Under the pieces are notes generated by a model. It was not told the DNA's origin and ran no database searches. It worked only from the letters and a program-made list of their open reading frames with translations. DNA of 64,000 nt from an uncultured Pseudomonadota bacterium. GTDB taxonomy: Bacteria; Pseudomonadota; Gammaproteobacteria; Steroidobacterales; Steroidobacteraceae. Positions within the stretch are counted from its first letter, which is position 1. Every line of letters starts with the position of its first letter. Positions 1 through 64,000 of this stretch are shown in pieces. Both the position numbers and the translations under genes were made by a program. Location of the stretch: assembly GCA_903884105.1 (NCBI GenBank), contig CAISDJ010000096.1:1-64000 (forward strand). Reading direction: 5' to 3'.

Positions 1-381
1 CGCCTTGTACGAGCCATACAGCATCGCGCGGAACATGTGCAGGTAGACTACGATGAAGAAGGCCGACGCGCCGGTGGAATGCATGTACCGGATCAGCCAG
101 CCCCACTCGACGTCACGCATGATGTACTCAACCGAAGCAAAGGCCTCGGCTGCGGACGGCTTGTAATTCATCGTCAGGAAAATGCCGGTGACGATCTGCA
201 GGACCAGCACGACCAGTGCGAGCGAGCCGAAGTAGTACCAGAAATTGAAATTCTTGGGCGCGTAGTACTCCGAAACGTGCTCCTTCCACATCTTCGTCAT
301 CGGGAAACGCGCATCGATCCACGCGGTCAACGCGGTCATCTTCGTCCCTGCCTGGTCATAGACGTTCTGCGGTGCGCTCAT
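1..381 (-). CDS. petB: Cytochrome b of the bc1 complex, N-terminal part (truncated by window edge)
   Basis: Membrane subunit of ubiquinol:cytochrome c reductase, which carries the two b hemes and the quinol sites. 127 codons are visible from an ATG at 381; the rest lies beyond base 1. After a short amphipathic start (MSAPQNVYDQ) there is a first membrane helix (about residues 47-68). The conserved heme-ligand histidines follow in YMHSTGAS and in YLHMFRAMLYGSYK, the classic cytochrome b signature. The gene begins 2 bases after the petA stop codon, as in the standard petABC operon, so cytochrome c1 (petC) is expected just outside the window. Identification is firm. Confidence 0.96.
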   Translation of the reverse strand, partial: MSAPQNVYDQAGTKMTALTAWIDARFPMTKMWKEHVSEYYAPKNFNFWYYFGSLALVVLVLQIVTGIFLTMNYKPSAAEAFASVEYIMRDVEWGWLIRYMHSTGASAFFIVVYLHMFRAMLYGSYKA

Positions 382-383
382 GG

Positions 384-995
384 TCATGCTGCTCCCGTGT
401 CGGAACCGATCAGCAGGCGGGTATCGGCAAGGAACTGATACGGCGGCACACGCAGGTTCGTGGGAGCGGGGACGTCCTTGAATACGCGACCGGAGAGATC
501 GAACTTGGAACCGTGGCAAGGGCAATAGAAACCGCCAGGCCAGGTGGCACCGAGCTCGGCGTCGGCCGGCTCGAAGCGGTTGATCGGGGCACAGCCCAAG
601 TGCGTGCAGACGCCGACCAGCACGAGGTACTCGGGCTTGACGGAGCGGGTCTCGTTCTTCGCGTAGTCGGGCTGCTCGGAGTCGGCAGACTCCGGATCAC
701 GGAGGGCACTGACGTTCTTGGCCAGCATGGCCAGCATCTCGGGCGTGCGGCGGACGATATAGATGGCCTGACCGCGCCACTCGACCTTGAGGATGGCGCC
801 AGGCTCAAGCTTGGCGATGTCGACCTCGACCGGCGCACCGAGCGCTTGTGCTCGGGCGCTCGGTTGCCAGGAAGACAGGAACGGCACGGCAGTAAACGCG
901 GCGCCCGCAAGACCGGTGACGGTGGTGGCGACGAGCAGAAAGTGGCGCCTGCCACCATTCATACCCTCGTCCAAGGCTTTAGCTTCTACACTCAT
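384..995 (-). CDS. petA: Rieske iron-sulfur subunit of the cytochrome bc1 complex
   Basis: 203 aa. Carries electrons from quinol to cytochrome c1 through a [2Fe-2S] cluster on the periplasmic side. The two Rieske boxes are intact: CTHLGC (C130, H132, C135) and CPCHGS (C158, C160, H161). By family analogy C130/H132/C158/H161 bind the cluster and C135-C160 form the disulfide. The N-terminus has a twin-arginine motif (GGRRHFLL, R16-R17) before a single hydrophobic anchor at about 18-40, consistent with Tat export. First gene of petABC; petB starts 2 bases downstream. A TATAAT-like element lies about 180 bases upstream. Confidence 0.97.
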   Translation of the reverse strand: MSVEAKALDEGMNGGRRHFLLVATTVTGLAGAAFTAVPFLSSWQPSARAQALGAPVEVDIAKLEPGAILKVEWRGQAIYIVRRTPEMLAMLAKNVSALRDPESADSEQPDYAKNETRSVKPEYLVLVGVCTHLGCAPINRFEPADAELGATWPGGFYCPCHGSKFDLSGRVFKDVPAPTNLRVPPYQFLADTRLLIGSDTGAA

Positions 996-1426
996 CAGAA
1001 CATTCTCCGGAAGGCCCCATTCCGCACTGAATCCGCCCTTGGGGTTCGACGTCGCCAGGGACCTTGCCCTTGCCGAGGCCGCACCTCAATCAGGGGTTAC
1101 CCGCAACGAGCTGGTCAGCCAAGGCCACGCGGCTCCCCAGCATCACCCAAGGCTCCAAAGATTCACGGAATTACGCATTATACACACATCGAACGGCGCT
1201 CTTTGAAGCCCGATTTCTGCTGCTGCCGGAGCGTGCGGTATCCGGGCTCGGCACACAGCATCCCGTCGCAAACCCGAAGGCAGCGAATCCGGCGCGGCGC
1301 CGGGCGCAAAGCAGGAATGGAGTGAATGGGATCCTCTGAATTAACCCATCCATGCCGGGCTTGCGTCTCCAGTTCAAGCGGGTCCTCACTAACGCATCTG
1401 CAGTACCGGATAGTCCCGGCTATTGC
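996..1426. other. 431-bp intergenic region between petA and murA, with a petABC promoter candidate
   Basis: I see no convincing gene here. On the minus strand a perfect TATAAT lies at 1177-1182 with a weak -35 (TTCAAA, 1202-1207, 19-bp spacing), a plausible petABC promoter with a leader of about 180 bases. At 1329-1346 a lone sequence starting GGATCCTCTGAATTAACC resembles the ends of the mobile elements found after mgtE and hemL, but no matching inverted end was found nearby. Confidence 0.4.
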
Positions 1427-2752
<1,326 letters not shown>

Positions 2753-2998
2753 TCAGGTGCCCTGGCTTGCCTGCCATTCTTCAGGCGTCTGCGCCTGGAT
2801 ACTCAAGGCATGGATATCGCGGCCCATCAACTGTCCCAGCGTCCCGTATACGAGCTGGTGCCGCGCGATCATCCGCTTGCCTGCAAACTGCGGCGCGACA
2901 ATCACGGCTGCAAAATGCGTGTTGTCGTCCGACTGCACCCGTACGCGGGCGCCGGGCAGGCCGGCCTCGATCAATTGCTGGACGGATTGGGCATTCAT
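2753..2998 (-). CDS. ibaG: BolA/IbaG family iron-sulfur stress protein
   Basis: 81 aa from the ATG at 2998; an upstream in-frame TTG would add four residues (MTPP) but is a weaker start. BolA-fold proteins pair with monothiol glutaredoxins and take part in Fe-S or acid-stress biology. The conserved histidine region MIARHQLVYGTLG, and the family's closing segment IHALSIQAQTPEEW, are visible. Position directly before murA supports IbaG (formerly YrbA) rather than classical BolA. It is divergent from kdsD, with about 200 bases between. Confidence 0.9.
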   Translation of the reverse strand: MNAQSVQQLIEAGLPGARVRVQSDDNTHFAAVIVAPQFAGKRMIARHQLVYGTLGQLMGRDIHALSIQAQTPEEWQASQGT

Positions 2999-3195
2999 GG
3001 GGGGCGTCAAGGCTGCGGGAGAATCGGGGTCGCCATCTTAGCAGGATGCCGCGCCGCCCTTTGCCGGCGTTGCGGTCCCTGGGGCCAAGATTGGCCAACC
3101 CAGGCAGGAGACTTCGATTCTCCTTGATTCTCCTTAAGACGCGGTATCATCGCTACCTGCCATCCCGATCCGGAATGCCGTCCCTTGTACACCCC

Positions 3196-4179
3196 ATGAA
3201 CCCAATGCCGGACCCCACACGACTGCTGGATCGCGGCCGCAAGGTACTGGCCACCGAGGCCGCTGCGGTCGCGGAGCTCGCACCGCGTCTCGGCCCCGGC
3301 TTCATCGAGGCATGCCGCCTGATCCTCGCGTGCGATGGCCGGGTGGTCGTCACTGGCATGGGCAAGTCCGGGCATATCGCCAACAAGATCGCCGCCACGT
3401 TTGCGAGCACGGGCACTCCTTCCTTCTTCGTCCATCCAGCCGAGGCAAGCCACGGCGACATCGGCATGATTACGCGACGGGACGTGGTAGTGGCGCTGTC
3501 GAATTCGGGCGAGACGGAAGAACTGGCCCGGATCCTGCCCGTCATCAAGCGCATCGATACCCCGCTGATTGCGCTGACCGGCCGCGCGAACTCAACGCTC
3601 GGGCGCGCAGCGAACGTAGTGCTGGACGTCAGCGTCGCCGAAGAGGCGTGCCCACTGAACCTCGCGCCCACCGCCAGCACCACGGCGGCGCTCGCGATGG
3701 GCGATGCGCTCGCGGTCGGGGTCCTTGAAGCCCGGGGCTTTACCGAACAGGATTTCGCGCTGTCCCATCCAGGGGGGAGCCTCGGCAGACGCCTGCTGCT
3801 GCACGTCGCTGACGTCATGCGGACCGGGGACGGCCTGCCTCACGTCCGCCCGGAAGCACCGCTCAAGGAAGGCCTGCTGGAAATGAGCCGTAAAGGCCTT
3901 GGCATGACCACGGTCATCGACGAAGGCCACAAACTGCTTGGTGTGTTCACGGACGGCGACTTGAGGCGCGTCCTGGACCGGACGCTCGATCTGAGCGGTA
4001 CGACCATGCGCGAAGTGATGACGGCGCAACCCAAGGCCGCGCAGCCCCGCATGCTGGCAGCCGAAGCGGTGCACCTGATGGAGACATACCGGATCACCGC
4101 CCTGCCCGTCGTGGACGACAACAACGTGGTCGTCGGCGCCGTGAACGTCCATGACCTCTTCCGCGCTGGCGTGATGTGA
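3196..4179 (+). CDS. kdsD: D-arabinose 5-phosphate isomerase (KdsD)
   Basis: 327 aa from the ATG at 3196. An in-frame ATG at 3175 would add seven residues; the shorter form matches E. coli KdsD in length. Converts ribulose 5-phosphate to arabinose 5-phosphate, the precursor of Kdo for LPS. An N-terminal SIS sugar-isomerase domain (about 40-185) has GMGKSGHIANK, HPAEASHGDIG and LSNSGETEEL. Two CBS domains follow (about 205-325). First gene of the kdsDC-lptCAB-rpoN run; the gap to kdsC is 4 bases. Confidence 0.96.
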   Translation: MNPMPDPTRLLDRGRKVLATEAAAVAELAPRLGPGFIEACRLILACDGRVVVTGMGKSGHIANKIAATFASTGTPSFFVHPAEASHGDIGMITRRDVVVALSNSGETEELARILPVIKRIDTPLIALTGRANSTLGRAANVVLDVSVAEEACPLNLAPTASTTAALAMGDALAVGVLEARGFTEQDFALSHPGGSLGRRLLLHVADVMRTGDGLPHVRPEAPLKEGLLEMSRKGLGMTTVIDEGHKLLGVFTDGDLRRVLDRTLDLSGTTMREVMTAQPKAAQPRMLAAEAVHLMETYRITALPVVDDNNVVVGAVNVHDLFRAGVM

Positions 4180-4183
4180 AATC

Positions 4184-4690
4184 GTGGCGGATACCCCCCA
4201 ACAGCGTGCCGCCGACATCCGCCTGCTGGTGCTGGACGTCGATGGCGTCCTTACGGACGGACGGCTTTACTTCTCTCCCCGGGGCGAGGAGCTGAAAGTC
4301 TTTCATGTGCGGGATGGGGCCGGCATCGTCCAGGTGCTGCGAGCAGGGATCGCCGTGGCCGTGATTTCAGGCAGGGACTCGCGCGCCGTTGAACGTCGCA
4401 TGACTGAACTCGGCGTCAGCTGGGTCAGGCAAGGTGTAAGCGACAAGCTGGCAAGCCTGCGCGAGCTGCTCGACATCCTGGGACTCGGCCCCCAGGCCGT
4501 CGCCTGCATCGGGGACGACACACCGGATGTGCCGCTGCTGGCGAACGCGCGGCTCGGTGTTGCAGTCGCGGACGCGCACGCGGCCGTGCGCGAACAGGCC
4601 CACTACGTGACGCGACTACCCGGCGGCCAGGGTGCCGTGCGCGAAGTCTGCGACCTGATCCTGGCCTCGCGTGGAGCTGCCCACTCGTGA
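4184..4690 (+). CDS. kdsC: Kdo 8-phosphate phosphatase (KdsC)
   Basis: 168 aa with a GTG start 4 bases after kdsD. HAD-family phosphatase that dephosphorylates Kdo 8-phosphate. The nucleophile motif LDVDGVLTDG (D18 and D20), the second-motif serine in VISGRDS and the acidic GDDTPDVPLL motif are present. It has no cap domain, typical of C0-type KdsC. Its stop overlaps the lptC GTG start (GTGA), implying translational coupling. With kdsD, waaA and kdkA in the same window it forms part of the Kdo pathway. Confidence 0.96.
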   Translation: MADTPQQRAADIRLLVLDVDGVLTDGRLYFSPRGEELKVFHVRDGAGIVQVLRAGIAVAVISGRDSRAVERRMTELGVSWVRQGVSDKLASLRELLDILGLGPQAVACIGDDTPDVPLLANARLGVAVADAHAAVREQAHYVTRLPGGQGAVREVCDLILASRGAAHS

Positions 4691-5241
4691 GCGGAATCAG
4701 CTGGAAATGGGTCTGGATGACGGGGCTGATCGCTGCGGCCATCGCGAGCTATGGCGTACTGATCCACTCACCTGACGGTGGAACGGCGACGGCGCAACGT
4801 CCGGTGCAGCCCGGCTACTATCTCAAGGACGCGACGCTGACGATCACGCAGCCGGACGGCAGTGAACGGATGAAGCTCGTCGCGGACCGCATCGACGAAC
4901 AGGTTGCCGACAAGAGTTACAGTGTGCAGGGCGTTCGCATGGGCTATCACACTGCACCCGGCGGTCTGTGGACGCTGCGCGCCGATACGGCGGCAGTTCC
5001 AGCCAATCTGGCTACCGTCGAGTTCAACGGCAACGTTGAGGTGCGCAGTGGCAAATCCGCGGACTCGGGTGTCATCCGTACCACCGCGCTCACGCTCGAC
5101 TTGACGGACAATATCGCGCATACGGCGCAACCGGTGACGATCGAATTCGCCGGACAGCGATTGAATGCCACCGGGCTCAAGGCAGACCTGAAGCAAGAAA
5201 CGTTGCAGCTCAAATCCGGGGTCAATGGACGCTTTGAATAA
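4687..5241 (+). CDS. lptC: LPS export ABC transporter periplasmic protein LptC
   Basis: 184 aa, GTG start overlapping the kdsC stop. Bitopic inner-membrane protein of the LptB2FGC extractor, which passes LPS to LptA. One membrane helix near the N-terminus (WVWMTGLIAAAIASYGVLI) is followed by a beta-jellyroll periplasmic domain (about 40-184) with features such as YYLKDATLTITQPDG. The 3' end overlaps lptA by 17 bases. Similarity is recognised from fold pattern and gene order, as LptC sequences are divergent. Confidence 0.93.
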   Translation: MSGISWKWVWMTGLIAAAIASYGVLIHSPDGGTATAQRPVQPGYYLKDATLTITQPDGSERMKLVADRIDEQVADKSYSVQGVRMGYHTAPGGLWTLRADTAAVPANLATVEFNGNVEVRSGKSADSGVIRTTALTLDLTDNIAHTAQPVTIEFAGQRLNATGLKADLKQETLQLKSGVNGRFE

Positions 5242-5890
5242 CATCAGGCCATTCCGACGCGCCCTTGCGCTGGCCATGACGACCGGTGTCCTCGCCTGCC
5301 TGATGTCGGCCGGCCAGGCCGTACGCGCTGCGACCCTGACGGATGCAACGAAGCCAATTTCCCTCGATGCCGCATCGTCCGACTTCGACTACCGCAACAA
5401 CCTGCTGACCTTCCGCAAGGTGCGCATTGCCCAGGCAGGCATGTCGGTGGAAGCCGATGACGCGACCGCGACCGGCCTCGATTTCGAGAATAGCGAGTGG
5501 AAGTTCGTGGGTTCCGTTCACATCCGCATGCCGAACGGGCTGCTGGACTCTGACTCGGCGACGATCACCTTCCGCAGCAACCAGATTACCACCGCGAAGA
5601 TCGAGGGCTCTCCCGCTGCTTTCCAGCAGCAGCGCGTCGAACAGCAGGTCGCGCGTGGCCGGGCGGGGACCATCGAGTACGACGTCAGACGCGGAACCAT
5701 CGAGCTCAGGGACAAGGCCTGGCTTTCGGACGGCAAGAACGAGATCACGGGGCAGACGCTCGTCTATGACATGGCAAAGGAGCGCGTGATCGCGAATCCC
5801 GGAGAGCAGGATCCGGGCGGAGTCAGCATCACGATCAACCCTCGCTCGCTGACGCCTCCCAAGGTGCCAGCACCGGGTCCAGCTCCATGA
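5225..5890 (+). CDS. lptA: LPS transport periplasmic bridge protein LptA
   Basis: 221 aa. Forms the periplasmic bridge that carries LPS from LptC to LptD. A signal peptide is visible (hydrophobic segment about 13-30, likely cleavage after AVRAA), then the OstA beta-jellyroll with [17 protein letters not shown] and the internal [20 protein letters not shown] stretch. The C-terminus is a short Pro-rich tail. It overlaps lptC at its start and lptB by 4 bases (ATGA) at its end, so the three are clearly co-translated. Confidence 0.95.
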
Positions 5891-6612
5891 GTCGCCTTGC
5901 CGTCGCCGGACTCGCCAAGCGCTACAAGTCCCGTCAGGTCGTCAAGGATCTTTCACTCGAGGTGTCGAGCGGCGAAGTGGTCGGCCTGCTGGGTCCGAAC
6001 GGCGCCGGCAAGACAACGGCTTTTTACATGATCGTCGGCCTGATCCCTTGCGACCAGGGCACGATCTTCCTGGATGATGAGAACCTCACGCGGCAGCCCA
6101 TGCACCGTCGAGCGAAAAAGGGCCTCGGCTACCTGCCGCAGGAGGCGTCCGTCTTCAGGCAACTTTCCGTCGAGGACAACATCCGGGCCATCCTGGAAGT
6201 CTGCCCGCCCCAAAAGGGCACGACGCAGGACCAGGCGCTCGAGTCGCTGCTCGAGGAACTGCATATCGGGCACATCAGGCACTCGCTGGGACAAAGCCTG
6301 TCGGGCGGAGAGCGCCGCCGGGTCGAAATCGCCCGGGCACTGGCCGCCAATCCGCGCTTCATCCTGCTAGATGAGCCCTTCGCCGGCGTCGACCCGATCT
6401 CGGTGATCGACATCCAGCGCATCATTCGGCACCTAAGTACCCGGAATATCGGGGTATTGATCACTGACCACAACGTACGCGAGACGCTCGGCATCTGCAG
6501 CCGGGCCTACATCGTCAGCAACGGCTCCCTGATTGCGTCCGGATCTGCGGATGAAATCCTTGCCAATCAGGAGGTCCGTGAGGTGTACTTGGGTCAGGAT
6601 TTCAGACTCTAG
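5887..6612 (+). CDS. lptB: LPS export ABC transporter ATPase LptB
   Basis: 241 aa, the usual length. Cytoplasmic ATPase that drives LPS extraction with LptF/LptG. Walker [10 protein letters not shown] (36-44), ABC signature [15 protein letters not shown], Walker [14 protein letters not shown] and the switch histidine in [11 protein letters not shown] are intact. Starts in an ATGA overlap with lptA. rpoN follows about 95 bases later. Confidence 0.98.
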
Positions 6613-6706
6613 AGTCTTCGTTGCACACGGCATCCGGCCGGTGCACAGGCAGGCAATAGCCCAAGGCCCGGTGACCTCCTCCCGGCGGACTACCATTCTT
6701 CAGAAG

Positions 6707-8173
6707 ATGCTCAAGCCGGCCCTCCAGCTAAAACTCGGTCAGCAGCTCACGATGACGCCCCAGTTGCAGCAGGCGATTCGCCTGTTGCAACTCCCTGTTC
6801 TGGAATTGCAGGCCCAGATCCGGGAAGCCCTCGAGTCCAACGTGATGCTCGAGGCCGAGGACGAAACTGCGGTCATCGAGACCGCGGAACCCCGCGAACC
6901 CACTTTCGAGCAATACGACCAGGGCGTCGAAGCCACGGCCGTTGCGGAAACGCCGCCGGAACAGCAGGTTGACGTAGCCGACGATTCCGATTGGGGCGAC
7001 GCGCCCATCACTGGCCCCTCGGAAACCCCGTGGTCAGGGGACGACGGCCGCTCCCAGGAGTTCGCCGATTCAAAGGGCGAGACCCTCCACGACCACCTGC
7101 TCTGGCAGCTCGGCCTTGCCCACCTTGGCGATCGCGACATGAAGATCGGCGCCGCGATCATTGACGCCGTCAACGATGATGGCTACATCACCGAACACCT
7201 CGAGGAGATCGCAGGCAACCTGCAGCCGGAGATCATCGCGAATGTCGCGGATATCGAGCGCGTGCTCATGCACGTCCAGGCCATGGATCCCGCTGGCGTG
7301 GGCGCCCGCTCCGTCGCGGAGTGCCTGCGCCTGCAACTGCAGCAGATGGACCCGGAAGTCCCCGGGCGCGACATCGCACTCGCCATCGCCGAGCAGTATC
7401 TCGATCAGGTAGCCGAGCAGCAGTACGCACTGCTCAGACGCCAGCTCAAGGTCAGCGAGGAAGAACTTGCAGATGCCCTGGCACTGGTCCGTGCGTGCCA
7501 GCCACGTCCGGGGTCGAGCATCCATTCAGTCCCCTCGGAATACATCGTCCCCGATGTCTTCATCCGCCGTACTGAGAACGGCTGGATCGTCGAAATCAAC
7601 CCCGCAAGTCTGCCACGCATCCGCGTCAACCAGAGCTATGCGAACCTGATCGGGCGATCCTCCGACCATTCGATGCTGCGCACGCAGCTGCAGGAAGCCC
7701 GCTGGCTGATCCGCAGCCTCGAGATCCGCAACGAAACGCTGCTCAAGGTCGCCCGCTCCATCGTGCAGCGGCAGGCCGCGTTCCTGGATTTCGGCGATGA
7801 ACACATGCAGCCAATGATCCTCAAGGACGTCGCGGAGGCCATCGAGATGCACGAGTCGACGATCTCGCGCGTCACCACGAACAAGTACATGCACACGCCA
7901 CGCGGTGTGTTCGAGTTCCGTTACTTCTTTTCAAGCCACGTGGCGGGCGCCGGCGGCACCGAACTGTCTTCGACGGCCATCCGCGCGAAGATCCGCAAGC
8001 TCGTCGCTGGGGAACTCGGCGACAAGCCGCTGTCCGACAGCCGCATCGCGGAGATCCTGTCGGAGGAAGGCATCCAGGTTGCCAGACGCACTATCGCCAA
8101 GTATCGCGAAGCCCTGGGGATTCCGCCGTCAAGCGAGCGCAAGCGCAACGCAGGACGGGGCCATTCGATGTAG
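6707..8173 (+). CDS. rpoN: RNA polymerase sigma-54 factor (RpoN)
   Basis: 488 aa from the ATG at 6707, chosen because MLKPALQLKLGQQLTMTPQ matches the conserved sigma-54 N-terminus; the open frame runs further upstream without family similarity. Region I (glutamine/leucine-rich, 1-50), an acidic region II (about 55-120), the core-binding region III and the C-terminal DNA-binding part with the RpoN box (ARRTIAKYRE) are all visible. It recognises GG-N10-GC promoters and needs an activator ATPase. Follows lptB as in most gammaproteobacteria. Confidence 0.98.
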   Translation: MLKPALQLKLGQQLTMTPQLQQAIRLLQLPVLELQAQIREALESNVMLEAEDETAVIETAEPREPTFEQYDQGVEATAVAETPPEQQVDVADDSDWGDAPITGPSETPWSGDDGRSQEFADSKGETLHDHLLWQLGLAHLGDRDMKIGAAIIDAVNDDGYITEHLEEIAGNLQPEIIANVADIERVLMHVQAMDPAGVGARSVAECLRLQLQQMDPEVPGRDIALAIAEQYLDQVAEQQYALLRRQLKVSEEELADALALVRACQPRPGSSIHSVPSEYIVPDVFIRRTENGWIVEINPASLPRIRVNQSYANLIGRSSDHSMLRTQLQEARWLIRSLEIRNETLLKVARSIVQRQAAFLDFGDEHMQPMILKDVAEAIEMHESTISRVTTNKYMHTPRGVFEFRYFFSSHVAGAGGTELSSTAIRAKIRKLVAGELGDKPLSDSRIAEILSEEGIQVARRTIAKYREALGIPPSSERKRNAGRGHSM

Positions 8174-8267
8174 ATTTGCACGCAGAGTTTCCTGAAAGCC
8201 GGCATTCGAGTCTTCCAGTTGGCCGGCCTCACATCGCCTGACCGACAATGATCTTAAGGAGAGGCAC

Positions 8268-8591
8268 ATGCAATTGAATGTCACGGGTCACCATGTTGAA
8301 GTCACGCCCGCGCTGAAGGACTACGTCTCCCGGAAACTGGACCGGATCGTGAGGCATTCCGACCAGGTCATCGACGTCCACTGCATCCTGACCGTGGAAA
8401 AACTGCGCCACAAGGCGGAGGCCAAGGTGCTGCTGAACGGCGGTACGGTCTTCGCCGATGCGACCGAAGAAAACATGTATGCCGCCATTGACGCGCTGGC
8501 CGACAAGCTCGACCGTGGCGTGAAGAAGCACAAGGAAAAACTCGGTGATCACCACGCCGATGAAGCCCAAAAGATGACCAGGACCCTCTAA
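8268..8591 (+). CDS. hpf: Ribosome hibernation promoting factor, short form
   Basis: 107 aa. Binds the 30S decoding region and promotes 100S ribosome dimers in stationary phase. The fold signature MQLNVTGHHVEVTPALKDYV, the basic RKLDRIVRH segment and the closing AAIDALADKLDRGVKKHKEK identify the short HPF/YhbH type, without the long C-terminal dimerisation domain. A strong AAGGAG Shine-Dalgarno sits 7-8 bases before the ATG. Its stop codon lies 8 bases before a heptamer repeat array. Confidence 0.96.
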   Translation: MQLNVTGHHVEVTPALKDYVSRKLDRIVRHSDQVIDVHCILTVEKLRHKAEAKVLLNGGTVFADATEENMYAAIDALADKLDRGVKKHKEKLGDHHADEAQKMTRTL

Positions 8592-8599
8592 GGGAGACT

Positions 8600-8743
8600 G
8601 TGACCGGTGACCGGTGACCGGTGGCCAGTGGTCGGTGATAATCAAGATCCGGGGTTCCGTGGCTCGGGCGTTCCGACCACCGACTACCGATCACTGACCC
8701 CCGACCACCGACCACCGACTACCGATCACTGACCACCCATCAC
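8600..8743. repeat. Heptamer tandem array, inverted arms, hpf-rapZ gap (GTGACCG / CGACCAC type)
   Basis: Left arm 8600-8641 is six consecutive 7-mers (GTGACCG three times, then GTGGCCA, GTGGTCG, GTGATAA). Right arm 8674-8743 is ten 7-mers (CGACCAC, CGACTAC, CGATCAC, TGACCCC, CGACCAC, CGACCAC and so on). The right-arm unit is the reverse complement of the left-arm unit, so the arms can fold over a spacer of about 32 bases. The right arm ends one base before the rapZ ATG and leaves no purine-rich Shine-Dalgarno sequence there. Directly read from the sequence. Confidence 0.95.
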
Positions 8744-8744
8744 C

Positions 8745-9617
8745 ATGCGCCTAGTCATCGTTAGTGGACTGTCGGGTTCGGGCAAGAGCGTGGCGCTGCA
8801 CATGCTCGAAGACCTGGGTTACTACTGCGTCGACAACATCCCGGCCGGCTTGCTGCCGATGTTCATTGCGCACACGGTGCGTTCGAACGAGCCTTCCTAC
8901 CAGTTGACGGCAATCGGCGTCGATGCCCGCAACCAGCCAGCCGAAATCGCTTCGGTTCCGCAATTGCTGTCGGAACTGAAACGCAGTGGTCTCGACTGCG
9001 AGGTGATCTTCCTGCGGGCCGAAGAAGAGTCATTGCTCAAGCGCTACAGCGAAACCCGCCGCCGGCATCCGCTGAGCAGGGAAGGCCTCGGGCTGGCGGA
9101 AGCCATCCGGCTGGAACGGCAACTGCTCGATCCGATCGCGAATGCCGCGGACCTTGTGATCGATACCACTCGCACCAGCATCCACGGGCTGCGTGAGTTG
9201 ATGCGGCAACGGGTCGGCGCCCGCTCGGTCGGACGCCTGTCGATCCTGTTCGAGTCGTTCGCTTACCGGCATGGCCTGCCTGGCGATGCGGACTTCGTGT
9301 TCGATGTCCGGGCGCTGCCGAATCCGCACTGGGAACCCGCCCTGCAGCACCAGACCGGTCGCGATCCCGCCGTCATTGAATTCTTCGATAAACATGCCCA
9401 GGTCACACGCATGTTCGAGGACATCACGCGGTTCCTCGATCACTGGATCCCGGAATTCGAAAGTTCGAACCGGAGTTACCTCACTGTCGCCGTCGGCTGC
9501 ACGGGCGGACAGCATCGGTCCGTGTACCTCGTGGAACGACTGGCTGCCCATTTTTCGGGGAAATATCCCTCGGTCCTGGCGAAGCACCAGGTCGTCGGTA
9601 GCGCTCCCAGGGCTTAA
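8745..9617 (+). CDS. rapZ: RNase adapter protein RapZ (nucleotide-binding, YvcJ family)
   Basis: 290 aa. In E. coli this protein senses glucosamine 6-phosphate and guides RNase E to the small RNA GlmZ. The N-terminal P-loop GLSGSGKS (8-15) and the conserved C-terminal part (GCTGGQHRSVYLVERLA) are present. Normally ptsN lies between hpf and rapZ and npr follows; neither is present here, and the hpf-rapZ gap is filled by heptamer repeats. No Shine-Dalgarno is visible before the ATG because the repeat runs up to it. Confidence 0.96.
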   Translation: MRLVIVSGLSGSGKSVALHMLEDLGYYCVDNIPAGLLPMFIAHTVRSNEPSYQLTAIGVDARNQPAEIASVPQLLSELKRSGLDCEVIFLRAEEESLLKRYSETRRRHPLSREGLGLAEAIRLERQLLDPIANAADLVIDTTRTSIHGLRELMRQRVGARSVGRLSILFESFAYRHGLPGDADFVFDVRALPNPHWEPALQHQTGRDPAVIEFFDKHAQVTRMFEDITRFLDHWIPEFESSNRSYLTVAVGCTGGQHRSVYLVERLAAHFSGKYPSVLAKHQVVGSAPRA

Positions 9618-9915
9618 GCCGGGGACACGGTGGCTCCGCTTCGGCGACCGGTGCCTTTCATCGGCTGGTAACAGGTTGATGCAAGAGTCTGTCCATGGCT
9701 TTTGCATCTGCAGCTGGGGAAAAGCGAAGGTTTAGTCGGCTCCCGCAATCGACGCGCTGAAACTCGTCGCAAGCCCAAGGCGTCCGTGCCTCGGAACATC
9801 AGGGTGCCGCAAAGGATTTTGCATCACCCTGCTGACCGTCGTTACACTGCGCGCCGCCCCCGATCGTCAGGACTTCCGCCATCGTGGAAGCTCGCCACCC
9901 GAATCCGGCCCTCCC
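9618..9915. other. 298-bp gap between rapZ and mgtE holding two strong hairpins
   Basis: No credible coding region. Hairpin 1: GATGCAAGAG (9678-9687) pairs with CTTTTGCATC (9699-9708), 10 pairs including one G-U, loop of 11. Hairpin 2: CAGGGTG (9800-9806) pairs with CACCCTG (9825-9831), with an inner stem GCAAA (9809-9813)/TTTGC (9818-9822) and a GGAT loop. Both 3' arms contain TTTTGCATC. No T-tract follows either, so they are not plain intrinsic terminators. The second lies 84 bases before mgtE and could belong to its leader; I could not match it to a known Mg2+ riboswitch. Confidence 0.5.
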
Positions 9916-11262
9916 ATGACTGCAGCCCCGAAAACCAGCCGGCTCGCCGCCTTGCGCGAAGCGCTCGAACAGGGCGCGATGCGGCATGCGGACCGGCTCG
10001 TCAATTCGCTGCACCCGGCGGAAATCGCGTCACTCCTCGAATCCCTGCCTCCGGCGCGGCGCGAGATCGTATGGGAGTTCGTCGCCCCGGAACTCGAGGG
10101 CGACGTGCTGATCGAGCTGAACGAGGAAGTCCGGGCCGAGCTGATGAGCGGCATGGATGCCGAAGAATTGATTGCCGCGACCGAGGGCCTCGAGGTGGAC
10201 GACCTCGCCGACCTGATCGGCGACCTGCCCGAGACCGTCAACCAGCAGGTGCTGCGGTCGATGGACGCGCAGGACCGCGATCGACTCACTGCCGTGCTGG
10301 CCTACGAGGAAGACAGCGCCGGCGGCATCATGAACCTGGACACCGTCAGCGTGCGGCCCGACGTCACGCTCGAAGTGGTCCTGCGCTATCTGCGCATGCG
10401 CGGCGAGCTGCCGGACCGCACCGACCGGCTGTTCGTCGTCAACCGGTACGACCAGTACCTCGGTTCACTCGACATCACCCGGCTGCTGACCGACGAACCC
10501 GAGCGCACTGTCGGCGAGTCCCTGGACGCCACGGTGGCCGGCATCTCTCCGGACACGCCCGCGAGCCAGGTAGCAAAGCTGTTCGAAGATCGCGACCTCG
10601 TCTCGGCCGCCGTAATCAGCGAAGACGGCAAGCTGCTCGGGCGCATTACCATCGACGACGTGGTGGACGTCATCCGCGAGGAAGCGGACCACTCCGTCAT
10701 GAGCATGGCTGGCCTCGGCGAAGACGAGGACATGTTTGCCGGCGTCATTCCGACCGTACGCCGCCGCGCGCTGTGGCTCAGCGTCAACCTCGCCACGGCC
10801 GTCCTCGCGGCGAATGTCGTTGGCCTGTTCGAGGCCACGATCGAGAAGGTGGTTGCGCTCGCCATCCTGATGCCCATCGTCGCGAGCATGGGGGGCATCG
10901 CCGGCAGCCAGACCCTTGTCCTGATCATCCGCGGCGTCGCGCTCGGCCAGGTCGAGCAGGCGAATGCCCGCTGGCTGCTGCTCAGGGAAGTCGGCGTGGC
11001 GCTGCTGAACGGGACCGCTCTCGCCTCGATCGTCGGCGTCGCTGCCGGGCTGTACTTCGGTCAGTGGCAGATCGGGCTGATCATCTTCGCGGCACTGGTC
11101 ATCAACCTGCTGGCTGCTTCGCTGGCCGGTGTCGGCGTGCCATTGATGCTCAAACGGTTCGGCATCGATCCCGCTCTCGCCGGCGGCGTCATCCTGACGA
11201 CTGTCACCGATACGGTGGGCTTCGCGTCACTGCTCGGCCTCGGCACGCTGTTCCTCACCTAA
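9916..11262 (+). CDS. mgtE: Magnesium transporter MgtE
   Basis: 448 aa. Mg2+ channel/transporter of the inner membrane. Layout matches the family: a cytoplasmic helical N-domain (about 1-130, LHPAEIASLLESLPPARR), a CBS pair (about 135-260, ending ITIDDVVDVIREEADH), a connecting helix and five membrane helices (about 285-448) including PIVASMGGIAGSQ. The stop TAA is part of a CTAA site directly followed by a 57-bp palindromic element. Confidence 0.96.
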   Translation: MTAAPKTSRLAALREALEQGAMRHADRLVNSLHPAEIASLLESLPPARREIVWEFVAPELEGDVLIELNEEVRAELMSGMDAEELIAATEGLEVDDLADLIGDLPETVNQQVLRSMDAQDRDRLTAVLAYEEDSAGGIMNLDTVSVRPDVTLEVVLRYLRMRGELPDRTDRLFVVNRYDQYLGSLDITRLLTDEPERTVGESLDATVAGISPDTPASQVAKLFEDRDLVSAAVISEDGKLLGRITIDDVVDVIREEADHSVMSMAGLGEDEDMFAGVIPTVRRRALWLSVNLATAVLAANVVGLFEATIEKVVALAILMPIVASMGGIAGSQTLVLIIRGVALGQVEQANARWLLLREVGVALLNGTALASIVGVAAGLYFGQWQIGLIIFAALVINLLAASLAGVGVPLMLKRFGIDPALAGGVILTTVTDTVGFASLLGLGTLFLT

Positions 11263-11319
11263 GGAACTTCTGACTAACCTATGCGTGCTCGCGTTGCGCC
11301 TAGGCTAGTCAGAGGTTCC
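11263..11319. mobile_element. 57-bp palindromic element at the mgtE stop codon (mini inverted-repeat element)
   Basis: The left end GGAACTTCTGACTAACC (from 11263) and the right end, read on the minus strand as GGAACCTCTGACTAGCC, are inverted repeats with one mismatch in the outer 15 bases. An inner CCTATGCG/CGCCTAGG-like pairing adds to the palindrome. It is flanked by CTAA (11259-11262, containing the mgtE stop) and by CTAG on the other side (11319-11322, sharing one base with the element). The patatin gene on the other strand ends inside the element. The ends resemble those of the 299-bp element after hemL. Could alternatively act as a bidirectional terminator, but there is no T-tract. Confidence 0.6.
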
Positions 11320-12549
11320 TAGCGGCGACGCACCCGCGAGGCGACGCAGGATGGTCGTTGCGCCGGTCGGCAAAGCGTCATCTCCGCGCAGGAACGCCAG
11401 GATCTGGTCACGACGACCCATTGCATCTTCATAACCCAAGGCGATCAGCTCGCGCGTATACGAGGACTCGAACATCAGGTAGCTCATCAGCTGCCCGCCG
11501 GACGAATTCAGGGCTCCCATCGACCGCAGCAACACTCGCAACGTTCTCGGCAGCGAACCCACGTGTGCTCTCGCGATCTCGGCAGGATCACGGCTCGGCA
11601 GGATGACCATCATGCCGACACGGCGCATCGCAAGGCCCCGCACACTGCGCGCCTCCGGTGCACCGCGGCCTTCGAGCTGCTCGATCATGTTGTTGACCTG
11701 CACGAGGCGCTCCATGTCGGCGTAGAGGCCGTCGGTAAACAGCGCATCGAGCATGTGCCCGAAAATCTGGCCAAAGGTGGGCGCCATCGGTACGGCAGGC
11801 GCTTGCCGCGGAACTCCGCTGCGGGTACCAATGACCATCAGCCGCTCGGCACCCAAATGAATGGACGCACTGAACGGCGTCGCCTGCCGCATCGAACCGT
11901 CACCGTAGTATTCATCGTTCATGAATACGGGCGGAAACAGGAACGGAATCGCCACGCTGGCCATGAGGTGATCCAGTGTCAGCGTGCATGGCTGGCCCGC
12001 TCGCTGCACTCGCGCCCACGCGCCGACCTCGGACCGAGCCTCGAAGAAGGCGACGGACCGGGCGCTGGAGTAACCCGATGCCGAAATGGCGATGGCCTTC
12101 AGGTGGCCTGCAGCAATGGAGTGCCCAATGCGGGAAAAATCATAACTTTTGCTCAGCAGCTTGCGCAGGGGTGAATTGTCGAGCAGCGCTTGCGGCGGCG
12201 GCAGCCATCCGCCCGAAGCCATCGAAAACAGCCAATGCATCCCCGCGCGCACCATGCTGATGGAGTCGGCCTTGAACACCTGCTCGATGTGGAAGTGGCT
12301 CCACACCCGCTCGAGGTTGGTCACGGCCGTACGGAAGCGGTCCGCGTGAATCCCGAGCTCCGTGACGTTGATCGCACCGGCCGACGTGCCGGTCACGATG
12401 GGAAACGGGGTCGGCGCCTCGGCGGGCATCATCTCCGCGATCGCCTTGAGCACGCCGACCTGATACGCCGCGCGTGCACCGCCACCGGACAGGACAAGGC
12501 TCGTCAGCCCGACGGAATCAGCCCTTCCTGCAGCGTTCAATATAGCCAT
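11305..12549 (-). CDS. Patatin-like phospholipase
   Basis: 414 aa from the ATG at 12549, which has GGAG upstream (an upstream in-frame start would add 23 unrelated residues). Predicted acyl hydrolase with a Ser-Asp dyad: oxyanion loop LVLSGGGARAAYQVGVL, nucleophile elbow GTSAG and the catalytic Asp in DGSMRQ. No signal peptide is evident, so it is probably cytoplasmic or membrane-associated. The substrate is unknown. Its last codons (LGTSD and the TAG stop) are supplied by the right arm of the 57-bp palindrome, so the insertion has set the present C-terminus. Confidence 0.88.
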   Translation of the reverse strand: MAILNAAGRADSVGLTSLVLSGGGARAAYQVGVLKAIAEMMPAEAPTPFPIVTGTSAGAINVTELGIHADRFRTAVTNLERVWSHFHIEQVFKADSISMVRAGMHWLFSMASGGWLPPPQALLDNSPLRKLLSKSYDFSRIGHSIAAGHLKAIAISASGYSSARSVAFFEARSEVGAWARVQRAGQPCTLTLDHLMASVAIPFLFPPVFMNDEYYGDGSMRQATPFSASIHLGAERLMVIGTRSGVPRQAPAVPMAPTFGQIFGHMLDALFTDGLYADMERLVQVNNMIEQLEGRGAPEARSVRGLAMRRVGMMVILPSRDPAEIARAHVGSLPRTLRVLLRSMGALNSSGGQLMSYLMFESSYTRELIALGYEDAMGRRDQILAFLRGDDALPTGATTILRRLAGASPLGTSD

Positions 12550-12799
12550 TGGTATTGCGCCGTGCTCCTGGCCCGGGGGCCTGTCCGAGTAGTCTGGATC
12601 AGGACGACGGTGCGGCACAGCGAGCTGCTTTCTGCGATCGCTTTCGGCTCATCGTGGTGACCACGTAACGAAAAGGATCGCAGAAAAGAGCCGTCGCGAC
12701 GCGGCCGCAGTCGATCCATGATCGCCTGGACAGGTTCGTTTAGTATGGCACAGCGTCTGGCCGGGTCCGAACAGGCGCGCAACCGCCTGGAGAATCCGC
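12550..12799. other. 250-bp gap between divergent patatin and peroxiredoxin genes with a nested hairpin
   Basis: TTTCTGCGATC (12629-12639) pairs perfectly with GATCGCAGAAA (12676-12686), and inside it CGTGG (12653-12657) pairs with CCACG (12661-12665) around TGA. The nested shape lies between two divergent genes, where regulatory DNA is expected. No gene and no clear sigma-70 promoter could be assigned. Confidence 0.45.
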
Positions 12800-13357
12800 A
12801 TGACGATTGCCCGTGGGGCGAGAATGAATTGGGCTGCCGGACTGGCCGCGCTCGCCCTCTGGTGTGGCGTCGCCTGCGCAGCCGGCCCGACCCTCGGCAC
12901 GATGGCACCGGAGTTCCGCCTGCAGGACCAGAGCGGTGAATGGCATACCCTCGAGCAGTATCGGGGCAAGTGGGTTGCCCTGTACTTCTATCCCAAGGAC
13001 CAGACCCCCGGGTGCACCACGCAAGCCTGTGACTTCCGGGACAACGTCTTTGCCATCCGCGAGGCGGGCGCGGTCATCCTCGGCATCAGCGTCGACACGG
13101 TTGCATCACACAAGGCGTTCGCGGAGAAGCACGGACTCCCCTTCAAGATCCTGGCGGACAGTTCGAAGAAGACCGCGGCGGACTATGGCGTGCTGGCGAA
13201 GCTGTTCGGCATCATGGAACTGGCCAAACGCGAGACCTTTCTGATCGATCCACAGGGCCGGATCGCCAAGCACTATTTCGACGTGAAGCCGGAAGGTCAC
13301 TCGGCGATGGTCATCGCCGACATCAATGCGCTGCGGGCCACGCATAAGCCGGGGTAG
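12800..13357 (+). CDS. Exported BCP/PrxQ-type peroxiredoxin
   Basis: 185 aa. Thiol peroxidase of the bacterioferritin-comigratory-protein group. The peroxidatic cysteine motif DQTPGCTTQACDFRDN holds both the peroxidatic Cys and a second Cys five residues later, as in 2-Cys atypical BCPs. Unlike cytoplasmic BCP it begins with a probable signal peptide (hydrophobic segment about 10-27, cleavage near CAAG), so it should act in the periplasm. GGAG precedes the ATG by 7 bases. A strong terminator follows. Confidence 0.92.
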   Translation: MTIARGARMNWAAGLAALALWCGVACAAGPTLGTMAPEFRLQDQSGEWHTLEQYRGKWVALYFYPKDQTPGCTTQACDFRDNVFAIREAGAVILGISVDTVASHKAFAEKHGLPFKILADSSKKTAADYGVLAKLFGIMELAKRETFLIDPQGRIAKHYFDVKPEGHSAMVIADINALRATHKPG

Positions 13358-13370
13358 CCCCAACGGACGG

Positions 13371-13405
13371 AAAAGGGGCGCAGCCTCGCGGCTGCGCCCC
13401 TTTTT
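13371..13405. terminator. Bidirectional intrinsic terminator between peroxiredoxin and pyk
   Basis: GGGGCGCAGC (13375-13384) pairs perfectly with GCTGCGCCCC (13391-13400) over a 6-base loop, followed by TTTTT and preceded by AAAA. It sits between two convergent genes, so it can serve both strands. Confidence 0.95.
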
Positions 13406-13425
13406 CCTTCACGAAACGCGGGCTC

Positions 13426-14853
13426 TTAAAGCCTGACTTCCAGGATCTTCATCGAGTTCGTCTTGCCGGCCACCCCGGAGAACTCGCCCTTGGTGACAAT
13501 GATGCGATCACCGAGGTCAACCAGCCCCTTCTCCAGCAGCGTCTTGAAGATCGCGGGATAAACGATTTCCGGCGTCCGCTGCGTCGTATCGAATGGCACG
13601 GGATACACCCCGCGGTAAATCGTCACGCGGCAGCGTGTCTCCTCATGACGGGTGAAGGCGTAGATCGGGATATCCGAGCGTATGCGTGACATCCACAGCG
13701 GCGTCGAACCGGATTCGGTCAGCGCCACGATGGCCTTCACGTGCAGGTGATTGGCGGTGTACATCACCGCCATCGCAATCGCCTCATCCGTGCGCGTGAA
13801 ATCGGCTTGGACGCGGTGGCGGGTCTGGTGGGCGATATCGTACTTCTCGGCGCCCAGGATCACCTGCGCCATCGCTTCGACGGCCTTGACCGGATACTTG
13901 CCGACCGCACTTTCGCCCGACAACATCACCACGTCGGTCCCGTCCATCACCGCGTTGGCGACATCCGAGACTTCGGCGCGCGTCGGAATCGGGTTCGTGA
14001 TCATCGATTCCATCATCTGCGTGGCCGTGATCACGACACGATTCTGCTTCCGGGTTTCCTCGATGATCTGCTTCTGCAGGCCGGTGAGTTCCGCATAACC
14101 CATCTCGACGCCGAGATCACCGCGGGCCACCATGACCACGTCGCTCGCACGGGCGATCTCGCGCAGGTTGGCGATCGCTTCGCTGCGCTCGATCTTGGCG
14201 ACGACGAGCGCCTTGCTGCCAGCGGCCTTGAGCAGGCGGCGCGCTTCCTCGATGTCTTCGGCATTGCGGACGAACGAGACGGCGAGGTAGTCGACGCCCA
14301 GCTTGGCTGCGAGCACGACGTCCGCGCGGTCCTTGTCCGTCAGTGCCCCGGCCGAGAGGCCACCGCCCTGGCGGTTGATGCCTTTGTGGTCGGACAATTC
14401 CCCGCCCACCACCACCTTTGTCTCGATTCGGGGGCCAGTGACCGACAGCACCTCAAGGGCAATCTGGCCGTCATTCAGCAGCAGGACATCGCCGGGATGC
14501 ACGTCATTCGGCAGGCTCTTGTACGCGACGCCGACTGCGCGCGCAGTGCCGTCTTCCCGGCCGAGTGACACGTCCAGTGCGAACGCGTCGCCTTCGCTCA
14601 GTTGCACGCGCCCCTCGGCAAAGCGCTCAATGCGGATCTTCGGACCCTGCAGGTCACCGAGGACACCCACCCACTTGCCGACGGCCAAGGCAGCCTCACG
14701 CACCATGCGGACTCGATTGGCGTGCTCTTCCGGCTTGCCGTGGGAGAAATTTATCCGCACCACATCGGCGCCGGCGCGGATCATCTCTGCTATCACCTTC
14801 GGATTGTCGGTGGCAGGACCCAGCGTGGTCAGAATCTTGGTGCGGCGGAGCAT
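13426..14853 (-). CDS. pyk: Pyruvate kinase
   Basis: 475 aa. Converts PEP and ADP to pyruvate and ATP. The N-terminus RRTKILTTLGPATDNP, substrate motif INFSHG, the catalytic lysine in VAKIERSEAI and the pyruvate kinase signature with MVARGDLGVEMG are present. The C-terminal allosteric domain is complete (ends GKTNSMKILEVRL). It lies downstream of pgk on the same strand, with a heptamer array between. Either class I or II; E. coli PykA-like length. Confidence 0.97.
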   Translation of the reverse strand: MLRRTKILTTLGPATDNPKVIAEMIRAGADVVRINFSHGKPEEHANRVRMVREAALAVGKWVGVLGDLQGPKIRIERFAEGRVQLSEGDAFALDVSLGREDGTARAVGVAYKSLPNDVHPGDVLLLNDGQIALEVLSVTGPRIETKVVVGGELSDHKGINRQGGGLSAGALTDKDRADVVLAAKLGVDYLAVSFVRNAEDIEEARRLLKAAGSKALVVAKIERSEAIANLREIARASDVVMVARGDLGVEMGYAELTGLQKQIIEETRKQNRVVITATQMMESMITNPIPTRAEVSDVANAVMDGTDVVMLSGESAVGKYPVKAVEAMAQVILGAEKYDIAHQTRHRVQADFTRTDEAIAMAVMYTANHLHVKAIVALTESGSTPLWMSRIRSDIPIYAFTRHEETRCRVTIYRGVYPVPFDTTQRTPEIVYPAIFKTLLEKGLVDLGDRIIVTKGEFSGVAGKTNSMKILEVRL

Positions 14854-14867
14854 AGGTACCTTGGGAA

Positions 14868-14985
14868 CGGGATAGGGGATAGGGGATAGGGGATAGGGGA
14901 TAGTGTAGACGAGATAGAGAAAAACGCGCGGGCGCAGGGCAGCGGGGTTCTGGCGTATTCCAACTATCCCGTATCCCCTATCCCC
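14868..14985. repeat. Heptamer tandem array, inverted arms, pgk-pyk gap (GGGGATA / TATCCCC type)
   Basis: Five 7-mers at 14868-14902 (CGGGATA, then GGGGATA four times) and three at 14965-14985 (TATCCCG, TATCCCC, TATCCCC) in inverted orientation, about 62 bases apart. The second arm lies inside pgk: it encodes the last residues (GIGDTG) and forms the TAG stop on the minus strand. The first arm is 15 bases before the pyk start codon. Confidence 0.95.
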
Positions 14986-16163
14986 TTCTCTGCCGCCCTC
15001 TCTTCAAGCACCGCGACGGCCGGCAAGGTCTTGCCCTCAAGGAATTCGAGGAACGCGCCACCCCCCGTCGAAATGTAGGAGATATCGTCGCCAACGCAGT
15101 ATTTCTCAATGGCCGCCAAGGTATCGCCGCCTCCGGCAATCGAGAAGGCGGGGCTGCGGGCGATGGCCTGCGCGAGCGCCCGGGTCCCCTCGCCGAACTG
15201 GTCGAATTCGAATACACCGACCGGACCGTTCCAGACGATGGTCCCGGCGGACGCCAGGATTCGTGCGAAGCGCTCCGCGGTATCCGGTCCGATGTCGAGG
15301 ATCATCTGGTTGGCCGCCACGTTCGCGACCGGCACCACGTCCGCCTCGGCAGAGGCGGAAAATTCGGTCGCCACAACGACATCAGTGGGCACGGGGATGT
15401 CGACGCCGAGTTCCCTGGACCGTGCGAGCAGGCTGGCCGCAATCGGCATCATGTCCGCTTCGTACAGCGATTTGCCGACGGGGTGCCCGCCCGCGGCGAT
15501 GAACGTGTTGGCAATGCCACCGCCAACAATGAGTTGGTCCACCCGTGACATCAGGCTTTCGAGGATCGTGAGCTTGGTGGACACCTTCGAGCCACCGACG
15601 ATCGCGACCAGCGGCCGTTTCGGATTCTTGAGCGCTGTTTCGAGTGCAATCAGTTCACCCGCAAGGAGCGGGCCGGCGCAAGCAACAGGAGCATAGCGCG
15701 CCACACCGTGCGTGCTGGCTTCCGCGCGGTGCGCAGTCCCAAACGCATCCATGACGAAAATGTCGCAAAGGCCAGCCAGCTTGCGCGCAAGGGCCTCGTT
15801 GTCCTTTTTCTCGCCCTTGTTGAAGCGGACGTTCTCGAGCAGCACGACTTCACCGGGCGCAGCCTCGACCCCTTCAAGCCAGTTCTTCTCGAACCGGACC
15901 TTGAAGCCGAGCAGCTCCGAAAGCCGCTTCGCCACTGGCGCGAGGGAAAACTCCTCGTTGTAGATCCCTTCTTCGGGACGGCCAAGATGGGACATGACGA
16001 GCACTCGAGCCCCCGCTTCCCGCGCAGCCTGGATCGTCGGCAGTGCGGCACGGATCCGCGCATCACTCGTCACCACCCCCTCCTGAACCGGGACGTTGAG
16101 ATCCTCGCGGATCAAGACCCGCTTGCCCTTGAGGTCAAGGTCAACCATGCGCAGGAAAGTCAT
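14964..16163 (-). CDS. pgk: Phosphoglycerate kinase
   Basis: 399 aa. Glycolytic/gluconeogenic enzyme moving phosphate between 1,3-bisphosphoglycerate and [20 protein letters not shown], the [12 protein letters not shown] segment and the nucleotide loop [16 protein letters not shown] are present. The genuine enzyme appears to end around LEERAAEKG; the last residues GIGDTG and the stop codon are encoded by GGGGATA heptamers, so the C-terminus has been remodelled by the repeat. Downstream of gap and upstream of pyk. Confidence 0.97.
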
Positions 16164-16184
16164 GCTGGAACTCCGCTAGTGTGA

Positions 16185-16266
16185 TGGGGCTGGGGCCTTG
16201 TGGCTTGAGCTAGAGTACGAACGCTTCTCTTGAGACTCTTGCCCCAGCCTCAAGCCTCAAGCCAAC
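16185..16266. repeat. Heptamer tandem array, inverted arms, gap-pgk gap (TGGGGCT / AGCCTCA type)
   Basis: Left arm 16185-16212: TGGGGCT, GGGGCCT, TGTGGCT, TGAGCTA. Right arm 16239-16266: TTGCCCC, AGCCTCA, AGCCTCA, AGCCAAC. The arms are imperfect inverted repeats over a 26-base spacer. It fills most of the 116-base gap between the gap stop and the pgk start. Same design as the other arrays, with a unit shared with the array after hppA. Confidence 0.85.
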
Positions 16267-16279
16267 CTCCGGTGCCAGC

Positions 16280-17293
16280 CTACTTGGCAGCAGCCAGCGC
16301 CACGGTGGTGTCCAGCATGCGATTGCTGAAACCCCACTCGTTGTCGTACCAGCTGCAGACCTTGACCAGCGTGCCGTCGATGACCTTGGTCATCGTCGCG
16401 TCGTACGTGGACGAGGCCGGGTCATGATTGAAGTCGACGGACACCAGCGGCTGCTCGGTGTAGGCAAGGATGCCCTTCATTGCCCCGCCGGCGGCGGCCT
16501 GCATCAGCGCATTGATCTCGTCGATCGTCGTCGCTCGCGCCGCAGTGAACGTCAGGTCGACGAGCGAAACGTTGATCGTCGGCACCCGCACCGAGAATCC
16601 GTCGAGCTTGCCATTCAGTTCCGGCAGCACGAGGCCGACGGCCGCCGCTGCGCCCGTCTTCGTGGGGATCATCGACATGGTTGCCGATCGGGCACGGCGC
16701 AGGTCCTTGTGGAACACATCCGTCAGGACCTGATCATTGGTGTAGGAATGAATCGTGGTCATGACGCCGTGCACGACTCCGATGCTGTCGTGCAGGACCT
16801 TGACCAGCGGCGCGAGGCAGTTCGTCGTGCACGAGGCATTGGAAATGACCGTATGGCTCGCCTTCAGCACGTTGTGGTTGACGCCGTAGACCACGGTGGC
16901 ATCCACGTCCTTCTCACCCGGGGCTGAGATGATCACCTTCTTCGCGCCGCCGGCGATGTGGGCCGAAGCCTTTGCCTTGCTGGTGAACAGGCCCGTGCAC
17001 TCGAGCACGATGTCCACTCCGAGCTGGCCCCAGGGCAGCTTGGCGGGATCGCGCTCCGCGAGCACCTTGATGCGGTCGCCATTGACGACCATCGAGTCGC
17101 CGTCGACGGTGACCTCGCCACGAAACCGGCCGTGGACCGTGTCGTTGCGCGTCAGGTAGGCATTGGTCTGGGCATCGCCAAGATCGTTGATTGCCACGAT
17201 CTGGATTTCCTTCTGCCGACCGGACTCGTACACGGCCCGTAGGATGTTGCGCCCGATGCGGCCGTAGCCATTGATGCCGACCTTGATGCTCAT
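16280..17293 (-). CDS. gap: Glyceraldehyde-3-phosphate dehydrogenase, type I
   Basis: 337 aa. NAD-dependent glycolytic enzyme. The Rossmann start [13 protein letters not shown], the catalytic cysteine in [13 protein letters not shown] and the later [14 protein letters not shown] are intact. Part of a minus-strand tkt-gap-pgk-pyk group, a common gammaproteobacterial arrangement. The gap to tkt is about 127 bases with no clear feature. Confidence 0.98.
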
Positions 17294-17420
17294 AATTCTG
17301 CTGCTCCTCGCTTTGAATCCTTGACTGGAACCGGCCCGCTGGACGAATCCCCAGCTTGAGCTTACGCCACGCTCGTGACGCCGACTGCGAACTGGCGCAA
17401 AGGGCTCCGCTTTATTGCCT

Positions 17421-19433
17421 CTAGTGCCGCGTCGCCTCGCTGCCGATCATCATTTCCACCGTGCTGACGACATTGTCCACCGTGAATCCGAATTTCCTGA
17501 ACAGATCCTTGGCCGGCGCCGACGCACCGAAGGACTCCATGCCGATGATCGCACCGCGCGCGCCGACATAGCGCCACCACGCATCCTTGACGCCCGCTTC
17601 AACGACAACGCGGCAAGGCACGGACGACGGCAGCACGCGCTCACGCCACGCCGCGTCCTGCTGCTCGAACAGGCCGACATTCGGGATGGACACCACCCGC
17701 ACCTTCCGGCCTCGGGCCGAAAGGACCTGCGCAGCTTCAGTCACCAGCGCGACTTCTGACCCGGTGGCGATCAGGATGCATTCTGGCGCTTCGGCGCAAT
17801 CGCTCAATACGTACCCGCCGCGGCGGATATCGGCGACCTGCTGCAGGCTGCGCAACTGGAGCGGCAGGGCCTGGCGGGACAGCACGAGGCAGGTCGGCCC
17901 GTCATTACGTTCAATCGCATCGGCCCAGGCTGCCGCAGTCTCGATGGTGTCGCAGGGTCGCCAGAGCGACATCTTCGGAATCATCCGCAGGCTCGCGACG
18001 TGTTCGATGGGCTGATGGGTCGGGCCATCCTCCCCTAAGCCAATGGAGTCGTGGGTGAATACGAAGATCGAGCGCAGGCGCATCAGCGCAGCCATCCTGA
18101 GCGCATTGCGGGCGTAGTCCGAAAACACCAGGAACGTACCGCCATATGGAATGTAACCGCCGTGGAGCGCCAAGCCGTTCATGATCGCCGCCATGGCGAA
18201 CTCGCGAACCCCGTAGTGCAGGTAGTTGCCGGCCGGGTCATCACCGGTGACGACCTTCGAGTCTTTCCGGAAGGTGTTGTTGGACGGGGTGAGATCCGCC
18301 GATCCGCCGAACAACTCCGGCAGCACGGGCCCGAATGCGTTCAGCGCCTGCTGCGATGCCTGCCGGGTCGCGATGCTGGCTCCCGAATGGGGCGCCTCGG
18401 CAATGTAAGCGTCCCGCACGGCATCCCACGTTGCCGGGAGATCACCCTGCATGCGGCGCTCCAGTTCCGCCGCGAGGTCCGGAAACTGGGCACGGTATGC
18501 GCCAAAACGCTGCTGCCACGCCTGCTCGACCGCTGCCCCCTTCGTGCGGGCATCCCAACCGGCGCGAATGTCATCCGGCACGATGAACGGCGCAGGCTGC
18601 CAGCCGAGCGCGATCCGGGCGGCGGCGACTTCATCGGCACCCAGCGGGGCGCCGTGGGTGGCCTCGGTACCCTGCTTGTTGGGCGCGCCGAACCCGATGA
18701 TGGTCTGGCAGCAGATGAGCGATGGTCGGTTGTCCGACTTGGCCTCCCGGATCGCCCGCGTGATCGCTTCCGGGTCATGGCCGTCAACCCGCGGCACGAC
18801 GTGCCAGCCGTAGCTGGCAAAGCGCTTCGGGGTGTCATCCGTGAACCAGCCCTGAGTCTCGCCGTCAATGGAAATGCCGTTGTCGTCGTAGAAACAGATC
18901 AGCTTGCCGAGCTTGAGCGTGCCGGCCAGCGAACAGGCTTCGTGGGAAATACCCTCCATCAGGCAGCCATCGCCGAGGAAAACCCACGTATGGTGGTCGA
19001 TCAGGTTAAACCCCGGCTTATTGAACCGGGTTGCAAGGTTTTTTTCAGCCAGCGCCATGCCAACTGCGTTCGCGAGGCCTTGGCCGAGCGGACCGGTGGT
19101 TGTCTCGATCCCCAGGGAGGGATCCCGCTCCGGATGACCCGCGGTATGGGACCCCAGCTGCCGGAAGCGGCGCAGCTGCTCGAGTTCAAGCGGATAGCCG
19201 CTCAGATGCAGCACGGAATACAGCAGCATCGACCCATGGCCGTTCGACAGGACGAACCGGTCGCGGTCCACCCACAAGGGATTGCCGGGGTTGTGCTTCA
19301 GGTGGTCGTTCCACAGGACCTCGGCGATGTCAGCCATGCCCATGGGGGCACCGGGATGACCAGAGTTGGCTGCCTGGACGGCATCCATGGACAGGGCACG
19401 AATGGCGTTGGCGAGCTCGCGGCGGCTAGGCAT
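17421..19433 (-). CDS. tkt: Transketolase
   Basis: 670 aa from the ATG at 19433 ([20 protein letters not shown]); the open frame continues upstream but without family similarity. Thiamine-diphosphate enzyme of the pentose phosphate pathway. The ThDP motif [13 protein letters not shown], the substrate histidines in SGHPGAPMG and [13 protein letters not shown], and the C-terminal domain ([12 protein letters not shown]) are visible. First gene of the tkt-gap-pgk-pyk group; divergent from metK. Confidence 0.97.
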
Positions 19434-19554
19434 CAGGATTCCGGGGGAACAGCAGGAGGAATGTCGTGAAAGCCGCGCATTCTGGACCATCGGGCCGGCT
19501 TCCGCCAACGAGAAAGCAGACGGGCTTCTCTGTCGGACAGGACGGGTTGCCCGG

Positions 19555-19560
19555 TATACT
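19555..19560 (+). promoter_or_regulatory. Candidate -10 element for metK
   Basis: TATACT, 52 bases before the metK ATG, in the region between divergent tkt and metK. The -35 side (around 19532, GTCGGA) matches poorly, so this is only a candidate. Confidence 0.3.
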
Positions 19561-19611
19561 CCCCCGCCGGAAAGCGTCATTAATTTAAAGCTTCACTCCC
19601 AAGGGTCCAGC

Positions 19612-20850
19612 ATGTCAGGCAGCTATCTGTTTACGTCCGAATCCGTATCCGAAGGCCATCCCGACAAGGTGGCGGACCAGATCTCCGATGCCGTCCTCGA
19701 CGCCATTATCGCCCAGGACGGACGCGCCCGGGTCGCCTGCGAGACGATGGTCAAGACGGGCGTGGCAATCGTCGCCGGCGAAATCACGACCTCAGCCTGG
19801 ATCGACCTCGAAGCCATCACCCGCAAGGTCATCGTGGACATCGGCTACGACTCGAGCTACGTCGGTTTCGACGGTGCAACCTGCGCCGTGATGAACCTGA
19901 TCGGCAAGCAGTCACCCGACATCAACCAGGGCGTCGACCGCAAGAAGCCCGAGGAACAGGGTGCAGGCGACCAGGGCCTGATGTTCGGCTACGCGACGAA
20001 CGAAACGAAAAACTTCATGCCTGCCGCGATTCACTATGCCCACCGCCTGGTCGAGCAGCAGGCCAAGGTCCGCAAGGCAAAGAATTCCCCGCTTCCCTGG
20101 CTTCGACCCGACGCAAAGTCGCAGGTCACGCTGCGGTACGAAAACGACAAGGCCGTCGGCATCGACGCCATCGTGCTCTCGACGCAACATGACCCGGACG
20201 TCAAGTACAAGCACCTCACCGAGGCCGTCTACGAACACATCCTGAAGCCGGTCCTGCCGAAGGCCTGGCTTGCCAAGGTTCCCGCGAAGAAGATCCACAT
20301 CAATCCCACGGGCAAGTTCGTCATCGGCGGCCCCGTCGGCGATTGCGGCCTCACGGGACGCAAGATCATCGTCGACAGCTATGGCGGCTGGGCCCGTCAC
20401 GGCGGCGGCGCGTTCTCCGGGAAGGACCCGTCAAAGGTCGATCGTTCGGCTGCCTATGCCGCGCGCTATGTCGCAAAGAACATCGTCGCCGCGGGCCTCG
20501 CGGATCGTTGCGAGATCCAGGTCTCCTACGCCATCGGCGTCGCCGAGCCCACTTCCATCTCGGTGACGACGTTCGGCACGGGCAAGATTTCCGACGAGAA
20601 GATCGAGAAGCTGGTCCGCAAGCACTTCGACCTGCGGCCGTACGGCATCATCCAGATGCTGGACCTCGTGCACCCGATGTACCAGGCCACGGCGTCCTAC
20701 GGCCACTTCGGCCGTACACCGGTGGAACAAACCTATCGCTGGACTGAATCCAACAGCAAGGGCTCCGTCGAAAAGAGCACCAAGTTCACCGCGTTTACGT
20801 GGGAGCGGACGGACAAGGCCGAAGAGCTGCGCAAGGCGGCGGGCCTCTGA
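19612..20850 (+). CDS. metK: S-adenosylmethionine synthetase
   Basis: 412 aa from the ATG at 19612 ([22 protein letters not shown]); the frame is open upstream without similarity. Makes S-adenosylmethionine from methionine and ATP. Signature 1 [16 protein letters not shown] and the P-loop-like [16 protein letters not shown] are intact. It is about 28 residues longer than the E. coli enzyme, mainly through an insertion in the middle region. Followed by a heptamer array and an SAH riboswitch-controlled ahcY, so both ends of the methyl cycle are together. Confidence 0.97.
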
Positions 20851-20856
20851 AATATG

Positions 20857-20930
20857 TCGGCTAGCGATTAGCGACTAGCAATTGGATCCGTATCCTCGTA
20901 ACCAATCGCCAGTCGCTGATCGCCAGTCCC
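20857..20930. repeat. Heptamer tandem array, inverted arms, metK-ahcY gap (GCGACTA / CAGTCGC type)
   Basis: Left arm 20857-20884: TCGGCTA, GCGATTA, GCGACTA, GCAATTG. Right arm 20903-20930: CAATCGC, CAGTCGC, TGATCGC, CAGTCCC. The arms are inverted repeats in exact 7-base register over an 18-base spacer. Starts 6 bases after the metK stop and ends 19 bases before the riboswitch. The unit is related to the array between fdsB and fdsA. Confidence 0.92.
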
Positions 20931-20949
20931 TTATCTTTCAAAGTCATCA

Positions 20950-21022
20950 GTCGAGGAGCGCTGCAGCAGGTTTGAGGCCTGCCAGGCTCGACAGGATGAC
21001 TCGTAACCCAACTGCGCTCGCA
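20950..21022 (+). promoter_or_regulatory. S-adenosylhomocysteine (SAH) riboswitch upstream of ahcY
   Basis: The region carries the SAH riboswitch core: GTCGAGGAGCGCTGC (from 20950), a hairpin GCAGG (20966-20970)/CCTGC (20978-20982), then CCAGGCTCGAC closing stem P1 (GTCGAG 20950-20955 with CTCGAC 20987-20992), and a downstream ACTGCGCTC that can form the pseudoknot. The conserved GAGGAGCGCUGC...CCAGGCUCG pattern and the position before ahcY match this class, known in beta- and gammaproteobacteria. By family knowledge, SAH binding turns expression on. Confidence 0.9.
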
Positions 21023-21041
21023 TTCACGGGAGTACCCATAC

Positions 21042-22469
21042 GTGAACGCTGTTGTGTCAAAGAACTTCACTGATTTCGCCGTCAAGGACCTGTCGCAGGC
21101 TGACTTCGGCCGCAAGGAAATGGCCATTGCCGAGACCGAAATGCCGGGTCTCATGTCCACCCGCAAGGAATACGCTGCAGCCCAACCCCTGAAGGGTGCC
21201 CGCATCGCCGGATCGCTGCACATGACGATCCAGACCGCGATGCTCATCGACACTCTTAAAGCGCTGGGCGCCGATGTCCGCTGGGCCTCCTGCAACATCT
21301 ACTCGACGCAGGACCATGCGGCCGCAGCCATCGCCGCTTCCGGCACGCCGGTGTTCGCCTACAAGGGCGAGACGCTCGACGATTACTGGGAATACACGCA
21401 TCGCATCTTCGAATGGCCCGCGGTCAACGGCGCGCCGACGCACGCGAACATGATCCTGGACGACGGCGGCGATGCCACGTTGCTGCTGATGCTCGGCGCG
21501 CGCGCCGAGAAGGACCGTTCGGTCATCGCGAAGCCGAACAACGAGGAGGAGATCTCCCTCTACAAGTCGATCGCGAAGCGGCTCGACACGCAGCCAGGCT
21601 GGTATTCGAAGCGCCTCGCCGAGATCAAGGGCGTCACGGAAGAAACCACGACCGGCGTGAAGCGCCTTTACAGCCTTGCGAAGGACGGCCACCTGCCGTT
21701 CCCCGCGATCAACGTCAACGACTCGGTTACCAAGTCGAAGTTCGACAACCTCTACGGCTGCCGCGAATCGCTGGTGGACGCCATCAAGCGCGCCACCGAC
21801 GTGATGATCGCCGGCAAGATCGCCGTGGTCGCAGGCTACGGCGATGTCGGCAAGGGCTCGGCCGAATCCCTGCGCGCACTGTCAGCGCAGGTGTGGATCA
21901 CGGAGATCGACCCGATCTGCGCGCTGCAGGCCGCGATGGAAGGCTACCGCGTCGTCACCATGGAAGAAGCCTGTGACAAGGCCGATATCTTCGTGACGGC
22001 CACGGGGAATCTCAACGTCATCACGCACGACCACATGGTCCGCATGAAGCACCAGGCCATTGTCTGCAACATCGGCCACTTCGACAGCGAAATCGATATC
22101 GCCTCGCTGAAGAAGTACACGTGGGAAAACATCAAGCCCCAGGTCGATCATGTCGTGTTCCCGGACGGCAAGCGCATCATCGTGCTGGCCGAAGGCCGCC
22201 TCGTGAACCTGGGCTGCGGCACCGGCCACCCATCGTTCGTGATGTCGAACTCGTTCACGAACCAGGTGCTCGCGCAGATCGAGCTGTTTCAATATGGCGC
22301 CAAGTACAAGAACGACGTCTACGTGCTGCCGAAGCATCTCGACGAGAAGGTGGCCCAACTGCATCTGGAGCGCATCGGCGCGACGCTCACGAAGCTGACC
22401 GCGGAGCAGTCCGCGTACCTCGGCCTCGACGTGAACGGCCCGTTTAAGCCGGATCACTACAAGTACTGA
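21042..22469 (+). CDS. ahcY: Adenosylhomocysteinase (SAH hydrolase)
   Basis: 475 aa from a GTG at 21042 with GGGAG about 10 bases upstream. Hydrolyses SAH to adenosine and homocysteine, relieving inhibition of methyltransferases. The NAD-binding motif [15 protein letters not shown], the substrate region [16 protein letters not shown] and the C-terminal signature ending [10 protein letters not shown] are present. Preceded by an SAH riboswitch and followed by a clear terminator. Confidence 0.98.
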
Positions 22470-22513
22470 TTCGAACAGCCTGCGGGCCTCCCGGCCCCGG
22501 GCCCCGAACCGAG

Positions 22514-22541
22514 GAAAGGCCGGCGCATGCCGGCCTTTCTT
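22514..22541 (+). terminator. Intrinsic terminator after ahcY
   Basis: GAAAGGCCGGC (22514-22524) pairs perfectly with GCCGGCCTTTC (22529-22539) over a GCAT loop, followed by a short T-rich run (TTT, then C, T, TT). Confidence 0.9.
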
Positions 22542-22550
22542 TGGCCTGCC

Positions 22551-22735
22551 GGAAAGCCATGGAAGCTACGGAAGCCTCGGAAGCGGCGGAAGTGAAGGAT
22601 GCCGGAAATCGAATCCGGAGCCGCGCTTGGGTCTCGATCTGACTTTCTGACTTCCTTGCTTCCTTGCTTCCTTGCTTCCTTGCTTCCTTAGCTTCCTTAG
22701 CTTCCTTAGCTTCCGAGGCTTCCGTAGCTTCCCCG
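22551..22735. repeat. GGAAGC-type short tandem array, inverted arms, ahcY to phosphoesterase gap
   Basis: Left arm (22551-22596) is 9-base units beginning GGAAGC (…CTAC, …CCTC, …CGGC, …TGAA). Right arm (about 22649-22735) is 8-9-base units of CTTCCTTG and CTTCCTTAG, about eleven in a row. A perfect 24-base inverted match joins 22561-22584 with 22709-22732. Together with the ahcY terminator it explains the 357-base gap before the next gene. Confidence 0.93.
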
Positions 22736-22826
22736 CTTCGCTCCCAGTCGACGCAAGTCGCCTTTTCGCGGGCAGCAGCTTGTTAAGATCCCGCCCATCC
22801 TTACATTAGCGCCCAGCCAGCCGCAC

Positions 22827-23591
22827 GTGGCCAAGTCCCTACGCCTAGTCCAGTTCAGCGACCCGCATCTCTTTGGCACAGCCGATGGAGCTCTGCGCGG
22901 AGTCGCGACGCTGCCCGCCCTCAAGGCAACGATGGCGCATGCCGAGCGGTATTTCCGTTGTCCGGACGCGCTGCTGCTTACCGGTGACCTGGTTCAGGAC
23001 GACCCGGGTGGCTACGCCCTGCTGCGTGCCACCTTCGAGTCATCGAAAGTGCCGGTGTACTGCCTCGCGGGCAATCACGATGTCCCGGAGAAGATGAACG
23101 CCACGCTGCAGGGCGCGCCGTTCCAGGTCGGCGGCCGGTTCATCGACGCAGGCTGGCTGGTCGTCATGCTCGATACCTGGAAGGCCAAAAGCACGGGGGG
23201 GCGACTCGGCAAGAGCCAACTTTCGAACCTTGAGGCGACGCTTGCCGGGCACCCGGACCTGCATGTGCTGCTGTGCCTGCATCATCATCCCGTCGCCATG
23301 GACAGCCGCTGGCTCGACAAGGTTGGACTGGATGACGCTGCAGAGTTCCTGGCGTTGATCGCGAGGTTCCCGCAGGTCCGCGGGGTGTTGTGGGGCCATG
23401 TCCACCAGTCTTTGGACCGTTTCCTGAATGGAGTCCGCTTCATGGCCTCGCCGGCGACATGCGCTCAATTCCTGCCGCGGAGTGCGGACTTTGCGCTCGA
23501 CTGGCGCCCACCCGGCTACCGGGTGCTCGAACTGCTTGCGGACGGCACCATCGCCACCGAAGTGGTCTGGGTCGAAAACACAGCGCCCTGA
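22827..23591 (+). CDS. cpdA: CpdA-like calcineurin-type metallophosphoesterase (probable cAMP phosphodiesterase)
   Basis: 254 aa with a GTG start. Binuclear metal phosphoesterase; family members of this size include the 3',5'-cAMP phosphodiesterase CpdA/Icc. Metal-site motifs are in order: SDPHL (D12, H14), GDLVQD (D54), GNHD (N83, H84), a His in LHHHPVAMDS and GHVHQ. The PVAMDSRWLD segment after the HHHP fits CpdA. The exact substrate cannot be told from sequence. Preceded by a repeat array; convergent with crcB 10 bases downstream. Confidence 0.85.
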   Translation: MAKSLRLVQFSDPHLFGTADGALRGVATLPALKATMAHAERYFRCPDALLLTGDLVQDDPGGYALLRATFESSKVPVYCLAGNHDVPEKMNATLQGAPFQVGGRFIDAGWLVVMLDTWKAKSTGGRLGKSQLSNLEATLAGHPDLHVLLCLHHHPVAMDSRWLDKVGLDDAAEFLALIARFPQVRGVLWGHVHQSLDRFLNGVRFMASPATCAQFLPRSADFALDWRPPGYRVLELLADGTIATEVVWVENTAP

Positions 23592-23601
23592 GGCGTCTGT
23601 A

Positions 23602-24003
23602 TCAGGCGGCGCGCAAAGCGCTGGTGGCGAGCAGATAACCGAGGGCCACCGCGGCCAGGCACAGGACGATCGACAGCACGACGTTGCCGCCCGCGCGCAG
23701 CCAGTCACCCCGTTCAAGCAGCATGAACGTCTGCAGACTGAAGGCGGAGAAGGTGGTGTAGCCGCCGAGGACGCCGACGATGAGCAGCTCCCGCGCCGGG
23801 AGCGGCAGGAACCAGCGCCCGCCTGGCATGAGCCCTGCCGCCAGGATACCGATCAGCAGCGACCCCGCGACGTTGACCACCAGGGTGCCCCATGGGAACC
23901 CCGTTCCCCACCGCGAAGCAACCAGGCCGGTCACCCAATGGCGGGCCATGCCCCCCAAGGCGCTACCGAGACCGACCAGCAAGTACGAATAGAAAGTGGG
24001 CAT
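23602..24003 (-). CDS. crcB: Fluoride-specific ion channel CrcB/Fluc
   Basis: 133 aa with four hydrophobic segments. Dual-topology dimer that exports fluoride. The signature GGYTTFSAFSLQ (Phe-box region), the N-terminal GSALGGMARHW and FPWGTLVVNVAGSLLIG are typical. No fluoride riboswitch was recognised in the 87 bases upstream, so regulation is not visible. Confidence 0.95.
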   Translation of the reverse strand: MPTFYSYLLVGLGSALGGMARHWVTGLVASRWGTGFPWGTLVVNVAGSLLIGILAAGLMPGGRWFLPLPARELLIVGVLGGYTTFSAFSLQTFMLLERGDWLRAGGNVVLSIVLCLAAVALGYLLATSALRAA

Positions 24004-24090
24004 GGAATCGCGGCCGGCATCACTCGGCGTGGGCGCCGCCTCCGGTATCGGCGCTCGCCCTCACCAGATCCGCGGAAGCTTGAACGTCCA

Positions 24091-24255
24091 TCAGACCTCG
24101 ATCATCTCGAAGTCTTCCTTGCCGGCGCCGCAGTCCGGGCAGCGCCACGACAACGGCACATCCTCCCATCGGGTTCCAGGCGCGAGGCCCGCAGCGGCGT
24201 CTCCCTTGGCTTCTTCGTAGACATATCCGCAGATCACACACATGTACGCTTTCAT
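24091..24255 (-). CDS. Rubredoxin
   Basis: 54 aa; short but clear. Translation from the ATG at 24255 begins [19 protein letters not shown] and ends FEMIEV. The two CxxC knuckles, CVICGYVY and [12 protein letters not shown], bind one iron. A small electron carrier, often serving alkane hydroxylases or peroxide/superoxide reduction; the partner is not identifiable here. About 87 bases upstream of crcB on the same strand and divergent from hemL. Confidence 0.95.
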
Positions 24256-24341
24256 TTAGCTGTCCGAGTGAAGAGGCCGGAGGAGGCGCGATTAAACCGG
24301 GAAAGGGTGCGGGCGGCAACTGGCAAAGCCTGAAGAAGCGC

Positions 24342-24446
24342 AGGAAGCCGGGAAGTGTGGAAGCCAGCAAGCCGAATTGCGGCAAGACTATCCAGCATCT
24401 GCGAAGTTCCGGCTTCCAGAACTTCCTTGCTTCCCCGGCTTCCTTG
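24342..24446. repeat. GGAAGC-type short tandem array, inverted arms, upstream of hemL
   Basis: Left arm 24342-24373: GGAAGCCG, GGAAGTGT, GGAAGCCA, GCAAGCCG in 8-base register. Right arm about 24409-24446: units CGGCTTCC, GAACTTCC, TTGCTTCC, CGGCTTCC, 8-9 bases apart. This is the only array of the set lying between divergent genes (rubredoxin and hemL) rather than behind a stop codon. Confidence 0.85.
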
Positions 24447-24527
24447 GCTCCGTGGGGTGCGCCAACGCCTTCCCGCTGCCCGCGCCAGCCCCTACACTCA
24501 CCACCATACCTATACGGAGCCAAGTCC

Positions 24528-25805
24528 TTGAGCCTATTTTCCGATGCCAGCCGCTACATTCCAGGCGGCGTGAACTCGCCGGTCCGCGCCTTTCGCGGCG
24601 TGGGCGGCGATCCGGTCTTCATGGCGAGCGCCAGCGGCGCGTACGTTACGTCGGCCGACGGCAAGCGTTACCTCGACTACGTCGGTTCGTGGGGGCCGAT
24701 GGTACTCGGCCATGCACACCCGGAAGTGATCAAGGCAGTGCAGGAACGCGCGGCGCTCGGGTTGTCCTTCGGCACACCGACCGAGATCGAGACGCAGCTG
24801 GCCAGGAAGGTCTGCGAACTCATGCCGTCCATCGAGCTTGTACGGATGGTCAGTTCGGGCACGGAAGCCACCATGAGCGCCATTCGCCTGGCTCGCGGCC
24901 ATACGGGCCGGGACAAAATCGTGAAATTCGAGGGTTGCTATCACGGCCACTCCGATTCGCTGCTGGTCAAGGCCGGTTCGGGCGCGCTCACATTCGGCGT
25001 GCCAACGTCACCCGGCGTCCCTGCGAGCGTCGCCGCACACACCATCACGCTGTCGTACAACGACATTGCTCAGGCACAGCAGCTCTTCCATGACATGGGG
25101 GCGGAGATCGCCTGCATCATCGTCGAGCCGGTTGCGGGCAACATGAACTGCGTACCGCCTGTTCCCGGCTTCCTTGAAGCCCTGCGCGCCCTGTGCGACC
25201 AGCATCGCAGCGTGCTGATCTTCGACGAAGTGATGACCGGCTTCCGCGTCGCGCGCGGTGGCGCGCAGGAGCTCTACGGCATCCGCCCGGACCTCACGAC
25301 GCTGGGCAAGATCATCGGCGGTGGCATGCCCGTCGGTGCCTTTGGCGGCAAGCGCGAGATCATGGAGAAGCTGGCGCCACTCGGGCCCGTCTATCAGGCC
25401 GGCACGCTCTCGGGCAATCCGGTGGCCATGGCAGCCGGTGCGGTCACGCTCGACCTGATCTGCGCGCCCGGCTTCCATGCCAGCCTGACTCAGAAGACAA
25501 CGAGTCTGATCGAGGGGCTGTTAGGTGCCGCACGCAGCGAGGGCGTCCCGTTCTCCGCCAACCACGTCGGCGGCATGTTCGGCCTGTTCTTCACGTCGGA
25601 GCCATCGGTGCGGTATTTCCGGCAGGTGATGGCTTGCGACACCGAGCGCTTCAAGCACTTCTTCCACGCCATGCTCGAAGAAGGCATCTATCTCGCCCCG
25701 TCCGCATTCGAAGCCGGATTCGTGTCTGCCGCCCATTCGACTGCCGACCTTGCCCGCACCATCGAGGCTGCGCAGCGATCCTTCAGGAAAGTCCGCAACG
25801 CCTAG
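24528..25805 (+). CDS. hemL: Glutamate-1-semialdehyde 2,1-aminomutase
   Basis: 425 aa from a TTG at 24528 with GGAG 9 bases upstream; this gives the family length and start ([21 protein letters not shown]). PLP enzyme making 5-aminolevulinate, the first heme precursor in the C5 pathway. The PLP lysine region [18 protein letters not shown], phosphate loop [15 protein letters not shown] and FDEVMTGFR are intact. Its stop TAG is part of a CTAG target duplication flanking a 299-bp mobile element. Confidence 0.96.
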
Positions 25806-26104
25806 GGAAGCTCTGCACAGGTTTCGCGACCGCGTTGCGTCTCCAATCCTCTGCTGAGGCATCGGGCCGCAGGCGATATCGGGCCAAGTCTAATTGGACA
25901 TGGCGGCAAGGTCCGTAACGACGCAGCAGAGGATTAGAGGCGCAACCCATTGAATGACTATTTATACTTTGATCGGGACGGGATCCATTTTGAGCAGTGC
26001 AGTGTTGCTCCTCCCTTATGTACATTCAGTACACCGCGGTCGTCGCGCCTCGCCCTGCTCGAAATGGCTCGCCGTCGCGGCCGTGAAACCTGTGCAGAGA
26101 TTCC
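25806..26104. mobile_element. 299-bp non-autonomous element with inverted ends and CTAG target duplication (MITE-like)
   Basis: The outer ends are about 30-base inverted repeats with three mismatches: left GGAAGCTCTGCACAGGTTTC (from 25806), right (minus strand from 26104) GGAATCTCTGCACAGGTTTC. Identical CTAG flanks at 25802-25805 and 26105-26108 look like a target duplication; the left copy contains the hemL stop. Inside are two more hairpins: a 23-base pair of arms (around 25834-25856 and 25927-25949, two mismatches) and CCATTTTGAGCAG paired with CTGCTCGAAATGG. No transposase is encoded. CTAR targets and GGAA-type ends resemble IS5-family elements. It accounts for nearly all of the hemL-glycosyltransferase gap. 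Confidence 0.85.
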
Positions 26105-26117
26105 CTAGGGGAACTCC

Positions 26118-27122
26118 TTGAGCGCAGGCAACCCGCCCGCGATCACGCCGCTGCTGGCTGACGGCGCACCGCAGCCGAGGTTGTCGGTGATGATCCCGAC
26201 TTACGAGCCGGGACCGTTCCTCGTCGACGCCCTGCGCGGCATCCTGGCGCAAGATCCAGGCCGGCAGGTCTTGCAGATTGCGATCGTGGACGACGCGTCA
26301 CCGACAGTGGACGTCGCGGCCCTGGTTGCCACCCTTGCTCCCGAGGGCCGCATCGAAATCCACCGCAACCTGGAAAACCTTGGCCTCGCGGGCAACTGGA
26401 ACCGCGGCATTGAACTCGCGCGCGGCGAATTCGTGCACCTGCTCCATCAGGACGATCTGGTCCTGCCTGGGTTCTATGCACAGCTGCTGCAGGGCTTTGC
26501 GGCAGACCCGGGAGTCGGCATGGCTTTTTGCCGCCACGCTTTCGTCGATGAATCAGGCCAGTGGACCCGGCGCTCGCATCGTGAACGCTGGCGCCCTGGA
26601 ATACTGAGTCGCTGGCTCGACCGTATCAGCCAAAGGCAACGCATCCAGTGCCCGGCAGCCCTCGTGCGACGCAGTGTCTACGAGAGGCTGGGGGGCTTCC
26701 GGTCGGACCTGGCCTATGCGCTCGACTGGGAAATGTGGGTGCGCATTGCCGCGGCATACGCCGTCTGGTTCGAGCCGCAGATCCTCGCCTGCTATCGCCG
26801 GCACGGGGGCAGCGAGACCACCCGACTTGATCGGGCCGGCAGCATTGGCACGGACACGCTGCGCGCGATCGAGATCTTCTCGCACCATCTTCCCAAGCAG
26901 TCTTGCGATCGCCTCAGAAGCCACGCGTACCAGCGGCTGATCCACGTGCAGCTGCGCAACGCGCGCAAACTGCTGGCCCGACGAAATGTTGCAGGCGCCC
27001 GGGAACAACTCGAGATCGCGCGCTCCGGACTGCAACGGCTTCCAGCGGGACTGGCCAGAGTGCTGCGCAACTGCCAGCTCCGACGAATCGAACGAAGGTG
27101 TACGACCCGTGAGCCCTCATGA
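26118..27122 (+). CDS. Family 2 glycosyltransferase
   Basis: 334 aa from a TTG at 26118 preceded by GGGGAA. GT-A fold: LSVMIPTYEPGPFLVDALRGIL at the start, the nucleotide-binding DDASP, then HQDDLVLPG as the metal-binding DxD-like motif. A conserved second half with a WEMWVRIA segment follows. Probably transfers a sugar in surface polysaccharide synthesis; donor and acceptor unknown. It begins 9 bases after the 299-bp element, so its ribosome site is partly made by the element's flank. Overlaps the converging glycosyltransferase gene by 6 bases. Confidence 0.85.
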   Translation: MSAGNPPAITPLLADGAPQPRLSVMIPTYEPGPFLVDALRGILAQDPGRQVLQIAIVDDASPTVDVAALVATLAPEGRIEIHRNLENLGLAGNWNRGIELARGEFVHLLHQDDLVLPGFYAQLLQGFAADPGVGMAFCRHAFVDESGQWTRRSHRERWRPGILSRWLDRISQRQRIQCPAALVRRSVYERLGGFRSDLAYALDWEMWVRIAAAYAVWFEPQILACYRRHGGSETTRLDRAGSIGTDTLRAIEIFSHHLPKQSCDRLRSHAYQRLIHVQLRNARKLLARRNVAGAREQLEIARSGLQRLPAGLARVLRNCQLRRIERRCTTREPS

Positions 27123-28145
27123 GACCGGGTGCGTTTGCCTGACCCGCAGCCCCTGCGCCCGCAAGCCCCACAGAAAGTCCGCGCAGTAGCGCGACTGCTT
27201 TTTCCTGGACATGCCGGTCAGCGCCAGCAGCCGGTCCTGGTTGCGTCGCATCGCGTGCCACAGTCGCCACGAAATCCATTGCGTTTCGCGGGCGCGCCAC
27301 AGCTTGAGCAGTTCGGTAGCGAATGCCTGATGCGGGCCCGGCAGCTCGCCGATCAGTTTGAGGCGCAGCTCCATGTCACGCAGGTAACGCAGTTTGTCCG
27401 CGCGTTTGTCGGCAGTTCGCACTGTGTCGCTCTGCGCAGCGGTAGCGAATCCCGCCTCCACCTGCATCTCCTTGAGACGCCTGTCGGTGACGTTGCCGCC
27501 ATGCTGCCGGTACAACACCAGGCTGCGATCGCAGAAGCGGATGCCTGAGGTCGCAGCGGCCACCGTAGCCAACCACCAGTCATGGAAAAACCCAGGCGGC
27601 ATCGGCAACGCGAGCTTGAGGAGCGACCGACGGAAAAGCATGGCATGGCCTGACACACAATTGCCGAAAGCCAAAGGCAGCGGATCGTCGAGGTTGTGCA
27701 TGGGAACGACCTGGGACAGGCGATGGCCCATCGGGACGGCGCGCTCATCCACCAGCGTGGAATCGCAGTAGGCCATGGAGTGTCCCTCGATCGCAGCCAA
27801 CAGGGCCTCGATCTTGCCTGGCAACCAGATATCGTCCTGATCGCAGGGTGCGATCAACGCTCCGCGGCTCAAGGAGAGCGAGCGCTCGAAGTTCCGCACG
27901 AACCCGAGATTGGCCGGATTGACGACGATGCGGATCCTGGCGTCCCGCGCCGCATACCGCTCGAGGATGGCGACGGTCTCGTCGGTTGAAGCGTCGTCGA
28001 CCGCGAGAATCTCGAAGTGCGGATAGGTCTGCGCCAGCAGGGAGTCGAGTTGCTCGGCGAGGAACCGGCTGCCGTTGTAGGTACAGAGCACAATCGACAC
28101 GAGCCCGGGATCGGCAGCGCCCTGGGCGGTGTTCTCCATCGCCAT
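27117..28145 (-). CDS. Family 2 glycosyltransferase (rhamnosyltransferase-like)
   Basis: 342 aa; ATG at 28145, with a second ATG two codons in. VSIVLCTYNGSRFLAEQLDSLL, AVDDASTDET and the CDQDDIWLPGKIEAL motif are those of GT2 enzymes often annotated as rhamnosyltransferases or dTDP-sugar transferases. The C-terminal part is basic (RRNQDRLLAL, RKKQSRYCADFLWGL). Last gene of the minus-strand GT7-wzi-wbsX-GT2 group; it starts 5 bases after the WbsX stop. The sugar specificity is not readable. Confidence 0.85.
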   Translation of the reverse strand: MAMENTAQGAADPGLVSIVLCTYNGSRFLAEQLDSLLAQTYPHFEILAVDDASTDETVAILERYAARDARIRIVVNPANLGFVRNFERSLSLSRGALIAPCDQDDIWLPGKIEALLAAIEGHSMAYCDSTLVDERAVPMGHRLSQVVPMHNLDDPLPLAFGNCVSGHAMLFRRSLLKLALPMPPGFFHDWWLATVAAATSGIRFCDRSLVLYRQHGGNVTDRRLKEMQVEAGFATAAQSDTVRTADKRADKLRYLRDMELRLKLIGELPGPHQAFATELLKLWRARETQWISWRLWHAMRRNQDRLLALTGMSRKKQSRYCADFLWGLRAQGLRVRQTHPVS

Positions 28146-28150
28146 GTCGT

Positions 28151-29296
28151 CTACTCAGCGGTGCCAGGCCGCTTGATTGCCGATGTGGCTGCGCGGAGCG
28201 TGTCGAGGAAGAAGGTACCGCGTGCCGTATCGGGCTCGAAGTAACTGCCCTCGGCCCATTCGTTCCAGGCATTCACGAAGACGAACTCCGAGCCAGTCGC
28301 TGCCGCCTTGCGCAACTGCGAATGCAGGCCTGCCGAGAACGCAGCCCGATCAAAGCCGCGCATGATCAGGCTGCGCTCCAGCCCCCTGCGCGGACTGTTG
28401 TCCCAATCGAGAAAGGCACCGCCATAGTGCCGGGCCGGCAGCGGGCGTGCAGCGGCGGCCCGCCACAATGAGCCGTAGTCGTAGCTCTGCAGCGGCTGGA
28501 ACGCCCGGCCCGCCACGCGCCACGCCGCCCGGTTGAAGCGGTTGATCCATTTTTCACGCTTGCGGTGCCAGTACGGCAGTCCGTAGCGGATGGTGTACAT
28601 CGGCTCGAACTCCGCGAACGCGTCGAACAGCTCCGGACGCGGATCGACATCGAAGCCGGTCAGCATGCTGACCACGTGCAGGCCGGGCAATCCGGCCCGC
28701 TGCGCCAGCTGCCGCCACAGCGCCAGCATTTCCGCCCGCACCGCAATACTGGCGCTCCGGTAGATCAGGAACACGGGCTTGCCATCGACACGCACGTACC
28801 GCGGATCGCGGAAGGCCGTGAGCAGGTAGTCGAAGTGCCGCGCCCAGTCGGCGGAGTCGCCATAGTCCTGCGCCATCAGCACTTCCCGGTCGCCGCCATC
28901 CCACGCGCGTGTCCAGGACTCGTTCGCCCAGGACAGGCAGAACGGCATGTCGGGCTTGCCTCGCTCGAGCAGCATCTCGAGGGGCTTCTCGAGCAGCTGC
29001 CTTCCTGCGAACCAGTAGTGGTAGTAGCAGAAGCCGTACAGGCCGTGCTGTTGTGCCAGCGCTGCCTGCCAGTCATGCGCGGCTGGATCCAGCATGTCGT
29101 AGTAGCGGCCTTCCGCGGGCACGCGCGGCTGCAGGTGCCCGGGATAGAGGGGCGTCGCCTTGCGGACATTGGTCCATTCGGTGAAGCCCTCGCCCCACCA
29201 GCGATCATTCTCTGGAATGCGATGGAACTGCGGCAACACGAAGGCCATGACCTTCGGTTGCGGCTTGCCCGCGGGGGGGGCGGACGCTCCTACCAT
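28151..29296 (-). CDS. WbsX-like glycoside-processing protein (GH99-like domain)
   Basis: 381 aa. Members of the WbsX family occur in O-antigen and capsule clusters and have a GH99-like barrel; whether they transfer or hydrolyse sugars is unsettled. Diagnostic segments are AFVLPQFHRIPENDRWWGEG, FTEWTNVRKATPLYPGH, YDMLDPAAHDWQAALA and YGFCYYHYWF, then LSWANESWTRAWDGG and the C-terminal NAWNEWAEGSYFEPD. It overlaps the wzi stop by 7 bases and precedes a GT2 gene, supporting a role in the same polysaccharide. Confidence 0.88.
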   Translation of the reverse strand: MVGASAPPAGKPQPKVMAFVLPQFHRIPENDRWWGEGFTEWTNVRKATPLYPGHLQPRVPAEGRYYDMLDPAAHDWQAALAQQHGLYGFCYYHYWFAGRQLLEKPLEMLLERGKPDMPFCLSWANESWTRAWDGGDREVLMAQDYGDSADWARHFDYLLTAFRDPRYVRVDGKPVFLIYRSASIAVRAEMLALWRQLAQRAGLPGLHVVSMLTGFDVDPRPELFDAFAEFEPMYTIRYGLPYWHRKREKWINRFNRAAWRVAGRAFQPLQSYDYGSLWRAAAARPLPARHYGGAFLDWDNSPRRGLERSLIMRGFDRAAFSAGLHSQLRKAAATGSEFVFVNAWNEWAEGSYFEPDTARGTFFLDTLRAATSAIKRPGTAE

Positions 29297-31260
29297 TTTC
29301 TACTCAAGTAAAGGCTCGCGCCGGTGATGTCCAGGGCACGGCGCGGCAGCTGCAGCGTGAGCGGGGGATCCGTCGCCAGCACCTTGTCGCGAGTCAGCTT
29401 CTCGTGGAGCCGGAAATCGAGCCCGAGATCCCAGCCGGGAAGCACGTCAAGGTACTGCAGGCCGGCGCCCATGTAGTAACCATAGGCGGCCGGCCCAAGG
29501 TCGTAGCGCGCCGCGCCGAAGAATGCACCGATGGCTGCTTTCCGGTGGAACCGGTAGCGGTAGTCCACCGCGCGTACCGACAGCAGCGAGCGGCCTTCAA
29601 TGCGGTCGACTTCCAGCCGCACACCGACATCGTGGCGGCGGGCCACTGCTCTGCGCGCGCCGACCGCGGCGTGGTAGGCCTCGGCCGGATCGGTGGACTC
29701 GTTGGGTCCCAGATCCAGCATGATCTCCCGTACCTGGCTGCGCTGGGCACCGACATCGACGAACACTTCGGTGGTCGAATCGCCGTCAGCGGAGAGTGCG
29801 GAATAGCCGCCAGCCCTGGTTGCCTGCACGAAATCGAAGGCCAGGCCAAGCCGTGCGAAAGACTCCCCGAATACATCGCGGCCCACTGTCAACTCTGCGT
29901 CGACAGGCCGCTCCTGCCATGACGTGGAATAGGTGAGCCCGAGCATCTGCATCTGTCGGTATGAGACCGGGGTCTGATCGAAACGCACCCAGTCCGGATC
30001 GAAGGCCAGATTCCGGTAAGTGGCCTGCAGGTAAGCGCCGGAGCGGAGGCGCCTTGCGGCGCGCACCATGAAACTGCGCCCGCCGATGGCTTCACCGAAA
30101 CGGCGGTTGTCGCCGAACCAGTGCCCGAGCACGCGGTCGCGGTTCGTGAGCCCCTTGGGGTAGAGGTGATGGACATACCAGACGTTCTGCCACTCCGACA
30201 CCTCGACTGTCAGGTCGAATGCGTTCCGCAGCGACGGAAAATCGAGGCCCAGCGACAGGTTCGTGGCGCCGAGTCGATAGGGCCCCTCGTAGGCGTTGTC
30301 TTCCCCGGCATATTCAATCCGGGCCGCGAAGGGCACGCGACCGGGGAATGTCAGGCTGCTGCTCAGCGAGGCGACCCGGTTGGTTTCTTCTGCTGCAACG
30401 CCAACGTCGTTCCGGTTGCCGAGCTGGAACATCTCGTTGAAGTACTGGGAGATGAGACCGCCATTGCGGGCGCCACCGCCGTATTGCACCAGCCGATTGA
30501 CGGCAATCGCATAGCCCTGCACCGGTTCCATGCTTAGCTGGATGCCGCCCAGCCGCGGACGGCCCGACGTCGTCGAATCCAGATACCGGATCCCTTCTTG
30601 CCGCGACAATTCCGCGAAGAAGACTTCATAGCCGAGGCCGAGGCCCGTGATCGGCGTGTAGTTGGAGAGCGTCGCAGAAAGCGGGGTCGGTGCCTCCGTG
30701 CCGATGAGGGCACTGCTGTCGCTCAAGGGGGAAAGCCAGTGATCGCGAAACCCGATATCCGCCTGGGCGAATTCGAAGCCGAAGCTGAGAAATGAGCCGG
30801 TGGCCGTCGCGCTGTCATTGTGTCCGGCTACGCCCAGATTGACGAGTGCAAAGTCGCTCGGCTGCCAGTACGCGCTCGCGCTGAGCTGCCAGGCAGAGTC
30901 CACGCTTTGCCCGCGCTGATTCGGCAGCACTGCGCTGGAGGCCCCCGTCGCGATTGCGGCTTTCGGCCGCAGACTCGTGACTCCGGAGGAGTCCATGTAA
31001 CCGTGAAGATAGCGGCGCACGTGCTCACACAGCACCGGGTCGCGCTTGCAGGCAGCGGGCAAGGCGTCCAATACCAGCGCCGCCGCAATCGGCCTGCGGA
31101 TGACCGGCTTGCCACCGAGCACCAGTACGCGCTCGATCTGCCGCTCGATGTCGGGCGCGAGATTGAGCGGCAGATAGGGCGTGACGCCGCGCGCGGTCGC
31201 CGTCAGCGAGAACGACAGCCAGAGCAAGCCCGCCATGGCCAGGGAAATAGATGGTTTCAT
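29290..31260 (-). CDS. Wzi-family capsule assembly outer-membrane protein
   Basis: 656 aa from the ATG at 31260, which gives a clean signal peptide (MKPSISLAMAGLLWLSFSLTATARG). Wzi proteins are outer-membrane beta-barrels that anchor or organise capsular polysaccharide. The N-terminal periplasmic part (about 25-130) is followed by alternating amphipathic strands; GFRDHWLSPLSDSSALIGTE and IRYLDSTTSGRPRLGGIQLS match the pattern of this family. Longer than E. coli Wzi (about 480 aa), as in many non-enteric relatives. The ending in a strand (GASLYLSRKW) fits a barrel insertion signal. Confidence 0.82.
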   Translation of the reverse strand: MKPSISLAMAGLLWLSFSLTATARGVTPYLPLNLAPDIERQIERVLVLGGKPVIRRPIAAALVLDALPAACKRDPVLCEHVRRYLHGYMDSSGVTSLRPKAAIATGASSAVLPNQRGQSVDSAWQLSASAYWQPSDFALVNLGVAGHNDSATATGSFLSFGFEFAQADIGFRDHWLSPLSDSSALIGTEAPTPLSATLSNYTPITGLGLGYEVFFAELSRQEGIRYLDSTTSGRPRLGGIQLSMEPVQGYAIAVNRLVQYGGGARNGGLISQYFNEMFQLGNRNDVGVAAEETNRVASLSSSLTFPGRVPFAARIEYAGEDNAYEGPYRLGATNLSLGLDFPSLRNAFDLTVEVSEWQNVWYVHHLYPKGLTNRDRVLGHWFGDNRRFGEAIGGRSFMVRAARRLRSGAYLQATYRNLAFDPDWVRFDQTPVSYRQMQMLGLTYSTSWQERPVDAELTVGRDVFGESFARLGLAFDFVQATRAGGYSALSADGDSTTEVFVDVGAQRSQVREIMLDLGPNESTDPAEAYHAAVGARRAVARRHDVGVRLEVDRIEGRSLLSVRAVDYRYRFHRKAAIGAFFGAARYDLGPAAYGYYMGAGLQYLDVLPGWDLGLDFRLHEKLTRDKVLATDPPLTLQLPRRALDITGASLYLSRKW

Positions 31261-31358
31261 GCAAAAGCGATCATTGCGGAATGGCGGCACTTTAGCAGCC
31301 CGCTGCCGCGAGCCTTTTCGTGCCCTGTCGTGTCGTTCGAATTGCATCCCTGCAGCTT

Positions 31359-32255
31359 CTACAGTTTTACGCGAATCTTCTCGTATGACCCGTGATGCTC
31401 CCTGGCGAGCAGCTCGTAGTGCAGTGTCGTCAGGCCATCCTCTGCCGGGTCGATCAGTCCACGCATCAGCCGGCTGCGGCGGGCGCGATTATGCCGCATA
31501 TGCGCGGGTTGGCGCAGTCCAGGCCGCTCAACTTGCTGCGCCTTGGGGTTCGGCAGGTCGTGATAGGCGCCGTGCGAATCGAAGTAGCAAAGGAAGCCTG
31601 CGAGCTGCAGGCGAAACAGGAACTCGTCGTCTTCCTTGCCCCACCCCCAGTATTCGTTGGAAAAGCCGTTGACCGCGAAGACCTGCTCCTTCAGCACGCT
31701 GATTGCGCCAGAAAAATAGTGGGTCGGGCAGATGCTTGCCGGCCGGTTGGTGCTGAGCAGCCGTGTGACGAGCCGCAGCGGCTGCGACGGGCACCGGTAG
31801 TCGGCCTCGACGGGTATGGCGTCGACATCGTGGATGCAGTAGTAGTCGCTATCCGCTTGCGCGTAGTGGAAGCCCACGTTGATCAGCTTGCCGCGATTGA
31901 ACGGGCGCCCCGACTCCTGCTCGACGACGAGGATGCGATAGCGGATGCCCTGCTCCGCCAGCTTCAAGGTCAGCGGAGGGAGCAATTCCTTGAGGTGAGC
32001 CTCCCTGTCGCGGAACGGAATGACGATCGTGAGCCGGGCATCCGAACGGAATGACAGCGGGTGCGGCACCCGTCGCGCCAGCATCAGGCACGACACCGGC
32101 GAGATCATCTTCCAGTTCGCGATCGTGACCGGAAAAAAGCGATCCAGGGTATTGAAGCCACCGAGCGGATCCATGTTGAGCCGCTGGCTGGGCCAAAAGC
32201 GGTACAGCACGCGCTGCAGCGGATCCGGCGTCGGGAACAGGGGTTGCTGGTTCAC
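31359..32255 (-). CDS. GT7-type galactosyltransferase-like glycosyltransferase
   Basis: 298 aa, GTG start. Strikingly like the catalytic domain of animal beta-1,4-galactosyltransferases (GT7): VIPFRDREAHLKELL (78-92), FNRGKLINVGF (119-129), the metal motif HDVDAIP (142-148), HYFSGAI (179-185) and NGFSNEYWGWGKEDDE (196-211). The usual Y/FGG before the acceptor site is FSG here. The C-terminus has the RMIRH-like region altered. No membrane anchor. Upstream of wzi on the same strand (98-base gap), so it probably adds galactose or an N-acetylhexosamine to a capsule. Bacterial members exist but are less common. Confidence 0.85.
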   Translation of the reverse strand: MNQQPLFPTPDPLQRVLYRFWPSQRLNMDPLGGFNTLDRFFPVTIANWKMISPVSCLMLARRVPHPLSFRSDARLTIVIPFRDREAHLKELLPPLTLKLAEQGIRYRILVVEQESGRPFNRGKLINVGFHYAQADSDYYCIHDVDAIPVEADYRCPSQPLRLVTRLLSTNRPASICPTHYFSGAISVLKEQVFAVNGFSNEYWGWGKEDDEFLFRLQLAGFLCYFDSHGAYHDLPNPKAQQVERPGLRQPAHMRHNRARRSRLMRGLIDPAEDGLTTLHYELLAREHHGSYEKIRVKL

Positions 32256-32326
32256 CGCCGCATTCTAGCAGGGCAGCGCCGGGGCTCCGGCAATCGCGCG
32301 ATCGGCCCCAACCGGGGCGCCCGGGC

Positions 32327-32764
32327 CTAGCCTCCGGCGTCCAGTTCCCGGTCGCGTTTCGGGGGCGGGAAGCGGCGCGCAGTCGTTCTCTGCTCGGGTT
32401 TCAATCGACCCAGCTTTTCCAGCCGGGCCTCGATACCCGCATGGGTGCGCTGATGCAGCGTCGCGCACTCCTGCACCGTTTTTCCGGCGTCAAACTCGAC
32501 GAGGAGCTGGCGATCCTCGTCAACGCTCCAGGGCTTGCCGACGTTGGCCAGTACCGGCTCGCGGGGCCGGTCGTCGAACTTTTTCGCCGGCGATACAGTC
32601 TTCCCTGACTCGAGGAGGCGGACAGCCCCATACAATGCCCTGACGATGTCAGCCGAGTGATAGGGACAGTCTTCGGCAAAGACTTCGCCGGTGACCGGGT
32701 GTACGCCCTCGGCCAGGGCGGTCAGGATGGCAAGATGCCTCGAACGTGCGTGCGTATCGTCCAT
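32327..32764 (-). CDS. Small protein with a SANT/Myb-like helix region, unknown function
   Basis: 145 aa, ATG at 32764 with an AAGG-type ribosome site. The N-terminal half (ILTALAEGVHPVTGEVF, then YHSADIVRALYGAVRLLE) is followed by a linker and a helix-rich module PWSVDEDRQLLVEFDAGKTVQE, CATLHQRTHAGIEARLEKLG. The latter resembles a DNA-binding helix-turn-helix or Myb/SANT repeat as seen in many uncharacterised proteobacterial proteins. The tail is basic. A role in DNA or RNA binding is inference only. Confidence 0.65.
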   Translation of the reverse strand: MDDTHARSRHLAILTALAEGVHPVTGEVFAEDCPYHSADIVRALYGAVRLLESGKTVSPAKKFDDRPREPVLANVGKPWSVDEDRQLLVEFDAGKTVQECATLHQRTHAGIEARLEKLGRLKPEQRTTARRFPPPKRDRELDAGG

Positions 32765-32927
32765 GTTTGCTTTACCTTTCCTGTGGCAGCGATGTCATGC
32801 AGTGGATGCGCGTGGAATTCGACCACTTCGGCGCCCGGTCGCCAAGGGCGGAAAACTCTGCGAGTGTGCAGAAATACGCGTGGACGCCGCGTCGCCTCCG
32901 GAAGGGACCCCAAGGTAAACTGAAGCG

Positions 32928-33830
32928 ATGCGCTCCTTCTACAGGCTCGTGGCAATGATGGCGGCCTCGCTGGTGGCAACAGCAGCACTCACGTATCCGG
33001 GCTGGCTCGTCGTCGGCCTGGTCACCACGCAGCCGTTTCACCGCGTCTTCGAACGCATTGCCATGGTGGTCGCCCTGTTCGGCCTCATCTGGCTGCTGCG
33101 TCACGAGAAGCTCGGCAATCGCGAGGCCCTCGGGTACACGCTGCCGCGGCCGGCATTCATCAAGCAACTGTCCATCGCCTTCGTGACCGGCCTGGTGCTG
33201 ATGCTGCCACTCGTCCTGATCCTGGTCGGGCTCGGCGTCAGGCAGGTGAAGCCCGAGCTCGCGCTGCATCCGCTCTTGCTGGCGCCGGAGCTGTTGCAGG
33301 GGATCGCCACGGGCTTCGCCGTCGGCTGCATCGAGGAATCCTTCTTCCGTGGCGCCATGCAGACTGTCATGACGAAAGATCGCGCACCCGTGCTTGCGAT
33401 CCTGCTGCCGAGCCTCGTCTACGCCAGCGTGCATTTCCTCGGCGGGGAACTCCGGGTGCCGCCGGACCAGATCCATTGGGCCAGCGGCTTCACCGTGCTG
33501 GCGCACCTGTTTGAGCGCTTTGCGGCACCGCTGGTGCTGCTGGATTCCTACGTGGCGCTCTTCTCGGTAGGGATTCTGCTCGCCCTGGTCAGGCGCCATA
33601 CCGGATCGATTGCCGCCTGCATCGGACTGCACGCCGGCTGGGTCTGCGTGATCACGATGGTCCGCTCGACCACGCTGCATGATCCGAATGCACAGTGGGC
33701 CTGGGTGGTGGGGCCCTACGATGCCGTCATCGGCTGGGGAGCGTTCTCGCTGATCGCGCTGCTGATCGCCGGCTTCGTCACGATAACGATGCGGGTCCCG
33801 ACTCCCCGCTGCCTGGGGGTCTCGCAGTAA
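32928..33830 (+). CDS. CPBP-family intramembrane metalloprotease
   Basis: 300 aa, about seven hydrophobic segments. CAAX-protease and bacteriocin-processing (Abi) superfamily. The motifs are in order: EESFFR (E136, E137, R141), a second motif YASVHF with H169, and a third LHAGW. These are the metal and catalytic residues, so an active enzyme is likely. The substrate is unknown. The 3' end overlaps the opposite-strand LON-domain gene by 53 bases. Confidence 0.88.
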   Translation: MRSFYRLVAMMAASLVATAALTYPGWLVVGLVTTQPFHRVFERIAMVVALFGLIWLLRHEKLGNREALGYTLPRPAFIKQLSIAFVTGLVLMLPLVLILVGLGVRQVKPELALHPLLLAPELLQGIATGFAVGCIEESFFRGAMQTVMTKDRAPVLAILLPSLVYASVHFLGGELRVPPDQIHWASGFTVLAHLFERFAAPLVLLDSYVALFSVGILLALVRRHTGSIAACIGLHAGWVCVITMVRSTTLHDPNAQWAWVVGPYDAVIGWGAFSLIALLIAGFVTITMRVPTPRCLGVSQ

Positions 33831-34398
33831 TCTTCACGATCGAGCGCAGCAGGTCGAGACGCTTCGCGGGATCGTCGAGCGCGAGGCAAAGCTGCTTGTC
33901 GGGAAGCGGCAAGGGCAGCATCTCGATCAACCGGGACACAACCCATCTCGCATCATCGAACCGCGGCGTCACGCCCGCATAGAGAGCACCGAGTTCGGGG
34001 AGCAGGTGCTCGAGCAGCTGCGCGTAAGGCGCGAAGTCGGCCATCGGTACAGCGGCCTCCCGCTCGACGAGCCACTCGACCGTACCGGTATTGAGCCCAT
34101 CCTTCTGCACCTCGCGGCCAACGACATGGAAGCGACGCTCACCGACCGCCGTAATGCCGAGCAGGCCCCGATCGAGCTGGTCGAAATCCACGATCCGGGC
34201 CAGCGTGCCGACATCAAACGTCTCCGCAGGCCCACCCGCTTCTACGCCTTCGCGGATCAGGACGACGCCAAACCCCGTCGATTCCCGCATGCAATGGCGC
34301 ACCATGTCGACGTAGCGCGGCTCGAAAATCCGCAAGGAGAGACGCCCGCCGGGGAACAGCACGGTGTTCAGCGGGAACAGGGGAATGAGGTCCGGCAT
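33778..34398 (-). CDS. LON peptidase N-terminal (substrate-binding) domain protein
   Basis: 206 aa. Contains only the Lon N-domain, without ATPase or protease parts. IPLFPLNTVLFPGGRLSLRIFEPRY is the hallmark start; ESTGFGVVLIREG and the VGERRFHV region follow. Such stand-alone proteins are widespread in gammaproteobacteria; the function is uncertain, possibly substrate recognition. Lies 17 bases downstream of mpl on the same strand, so probably co-transcribed. Confidence 0.9.
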   Translation of the reverse strand: MPDLIPLFPLNTVLFPGGRLSLRIFEPRYVDMVRHCMRESTGFGVVLIREGVEAGGPAETFDVGTLARIVDFDQLDRGLLGITAVGERRFHVVGREVQKDGLNTGTVEWLVEREAAVPMADFAPYAQLLEHLLPELGALYAGVTPRFDDARWVVSRLIEMLPLPLPDKQLCLALDDPAKRLDLLRSIVKITARPPGSGESGPASLS

Positions 34399-34415
34399 GG
34401 ACGGAATGCAGCGAC

Positions 34416-35798
34416 CTAGCGCCGCTTGACCCCTTCTCCCAGTTTTGCGAGCAGCTTGCCGTGAACGCCCCCAAAACCGCCATTCGACATGATGAGGACA
34501 TGCTCGTTCGGCTGAGCTTCCGTCGCGATGGCGGCAACGAGTTCATCGATCGTCGTCGCGACGCCGGCGTGCGGCCCCAGCGCCTCACCCAGACCGCGCA
34601 CATCCCACTTGACGTCAGGTCCCTGGTACAGCCAGACGCGGTCGGCCCCCTTGAGCGACGCCGCCAGCGCATCGCGATGCGTGCCCAGCTTCATCGTATT
34701 GGAGCGGGGTTCAAGCACGGCGAGGATTCGCTGTGTACCGACCTTGCGGCGCAGGCCATCGAGCGTCGTGGCAATCGCCGTCGGATGGTGCGCGAAATCG
34801 TCGTACACGGTGACCCCGCGGACCTCGCCACGCACTTCCATGCGCCGGCGCACGCCGCGAAACTCCTTGAGCGCCGCTATGGCCACGCCGGGATCGACAC
34901 CAGCATGGCGCGCCGCTGCGATCGCCGCCAGAGCGTTGTCGACGTTATGCAGTCCGAGCAACGGCCAGGCCACGTCGCCCACCGCCTTGCCATCGAGAAG
35001 CACCGTAAACAGCGAACCGTCCGCGCCCGGTGCAAGCACCGCTTGCCAGCGAAGATCCGGGCCGGGCTGTGCGCCAAACCGCTCCACGGGCGTCCAGCAC
35101 CCTTGCTTGATTACCTGGTCGAGATGCGCATCGCTGCCCTTGGCAACGACCAGCCCCTGCCGCGGGACCATGCGTAACAACTGGTGAAACTGCCATTGAA
35201 TGGCTGCGACATCCGGATAGATGTCCGCGTGGTCGTGTTCGAGATTATTGAGGATGGCGGTACGCGGCCGGTAGTGCACGAACTTGGCACGCTTGTCGAA
35301 GAAGGCAGTGTCGTACTCATCCGCCTCGACGACGAAATGCATGCCCGACCCGAGACGCGCAGTGACGTCGAAGTTCGAGGGCACTCCGCCTACGAGAAAA
35401 CCCGGATCGAGTCCCGCGTACTCGAGGATCCACGTGAGCATGCTCGTCGTGGTCGTCTTGCCGTGCGTGCCGGCGACGGCCAGCACCCAGCGATCCGCAA
35501 GGACATGCCGGGCGAGCCATTCGGGACCCGAGGTGTACGGAATCGGGCTGTCGAGCAGTGCCTCGATGAGCGGGTTGCCCCGGCTCATGACATTGCCGAC
35601 GACGACCACGTCAGGCTGCAACTCCAGCTGCTTCGGGTCGTACCCCTGGATCAACTCGATGCCGAGCGCCTGCAACTGCTCGCTCATCGGCGGGTACACG
35701 TTCTGGTCCGACCCCGTCACGCGATGGCCGGCCGCCCGCGCCAGCGCAGCGATACCGCCCATGAACGTGCCGCAGATACCCAGGATATGAACGTGCAT
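34416..35798 (-). CDS. mpl: UDP-N-acetylmuramate:L-alanyl-gamma-D-glutamyl-meso-diaminopimelate ligase
   Basis: 460 aa from the ATG at 35798 with GGGGAA upstream; the longer open frame has no similarity before that point. Peptidoglycan-recycling enzyme that attaches recovered tripeptide to UDP-MurNAc. MHVHILGICGTFMGGIAALA is typical of Mpl (MurC-like), the ATP loop is VAGTHGKTTTTSML and EADEYDTAFFDKRAKF contains the Mur-ligase acidic motif. VYDDFAHHPTAI is also present. Fits with murA in the same window. Confidence 0.96.
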   Translation of the reverse strand: MHVHILGICGTFMGGIAALARAAGHRVTGSDQNVYPPMSEQLQALGIELIQGYDPKQLELQPDVVVVGNVMSRGNPLIEALLDSPIPYTSGPEWLARHVLADRWVLAVAGTHGKTTTTSMLTWILEYAGLDPGFLVGGVPSNFDVTARLGSGMHFVVEADEYDTAFFDKRAKFVHYRPRTAILNNLEHDHADIYPDVAAIQWQFHQLLRMVPRQGLVVAKGSDAHLDQVIKQGCWTPVERFGAQPGPDLRWQAVLAPGADGSLFTVLLDGKAVGDVAWPLLGLHNVDNALAAIAAARHAGVDPGVAIAALKEFRGVRRRMEVRGEVRGVTVYDDFAHHPTAIATTLDGLRRKVGTQRILAVLEPRSNTMKLGTHRDALAASLKGADRVWLYQGPDVKWDVRGLGEALGPHAGVATTIDELVAAIATEAQPNEHVLIMSNGGFGGVHGKLLAKLGEGVKRR

Positions 35799-35848
35799 CA
35801 GGTTTCCCCAGAGAACCTCAAGTTGCGGACGACTGCGCCCGCACGCCT

Positions 35849-36358
35849 TCACCCGATGCCTGGCCGGAACAGCTGGCCGACATAGATGATCGACAGGATC
35901 ATCATCATCGTGAAGGCAAAGCCGGTGAACATGCTGCCCTCGACCGCAAGCATCAGTACGCGTCCGATCAGGAGCACCATGACAAACAACCGGATCACGC
36001 TCCAGCCGTCCGACAATGCGCCCGGCACGCCGACCAGGTGGTCAAGCGCCAGCAGCGCAATATCGAGGAGCGTCAGCAACAGCGCGATGCCGAGCACCGC
36101 GGACATGGTCTGCATGAACCGCGGCCGCCGGCCGAAAAACGCCAGCAGCACCCACACCCACACGAGCAGCATCACGATCTCGACAATCACGAGGGGCGCC
36201 ACGCCCCGGAGCGTCCAGCCCGAGAGCAGCGCCTGCACGAAATTGCCGACGAAATAGGTGACCAGCAGGGTCGCCAGCAGCCCCCGCGAGACCGGCAGGT
36301 CCTCCGGGCCGCGGCGGCACAACGCGATATCGCGGAACAGGGCCAGCAATGCGCGCAT
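35849..36358 (-). CDS. Four-helix integral membrane protein, unknown function
   Basis: 169 aa. Four or five hydrophobic stretches (about 28-46, 52-75, 87-107, 120-136, 143-160). No recognisable catalytic motif; the N-terminus ALFRDIALCRRGPEDLPVS resembles small Yip1-like or DUF membrane proteins found beside mpl in related genomes. 50 bases upstream of mpl on the same strand. Function not assignable. Confidence 0.65.
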   Translation of the reverse strand: MRALLALFRDIALCRRGPEDLPVSRGLLATLLVTYFVGNFVQALLSGWTLRGVAPLVIVEIVMLLVWVWVLLAFFGRRPRFMQTMSAVLGIALLLTLLDIALLALDHLVGVPGALSDGWSVIRLFVMVLLIGRVLMLAVEGSMFTGFAFTMMMILSIIYVGQLFRPGIG

Positions 36359-36462
36359 CTTCCTAGCCGGAGAAGAGCGTGAAGCCGTGGGGTGTCATCA
36401 GTACCTGTATCATCGCCAGCCTCAAGGTTCCCGCCAGGCTCCGCACCGGAATTGTACACGGC

Positions 36463-37554
36463 ATGCTCATTCAGACCTCCTCCCAGCTCGAAGACGCCCT
36501 CGCCCAGCTCGAACGCCAGCCGTTCATCACGCTGGATACCGAGTTCATGCGGGAGAGCACCTACTATCCAAAGCTGTGCCTGATCCAGGCTGCCAACGCG
36601 CATGCGTGCGTCCTGCTCGATCCGCTGGCCCTCAAGAATCTGGAGCCGCTGTTCCGGCAGCTGGCGCAGCGTTCGCAGACCAAGATCCTGCACGCCGCGC
36701 GGCAGGATCTCGAGGTCATGAGCCTCGCCAGCAGACAGCCCCCGGCCGGACCGATTTTCGACACGCAGATTGCGGCCGCATTGCTCGGCCTGCCTGCGCA
36801 GATCGGCTACGGCGACCTCGTCTTTCGTCGCCTCGGTGTCGCGCTCGACAAGGGCCATACGCGGACGGATTGGACACGCCGACCGCTGTCCACGGAGCAG
36901 ATGGACTACGCCGCGGACGATGTCCGCTACCTCGTGCCCCTGTACGACGACCTGCGTGAGGCCTTGAGCGCCGCAGGACGCCTTCCGTGGCTCGAGGAAG
37001 AGACGAACCTGCTTGAAAACCCGGAGCTGTACCGGGTGGCGCCGGAAGACGCATGGAAGCGACTGAAGGGCCTCGAACGCCTGCAGCCGGCGCAACGTGC
37101 GGTCGCCAAGGCGCTGGCGGAATGGCGGGAGCACCAGGCCATGAAGTACGACAAGCCCCGCGGCTGGATCGTGCACGACGACACGCTACGGTCGATTGCC
37201 GAAACGCTGCCCGCAACACTGGACGAACTCGCCAATACGCGCAGCATGCCGCCGACGGTGGTCCGCAAGGTCGGCCAGGACCTGCTTGACCTGGTGAAGG
37301 CAGCCCGAGACAGGGCCGGGGACGAAGCCCCTGCGTCGCAGCCCTCCCGCCCCGAGTCCGAGGAGCTCGCGCTGGTCAAGCGCCTGAGCGCATTGATCCG
37401 TGAACTGGGTGAACAACTCGGCTTGAGCCCTGAGTTGCTCGCTACCCGCCGCGACATCGAGCAACTGGTGTATGGCCGCGATCCGGGCATCTTCGCCAAA
37501 GGCTGGCGCAAGGACGTGATCGGCGACCAGGTGATCGCCCTGGCCGGCCGATAG
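36463..37554 (+). CDS. rnd: Ribonuclease D
   Basis: 363 aa from the ATG at 36463 (MLIQTSSQLEDALAQL); earlier in-frame sequence is unrelated. 3'-5' exoribonuclease for tRNA and other RNA maturation. DEDD motifs: ITLDTEFMRESTYYPKLCLIQ (Exo I D-x-E), ILHAARQDLEVM (Exo II) and DYAADDVRYLVPLYDDL (Exo III Y-x3-D). An HRDC domain follows (about 205-290, with WIVHDDTLRSIAETLP). The extra C-terminal region is normal for the family. Confidence 0.96.
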   Translation: MLIQTSSQLEDALAQLERQPFITLDTEFMRESTYYPKLCLIQAANAHACVLLDPLALKNLEPLFRQLAQRSQTKILHAARQDLEVMSLASRQPPAGPIFDTQIAAALLGLPAQIGYGDLVFRRLGVALDKGHTRTDWTRRPLSTEQMDYAADDVRYLVPLYDDLREALSAAGRLPWLEEETNLLENPELYRVAPEDAWKRLKGLERLQPAQRAVAKALAEWREHQAMKYDKPRGWIVHDDTLRSIAETLPATLDELANTRSMPPTVVRKVGQDLLDLVKAARDRAGDEAPASQPSRPESEELALVKRLSALIRELGEQLGLSPELLATRRDIEQLVYGRDPGIFAKGWRKDVIGDQVIALAGR

Positions 37555-37586
37555 GCCCGGCTCGGGATTACCAGAGAGGCGGAGCC

Positions 37587-38528
37587 TTACTTCTTCTTTC
37601 GGGCCGGCTTGCGGACTGCCGACTTCTTGCGTGGCGGCGCTTTGCGAACTGCGGCCCGTTTGGTGGCCGGTTTGCGCCCCGCGGCCTTTGCAGCCGGTTT
37701 GCGCGCAGCAGTCTTCCGCTTCGCGCTCTTCTTCGCCCCTTTCTTCGCCGGCTTGCGCGCGGCTTTCTTTGCGGCTTTAGGCGCAGCCTTCTGCTTGGCC
37801 TTGGACTGCGCAGGCTTGCGCTTGGCGGCTTTCCGGACTGCCGGCTTCGCCGACTTCTTGCGCCTGGCCTGCGTTGGCTTGGCTGCAGCTGCAGCCTCCA
37901 TGCGGGCAAAGACCTCTTCCATCTCGCCCTCACCCTTGACGACGCGCAGCAGGCCGAGCTTGCGGTAGTGCTCGATCAGCGGTTGAGTCTGCGCGGCATA
38001 CACCTCCAGGCGCTTTGCAATGACCTCTTCCTTGTCATCGGGACGCTGGAACAGCTCGGGATGATCGGCGCAGTTGTCGCAGCGGGGCGTGGTGCCCGCC
38101 GGAGCGAAGGAAATACTGAACACGCGCCCACAGGTCCTGCAGATGCGGCGGCCGGCAAGCCGCTTGATCAACGTCCGCGTGCGGACTTCCATGAGCAGCA
38201 CGGCCTCGAGCGGCGCGCCAAGTTCGATCAGCATGGCATTGAGTGCCTTCGCCTGTTCGCTGTTGCGCGGAAAGCCGTCGAGGACGAAGCCCGCCTTCGC
38301 ATCCGGCTGGCCGAGGCGCTCGCGGATCAGCCCCAGGACGATATCGTCGGACACCAGTTGCCCCGCATCCATGGCCGCCTTGGCCTTGAGACCGAGCTCC
38401 GTCTGGCGCGCCACGGCGTCGCGCAGCAGGTCGCCCGAGGAGATCTGCGGAACCCCGTACTTCGCCTGCAGCCGCTGTGCCTGAGTGCCCTTGCCAGACC
38501 CCGGCGCGCCTAGTAATACGATTCTCAT
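37587..38528 (-). CDS. adk: Adenylate kinase with zinc-type LID and a histone-H1-like Lys/Ala/Arg tail
   Basis: 313 aa from the ATG at 38528, against about 215 for normal Adk. Residues 1-215 are a complete kinase: P-loop GAPGSGKGT (7-15), SSGDLLRDAVA, FVLDGFPRN, and a LID with four cysteines (C130, C133, C150, C153) that should bind zinc. From about residue 218 to 313 the protein is almost entirely Lys, Ala, Arg and Pro in short repeats (RKPAKKGAKKSAKRKTAAR). That resembles AlgP or histone-H1 C-termini, which bind nucleic acid. The frame is continuous, so this is a real fusion rather than an artefact of start choice. Confidence 0.95.
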   Translation of the reverse strand: MRIVLLGAPGSGKGTQAQRLQAKYGVPQISSGDLLRDAVARQTELGLKAKAAMDAGQLVSDDIVLGLIRERLGQPDAKAGFVLDGFPRNSEQAKALNAMLIELGAPLEAVLLMEVRTRTLIKRLAGRRICRTCGRVFSISFAPAGTTPRCDNCADHPELFQRPDDKEEVIAKRLEVYAAQTQPLIEHYRKLGLLRVVKGEGEMEEVFARMEAAAAAKPTQARRKKSAKPAVRKAAKRKPAQSKAKQKAAPKAAKKAARKPAKKGAKKSAKRKTAARKPAAKAAGRKPATKRAAVRKAPPRKKSAVRKPARKKK

Positions 38529-38693
38529 TGTTGGGGAACCTCTGAAATATTCGTCGGGGGAGCGAAGATTGCGCCCGCAAAGGCTCGCTACCCTACTAAA
38601 AAGTGCACTCCGAGCCAATGAGGGAAAGAAGGCGCGCCGCAGCCACGGCTCTCGGTAGAATGCGGCCAGCCGTCAGCCCTCCTGGAGCCTTCC

Positions 38694-39965
38694 ATGCCTA
38701 AGCCCACGCCCCGGAACGCTTTTTACGCCCAGTCGGGTGGCGTCACCGCCGTCATCAATGCCTCCGCCTGTGGCGTCATCGAGACCTGCCGCAATCACAA
38801 GGGCCGCATCGGCAAGGTGTTCGCCGGCCGCAACGGCATCCTGGGCGCCCTGCAGGAAGACCTGATCGATACCAGCAAGGAATCGGCTGCCGCGATCCGC
38901 GCCCTCAGGCACACCCCGGCAGGCGCCTTCGGGTCGGCCCGCTACAAGCTCAAGAAGTTCGAGGACTCGACCGCGCAGTACGAACGACTGATCGAGGTCT
39001 TCAAGGCGCACGACATCGGGTATTTCTTCTATAACGGTGGCGGCGACTCGGCCGACACGTGCCTGAAAGTGGCGCAGCTCGCGAGCCGCATCGACTACCC
39101 CCTCAAGGCCATTCACGTGCCGAAAACCGTGGACAACGACCTGCCGCTGACCGATTGCTGCCCCGGGTTCGGTTCCGTTGCCAAGTACGTCGCGGTTTCG
39201 ATCCGCGAGGCTGGATTCGACGTGGCCTCCATGGCCCGCACCTCGACCAAGGTGTTCATCCTGGAAGTCATGGGTCGCCATGCCGGCTGGATCGCCGCAG
39301 CGGGAGGGCTTGCGGCTGAAAAGGCGGGAGATTCCCCGCAGATCATCCTGTTTCCCGAGATCCCCTTCGACGAGGACAAGTTCTGCGCGAAGGTGCAGGA
39401 CTGCGTCAAGCGGTATGGCTACTGCTCCGTCGTCGTGTCCGAAGGCGTGAAGAACCCTGAGGGCAAGTTCCTGGCCGATGCGGGTACCCGCGATGCCTTC
39501 GGCCACGCGCAGCTCGGGGGGGTCGCCCCGGTCGTGGCGGAAATCGTCAAACGCCGGCTGGGCTACAAGTATCACTGGGCGGTGGCCGACTACCTGCAGC
39601 GGGCCGCCCGCCACATTGCCTCGAAGGTTGACGTCGAGCAGGCCTATGCCGTCGGCAAGGCTGCCGTGGAGCTCGCGCTGAAGGGCGCCAACTCGGTCAT
39701 GCCGTCCATCGTCCGGTTGGCAGACAAGCCCTATCGCTGGAAGATTGGCGTGGTGAAGCTTGAGGACGTCGCCAACCGGGAAAAGAAGCTACCGCGCGAC
39801 TACATCACGGCAGACGGCATGCACATCACTGCCAAGGGCCGCCGGTACCTCGCCCCCCTCATCAAGGGCGAAGACTATCCCCCCTATCGCGACGGGCTAC
39901 CGCAGTACGTGACCCTGAAGAACACCCCGGTCAAGCGCAAGCTGAAAGCAGACTTCGTGGTATAG
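38694..39965 (+). CDS. pfp: Pyrophosphate-dependent 6-phosphofructokinase
   Basis: 423 aa. Reversibly phosphorylates fructose 6-phosphate using PPi. The key residues point to PPi rather than ATP: the loop is NGGGDSADT (115-119 region, Asp where ATP enzymes have Gly) and the catalytic stretch is PKTVDNDLPLTD with Lys where ATP enzymes have Gly (residue 144). The N-terminus AFYAQSGGVTAVINA and VMGRHAGWIAA are conserved. The next gene is a membrane pyrophosphatase, a pairing also known in methanotrophs. No ATP-PFK gene is in the window. Confidence 0.93.
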   Translation: MPKPTPRNAFYAQSGGVTAVINASACGVIETCRNHKGRIGKVFAGRNGILGALQEDLIDTSKESAAAIRALRHTPAGAFGSARYKLKKFEDSTAQYERLIEVFKAHDIGYFFYNGGGDSADTCLKVAQLASRIDYPLKAIHVPKTVDNDLPLTDCCPGFGSVAKYVAVSIREAGFDVASMARTSTKVFILEVMGRHAGWIAAAGGLAAEKAGDSPQIILFPEIPFDEDKFCAKVQDCVKRYGYCSVVVSEGVKNPEGKFLADAGTRDAFGHAQLGGVAPVVAEIVKRRLGYKYHWAVADYLQRAARHIASKVDVEQAYAVGKAAVELALKGANSVMPSIVRLADKPYRWKIGVVKLEDVANREKKLPRDYITADGMHITAKGRRYLAPLIKGEDYPPYRDGLPQYVTLKNTPVKRKLKADFVV

Positions 39966-40105
39966 TCGTCCGCGTTTTTGCGCTGCTGGTGGGCGCATTT
40001 TCCAAACACAATCAATCGCCTGTCCCCGCTTCAAGCCCCTTGCCGCAAGGTGGCGGAAGGCGGGAGCAGACGATCCGCTGATCGATAACTGGGAGGACTG
40101 GACTC

Positions 40106-42139
40106 ATGTTGAGTACTTACGGGCTCTGGCTGGCCATTGGCGCCGGAATCCTGGCCATCATCTACGGCATTTTCTCTGCGCAGTGGATCGTGCGCCAGCC
40201 GGCTGGCAACGAGCGCATGCAGGAAATTGCAGCCGCCATCCAGGCGGGCGCGCAGGCTTACCTGAATCGCCAGTACTCGACCATCGCCATCGTTGGCGTC
40301 GTCCTGTTCCTGGTCCTCGGGTTTGCGCTCAACTGGCCTACGGCCGGTGGCTTCCTCGTCGGCTCGGTGCTGTCCGGGCTCGCAGGCTACATCGGCATGC
40401 ACGTCTCCGTGCGCGCCAACGTCCGCACGGCTCAGGCAGCCAGCGTCGGTCTGAACCCTGCGCTGCAGGTTGCGTTCCGCGGCGGCGCCATCACCGGGAT
40501 GCTCGTAGTCGGCCTCGGCCTCCTCGGCGTGGCTGCGTACTACCTCGTGATGCTGCAAGTCACGGATGGCGACACTGCGCTGCACTCGCTGGTTGGCCTC
40601 GCCTTCGGCGGTTCGCTGATCTCGATCTTCGCGCGACTGGGCGGCGGCATCTTCACGAAGGGCGCTGACGTCGGCGCCGACCTCGTGGGCAAGGTCGAAG
40701 CCGGCATTCCCGAAGATGACCCCCGCAACCCTGCCGTGATCGCGGACAACGTGGGCGACAACGTGGGCGACTGCGCCGGCATGGCCGCGGACCTGTTCGA
40801 AACCTACGCCGTGACCGTGGTGGCCACGATGCTGCTCGCCGGCCTCCTGGTCAGCGAAGTCGGCGCGAATGCGGTGCTCTACCCGCTGGTGCTCGGCGCC
40901 GTGTCCATCGTGGGCTCCATCATCGGCACCTTCTTCGTGAAAGTGTCTGACGGCGGCAAGATCATGAACGCCCTGTACCGTGGCGTCTTCGTGTCAGCCG
41001 TCGTGGCTGCCATCGCGTTCTATCCCGTCACGATGATGATGATGGGCGACATCGCCATGGACATGTACTTCTGTGCGCTCATCGGCCTCGGCCTCACGGG
41101 AGCCATGATCGTCATCACCGAGTACTACACGGCCACCGAATACGCACCCGTGCGCTATGTCGCGGCGGCTTCGCAGACGGGTCATGGCACCAACGTCATC
41201 GCCGGTCTTGCCATCTCGATGAAGTCGACAGCGCTGCCGGTGCTCGCCGTCTGCGCCGCCATCTGGGGCTCGTTCGAACTCGGCGGCTTGTACGGCATCG
41301 CGATTGCGGCAACAGCCATGCTGTCGATGACCGGCATGATCGTTGCGCTCGACGCGTACGGCCCGATCACCGACAACGGCGGCGGCATTGCCGAAATGTC
41401 CGGCCTGCCGAAGAACGTGCGTACCATCACGGACGCGCTGGATGCCGTGGGTAACACGACGAAGGCCGTCACGAAGGGCTATGCCATCGGCTCGGCAGGC
41501 CTCGCCGCGCTCGTGCTGTTCGCAGACTACACCCACAACCTCGATGCCATCGGCAAGCTGCAGCCGTTCAGCCTGTCCGACCCGGCCGTCATCATCGGCC
41601 TGTTCATCGGCGGCATGGTCCCTTACCTGTTCGGCGCGATGGCAATGGAAGCCGTGGGCCGTGCCGCGAGTTCCGTGGTGGTGGAAGTCCGCCGCCAGTT
41701 CCGCGAGATCAAGGGCATCATGGAAGGCACCGCCAAGCCTGACTACTCGAAGGCGGTCGACCTGCTGACACGCGCGGCGATCAAGGAAATGATCATCCCG
41801 TCGCTGCTGCCGATCCTGGTTCCGGTGGTGGTCGGATTCGGCATGAACATCCTGATGGGTCCGGGCGCAGGCGTGAAGGCGCTGGGCGGCCTGCTCATCG
41901 GCACGATCGTCACCGGCATCTTCCTCGCGATTTCGATGTGCACCGGTGGCGGTGCCTGGGACAACGCGAAGAAGTACATCGAGGAAGGCAACTTCGGCGG
42001 CAAGGGTTCCGAGACGCACAAGGCCGCCGTGACCGGCGACACCGTGGGCGACCCCTACAAGGACACCGCTGGCCCTGCGATCAACCCGTTGATCAAGATC
42101 ATCAACATCGTGGCGCTGTTGCTGGTGCCTTTGCTGTAA
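40106..42139 (+). CDS. hppA: Membrane proton-translocating pyrophosphatase
   Basis: 677 aa with about 16 membrane helices. Couples PPi hydrolysis to H+ export. The signature [24 protein letters not shown] is intact, with the acidic [16 protein letters not shown] region. The K+-independence marker Lys is present in [14 protein letters not shown] (K453), so it should be the K+-insensitive H+-pumping type. GGGAG lies before the ATG. It follows pfp by 140 bases and has its own strong terminator. Confidence 0.97.
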
Positions 42140-42161
42140 GCGGCACGCACGGCACGGAGAC

Positions 42162-42193
42162 GAAAAAGGCGCAGCGAGAGCTGCGCCTTTTTC
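42162..42193 (+). terminator. Intrinsic terminator after hppA
   Basis: GAAAAAGGCGCAGC (42162-42175) pairs perfectly with GCTGCGCCTTTTTC (42180-42193) over a GAGA loop, with a T-run in the 3' arm and more T after it. Probably also useful to the converging gene. Confidence 0.95.
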
Positions 42194-42194
42194 T

Positions 42195-42249
42195 TTGGGC
42201 TGGGGGCTGGAGCCAGAGGCTATCGGGATCCTTCCACCTCAAGCCTCTT
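42195..42249. repeat. Heptamer array, inverted arms, hppA to GGDEF/EAL gene gap (GGGGGCT / GCCTCTT type)
   Basis: Left arm 42195-42222: TTGGGCT, GGGGGCT, GGAGCCA, GAGGCTA. Right arm 42236-42249: ACCTCAA, GCCTCTT, ending exactly at the stop codon of the minus-strand gene. Weaker than the other arrays but in 7-base register, and the unit is shared with the gap-pgk array. Confidence 0.65.
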
Positions 42250-44544
42250 TCAGACGGCTCTGGCGGCCACGCGGTTCATTGGCTGGGGGCGCCCGAGCTG
42301 GTAGCCCTGAACGAAGTCGACGCCCATGCGCTTGGCGGCCTCGAGGGCGCCCATGTCCTCGACGTGCTCGGCCACCACCTTGAACTTCAAAGTACGCGCA
42401 AGCTTGATCATCGCAGCCACCAGCGCCTGGTTGACGGTGTCGGCAGCCAGATTGCTGATGAACGAACCGTCGATCTTGATGTAGTCGAGCGCCAGGTTCT
42501 TGAGGTTCCCGAACGAGGACAGTCCGCGGCCGAAGTCATCGAGCGCGAAATGGCACCCCATGCCGTGCAGCACGCCGATGAAGCGGCGGGAATGGTCCAT
42601 GTTGGTGATGACGGCGTTTTCCGTCACCTCGAAGCAGATCTGGTGCGGCGAGACTCCCGTGCGATCCAGGCAGTCGACGACGAACTCAAGGAACTGCGGA
42701 TCCCCCAGCGTCTGGCCGGACAGGTTGATGGCCAGGCTGCGGCCGACGGGCAGGCGAATGCCACCGCGACCCAGCGCGGTGAACGCGTGCTGCACCACCC
42801 AGCGATCCACTTCTCCCATGAGCCGGTAGCGTTCTGCAGCACGCAGGAACTCCGAAGGCAGGATGCCGCCGGGAACCGCGTCGTCCTGGAGACGCAACAG
42901 CACCTCGAATGCCGGTCCATCTCCGGTGGCGCTCGACGTGGCCACGATGGGCTGCATCAGCAGCTCGAAGCTGCCTTCCTTGAGCGCGAACTGCAGCTTC
43001 TGCAACCACTGGATCTCGCCGCGGTGCCGGGCCGCGGCCTCGTCGCGCGATGAGTAGACGTGGACGTGGTTGCCCTGCTTCTTGGCGACGTAGCAGGCCG
43101 AGTCGGCGGCGCTGATCACTTCATCGAGGGCGCCGCTCTCGCTCGACACCTCGATGAGACCGACGCTGACGCCGACGGTGAAGATCTTGTCCTTCCATAC
43201 GAAACGGTAGTCGTTGACCTTCTGGACCACGTCGTCCGCAATCTGGCGGGCCTTCTCGAGCGGGCAGCCGACGAGCAGCAGGCCGAACTCGTCCCCCCCC
43301 AGACGTCCCGCCGTATCCGAGTCACGGACCGTATCCTTGATGAGCGCAGCGACCTCGCGGAGCATGCTGTCGCCCGCCGCGTGGCCGCATGAATCGTTCA
43401 CCGTCTTGAAGCGGTCCAGGTCGAGATAGCACAGCGCGTGGCGGGAGGAATTGGCGCGAGCCAATTCCAGCGATTCCTGCACGCGGCGCTCGAACTCACG
43501 ACGATTGGCAAGGCCCGTGAGCGCGTCATGGCTCGCCTGGTACGACATCTGTTGCGTCAGGCCGCGCATCTCGCTGACGTCGCGGATCACCACCACGGCC
43601 CCGACCAGTTCGCTGCGCTGGTTCTTGAGGGGCGACGCGGACAGCTCCACCGAGCGCTCGTTCTCGCCGCTGCGCGACACCATCAGGCCACGGCGGCCGA
43701 CGGTCACCCGCGCTTTCGATGCGAGGCACTGTTTGACCGGATCGCCGAGCGAACGGCGGTCGTTCTCGTCCACGAGCGCGATGACTTCCGTGATGAGCTT
43801 GCCAAGCGCGTCAGGCGCCGCAATGCCCATCAGCTGCTCGGCAGCCTGGTTCAAGTAGTCGATGTGCCCGGCAGCGTCCGTCGTGATGACGCCTTCACCG
43901 ATGGAATCAAGCGTTTCCCAGGCCGTGGGCCGGGACCGGGCCACGGCCGTGGACGCGGTGGTACGCGGCCCCATTTCAACCAGCGTGATCAGCAGAGCCG
44001 GCAGGCCCTGGTAGTCGATGCGCGTACAAGCGAGCTCAACCCTCGCTGTCTGGTTGACGGCGGGATGCAGCTCGACCTCGAGCCGGGTCGGCGCCTGCTC
44101 TTCACGCAACTTGCGCTTGATGTACTCGCCCACCAGCCCTTCATAGTCGTGGTGGACCACCGTGGCCAACGGCTTGCCAAGCAATTCAACGCCCGAGTTT
44201 GCCCCAACCAGCGCTGCGAACCGGTCGTTCGCGAAGACCAGGGTGTCGCGATGGACCGCTACGGCTTCGTGGAGGCTCGTCAGAACATCGCCGATGACCT
44301 GCTCGCGCGCTTCCAGCTTGCTGTCGAACCTCGATACCTGGTCGAGCAGCTCGTTGGCGGCAGTGGCGAGCGTTTCGGCACTGCCATCCGCGGATACCCG
44401 GGCAGCAAAGCGACCCGTCCGGACAATGCCGCTCAGCTCCTCGGCGGCACGGGTGAGCGCCAGGCCGTTGCGTCTGCACCAAACGAGCAAACCAGCCAGG
44501 GAGGCTGCGAGGATCGCAAGCAGGAGGGTCACGGTGCCGGGCAT
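42250..44544 (-). CDS. Membrane-anchored PAS-PAS-GGDEF-EAL cyclic-di-GMP enzyme
   Basis: 764 aa from the ATG at 44544. One membrane helix (about 4-22), a coiled linker, two PAS domains (about 90-190 and 215-325, the second ending VVIRDVSEM), then GGDEF (about 340-500) and EAL (about 515-755). The cyclase site RLGGDEFGLLL is intact. In the EAL domain the first motif reads EVLLRL, but the catalytic Glu and the remaining residues (NLSGQ, FEVTENAV, DDFGRG, KIDGSFI, AEHVED, GYQLGRP) are kept. Both activities are therefore possible. Signals are probably sensed through PAS. The gene stands alone. Confidence 0.93.
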   Translation of the reverse strand: MPGTVTLLLAILAASLAGLLVWCRRNGLALTRAAEELSGIVRTGRFAARVSADGSAETLATAANELLDQVSRFDSKLEAREQVIGDVLTSLHEAVAVHRDTLVFANDRFAALVGANSGVELLGKPLATVVHHDYEGLVGEYIKRKLREEQAPTRLEVELHPAVNQTARVELACTRIDYQGLPALLITLVEMGPRTTASTAVARSRPTAWETLDSIGEGVITTDAAGHIDYLNQAAEQLMGIAAPDALGKLITEVIALVDENDRRSLGDPVKQCLASKARVTVGRRGLMVSRSGENERSVELSASPLKNQRSELVGAVVVIRDVSEMRGLTQQMSYQASHDALTGLANRREFERRVQESLELARANSSRHALCYLDLDRFKTVNDSCGHAAGDSMLREVAALIKDTVRDSDTAGRLGGDEFGLLLVGCPLEKARQIADDVVQKVNDYRFVWKDKIFTVGVSVGLIEVSSESGALDEVISAADSACYVAKKQGNHVHVYSSRDEAAARHRGEIQWLQKLQFALKEGSFELLMQPIVATSSATGDGPAFEVLLRLQDDAVPGGILPSEFLRAAERYRLMGEVDRWVVQHAFTALGRGGIRLPVGRSLAINLSGQTLGDPQFLEFVVDCLDRTGVSPHQICFEVTENAVITNMDHSRRFIGVLHGMGCHFALDDFGRGLSSFGNLKNLALDYIKIDGSFISNLAADTVNQALVAAMIKLARTLKFKVVAEHVEDMGALEAAKRMGVDFVQGYQLGRPQPMNRVAARAV

Positions 44545-44872
44545 GGGAACTAGCAGGACGCTCCTCTGAACTGTATTGGTCGCAGCTGGCAATGCAAAAC
44601 TGTGGCGCAAGCCGTTGACGCAGCATATCTGATGCCCGACGCCCAACTTGGAGGATTGACCATAATCGTCATGGCCTTTTCTGGATGGGGACCGACTGCA
44701 GTCAAGTTCGACGCCGGCAACCGCCCCCTTCCCGGCAGCCGTCCGGGCGGCTGCCCAGACCCGGCAAGCGGCTTATCTTGGGGCCGGGCGCCGATGTGCT
44801 TTACACTTGCGCCACCGCACCGGGACCGCCCCCGGCCGCAGGCACCCCCACGACTTCGGACAGAGAGTACGC

Positions 44873-45538
44873 ATGAGTCTGGTCAATACGAGTATCGAAG
44901 CAGCCCGGCGGCAGATGGTCGAGCAGCAGGTCCGTGCCTGGGACGTGCTCGATCCGAAGGTGCTGGACGTGCTCCGCCGGGTCCGTCGCGAGGCCTTTGT
45001 GCCCGCAGGGTTCGGCGAGCTCGCCTTTGCCGACGCCCCGATACCGCTCGGCCACGACGAGGTGATGCTGCCCCCGAAGATGGACGGCAAGATCCTGCAG
45101 GCGCTTGACCTCAAACCCACCGACGCCGTGCTCGACGTCGGTAGCGGCACGGGCTTCCTTGCAGCCTGTCTGAGCCGCATGGCGGCCCGGGTCCGTTCCA
45201 TCGAGATTCATGCCGACCTGGCCGAACTCGCCGCACGCAACCTGCTTGCTGCCGCGGCCAACAATGTCGTGGTTGAAAAGGCCGACGCCACGCAGCTGTC
45301 CGAAGCGGGTCAGTACGACGCGATCGCCGTATCCAGCTCGCTGCCGGTCTATGACTCCCGCTTCGAGCAGGCGCTTAAAAGTGGCGGCCGGCTGTTTGTC
45401 GTGGTCGGCGAAGCGCCCGTCATGGAGGCTTGGCTGGTCACGCGGACCGGCGACAGCGCCTGGAGCCGTGTCGCGCTATTCGAGACGTCGATCCCGGCCC
45501 TGGTCAATTCACAGCGCCCTTCGCGTTTCGTGTTCTGA
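44873..45538 (+). CDS. Protein-L-isoaspartate O-methyltransferase-like protein
   Basis: 221 aa from the ATG at 44873. PCMT-type SAM-dependent methyltransferase: FVPAGFGELAFADAPIPLG, the SAM motif VLDVGSGTGFLAACLS and the acidic post-I Glu in RSIEIHADLA. The isoaspartate-binding region is shortened (PLGHDEVMLPPKMDGKILQAL), as in the Pcm-like proteins often found just upstream of tolC, so repair activity is not certain. Followed by a rhodanese gene and tolC in the same direction. Confidence 0.88.
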   Translation: MSLVNTSIEAARRQMVEQQVRAWDVLDPKVLDVLRRVRREAFVPAGFGELAFADAPIPLGHDEVMLPPKMDGKILQALDLKPTDAVLDVGSGTGFLAACLSRMAARVRSIEIHADLAELAARNLLAAAANNVVVEKADATQLSEAGQYDAIAVSSSLPVYDSRFEQALKSGGRLFVVVGEAPVMEAWLVTRTGDSAWSRVALFETSIPALVNSQRPSRFVF

Positions 45539-45573
45539 ATTTCTCCGGCCATCCCCGCTATCAGGAACATACC

Positions 45574-45894
45574 TTGAGCATTCCCGAAATCACGCCCGCC
45601 GAGTTCCTTGCGCGCAAGGGACGCGGAGAAAACTTGACGCTTCTTGACGTGCGTGAAGCGTGGGAGCTGGGTATCGTGAGTGTGCCCGGAATCATCCATA
45701 TCCCGATGAACGAAGTGGCGAACCGCTTGAGTGAGCTCGATCAGTCGGTGGAAACGGTGGTTCTGTGCCGCTCAGGAAGGCGCAGCCTCGAAATCGCACG
45801 GCTGCTGCAACAGCAGGGCTTCCGCGTGGCCAATCTGGCGGGTGGCATCCTCGCCTGGGCGAAGGATGTGGATCCCAGCCTGGCAACCTACTGA
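45574..45894 (+). CDS. Single-domain rhodanese sulfurtransferase
   Basis: 106 aa from a TTG at 45574 with AGGAA upstream; an earlier in-frame start lies inside the previous gene and lacks similarity. Starts SIPEITPAEFL, then LLDVREAWELG, and the active loop CRSGRRS with the sulfur-carrying cysteine. C-terminal ANLAGGILAWAKDVDP is typical. Probably GlpE/PspE-like cytoplasmic sulfur transfer. Sits between the Pcm-like gene and tolC (spacing 35 and 83 bases). Confidence 0.92.
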   Translation: MSIPEITPAEFLARKGRGENLTLLDVREAWELGIVSVPGIIHIPMNEVANRLSELDQSVETVVLCRSGRRSLEIARLLQQQGFRVANLAGGILAWAKDVDPSLATY

Positions 45895-45977
45895 ACTCCA
45901 GGTACCGGCCGGGTTCGAACGACGCAATTCGCCCTGCCAGCCCCCATACCGCCGGCACCTACCAAGGACACGCTCCG

Positions 45978-47351
45978 ATGAGACAGACAACGCGCTTCGC
46001 AATCACCTTGAGCCTTGTGCTGGCCGCTCCGTTTGCGTATGGCGCCGACCTCCTCGAGGTCTACCAGCGGGCGCTGCAGAGTGATCCGCAGATCCGCGAA
46101 GCCGACGCGACCCGGCTCGCGACGCTCGAGTCCAAGCCCCAGGCGCTGGCCGGCCTGCTGCCGACAGTCAGTGCCAACAGCAACTACATCTCGCGCAACC
46201 AAAAGGGCGAGAACAGCACGCTCGCGGTGGTGGGCGGCGTTCCTGTCGTCGGCACCACGACGCAGACCATCGATGCCACCATCAAGCAGTACCAGATCCA
46301 GCTGACGCAGCCGCTGTTCCGCTGGGACCGCTGGGTGGCACTGCGCCGGGCTGACGAACAGGTCGCGCAGGCTGAAGCGGACTTCAAGGCCGCCGAACAG
46401 AACCTCGTGTTCCGCGTCTCGCAGCGCTATTTCAACGTCCTCTCTGCGAAGGACCAACTGGAAGCCACGGAGGGTGCGCTGGCCGCCGTGAGCCGCCAGT
46501 TTGAACAGGCCGAACAGCGCTACGAAGTCGGCCTCATCGCCATCACCGACGTGCAGGAATCCCGCGCCGCAGCCGACCAGGCCCGCGCCGCCGTCATCGC
46601 CGCCAAGCGCACGCTGTCGACCAACCAGGAACTGCTGCGCGAGCTGACGGGCGAGATGTTCACGACGCTCGCGGCCCCCGGCGAAGACATGCCCCTCAAG
46701 AGCCCGAGCCCTGCGAGCGAGGAACAATGGGTGTCGGCCGCCATGGAGCAGAACCTGACATTGATCTCGAGCCGCTTGTCCCTCGACATCGCCAAGGAAG
46801 CCATCAGCAACGCGCGCACGGGACACTACCCGACGCTCGACCTCGTGGGCACGCGTTTCAACAATGCCCAGAATGCCGACCAGATCAACAACGGCAATCC
46901 GTCGCCCGCCAACAGCGATATCACGCAGGACTCGATCGCGCTGCAGCTGACGGTACCGATTTACTCGGGCGGCGCCGTCTCCTCGCGAGTGCGCGAGCAG
47001 GTGTACCGGCATCGCGCAGCCCGCGAGCGCCTCGAGCGTACCGCGCGCGAAACCGAACGCGCGGCGCGTGACGCTTACCTCGGCGTGAACAGCGGCATCG
47101 CGCGGGTCCAAGCGCTCAGGCAGGCCGTGGAGTCCAGCCGCACCGCGCTGCGGGCCTCCGAGGCCGGCTTCGAAGTCGGCACGCGTACCACCGTCGACGT
47201 GCTGGATGCGCAGCGCCGGTTGCTCGATGCGGAGACGAACTACGCCCGCAGCAAGTACGACTACATCATCGGCATCATCCAGCTGAAGCAGGCCGCTGGA
47301 ACGCTCTCTCGCGACGACCTGGCCGAAATCAACGGCTGGCTGAAGGAATAG
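45978..47351 (+). CDS. tolC: TolC-family outer-membrane efflux channel
   Basis: 457 aa from the ATG at 45978. Trimeric outer-membrane channel for type I secretion and drug efflux. The signal peptide is clear (FAITLSLVLAAPFAYGADL), followed by DLLEVYQRALQSDPQIREA and the two-fold repeated helix/barrel structure; LTQPLFRWDRWVALRRADEQ and the second-repeat LQLTVPIYSGGAVSSRVREQ mark the barrel strands. Neighbouring Pcm-like, rhodanese and waaA genes match the usual tolC locus of related genera. Confidence 0.95.
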   Translation: MRQTTRFAITLSLVLAAPFAYGADLLEVYQRALQSDPQIREADATRLATLESKPQALAGLLPTVSANSNYISRNQKGENSTLAVVGGVPVVGTTTQTIDATIKQYQIQLTQPLFRWDRWVALRRADEQVAQAEADFKAAEQNLVFRVSQRYFNVLSAKDQLEATEGALAAVSRQFEQAEQRYEVGLIAITDVQESRAAADQARAAVIAAKRTLSTNQELLRELTGEMFTTLAAPGEDMPLKSPSPASEEQWVSAAMEQNLTLISSRLSLDIAKEAISNARTGHYPTLDLVGTRFNNAQNADQINNGNPSPANSDITQDSIALQLTVPIYSGGAVSSRVREQVYRHRAARERLERTARETERAARDAYLGVNSGIARVQALRQAVESSRTALRASEAGFEVGTRTTVDVLDAQRRLLDAETNYARSKYDYIIGIIQLKQAAGTLSRDDLAEINGWLKE

Positions 47352-47365
47352 CCGGCGGCGCAGGT

Positions 47366-47509
47366 AGGAAGCCGCGGAAGCCTTAAGGAAGCGAGGCAGC
47401 CCGACTTCCTGCACTCTGGCTTCCTTGGCTTCCTAGCTTCCTTGGCTTCCTTGGCTTCCTTGGCTTCCTTGGCTTCCTAGCTTCCTAGCTTCCTAGCTTC
47501 CCAGCTTCC
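47366..47509. repeat. GGAAGC-type short tandem array, inverted arms, tolC-waaA gap
   Basis: Short left arm about 47366-47392 with three GGAAGC units. Long right arm 47405-47509 with about eleven GCTTCC units spaced 8-9 bases (GCTTCCTTG and GCTTCCTA forms). It fills the gap between convergent tolC and waaA, and its right end abuts the waaA stop codon (TAA followed directly by GGAAGC on the minus strand). Confidence 0.93.
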
Positions 47510-48769
47510 TTAGGGCATCCGTGCCGCCACCAGCTGGACGATCCGCTCGACCGCACCGCGATTGCCAGCAAGCACGCCCATGCCAGCCTCGCCCCGGTGT
47601 TTCCGCTCGGCAGCGTCGCCGAGCAACCGCGTCACCACTGCCGCCACATCCCCTTCGCTCCGGACTTCGATCGCGGCACCTGCATCAAGCAGCGCGTGAG
47701 CGACATCCGGTGCATTGAATACATAGGGACCCGTGAGGACCGGCAGCCCCAATGCCGCCGGTTCAAGCAGGTTGTGCCCGCCAATCGGAACCAGCGTTCC
47801 GCCCACCAAGGCAACGTCTGCGCTGGCGTAGAACAAAAGCAGCTCGCCCAGGGTATCGACCAGCAGCACCGTGGTGTCGGGCGCGACCGGGCTGCTACTT
47901 GAACGCGTCACGAAGCTGACACCGCGGTGCGCAAGCAGCGCCTTCACGTCGGCAAACCGCTGCGGATGCCGTGGCACGAGGATCAGCAGCGCGGCCGGCT
48001 GCGACTCCCGCACCTGCCTGTGGGCCTCCAGCAGCACCGCCTCCTCACCATCGCGCGTGCTGCCAGCGATCCACACGGGCCGCGCATTCCCGATCTGGTC
48101 TCGCAAGGCGCGTCCCGCAGCACGGATCTCCGCCGAGACATCGAGATCGAACTTGAGATTGCCGGCCACCTGGGTTCGTGCCGGATTCGCGCCGATGGAC
48201 AGATACCGCTCCGCGTCGACGGCGGTTTGTGCCGCGACTGTGATGTCGCCGGCAAACACATCGCGCAGCGCGCCCAGGAACCACCGATAGCGCGGCGCCG
48301 ATCGCGGCGACAGACGCGCGCTCGCAATCGTGAGTGGAATCCCGCGTCGGCTGCACTCGCGGAAAAGCACCGGCCAGATTTCCGTTTCCATGACGATGCC
48401 CGCTCGGGGCTGCACGCGGTCCAGGAATCGACCCACCGCACCCGGAAGGTCAAAGGGCAAGTAGCAGTGCGTGACCCGGTCCGCGAGCAGTTCACGGACC
48501 TGCCGGGCACCCGTCGGGGTCGTCGTCGTCACCACGATGGGCAGCAACGGCCACCGCTCCTTGAGTCGCGGGACCAGAATGGCGGCCGCGCGAACTTCAC
48601 CGACGGACACTGCATGGACCCACAACGTGGGACCCGACAGCCCGGGACCGAAGCCGAAGCGTTCGCCGGCGCGGTCCCAATAGGCACGATCCCGGAAGCC
48701 ACGGCCGAGCTGCACCAGGAAGGCGAGCGGCGCGATCAGGTACGTGAGCAGCGAATAGAGCAGGCGCAT
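47510..48769 (-). CDS. waaA: Kdo transferase (WaaA/KdtA)
   Basis: 419 aa from the ATG at 48769 (MRLLYSLLTYLIAPLAF). Adds Kdo to lipid IVA. Family markers are the N-terminal membrane anchor, PTLWVHAVSVGEVRAA, TTTTPTGARQVREL, PFDLPGAVGRFL, METEIWPVLFREC and the nucleotide site HNLLEPAALGLPVLTGPYVFN. Convergent with tolC and divergent from the two acyltransferase genes. Length is normal. With kdsD/kdsC and kdkA it completes much of the Kdo pathway in this window. Confidence 0.96.
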   Translation of the reverse strand: MRLLYSLLTYLIAPLAFLVQLGRGFRDRAYWDRAGERFGFGPGLSGPTLWVHAVSVGEVRAAAILVPRLKERWPLLPIVVTTTTPTGARQVRELLADRVTHCYLPFDLPGAVGRFLDRVQPRAGIVMETEIWPVLFRECSRRGIPLTIASARLSPRSAPRYRWFLGALRDVFAGDITVAAQTAVDAERYLSIGANPARTQVAGNLKFDLDVSAEIRAAGRALRDQIGNARPVWIAGSTRDGEEAVLLEAHRQVRESQPAALLILVPRHPQRFADVKALLAHRGVSFVTRSSSSPVAPDTTVLLVDTLGELLLFYASADVALVGGTLVPIGGHNLLEPAALGLPVLTGPYVFNAPDVAHALLDAGAAIEVRSEGDVAAVVTRLLGDAAERKHRGEAGMGVLAGNRGAVERIVQLVAARMP

Positions 48770-48808
48770 ACGATATTCTCTCTGCTCTCGCGCCCTAAAT
48801 ACACCTGC

Positions 48809-49738
48809 ATGTCCCAACCGCAAGCCCCGCCGCCGACGCCGCTCCGCCACTTTCTCGGTCCCCGTTACTGGCCGGTCTGGCTCGGTCTCGCGCTGATTCG
48901 CGCCGTGATGCTGCTGCCGTTCCCCGCAATTCTAGGCTGCGGACGTTTGCTTGGGCGGCTCGCGTATCTGGTCAGTCGGCGCGAAAAGCACGTCGCCCGG
49001 ATCAACATCGCCCTCTGCCTGCCGGAGCTGGATGAGCTCGCGAGGGAACAGTTGGTCCGTCGGCATTTCGAGGCGCTCGGATCCGCCGTCTTCGAGACCG
49101 GGCTCGTCTGGTGGGAATCGGATGCGCGACTCAACCGCTGGGTGCGCATCGAGGGCATGGACCATCTCACGCGGGCCCTTGAGGCCGGCAAGGGTGCCAT
49201 TCTCCTGAGCGCGCATTTCACCTGCCTGGAGATGGGGGCCCGCGCGCTGACGATGCACACGCCCACGAGCATCATGTACATGGCCCCACGCAATCCGTTG
49301 ATCGCCGAACTGGCACGGCGCAGCCGGGGCCGCCACGCCGTCAAGGCGATTGCCAGCGACCAGGTGCGCGATATCCTGCGCAGCCTGGCTGACAATCTCA
49401 CTGTCTGGTACGCCCCGGACCAGCGCTATACGGAAAAGATGAGTGCCATCGTGCCGTTCTTCGGCCAGCCCGCCGCCACCAACATCGCCACGTCGCGACT
49501 CGCCCGCATTTCGGGTGCCCGTGTACTGCCCTACTTTCCAGAACGGCTCGCGGACGGTTCGGGCTATGCCATGCGCATCGGCGCACCGCTCGAGGACTTT
49601 CCCTCCGAGGATCCGGTAGCCGATGCGCTGCGTTTCCACGCGCTGATCGAAGCGCACGTCAGGCGCAGCCCGGAGCAGTATCTGTGGACCTACAAGCGAC
49701 TCAAGCTTCCTGGCCCCAACAGCGACGTGTACCGATGA
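48809..49738 (+). CDS. LpxL/HtrB-family lipid A acyltransferase (copy 1)
   Basis: 309 aa from the ATG at 48809. Adds secondary acyl chains to Kdo2-lipid A at the inner membrane. The catalytic HX4E motif is SAHFTCLEMG; N-terminal hydrophobic segment VWLGLALIRAVMLLPFPAILG, the VWYAPDQRYTE stretch and the VLPYFPERL region are characteristic. Immediately followed (ATGA overlap) by a second related gene, so the two are probably LpxL- and LpxM-like paralogues. Which position each acylates cannot be told. Confidence 0.92.
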   Translation: MSQPQAPPPTPLRHFLGPRYWPVWLGLALIRAVMLLPFPAILGCGRLLGRLAYLVSRREKHVARINIALCLPELDELAREQLVRRHFEALGSAVFETGLVWWESDARLNRWVRIEGMDHLTRALEAGKGAILLSAHFTCLEMGARALTMHTPTSIMYMAPRNPLIAELARRSRGRHAVKAIASDQVRDILRSLADNLTVWYAPDQRYTEKMSAIVPFFGQPAATNIATSRLARISGARVLPYFPERLADGSGYAMRIGAPLEDFPSEDPVADALRFHALIEAHVRRSPEQYLWTYKRLKLPGPNSDVYR

Positions 49739-50691
49739 CTGCCGCGTCGCCGACTGCGTCGTCCCGATTCGCGCCACGCTATTGGCCCACGTGGGTGGCG
49801 CTGGCGGTGCTGCGTGTCTTCGAACCGCTACCATACGGATTGCAGGCCTGGCTAGGACGCACCCTGGGACGGCTGCTGTTCTTGCTGCCCTCGAGCTTCA
49901 AGCGGATCGCAGCACGCAACATCGAGCTGTGCTGCCCACAGCTTGGGGCAGCCGAACGCAACCGGCTGCTCGCGCGGCATTTCGAGAGCCTAGGGTTGGG
50001 CCTGTTCGAAACGGGCATTACGTGGTGGAGCCTGGACAGTCGCCTGCTCGGAATGACCACAGTGGAGGGACTCGAACATCTGGACGCAGTCCTGGCAGCC
50101 GGGAAAGGCGCCATCCTGCTCAGCGCGCATTTCACGACGCTCGAGATTGGCGCTCGTGCGATCTGCGCCCGTCGGCCGACCAGCATCATGTATCGTCCGA
50201 CGAAGAACGCGGTGCTCGAACAGTTCCTCAAGGACAATCGCGGCCGGCATGCAAGGCGCGCGATCCCGCGCGATGACATCCGCACACTGATCGGTGCGCT
50301 CAAGGCAAACGAAATCGTGTGGTATGCGCCGGACCAGGCCTATCGCAAGAAGGGCGCCGAGATGGTGCCGTTCTTCGGAATTCCGGCGGCCACGAATACG
50401 GCAACTTCCCGGCTCGCTCGACTCACCGGTGCCGCCGTGTTGCCCTACTTCCCCGAGCGGTTACCCGGCAACAAGGGCTATCGAATGGTTATCCAGCCGG
50501 CGCTCGAAGGCTTCCCGAGCGAGGATGCCGCGGCCGACGCCTTGCAGTTCAATCACCTGATCGAAGCGCAGATCCAGCGGGTCCCGGACCAGTACCTGTG
50601 GATCCATCGCCGGTTCAAGGGCGTGACGGCGGACTATCCTGACTACTACTCAAGGAAGCCGCGCAGGCAGGTGGGGAAGCTAGGAAGCTAG
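49735..50691 (+). CDS. LpxL/HtrB-family lipid A acyltransferase (copy 2)
   Basis: 318 aa, starting in a 4-base overlap with copy 1. The HX4E motif SAHFTTLEIG, VWYAPDQAYRKKGAEMVPFFG and VLPYFPERLPG are intact. The natural end appears to be near DYYSRKPRRQ; the last residues (GKLGS) and the TAG stop come from the GGAAGCTA repeat that follows. Strongly similar to copy 1 along its length, indicating a tandem duplication. Confidence 0.92.
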   Translation: MTAASPTASSRFAPRYWPTWVALAVLRVFEPLPYGLQAWLGRTLGRLLFLLPSSFKRIAARNIELCCPQLGAAERNRLLARHFESLGLGLFETGITWWSLDSRLLGMTTVEGLEHLDAVLAAGKGAILLSAHFTTLEIGARAICARRPTSIMYRPTKNAVLEQFLKDNRGRHARRAIPRDDIRTLIGALKANEIVWYAPDQAYRKKGAEMVPFFGIPAATNTATSRLARLTGAAVLPYFPERLPGNKGYRMVIQPALEGFPSEDAAADALQFNHLIEAQIQRVPDQYLWIHRRFKGVTADYPDYYSRKPRRQVGKLGS

Positions 50692-50791
50692 GAAGCTAGG
50701 AAGCCGGAATGGGGCAGCAGCCGCCGCGCAGCGGCGACATCTGGCTTCCTGCCTTCCTAGCTTCGTGGCTTCGTGGCTTCCTGACTTCCTG
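50675..50791. repeat. GGAAGC-type short tandem array, inverted arms, acyltransferase-kdkA gap
   Basis: Left arm 50675-50706: GGAAGCTA three times then GGAAGCCG, exact 8-base register; it lies in the end of acyltransferase copy 2 and gives its TAG stop (50689-50691). Right arm about 50741-50791: GGCTTCCT, CCTTCCTA, GCTTCGTG and related units, which encode the last residues and stop of kdkA on the minus strand. So one array ends two convergent genes. A GC-rich hairpin (GCCGC/GCGGC) lies between the arms. Confidence 0.95.
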
Positions 50792-51509
50792 CAATACTGC
50801 CGCCCCGATAGCCATCCCGCAGCGCCTGCCACTCCGCGTTGCCAAACCGGACGTCCACCCGCTGCCTTTTGATCTTCTCGAGCGACCGCTTGAGCCGTGC
50901 GATGACCGCTGCCTGCCAGGCTCCACCGGCGCGAACGCACGCCCGATCGAAATCGATGATGTGAACCTCACTACCCGAGCCGACCATCAGGTTGTGGGCA
51001 TTCAGGTCGACGTGATGCACGCCACGATGGTGCAGGCGCGCAATCACCCTGCCGATGTCTCTCCAGACCGGGAGTGCCAGCGCTGCTCCCGTAATCCGGT
51101 CCGCCAGGGTGCGCGCGTCAGGAATCTCCGTCGTGATGAGGTCGGCGCAATAGCTCGGGCCCGAACGGACATACCGGGCGGCCACTGGCACAGGTACCGG
51201 GAAGCCCTCCTGGTGCAGCATCGACAACAGCCGCCATTCGCGGAACGAACGGGTGCGGTCCTCGCCCGTCCACAAGTACGAATCGTCGACCCACCTCGCG
51301 ATCAGGCCTCCGCGCCGATAGTGCCTCAATACCCAGTGCCGGCTGCCGTCGCGGATGAAGACGACTTGCCCGCGCCCCCCCGTCGTGGCGGCGATGGCCG
51401 TGCGCCCTGCCCAGTACGCGGGAGTGAACAGCTCGTCATCGGGCTTAACCACGCAAGATGCATCGTATAGGATGCTGCCGGCTGCACTCCGAATCTGGCG
51501 TTCACTCAT
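50757..51509 (-). CDS. kdkA: 3-deoxy-D-manno-octulosonic acid kinase (KdkA)
   Basis: 250 aa. Phosphorylates Kdo on lipid A. Small kinase-like fold: WVLRHYRRGGLIARWVDD, catalytic loop HVDLNAHN (166-173) and the metal motif DFDRA (186-190). DDSYLWTGEDRTRSFREW is typical of KdkA/InaA-like kinases. The final residues GSQEATKPRS and the TAG stop are encoded by GGAAGY-type repeats, so the true conserved end is around residue 238. Convergent with acyltransferase copy 2. Confidence 0.93.
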   Translation of the reverse strand: MSERQIRSAAGSILYDASCVVKPDDELFTPAYWAGRTAIAATTGGRGQVVFIRDGSRHWVLRHYRRGGLIARWVDDSYLWTGEDRTRSFREWRLLSMLHQEGFPVPVPVAARYVRSGPSYCADLITTEIPDARTLADRITGAALALPVWRDIGRVIARLHHRGVHHVDLNAHNLMVGSGSEVHIIDFDRACVRAGGAWQAAVIARLKRSLEKIKRQRVDVRFGNAEWQALRDGYRGGSIAGSQEATKPRS

Positions 51510-51595
51510 GGTCGGTCGCGGAATGCGGTGTACTCATGCTTCATATTGTACCCATGCCGATGCAGTACCCTTGGCTGCCAATACAATAACAAAGC

Positions 51596-52684
51596 GTGTC
51601 GCCTCCTCTGGATAGTCCCCTGTTCACCACCCCGCCCCGCGAAGTCTGCATCCTGCGCCTGTCGGCGATCGGCGATGTCTGCCATGCGCTGGCCGTCGTG
51701 CGCACGCTCCAGCAGGCATGGCCGGAGACCCGCTTTACCTGGGTGATCGGCAAGCTCGAGGCGCGCCTGTTCAAGGGGATTGCGGACATCGAGTTCATCG
51801 TGCTCGACAAGGGCAGGGGACTCACTGCCTATCTCGATCTGCGCCGCGCCCTGCGCGGGCGTCGCTTTGACCTGCTGCTGCACATGCAACTCTCCCTCAG
51901 GGCCAGCGTCGCGAGCGCGTTGATCCCGGCGCGCGTCAAACTCGGCTTCGACCGTGCCCGCGCCCGCGAACTGCAGTGGCTGTTCACCAACGCCCATATC
52001 CCCGCTGCAGAGCGCCAGCACGTACTCGATAGCCTGTTCGGCTTTGCGGAGCGCGTGGGCGTCCACGACAAGCCCCTGCGCTGGGATATCCCCGTCGACC
52101 AAGCGGCGCTCGAGCACGCCGTCCGTGTCATTCCCGCAGGCACGGCGACGATCGTTATCAGTCCCTGCTCAAGCCATGCTGCCCGCAACTGGCGGCCGGA
52201 GTACTACGCCCGGGTCGCCGACTACGCCGTGGGGATACTGGGCCTCAGCGTGCTGTTGTGTGGCGGTCCGAGTCCGGGCGAACGGCAAATGGGGGATGCG
52301 ATCCTGGCCCACATGCGCCACCCCTGCACCGACCTGATCGGCAAGGACACCCTCCCGGCATTGCTTGCCACGCTGGCACGGGCGACGGTGGTACTCACAC
52401 CCGATTCCGGCCCGGCGCACATGGCTACGGCGGTGGGGACTCCGGTCATCGGGCTGTATGCGGCCACGAATCCCGCGCGCAGCGGCCCGTATTTGAGTCG
52501 GCAGTGGTGTGTAGACCGCTACGATGCGGCTGCCCGCAAGTTCCTCAAGAAACCGGCGACCGAAATTCCGTGGACCACCAAAATTGAAGAACCCGGGGTC
52601 ATGGACCTGATCCAGCCCGAGGACGTCTACAAGAAACTCCATGCTGTCCTGTCCCAGCAGGCGCGCCGTTCAATCCGTCGCTGA
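51596..52684 (+). CDS. GT9 heptosyltransferase of LPS core synthesis
   Basis: 362 aa, GTG start. ADP-heptose:LPS heptosyltransferase family: LRLSAIGDVCHALAVVRTLQ, FDLLLHMQLSLRAS, ISPCSSHAARNWRPEYYA and the donor-site TPDSGPAHMATAVGTPVIGLY are intact. WaaC, WaaF and related GT9 enzymes cannot be told apart here. Divergent from kdkA with 86 bases between, and 12 bases before the WaaE-like gene, with which it is probably co-transcribed. Confidence 0.92.
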   Translation: MSPPLDSPLFTTPPREVCILRLSAIGDVCHALAVVRTLQQAWPETRFTWVIGKLEARLFKGIADIEFIVLDKGRGLTAYLDLRRALRGRRFDLLLHMQLSLRASVASALIPARVKLGFDRARARELQWLFTNAHIPAAERQHVLDSLFGFAERVGVHDKPLRWDIPVDQAALEHAVRVIPAGTATIVISPCSSHAARNWRPEYYARVADYAVGILGLSVLLCGGPSPGERQMGDAILAHMRHPCTDLIGKDTLPALLATLARATVVLTPDSGPAHMATAVGTPVIGLYAATNPARSGPYLSRQWCVDRYDAAARKFLKKPATEIPWTTKIEEPGVMDLIQPEDVYKKLHAVLSQQARRSIRR

Positions 52685-52696
52685 CACGGAACCCTC

Positions 52697-53518
52697 ATGG
52701 AAACGCTGCCCCTGACATTGCTGGTGATGACGTACAACGAGGCCGGGAACATTGGCCGCTGCCTGGACAGCGTGCCGTTCGCCGCCGAGAAAATCGTCAT
52801 CGACAGTGGCAGCACCGACGAGACGTGTGCGATCGCCGTATCCCACGGGGCCCGTGTGGTGCATCAGGACTGGCTGGGCTTCGGACCACAGCGCAATTTC
52901 GCAAGCACGGTGGCGGCGAATGACTGGATCCTGTTCCTGGATGCGGATGAATGCCTGTCGCCCGAGCTGCTGAGTGCATTCGCCTCTCGACTTCCCAAGG
53001 TGATGCAGTCCGATGCAGCCGGTGCGATCCTGCGCCGCGAAGCGTGGTACCTCGGCGCGCCAATGCGCTGGTACAAACCGATGGTCGGCGAAAAGATCGC
53101 CCGCCTTTATCACCGCGGCCGCGCCCGCTGGACCGATGCGCGCGTCCATGAATCGCTGCGCTTCGATGGCCAGGTGGAACAGTTCGATGCACCGTTCCGC
53201 CACTACTACAACCCGACCCTCGTGCACGAACAGCTCAAGATGCTGAAGTATGCCGAGCTGAAGGCACACGACTGGCTTGACCGCGACAGATCGCCTCGGC
53301 TGTGGGAAGCACCGCTCGTCTTCGTGAGCACGTTCTTCAAGGACTACATATTGAGGCGCGGCTTCCTCGACGGCGCGCGCGGCTACATCGTTTCCCACGT
53401 CGCTGCGAACTATGCGGTCTACAAGCGCCTGCGTTACTACGAGATGCGCCAGAACCCGGAGTCGCTCGACCTGGCCGATACCGTGTTGAAAAAGCACGGG
53501 CTTCAGCGCGGGGAATGA
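52697..53518 (+). CDS. WaaE/KdtX-like LPS core beta-1,4-glucosyltransferase (GT2)
   Basis: 273 aa. GT2 enzyme closely resembling WaaE: LTLLVMTYNEAGNIGRCLDS, VIDSGSTDETCAIA, GFGPQRNFASTVAANDWILF and the DADECLSPEL metal motif. The C-terminal half (RREAWYLGAPMRWY, DARVHESLRFDG, FFKDYILRRGFLDGARGY) is diagnostic of this subfamily. In enterobacteria it adds glucose to heptose I. Placed between a heptosyltransferase and DUF6165, in keeping with core synthesis. Confidence 0.9.
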   Translation: METLPLTLLVMTYNEAGNIGRCLDSVPFAAEKIVIDSGSTDETCAIAVSHGARVVHQDWLGFGPQRNFASTVAANDWILFLDADECLSPELLSAFASRLPKVMQSDAAGAILRREAWYLGAPMRWYKPMVGEKIARLYHRGRARWTDARVHESLRFDGQVEQFDAPFRHYYNPTLVHEQLKMLKYAELKAHDWLDRDRSPRLWEAPLVFVSTFFKDYILRRGFLDGARGYIVSHVAANYAVYKRLRYYEMRQNPESLDLADTVLKKHGLQRGE

Positions 53519-53534
53519 GGGGCAGCATGCAGGT

Positions 53535-53669
53535 GAAGAAGGCCGGGAAGCACGGAAGGGGCGGAAGCCGGACGGTCCTTAGAATAGGCGGCTGCTCGCC
53601 AGTCCTATGCGCCTTCCTGGCTACCCCCACTTCCCAGCTTCCTCGGCTTTCCTGGCGTCCCTGGCTTCC
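53535..53669. repeat. GGAAGC-type short tandem array, inverted arms, WaaE-like to DUF6165 gap
   Basis: Left arm about 53535-53571: units GGGAAGCAC, GGAAGGGGC, GGAAGCCGG. Right arm about 53611-53669: GCCTTCCTG, CACTTCCCA, GCTTCCTCG, GCTTTCCTG, GCGTCCCTG, GCTTCCA. More degenerate than the others, about 9-base period. Begins about 17 bases after the stop of the upstream gene. Confidence 0.85.
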
Positions 53670-53710
53670 ACCACTTTACTGACCAACGAATTATTGACGG
53701 AGAGCAACGC

Positions 53711-54115
53711 GTGACCGAGATCCAGGTGCCCATTTCCCCGGGCGAGCTCATCGACAAGATCACCATCCTCGAGATCAAGTCCGACCGCATGTCGGATCCG
53801 AAGAAGCTTGCCAACGTGCGGCACGAACTCGGCCTGCTCAAGGCCACCTGGCAGGCATCCGACTACTCGCGAACGGACATCAGCGCCGAGTGGGCACGCC
53901 TCAAGCACATCAACGAGCAGCTGTGGGTGGTCGAGGACGACATCCGCGACAAGGAGCGGGCACGGCAGTTTGATGCACGCTTCGTCGAACTCGCCCGGGC
54001 CGTCTATGTGACCAATGACGAGCGCGCGACCGTGAAGCGCAGCATCAATGACCGGTTGGGCTCGAAGATCGTGGAAGAAAAGAGCTACGCCGACTACGGA
54101 GGGACGGGAAGCTAG
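53711..54115 (+). CDS. DUF6165-family protein, unknown function
   Basis: 134 aa from a GTG with GGAG upstream. Helical protein with a conserved start IQVPISPGELIDKITILEIKSDRM and a middle LKHINEQLWVVEDDIRDKERARQFD, KRSINDRLGSKIVEEKSY. Proteins of this kind (as I recall, DUF6165) are found beside LPS core glycosyltransferase genes; the function is unknown. The final TGS residues and TAG stop are formed by GGAAGCTA repeats, so the original end is around YADYGG. Confidence 0.85.
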   Translation: MTEIQVPISPGELIDKITILEIKSDRMSDPKKLANVRHELGLLKATWQASDYSRTDISAEWARLKHINEQLWVVEDDIRDKERARQFDARFVELARAVYVTNDERATVKRSINDRLGSKIVEEKSYADYGGTGS

Positions 54116-54322
54116 GAAGCTAGGAAGCTAGGAAGCTAGGAAGCTAGGAAGCGGGGAAGCCAGGGAAGCCAGGGAAGCCAGGGAAGCCAGGGAAGCAGGC
54201 ACTCTTGTTGGAGTCCACTCTGGCTTCCGCTGCTTCCGTTGCTTCCTGTGCTTCCTGTGCTTCCTGTGCTTCCTGTGCTTCCTGTGCTTCCTGTGCTTCC
54301 GCTGCTTCCCCGGCTTCCCATA
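54107..54322. repeat. GGAAGC-type short tandem array, largest of the set, inverted arms, behind the DUF6165 gene
   Basis: Left arm 54107 to about 54199: GGAAGCTA five times in exact 8-base register, then GGAAGCGG, then GGAAGCCAG four times (9-base), then GGAAGCAGG. Right arm about 54220-54322: GCTTCCTGT-type 9-mers, around twelve units. The first unit provides the TAG stop (54113-54115) of the upstream gene, and the right arm ends 5 bases before the end of the next gene on the other strand. It explains the whole 211-base gap. Confidence 0.96.
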
Positions 54323-54326
54323 GCGC

Positions 54327-54530
54327 TCAGCGCTTGAGCGTGTACTCGGCGCTGCAGTAAGGGCACTTGGCCCAGCCGGTCTTTTCAATCTGCAGAAACA
54401 CCTTGGGGTGCGAGTTCCACAGGTTCATGTCCGGGCTCGGGCAGGACAGTGGCAGGTCGGCTGCCGTCACCGTGTACTGGCTCTGTGCATTCGGCTGGAC
54501 GAGCTTTTCGGACCGCTCTAGGGTTGCCAT
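54327..54530 (-). CDS. CHCC-type zinc-finger protein (NDUFS6-like)
   Basis: 67 aa from the ATG at 54530 with GGAG upstream. The zf-CHCC family is related to the complex I subunit NDUFS6. Zinc ligands: C in LSCPSPDMNLW, H in NSHPKVFLQIE, and C-x2-C in AKCPYCSAEYTL. In gammaproteobacteria this small gene is often near LPS genes; a role in Fe-S or complex assembly is only inferred. Its 3' end is 4 bases from the repeat arm. The next 258 bases upstream hold nothing recognisable. Confidence 0.9.
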   Translation of the reverse strand: MATLERSEKLVQPNAQSQYTVTAADLPLSCPSPDMNLWNSHPKVFLQIEKTGWAKCPYCSAEYTLKR

Positions 54531-54533
54531 CAA

Positions 54534-54792
54534 TCGACTCCAGATAAGAAAACGGCTGACAGGCCGCGATTATCGCCGAATCGCCCGGCATTGGACACCG
54601 GAAGGCACCTTCCGCCGCCGGCTTCGACGGCCGCGAACCAGGGACACCCAGCCAACCGCTCATCCGTCTCCGCACGGCGCTGCCTTGAAGGCATTTCGTG
54701 ACCGGCTGCTGGCCCGTCCGGCCCCTTTCTTAATCCCGATCCCTTCGACGTTCGAACGTTTCGTGCCGCATGGTACGAACAGCGAACCGCAC
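54534..54792. other. About 260-bp gap between the zinc-finger gene and fdsD, no gene seen
   Basis: No open frame with family similarity in either strand. A small inverted repeat (CGGAAGGCACCTTCCG) is present around the middle. The minus strand must hold the zinc-finger gene's promoter; I could not assign one. It also marks the end of the formate dehydrogenase operon, but no clear terminator is visible. Confidence 0.5.
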
Positions 54793-55002
54793 TCAGCCCA
54801 GCTTTGCGATGGCCTTGGCAACCGCGGGAGTGAACCCTGCGCCACCCTGGCTCAAGTGGGCAACGACCTGCTTGCGCATCCTCGGGTCCCAGAAGCGCTT
54901 GAGATGATCGGCAATCAGCTGCGCAGCGGTGTCCTCGTCATTGGCAGTGACAAAGAACGAGCCGATCTCGTTGGCCATCTTCACGAGGTGGTCGATATTC
55001 AC
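54793..55002 (-). CDS. fdsD: Formate dehydrogenase delta subunit (FdsD)
   Basis: 69 aa, GTG start 2 bases after the fdhD stop. Small subunit of the soluble NAD-dependent formate dehydrogenase; contains LVKMANEIGSFFVTANDED, AAQLIADHLKRFWDPRMRKQVVAHL and the GAGFTPAVAKAIAKL end typical of FdsD. Its job is stabilising or maturing the enzyme. Last gene of the fdsGBA-fdhD-fdsD series. Confidence 0.93.
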   Translation of the reverse strand: MNIDHLVKMANEIGSFFVTANDEDTAAQLIADHLKRFWDPRMRKQVVAHLSQGGAGFTPAVAKAIAKLG

Positions 55003-55004
55003 GA

Positions 55005-55832
55005 TCAGACAAGCCTGTGGGGGTGGGTATACGCGACGTGACTGTCGTCGCGGGCGAAGCCGATCAAGGTCATGCCGCAGTCCTGGGCCAGGCGAATGGC
55101 GAGTGCGGTGGGCGCGGAGATGGCAGCCATCAGCGTGACGCCGGCAGTGGCGGCCTTCTGGACCATTTCATAGCTGGCGCGGCTCGACACGAGCAGGTAC
55201 CCGGCGCTGGCATCCGTGCCAGCGCGAAGCAACGCTCCGATGACCTTGTCGAGCGCGTTATGACGGCCAACGTCTTCGCGCACGATCTGCACGCCGGACT
55301 GCGGACGACACCAGGCGGCCGCATGCACACTGCCGGTTCGTGCATTGAGCGGCTGCTGTTTCTGCAGATCCTTGAGGGCCGCGTGCAGCTCGGCGGCGCC
55401 AATGGTCACACCCGCGCCGACCGGGGCTGGGCGGCGGATGGCCTCTTCAAGCGTCTCGGTGCCGCACAGTCCGCAACCAGTCCGCCCGGTCAGGTTCCGT
55501 TGCCGCAGCAGCAACGCGGAGAAACGCTCGGGTGCGATGGTCAGACGGAGCTCGCAGGCGTCGTCCAGCATCGCGGCTTCGACTCCGCGGATCTCCCCGG
55601 GTGTATCGACGAGTGCCTCGGTGAACGTGAAACCCACGCCCAGATCTTCGAGGTCCTGCGGCGTTGCGAGCATGACGACATGGGGTATGCCGTGATAGAC
55701 GAAGGCGACGGGGACTTCTTCGGCGACGTCATCAGGCACCTGCTCCACATGCCCTGCGCGCCACCGCCGTACATCGACAGTGCGCACCGTGGCACCCGGC
55801 GCCGCAGGCGCGTCGTCAGGAAGTCGTGGCAT
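55005..55832 (-). CDS. fdhD: Formate dehydrogenase accessory sulfurtransferase (FdhD/FdsC)
   Basis: 275 aa. Transfers sulfur to the molybdenum cofactor to make formate dehydrogenase active. The CxxC pair is in GRTGCGLCG (C120, C123). VVREDVGRHNALDKVIGA is not exact to E. coli but the pattern IVREDVGRHNALDK is present, followed by SSRASYEMVQKAATAG. Start overlaps the end of fdsA by 17 bases, so coupled to it. The C-terminal SHVAYTHPHRLV ends the protein. Confidence 0.95.
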   Translation of the reverse strand: MPRLPDDAPAAPGATVRTVDVRRWRAGHVEQVPDDVAEEVPVAFVYHGIPHVVMLATPQDLEDLGVGFTFTEALVDTPGEIRGVEAAMLDDACELRLTIAPERFSALLLRQRNLTGRTGCGLCGTETLEEAIRRPAPVGAGVTIGAAELHAALKDLQKQQPLNARTGSVHAAAWCRPQSGVQIVREDVGRHNALDKVIGALLRAGTDASAGYLLVSSRASYEMVQKAATAGVTLMAAISAPTALAIRLAQDCGMTLIGFARDDSHVAYTHPHRLV

Positions 55833-58665
55833 CGGGATTCCGCCTGATGCGCAGTTGCTGCGCCGCTGCTTCGCGGTGTCGCAGCTGCCAGTTCGCAGGC
55901 TGGGTCACGCGCACCACCTGGACGGCGGTGACCTTGTACTCCGGGCAATTGGTCGCCCAGTCCGAGTTGTCGGTGGTCACGACATTCGCACCCGACTCCG
56001 GGAAGTGGAACGTGGTGTAGACGACGCCGGGCTGTACCCGCGTCGTGACTTCGGCGCGCAGCACGGTGTCGCCCGCACGACTCGCCACGCCCACCCAGTC
56101 CGCATCGCGGATGCCACGTTCTTCAGCATCGTGCGGATGAATCTCGAGCCGATCTTCCGGATGCCATACGACATTGGCCGTCCGTCTTGTTTGCGCGCCG
56201 ACGTTGTACTGTGTCAGCACCCGCCCTGTTGTCAGGATCAGCGGAAAGCGGGCGTTGACCCGCTCGTCCGTCGGCACGTACTCGGTGACATAGAAGCGGC
56301 CCTTGCCGCGCACGAAGTGATCGACATGCATGGTCGGCGTACCTTCTGGCGCTGCATCGTTGCAGGGCCACTGGATACTGCCGAGGTGCTCGAGCTTGTC
56401 GTACGACACGCCCGCGAAGGTCGGCGTGAGGCGGGCAATCTCGTCCATGATCTCGGACGGATGCGAGTAACTCATGCTGAACCCGAGCTTCTGCGCGAGC
56501 GCAACAGTCACTTCCCAGTCCGCGAGACCCGCCAGCGGTTCCATGACCTTGCGGACACGCGAGATGCGCCGCTCGGCATTCGTGAATGTGCCGTCTTTTT
56601 CAAGGAACGAGGAGCCCGGCAGGAACACATGCGCATACTTGGCCGTTTCGTTCAGGAACAAGTCCTGGATGACGATGCACTCCATCGCCGCGAGCGCCGC
56701 TGTCACGTGTTGCGTGTTCGGGTCGGACTGCGCGATGTCCTCGCCCTGGATGTAGAGTCCCTTGAAGCTGCCATCGAGCGCCGCCTCGAACATGTTGGGA
56801 ATCCGCAGACCAGGCTCGTTCTGCAGGTGGACGCCCCACATCGATTCGAACAGGCCCCGCACGCTGTCATCGCCCACATGCCGATAACCGCTGAACTCAT
56901 GGGGGAACGAGCCCATGTCGCACGAGCCCTGGACATTGTTCTGGCCGCGCAGAGGATTCACGCCGACGCCGGGGCGGCCTAGATTGCCGGTGGCCATCGC
57001 CAGGTTCGCGATCCCCATGACCATCGTGGTGCCCTGGCTGTGCTCAGTAACGCCGAGACCGTAGTAGATCGCGCCGTTGCCCGCGCGCGCATAGAGCCGC
57101 GAAGCTCGACGCACGATGTCGGCAGGAACGCCGGTGATGGCCTCGGTAGCCTCGGGTGAATTCCTCGGCTCGGCGACAAACGCCTGCCACTGGGCGAAAG
57201 ACGCCGCCTCGCACCGCTCGGCAATGTAGTTCGTTCGCGCCAATCCTTCGGTGACCACCACGTGTGCGAGGGCATTGACCAGCGCAACGTTGGTCCCGGG
57301 ACGCAACTGCAGATGGCATTCGGCCTCGATATGGGGCGTCCGAACGATGTCGATGGCGCGCGGATCGACCACGATGAGCTTGGCTCCCTCGCGCAAGCGC
57401 CGCTTCATCTGCGAGCCAAAGACCGGGTGGCCTTCGGTCACATTGGCGCCGATCAGCAGGATCACGTCCGCGTGCATCACGGAGTCGAACTCCTGCGTGC
57501 CAGCGGATTCGCCGAGCGTGCTCTTCAATCCGAACCCGGTCGGGGAATGGCAAACGCGCGCGCAGGTGTCGACATTGTTGTTGCCGAATGCGGCACGCAC
57601 GAGCTTTTGCACGAGGAACGTCTCCTCGTTGGTACAGCGGGACGACGTAATGCCGCCGACGGCATCGCGGCCGTGATCGGCCTGGATGCGCTTGAACTCC
57701 GAAGCCGCGTAGGCGAGCGCCTCATCCCAGCTGACTTGGGTCCAGGGATCCGTGATCCTGCTGCGGATCATCGGTGAACGAATGCGGTCTGCGTGGGTGG
57801 CGTAGCCCCACGCAAACCGGCCCTTGACGCAGGCATGGCCGTGGTTCGCCTGACCGTGGCGATTCGGCACCATGCGAACCACCGTGTCGTCCTTGACCTC
57901 TGCCGTCAGTGAGCAGCCGACGCCGCAATACGCACAGGTCGTCGTCACCGACCTGGTGGGCGACCCGAGCGCAATGAGCGACTTCTCGGTCAATGCAGCG
58001 GTGGGGCAGGCCTCAACACAGGCGCCGCATGAAACGCACTCTGAATCGAGGAATGAATCGTTCTGGCTGGCAGCCACCTTTGACTCAAATCCCCGTCCTT
58101 CAATCGTGAGAGCGAACGTCCCTTGCGTTTCGTCGCAGGCGCGTACACAGCGGGAACAGACGATGCACAGATCCGGGTCGAACTTGAAGTAGGGATTGCT
58201 TGTATCGGCGGGGCGCGGTCGGGCAGTTGCCCCTGTCGCGCCGTAAGGAGTGGACTTGACGCCGACGACTTCGGCCATATCCTGCAGTTCGCAGTGGTTA
58301 TTGGCCGGGCAGGTATCGCAGTCGAGCGGATGATCGGAGACATACAGCTCCATCACGCCCTTGCGCAGCTGTGCAAGCTTGTCGCTCTGCGTGCGGATCT
58401 TCATGCCGTCTGCCACTTCGGTCGTACACGAAGCGGGATAGCCCTTGCGACCTTCGATCTCGACAAGACACAGCCGGCAGGAGCCGAATGCCTTCAACGA
58501 GTCGGTCGCGCATAGTTTCGGGATGCGCTCGCCCGCCAGGGCGGCCGCACGCATGACGGACGTGCCTTGCGGAACCGAGACAGCCACGCCGTCGATGTGG
58601 ACAGTGACCTGCAGCGGGTCCGTGCTGACAGGCGTGCCGTGATCCGTATGGTCGATGGAGTACAT
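55816..58665 (-). CDS. fdsA: NAD-dependent formate dehydrogenase alpha subunit (FdsA)
   Basis: 949 aa. Molybdenum/tungsten-bis-MGD catalytic subunit oxidising formate to CO2. From N to C: a [2Fe-2S] domain (CRLCLVEI and related Cys), a His/Cys [4Fe-4S] motif (CDTCPANNHCELQ), two ferredoxin clusters (CIVCSRCVRAC and CVSCGACVEACP), the Mo-domain cluster CAYCGVGC, and the metal-ligand Cys in CARVCHSPTG followed by the catalytic-pocket His. A Cys, not selenocysteine, is used. The ATG directly abuts heptamer repeats with no Shine-Dalgarno; the true start may lie a few codons in. Confidence 0.95.
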   Translation of the reverse strand: MYSIDHTDHGTPVSTDPLQVTVHIDGVAVSVPQGTSVMRAAALAGERIPKLCATDSLKAFGSCRLCLVEIEGRKGYPASCTTEVADGMKIRTQSDKLAQLRKGVMELYVSDHPLDCDTCPANNHCELQDMAEVVGVKSTPYGATGATARPRPADTSNPYFKFDPDLCIVCSRCVRACDETQGTFALTIEGRGFESKVAASQNDSFLDSECVSCGACVEACPTAALTEKSLIALGSPTRSVTTTCAYCGVGCSLTAEVKDDTVVRMVPNRHGQANHGHACVKGRFAWGYATHADRIRSPMIRSRITDPWTQVSWDEALAYAASEFKRIQADHGRDAVGGITSSRCTNEETFLVQKLVRAAFGNNNVDTCARVCHSPTGFGLKSTLGESAGTQEFDSVMHADVILLIGANVTEGHPVFGSQMKRRLREGAKLIVVDPRAIDIVRTPHIEAECHLQLRPGTNVALVNALAHVVVTEGLARTNYIAERCEAASFAQWQAFVAEPRNSPEATEAITGVPADIVRRASRLYARAGNGAIYYGLGVTEHSQGTTMVMGIANLAMATGNLGRPGVGVNPLRGQNNVQGSCDMGSFPHEFSGYRHVGDDSVRGLFESMWGVHLQNEPGLRIPNMFEAALDGSFKGLYIQGEDIAQSDPNTQHVTAALAAMECIVIQDLFLNETAKYAHVFLPGSSFLEKDGTFTNAERRISRVRKVMEPLAGLADWEVTVALAQKLGFSMSYSHPSEIMDEIARLTPTFAGVSYDKLEHLGSIQWPCNDAAPEGTPTMHVDHFVRGKGRFYVTEYVPTDERVNARFPLILTTGRVLTQYNVGAQTRRTANVVWHPEDRLEIHPHDAEERGIRDADWVGVASRAGDTVLRAEVTTRVQPGVVYTTFHFPESGANVVTTDNSDWATNCPEYKVTAVQVVRVTQPANWQLRHREAAAQQLRIRRNPDATTS

Positions 58666-58707
58666 GACTGGCGATAAGCGACTAGCGACTAGCGACTGGC
58701 GACTGGG
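58666..58707. repeat. Heptamer tandem array spanning fdsB stop to fdsA start (GACTAGC type)
   Basis: Six 7-mers in perfect register: GACTGGC, GATAAGC, GACTAGC, GACTAGC, GACTGGC, GACTGGG. On the minus strand they encode the last residues of FdsB (PQSPVASR region), form its TAG stop, and then run up to the base before the fdsA ATG. No inverted second arm. The unit is related to the metK-ahcY array. Confidence 0.95.
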
Positions 58708-60238
58708 GAAGGAAGTCTTCCGGGAAGTATTTCAGTGCGCTCTGCACGGGGAACGGTGTCATGCCGCCGAGACCGCACAACGAGCCGTGCACCATGGTCT
58801 CGCACAGGTCGTTGAGGAGCGCCAGGTTCTGTTCGCGGTCCGTGCCGGCCACAATGCGATCGATGACCTCCACGCCTCGTGTCGATCCGATCCGGCAGGG
58901 CGTGCACTTGCCGCAGGATTCATGGGCGCAGAAGGCCATCGCGTAGCGCGCCATGCGGGCCATGTCGACCGTGTCGTCGAACGCGACGATGCCGCCATGC
59001 CCGAGGAGCGCGCCGATGCCGCTCAACGTCTCGTAGTCGACAACGGTATCGAACTGCGAAGCGGGCACGTAGGCGCCGAGCGGCCCGCCGATCTGGACCG
59101 CGCGCAGCGGCCGGCCCGACGCGGAACCGCCGCCATAGTCATAGAGAAGCTCGCGCAACGTCAGTCCGAACGCCCGCTCCACCAGGCCGGCATGCTTGAG
59201 GTTGCCTGCCAATTGAATGGGCAGCGTGCCGCGTGACTTTCCGGAGCCGAGCTGCCGGTAGGCCTCTGCTCCCTTATGCAGGATCGCGGGCACACTGGCG
59301 AGCGTAATGACATTGTTGACGACGGTCGGCATGCCGAACAGGCCCTTGATTGCGGGCAGCGGGGGCCGCACACGCACTTCCCCGCGGCGGCCCTCGAGGC
59401 TCTCGAGCATCGACGTTTCCTCGCCACAGATGTACGCCCCCGCTCCGAGGCGAACGTCGATGTCGAAGTGGGCGCCACTGCCCATGATGTTCTGGCCGAG
59501 GAAGCCGGTGCGACGCGCAGCCGCAAGCGCCTCGCCGAGCACCCGATGGGCATGGGGGTATTCCACGCGCAGGTAGATGTAGCCCTGCGTCGCACCCACA
59601 GCCAGGCCCGCAATCGTCATGCCCTCGATCAGCTGGAAAGGATCGCCTTCCATGAGCATGCGATCGGCAAACGTGCCCGAATCGCCTTCATCTGCGTTGC
59701 ACGCGATGTACTTTTGTGGCGCGGCCTGCTCGAGCACGGTCTTCCACTTGATGCCCGTGGGAAAGGCGGCACCGCCGCGGCCGCGCAAACCGGATTCAGT
59801 CACGACGCGGACGATGTCGACCGGAGAGGTCTGCAGCGCTTCACGCAGCCCCTGGAATCCGTCATACGCCACGTATTCCGCGACGCTCACAGGATCGATC
59901 ACACCGACTCGGGCAAACGTCACTCGCTGTTGACTCTTGAGATAGGGATGCTGATCGATGGGTCCGAGCGACAAGCGATGCGGCGCGCCCGCAAGGAAGC
60001 CGGCCTCGAACAGGTTCGCCACATCGGCGGTGCCCACCGGACCGTAAGCGACCCTACCCTCGGGAGACGCGACTTCAACCAGGGGCTCGAGCCAGCTGAG
60101 ACCTCGCGACCCATTGCGCACGATGCGCACGGCGACGCCGCGTTCGCGGGCCTGCCGGCCGATCTCGGCTGCAACGCCATCCGCATCGAGCGCGACGGCC
60201 GACGCATCCCGCGGCACATAGACGCTCACCGCGCTCAC
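58682..60238 (-). CDS. fdsB: Formate dehydrogenase beta subunit, NADH/FMN-binding (FdsB)
   Basis: 518 aa from a GTG at 60238 (overlapping the fdsG stop); the open frame extends upstream without similarity. Passes electrons to NAD+. An N-terminal thioredoxin-like region (1-130), then the NuoF-like core: SGLRGRGGAAFPTGIKWK, CNADEGDSGTFADR, GAGAYICGEETSMLESLEG and the [4Fe-4S] motif ESCGKCTPCRIG. The normal end is near YFPEDFLP; QSPVASR and the stop are encoded by heptamer repeats. Confidence 0.95.
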   Translation of the reverse strand: MSAVSVYVPRDASAVALDADGVAAEIGRQARERGVAVRIVRNGSRGLSWLEPLVEVASPEGRVAYGPVGTADVANLFEAGFLAGAPHRLSLGPIDQHPYLKSQQRVTFARVGVIDPVSVAEYVAYDGFQGLREALQTSPVDIVRVVTESGLRGRGGAAFPTGIKWKTVLEQAAPQKYIACNADEGDSGTFADRMLMEGDPFQLIEGMTIAGLAVGATQGYIYLRVEYPHAHRVLGEALAAARRTGFLGQNIMGSGAHFDIDVRLGAGAYICGEETSMLESLEGRRGEVRVRPPLPAIKGLFGMPTVVNNVITLASVPAILHKGAEAYRQLGSGKSRGTLPIQLAGNLKHAGLVERAFGLTLRELLYDYGGGSASGRPLRAVQIGGPLGAYVPASQFDTVVDYETLSGIGALLGHGGIVAFDDTVDMARMARYAMAFCAHESCGKCTPCRIGSTRGVEVIDRIVAGTDREQNLALLNDLCETMVHGSLCGLGGMTPFPVQSALKYFPEDFLPQSPVASR

Positions 60239-60711
60239 GGCTTGGCCTCTGCCTGCGCAAGCAACTCGTCGAAGCGCTCCGGTGTCACGCGTGCGTGGAC
60301 CGCGCCGTCTATCATGAGTGCGGGCGACGCCGAGCACAGCCCCAGGCAATACACCGGATGCAACGACACGCTGCCGTCGGCGCTGGATTCTCCGAACCGC
60401 AGCTGGGTTCGCTGTTCAACATGCGCCGCCAGGCGGTCGCCGTGCAGCGCCTGACAGGATTCCGCACGGCAGACTTCGATGCGCACCCTGGCGGGCGGCC
60501 GGTCGCGAAAATGGTGATAGAAGCTGACGACTCCCTGCACCTCTGCTCGCGACAGGTTCAGCTCATCCGCCAGCACCGGGATTACGCTGGCGGGCACGTA
60601 TCCGGCTTGGGTCTGGATCGCATGCAGCATGACGAGCAGTGGACCGGGCTGATCCTTGAGGGGCGTGATCAGGGCCAGGATCTCTTCGCGGGAGGGTTGG
60701 GTGTCAAACAT
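60235..60711 (-). CDS. fdsG: Formate dehydrogenase gamma subunit, [2Fe-2S] (FdsG)
   Basis: 158 aa. NuoE-like thioredoxin-fold protein. Conserved segment YVPASVIPVLADELNLSRAE, then GVVSFYHHFRD, and four cluster ligands: EVCRAESCQ and YCLGLCSASPA. First gene of the fds group on this strand, 21 bases after fghA, and overlapping fdsB by 4 bases. Confidence 0.95.
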   Translation of the reverse strand: MFDTQPSREEILALITPLKDQPGPLLVMLHAIQTQAGYVPASVIPVLADELNLSRAEVQGVVSFYHHFRDRPPARVRIEVCRAESCQALHGDRLAAHVEQRTQLRFGESSADGSVSLHPVYCLGLCSASPALMIDGAVHARVTPERFDELLAQAEAKP

Positions 60712-60732
60712 GGGTTCCGCACCGGGATGACT

Positions 60733-61623
60733 TCAGGGCAGCCGCGTTAGCGTCCGTGCATGGTGCCGCAGGTGGTCTTCCATGAACGTCGAAATGAAGT
60801 AGTAGCCGTGATCGTATCCGGTGTGGCGACGCAGCGTCAGCGGATAGTTGGTCTTGCGGCAGGCTTCCTCGAAGAGCTGCGGATAGAGCTGCTGGTCCAG
60901 AAACGGATCGGACAGGCCCTGGTCGATCAGGATCGGAGGACGGCTGCGTGGATCCTTGATGCGCGACACCAATTCGGTCGCGTCATAGGCCTTCCAGCGT
61001 TCTCGATCCGGACCCAGATAGCGGGTGAATGCCTTTTCGCCCCACTGGGAATGCATCGGCGCCGCGATGGGAGCAAAGGCGGAGACGGACTGGAACAGGT
61101 CGGGATGCTTGAGGCCAATCGTGAGCGCGCCATGACCACCCATCGAGTGACCGAAGATGCCCATGCGCGACGCATCGACCGGGAAATTCCCCTCGATCAG
61201 CGTTGGCAATTCCCGCGTGACATACGAGTACATCCGGTAGTGCCTTGCCCAGGGCTCCTCGGTGGCATCCAGGTAGAACCCGGCCCCGACGCCGAAATCC
61301 CAACTGTCGGTGTCGCCCGGCAACGGCACGCCGCGTGGACTCGTATCCGGCGAGACCAGCATGATGCCAAGCTCGGCAGCAATCCGCTGCGCGCCAGCCT
61401 TGATCATGAAAGTTTCTTCGGTACAGGTGAGGCCGGAGAGGTAGTACACCACCGGCACCTGCTGCTTCAGCGCGAGCGGCGGCACGAACACTGAAAACCG
61501 CATTGAACAGCGCATCTCTGCGGAGTCGTGGCGATAGAAACCCATGACGCCGCCAAAGCACTGATGGAGATTCACGATCTCCAGATGCTCGGCGTTCATC
61601 ACCTTCTCGAAATCAGCATTCAT
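60733..61623 (-). CDS. fghA: S-formylglutathione hydrolase
   Basis: 296 aa from the ATG at 61623 with GAGG upstream; another ATG eight codons further in (61599) would give the shorter E. coli-like form. Esterase-D family enzyme: HQCFGGVMGFYRHDS, VPVVYYLSGLTCTEE, nucleophile elbow GIFGHSMGGHGAL, and the Asp and His of the triad in DQGLSDPFL and GYDHGYYFI. Releases formate from S-formylglutathione. Located 21 bases after adhC and 21 bases before fdsG. Confidence 0.95.
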   Translation of the reverse strand: MNADFEKVMNAEHLEIVNLHQCFGGVMGFYRHDSAEMRCSMRFSVFVPPLALKQQVPVVYYLSGLTCTEETFMIKAGAQRIAAELGIMLVSPDTSPRGVPLPGDTDSWDFGVGAGFYLDATEEPWARHYRMYSYVTRELPTLIEGNFPVDASRMGIFGHSMGGHGALTIGLKHPDLFQSVSAFAPIAAPMHSQWGEKAFTRYLGPDRERWKAYDATELVSRIKDPRSRPPILIDQGLSDPFLDQQLYPQLFEEACRKTNYPLTLRRHTGYDHGYYFISTFMEDHLRHHARTLTRLP

Positions 61624-61644
61624 CAGGGCCTCTGCCACCGGAAA

Positions 61645-62754
61645 CTAGAACGTCACGACGCTACGAATGGACTCGCCGCTGTGCATCAGGTCGAAGGCGT
61701 CGTTGACGCGCTCGATGGGCATCACGTGCGTGATCAGGTCGTCGATGTTGATCTTGCCGTCCATGTACCAGTCTACAATCTTTGGCACGTCGGTGCGTCC
61801 GCGCGCGCCCCCAAAGGCCGTCCCCTTCCAGACCCGGCCGGTGACCAGCTGGAACGGCCGCGTCTTGATCTCCTGGCCGGCCCCCGCCACGCCGATGATG
61901 ATCGACTCACCCCACCCTCGGTGCGTGCATTCCAGCGCCTGGCGCATCAGGTCCACGTTGCCGACGCACTCGAAGCTGTAGTCCGCGCCGCCGTCCGTCA
62001 ACGCCACCAGGTGTGCAACGAGATCGCCGCCGACTTCCCGGGGATCGACGAAATGGGTCATGCCGAACTTCTCGGCGAGCGGCTTGCGGCCCGGATTCAG
62101 GTCTACACCGATGATCTTGTTGGCGCCCACCATGCGTGCGCCCTGGATGACATTCAGTCCGATGCCTCCCAAACCGAACACGACTACATTGGCGCCCGCC
62201 TCGACTTTGGCGGTATTGATCACCGCGCCGATGCCGGTGGTCACGCCGCAACCGATGTAGCAGACCTTGTCGAACGGCGCGTCCTCGCGGATCTTCGCGA
62301 GCGCGATCTCGGGCAGCACGGTGTAGTTCGCGAACGTCGAGCACCCCATGTAGTGATGGATCTTCTCGCCACCAATGGAGAAGCGGCTGGTACCGTCCGG
62401 CATCACGCCTTTGCCCTGCGTCGCACGGATGGCCGTGCACAGGTTCGTCTTGTGCGAGGTGCACGACTTGCACTGCCGGCACTCGGGCGTATAGAGCGGG
62501 ATCACGTGATCGCCTTTCTTCAGCGTCGTGACGCCGCGCCCCACCTCGACCACAACGCCTGCGCCCTCATGACCGAAAATAACGGGGAAAAGCCCTTCCG
62601 GATCGGCGCCCGAGCGAGTGAACTCATCGGTGTGGCAGACACCGCTCGCCTTGATCTCAACCAGCACTTCGCCGTCCCTCGGGCCTTCGAGCTGTACGGT
62701 CTCGATCGATAGCGGCGCTCCCGCCTGCCACGCTACAGCAGCCTTGACGTCCAT
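61645..62754 (-). CDS. adhC: S-(hydroxymethyl)glutathione dehydrogenase (class III alcohol dehydrogenase)
   Basis: 369 aa from the ATG at 62754 with AGAGGAAC upstream; equal to E. coli FrmA in length. Oxidises the glutathione-formaldehyde adduct. Catalytic zinc residues in SGVCHTDEFTRSG and FGHEGAGVV, structural zinc in ECRQCKSCTSHKTNLC, Rossmann GLGGIGLNVIQGARM, and the C-terminal VNDAFDLMHSGESIRSVV. First gene of the formaldehyde-to-CO2 operon. A promoter candidate lies about 190 bases upstream. Confidence 0.97.
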   Translation of the reverse strand: MDVKAAVAWQAGAPLSIETVQLEGPRDGEVLVEIKASGVCHTDEFTRSGADPEGLFPVIFGHEGAGVVVEVGRGVTTLKKGDHVIPLYTPECRQCKSCTSHKTNLCTAIRATQGKGVMPDGTSRFSIGGEKIHHYMGCSTFANYTVLPEIALAKIREDAPFDKVCYIGCGVTTGIGAVINTAKVEAGANVVVFGLGGIGLNVIQGARMVGANKIIGVDLNPGRKPLAEKFGMTHFVDPREVGGDLVAHLVALTDGGADYSFECVGNVDLMRQALECTHRGWGESIIIGVAGAGQEIKTRPFQLVTGRVWKGTAFGGARGRTDVPKIVDWYMDGKINIDDLITHVMPIERVNDAFDLMHSGESIRSVVTF

Positions 62755-62939
62755 GAAGTTCCTCTCGTCGTCGTTCTCTAAAGGGTAAAGCGAGCACACA
62801 TTCGCTGCGACACTGAGCCATCAGCACCCTCGCGGCAGGCACGCTGATGACCGCTCATCGCTGTGATGATCGCCGCTCATGCGCTCGGTCTTCCGGCCTT
62901 CGCACAGAGGGCCCATCAGGGGATTCCCTGCATGAGCTC

Positions 62940-62968
62940 ACGATAGCCGGTGATTTTACGCCTGTAAA
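62940..62968 (-). promoter_or_regulatory. adhC promoter candidate overlapped by a palindrome (possible TetR operator)
   Basis: On the minus strand TTTACA (62968-62963) and TATCGT (62945-62940) are separated by 17 bases, a reasonable sigma-70 promoter (5/6 and 4/6 matches). The -35 hexamer lies inside the palindrome TTTACGCCTGTAAA (62955-62968), perfect 5-base arms around GCCT. The TetR gene lies 95 bases away in the other direction, so it may bind here. Prediction only. Confidence 0.4.
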
Positions 62969-63050
62969 CAAAGCCCGGGTGCGATATCCGAGGCTCGACG
63001 CTAAGTGCCTGACCGCACAGAAAAGGTTTTCCGTAACGTCTCCTCGTGCA

Positions 63051-63056
63051 TATACT
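63051..63056 (+). promoter_or_regulatory. -10 element of the TetR gene, likely leaderless start
   Basis: TATACT ends 6 bases before the ATG at 63063, so transcription would begin at or next to the A of the start codon. There is no Shine-Dalgarno sequence between. The -35 side (TTTTCC around 63028) is weak. Confidence 0.4.
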
Positions 63057-63062
63057 AAAGCT

Positions 63063-63728
63063 ATGCTAGGAAATGACCAGAAACCCAGCGGCAACGTCGA
63101 TTCAGCGGTGCGCGAACGTCTATTGCGCGCGGCTGTGGATTCCTTCGCGGCCTTTGGCTACGAGGGATCGTCACTCCGGACCATCGCACAGCAGGCCGGC
63201 GTCGCTTTCCAGCTGATCACGTACTATTTCGGCTCCAAGGAAGACTTGTGGATGGCGGCGGTGGACTACCTGTTCGCCTCGCGCATCAAGTCGTCGCAGG
63301 TCGCCCTGGACGCCGACATGGATTTTCCGCAGCAACTGCGGACGTGGGTGCACACGGCCATCGCCCTTGCGATTCATGAACCGCAACTGCGGCAGATCAT
63401 GTGCCAGGAATTCCTCGCCAACAGCGAGCGTTATGGCAAACACATCCGCGTGCAGGCTCGCGAACATGCCGGGCCGCTCGCCAGCTTCCTGGATCAGGCA
63501 CAGCGTCGCGGCGAGTTGACCCGTTTTTCGTCGCGCGAGATGCTGCTGATCCTGCGCGGCCTCGTCGTGATGGCAACCGTATCGCCGGATGACATCGTGT
63601 CGCTCATCGGCGGCCGCATCGATAACGAAAGGACAATCGACATGCTGACGGACTTCGCCTGCAATGTCTTCCTGCGCGGCGAAGGCATCCCCGCACTGAA
63701 GCAGATCGCTGCCGTCGCCGCGTCCTGA
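63063..63728 (+). CDS. TetR-family transcriptional regulator
   Basis: 221 aa. N-terminal helix-turn-helix: RERLLRAAVDSFAAFGYEG, SLRTIAQQAGVAFQLITYYFGSK. The ligand-binding part (about 75-221) includes IHEPQLRQIMCQEFLANSERYG and a WHG-like C-terminus resembling the CerR/DUF1956 type. Its ligand is unknown. Divergent from the formaldehyde-oxidation operon, which makes control of that operon plausible but unproven, and 27 bases before a creatininase-family gene. Confidence 0.92.
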   Translation: MLGNDQKPSGNVDSAVRERLLRAAVDSFAAFGYEGSSLRTIAQQAGVAFQLITYYFGSKEDLWMAAVDYLFASRIKSSQVALDADMDFPQQLRTWVHTAIALAIHEPQLRQIMCQEFLANSERYGKHIRVQAREHAGPLASFLDQAQRRGELTRFSSREMLLILRGLVVMATVSPDDIVSLIGGRIDNERTIDMLTDFACNVFLRGEGIPALKQIAAVAAS

Positions 63729-63755
63729 CGCCCGCCGGACGCCGGGCCAACCCGC

Positions 63756-64000
63756 ATGCACCAGTTCTGGCAGGATCTCGCGACCCCGGACTTCGACGAG
63801 ATCGATCCCGAATCGACGATCGCCATCCTGCCGCTTGCGGCAGTGGAGCAGCATGGCCACCACCTGCCACTCGCCACTGATGCCATCATCAACACCGGCC
63901 TGATCAACGGCCTGCTGCAGCATCCACAGGGCGCGGCTCGCGTCCTCGTCCTGCCGGCCATGACGATCGGCCATAGCCTTGAGCACGTCGACTACGCCGG
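63756..64000 (+). CDS. Creatininase/creatinine amidohydrolase-family protein, N-terminal part (truncated by window edge)
   Basis: 81 codons visible from the ATG at 63756. The start MHQFWQDLATPDFDEID, then AILPLAAVEQHGHHLPLATDA has the metal-binding E-x-H and D of this amidohydrolase family (usual pattern GSxEQHGPHLPLxTD). HSLEHVDYAG marks the later conserved region. Substrate unknown; family members include creatininase, formamide hydrolases and MftE. Follows the TetR gene closely. Confidence 0.88.
   Translation, partial: MHQFWQDLATPDFDEIDPESTIAILPLAAVEQHGHHLPLATDAIINTGLINGLLQHPQGAARVLVLPAMTIGHSLEHVDYA

Follow-up and report, generated by a model that had tools for sequence, protein, structure and literature searches.

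Why should an adenylate kinase end in a tail that resembles histone H1? Adenylate kinase (Adk) balances ATP, ADP, and AMP and is generally regarded as diffusing freely. In the window—the whole stretch of 64,000 nucleotides analyzed here, from a bacterium of the Steroidobacteraceae—the adk gene continues beyond the enzyme into a long C terminus rich in Lys, Ala, and Arg. Herein, it is considered whether the enzyme is intact, whether the tail is a genuine part of the protein, how far such tails are spread, and what this one may bind.

Architecture of the adenylate kinase and its gene setting

The adenylate kinase ORF (37587..38528, minus strand) starts at the ATG of MRIVLLGAPG and encodes 313 aa. 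Its core comprises aa 1–214 (37887..38528, minus strand), as delimited by Pfam and NCBIfam matches, matches to solved structures, and an AlphaFold2 model. The protein scores 182.3 bits with Pfam ADK and 30.5 bits with ADK_lid, both above the cut-offs, as well as 241 bits with NCBIfam TIGR01351 (cut-off 168) and 274.4 bits with NF001380 (cut-off 251). The ADK_lid match covers aa 128–165 of the 314-residue translation. Read from the translation, the zinc-type LID spans aa 130–153 (38070..38141, minus strand) and contains the cysteines C130, C133, C150, and C153. C130, C133, and C153 are invariant in alignment A1, in which the tailed relatives other than the congener have a shorter LID. Also invariant are GAPGSGKGT, R36, R88, R123, and RPDD, which we take to be functional residues of the P-loop, the nucleotide-binding arginines, and the LID. 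Only one match to PF00406 is present in the 3.7-Mb genome (listed completeness 99.29%).

By sequence, the core comes closest, among solved structures, to zinc adenylate kinases, e.g., 5g3y and 1zin, and it aligns with both over its whole length. When the AlphaFold2 model is used to search by fold, 1zin ranks first; this model was computed from nine aligned sequences and shows mean pLDDT values of 73–92 over the blocks of the core. Judged from its sequence, the core is an intact, normal zinc-LID adenylate kinase. Compared with the 60 solved adenylate kinase chains listed, which are 181–245 residues long, the window's protein measures 313 aa; thus, none of the listed chains has a comparable tail.

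The convergent neighbor of adk is a ribonuclease D–like gene (exonuclease and HRDC by Pfam; 36379..37554, plus strand), and the divergent neighbor belongs to the phosphofructokinase family (Pfam PFK; 38694..39965, plus strand) and is probably pyrophosphate-dependent. Next follow a membrane proton pyrophosphatase (Pfam H_PPase, 911.6 bits; 40106..42139, plus strand) and, downstream of it, a gene for a PAS-GGDEF-EAL protein assigned by Pfam (42250..44646, minus strand). Because adk lies near the phosphofructokinase and then the proton pyrophosphatase, its setting suggests a pyrophosphate-based energy metabolism; it says nothing about the tail.

The tail is coding and under constraint

The histone H1–like tail (aa 215–313; 37590..37886, minus strand) is defined by its composition, by in-frame conservation with the congener, and by low pLDDT. 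It runs in frame to the stop codon given by the ORF translation (37587..37589, minus strand), and its 99 residues include 31 K, 13 R, 30 A, and 10 P, with no D or E. An earlier note, made from the letters of the DNA, had described a complete zinc-LID adenylate kinase with an H1- or AlgP-like tail of about 96 residues at 37587..37875. This architecture is borne out by the Pfam and NCBIfam matches of the core and by the tail composition, and the placement was right within a few codons. For aa 227–313, pLDDT lies below 50 nearly throughout—a low confidence that does not amount to proof of disorder—and the tail is predicted to be disordered. Searched alone against Pfam (E 0.1) and NCBIfam, the tail gave no match, the chlamydial-type HC2 family (PF07382) included.

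In the congener (G001), the core is 91.6% identical, and the tail is 93 residues long with 44 K+R, the same number as in the window. Gaps between the two tails are whole codons, and the differences at codon positions 1, 2, and 3 number 21, 19, and 47. The resulting dN/dS is about 0.20 for the tail, compared with 0.08 for the core; the tail value is rough, coming from one species pair and from a low-complexity alignment that favors matches. The 95 aligned tail codons contain 32 amino acid substitutions—19 small for small, four swaps of Lys and Arg, nine in which a basic residue is gained or lost, and none to an acid. These classes are close to those expected from random mutation of the same codons. 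Hence, the case for constraint is drawn from the low ratio and the kept charge, not from the classes of replacement. On this comparison, the tail is coding and under constraint. A frameshift or wrong reading frame as its origin is ruled out by the conservation of the congener's tail in the same frame, and an assembly artifact is ruled out by ten tailed genomes listed as one contig (G011, G028, G074, G088, G126, G128, G162, G165, G329, and G413).

Distribution and evolution of adenylate kinase tails

An Adk was counted as tailed when its tail had at least 40 aa with K+R of at least 25%. Among the 31 genomes of the window's family with a whole Adk, 12 are tailed and 19 are tail-less. The earlier note had coupled tail-less orthologues in close relatives with a frameshift as the source of the tail; such orthologues do exist in these 19 genomes, yet they reflect separate gain or loss and not a frameshift in the window. 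Across the class, 370 genomes were searched, 349 of which gave an Adk match at 1e-30. Tailed enzymes were found in 78 of 113 examined genomes, from 36 families; this proportion is biased upward since mostly the best scorers for a tail-bearing query were examined, and the safe figure is 78 or more of the 370 genomes searched. The 113 genomes are composed of 108 (76 of them tailed) plus two tailed and three tail-less genomes from the family survey. Left out of the tailed count are L109 and L136, with runs of N inside the K/A tail, and L021, with an Arg-rich tail of 34 aa. The same-order genomes G040, G046, G047, and G053, the last of which is cut by its contig end, are likewise uncounted. L113 is counted as tailed despite the presence of N. 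Marginal cases are L166 (47 aa) as well as four genomes of family f135, with a K+R of about 25% and a further segment behind the basic part. In f135 (L123, L168), the basic part of Adk is followed by a Lys/Glu-rich segment, possibly a coiled coil.

A tree was built from 168 Adk cores, of which 102 are tailed. On it, the tail state switches no fewer than 12 times; the tree was made quickly, has weak deep branches, and carries SH-aLRT as its sole support measure. A tailed Adk is found in the cultured relative Povalibacter uvarum DSM 26723 (L035). The window's Adk falls within an all-tailed clade of 11 rows (support 97), which includes loci labeled Povalibacter and Steroidobacter, and the nearest rows outside it are tail-less (L015, then L007, L008, L009, and L020). 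The orthologues and the length variation to which the earlier note had pointed are both found in this clade: the tails are 59 to 228 aa long, with K+R of 33–47%, no aromatic residue, and 0–5 acidic residues. Another 71 rows, from at least 29 families, form a group apart that is tailed throughout, except for three unscored rows with N runs. The same-order cores L024, L054, L059, and L060 sit in the large tailed clade, away from their own order, which may reflect transfer or tree error. As far as core sequences tell, the Adk tail seems to have arisen several times, and the tails are of the same basic type in every lineage inspected.

Could such tails simply be GC-rich KKA/KPA codon repeats that expand at a tolerant C terminus and carry no function? 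Near-neutral growth of this kind would account for the hypervariable lengths (47–318 aa, median 187, in 67 complete class tails with net charges of 14–112, median 64), for the patchy distribution, and for the strongly repetitive tails of many class members. Against it stand the ratio of 0.20 in the Adk tail and, in the same species pair, 0.18 in the tail of a second enzyme (SucD), the equal charge of the congener's tail, and the scarcity of acidic residues in the clade. A tree with 12 or more changes of tail state and with large all-tailed clades is likewise at odds with it, and functionless growth is judged very improbable.

Basic tails in Bradyrhizobium and in annotation databases

Tailed adenylate kinases also occur in Bradyrhizobium, with tails of 93–102 aa; over the aligned part, their core shares about 42% identity with that of the window. 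One of them (L041) matches the NCBI model NF010381 (PRK13808) over aa 1–292, tail included, with 484.4 bits (cut-off 426). The window's Adk reaches 193.5 bits with this model, well below the cut-off, and its best stretch lies in the core. Both types combine an adenylate kinase core with a subsequent Lys/Ala-rich tail; the PRK13808 type, however, has a shorter LID region and few Arg in its K/A tail, whereas the window's tail has many. Tail peptides helped to find the five Bradyrhizobium loci, so that the tree is one without tail-less alphaproteobacterial Adk, and a separate origin there would follow only indirectly.

Since PRK13808 spans the tailed protein end to end, a basic Adk tail is already present in annotation databases. 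A literature search found no paper describing a lysine-rich tail of a bacterial adenylate kinase, and in the accessible part of PMC3574117, "adenylate kinase" occurs only as a reference title. What is new here is a different lineage and tail, a spread beyond that implied by the single NCBI model, and a tail on a second enzyme.

A similar tail on SucD and other basic C termini

The second enzyme is SucD, the succinyl-CoA ligase alpha subunit of the same genome (L248; G000:C113:86000-86854, minus strand), which ends in a K/A/R tail of 81 residues with K+R of 43%; the congener's SucD tail has 70 residues. Like the window's Adk, it is an ATP-handling enzyme with a similar basic tail, but the core is unrelated and the tail is richer in alternating KA/KT. 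SucD was first met in a scan for K/A codon patterns and was then followed with TIGR01019 in 79 genomes, 74 of which have a readable C terminus. It is tailed in 23 of 29 genomes of the window's family, as opposed to none of 45 outside. The pairing of both tails is lineage-specific, because SucD is tail-less in all 45 outside genomes although 21 of these have a tailed Adk. Within the family, SucD is tailed in 11 of 11 genomes with a tailed Adk and in 12 of 18 without (p 0.058, not significant, with relatedness uncontrolled).

The same codon scan finds further K/A-rich ends in the window's genome, on ribosomal protein L17 (named by eye), a small protein (about 63 residues), and a short peptide (about 22 residues). 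The pattern is noisy, with four sites in this genome compared with two in the reversed control, and the sites in G017, G028, and G074 are barely above control. The extended L17 is seen at L074 (G000:C112 near 14766) and L216 (G004). Small H1-like proteins with a MATRKKK start and an RPPQ or RLPQ end lie at L072 (G000:C27 near 65156) and L201 (G004:C7 near 421146). Both are weakly similar to chlamydial HC2, below the Pfam cut-off, with E 0.042 for the protein of the window's genome and 7.8e-5 for its G004 relative. A short peptide of about 22–26 residues with a MATKAKK start is present in four of the family's genomes (L071, L187, L199, and L217). In relatives, K/A-rich ends are carried by SucD, HU, topoisomerase I, ribosomal proteins, acyltransferase E2, and a glyoxalase-like protein, named by eye except for HU (Pfam). 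The earlier note had treated the tail as a trait of Adk; the SucD tail, the K/A-rich end of L17, and the small H1-like protein speak against its being special to this enzyme.

A genome-wide habit of basic tails is equally not seen in the 14% of the genome sampled, SucD, L17, and the small H1-like proteins notwithstanding. This sample (the window plus 35 stretches; 527,706 bases) contains 9,024 stop-to-stop ORFs of at least 30 aa, four of which pass a test for K/R richness. The window's Adk has the only long H1-like tail among them; the remainder comprises one ORF of 41 codons and two that are presumably ribosomal proteins L20 and L35. By this count, the Adk tail exceeds what chance would yield. 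A search of the genome's own proteins with the tail alone gave, besides Adk, three weak matches (E 0.002–0.17) that proved to be noise on reading.

These observations bear on a general physical effect, by which the tail would serve solubility, charge balance, or clustering with acidic proteins or membranes, and nucleic acid would not be the functional partner. The preservation of composition while the sequence drifts fits such an effect, as do the tails on unrelated proteins in relatives. However, many proteins would then be expected to be tailed, and only Adk is long-tailed in the sampled part of the genome; the same basic type of tail in each lineage inspected also argues against it. It is considered unlikely.

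Comparison with AlgP and PhaF

The nearest known parallels are AlgP and PhaF of Pseudomonas, which, according to the accessible parts of PMC9239181 and PMC3574117, join a disordered, Lys/Ala/Pro-rich, H1-like C-terminal domain to an unrelated N-terminal domain, with repeat numbers that vary. In the portions available of PMC9239181, PMC3574117, and PMC13052382, the tails are described as binding DNA and positioning granules along the nucleoid. The window's tail shares the predicted disorder, the richness in Lys, Ala, and Pro, and the near absence of acidic residues. It differs in its many Arg and in being fused to an enzyme. It also lacks tandem KPAA repeats, with one KPAA in 99 residues, whereas AlgP has 25 perfect KPAA repeats in a 154-residue repeat region (PMC9239181, seen in part).

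Polyphosphate as a ligand

The earlier note had named polyphosphate beside nucleic acid as a possible anchor. In this reading, the tail would hold Adk on polyphosphate or its granules and couple polyphosphate-driven phosphorylation of AMP and ADP to the adenylate pool. AlgP, with a tail of similar composition, localizes to polyphosphate granules according to the part of PMC9239181 at hand, and the window's genome encodes both polyphosphate kinases, PPK1 and PPK2. The latter is represented by two matches at G000:C79:57620-59050 (minus strand), each in a frame of 491 aa, which likely are one two-domain PPK2.

Among 80 genomes, 32 with a tailed and 48 with a tail-less Adk, Fisher tests reveal no association with PPK1 (25/32 versus 39/48; p 0.78), PPK2 (21/32 versus 37/48; p 0.31), or either of them (26/32 versus 42/48; p 0.53). 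Independent pairs on the tree display no trend, and the five supported ones are too few to carry weight. Neither kinase was detected in six of the 32 tailed genomes (G004, G022, G309, G128, G257, and G263; completeness 92–99%), so in general the tail cannot owe its retention to polyphosphate. SucD, moreover, has the same kind of tail and no known polyphosphate role. As the specific ligand, polyphosphate is thus not supported by this comparison, and a polyphosphate tether is regarded as unlikely. It can still be a ligand here, since the window's own genome has both kinases.

A possible tether to nucleic acid

The preferred reading, held with moderate confidence and by analogy, is that the tail acts as a polyanion tether for ATP-handling enzymes, mainly to nucleic acid. 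A disordered, multivalent, polycationic tail would hold Adk electrostatically on polyanions, chiefly nucleic acid—either nucleoid DNA or RNA and ribosomes—with polyphosphate as an optional second ligand. This would place the exchange of AMP, ADP, and ATP where nucleotides are used. That the tail binds polyanions is suggested by its composition and by analogy, and a benefit from the position of Adk in the cell would follow from this. Nucleic acid is thought the likeliest partner because AlgP and PhaF tails of this make-up bind DNA and place granules, as far as the accessible parts of those papers go.

In favor of this tether are the positive charge that is kept while tail sequence and length drift, the repeated appearance of the tail, its presence on SucD, and the K/A-rich ends in relatives that include those of ribosomal proteins, HU, and topoisomerase I. 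Speaking against it, the 19 tail-less members of the family survey manage without a tail, the pairing with a tailed SucD is specific to one lineage and not significant within the family, and K/A tails also occur on proteins that have no obvious link with nucleic acid, such as the glyoxalase-like protein and acyltransferase E2 (both named by eye).

More tentatively, and with appreciably less confidence than in the tether itself, essential ATP-balancing enzymes may repeatedly have been made nucleic acid–associated by H1-like tails—Adk in at least 36 of the gammaproteobacterial families examined, joined by SucD in the family of the window—and could form a nucleoid- or ribosome-bound layer of nucleotide regeneration. 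The tailed and tail-less relatives constitute a large natural comparison set. A recurrent and constrained basic tail, common to Adk and SucD, suggests selection for where in the cell ATP is balanced.
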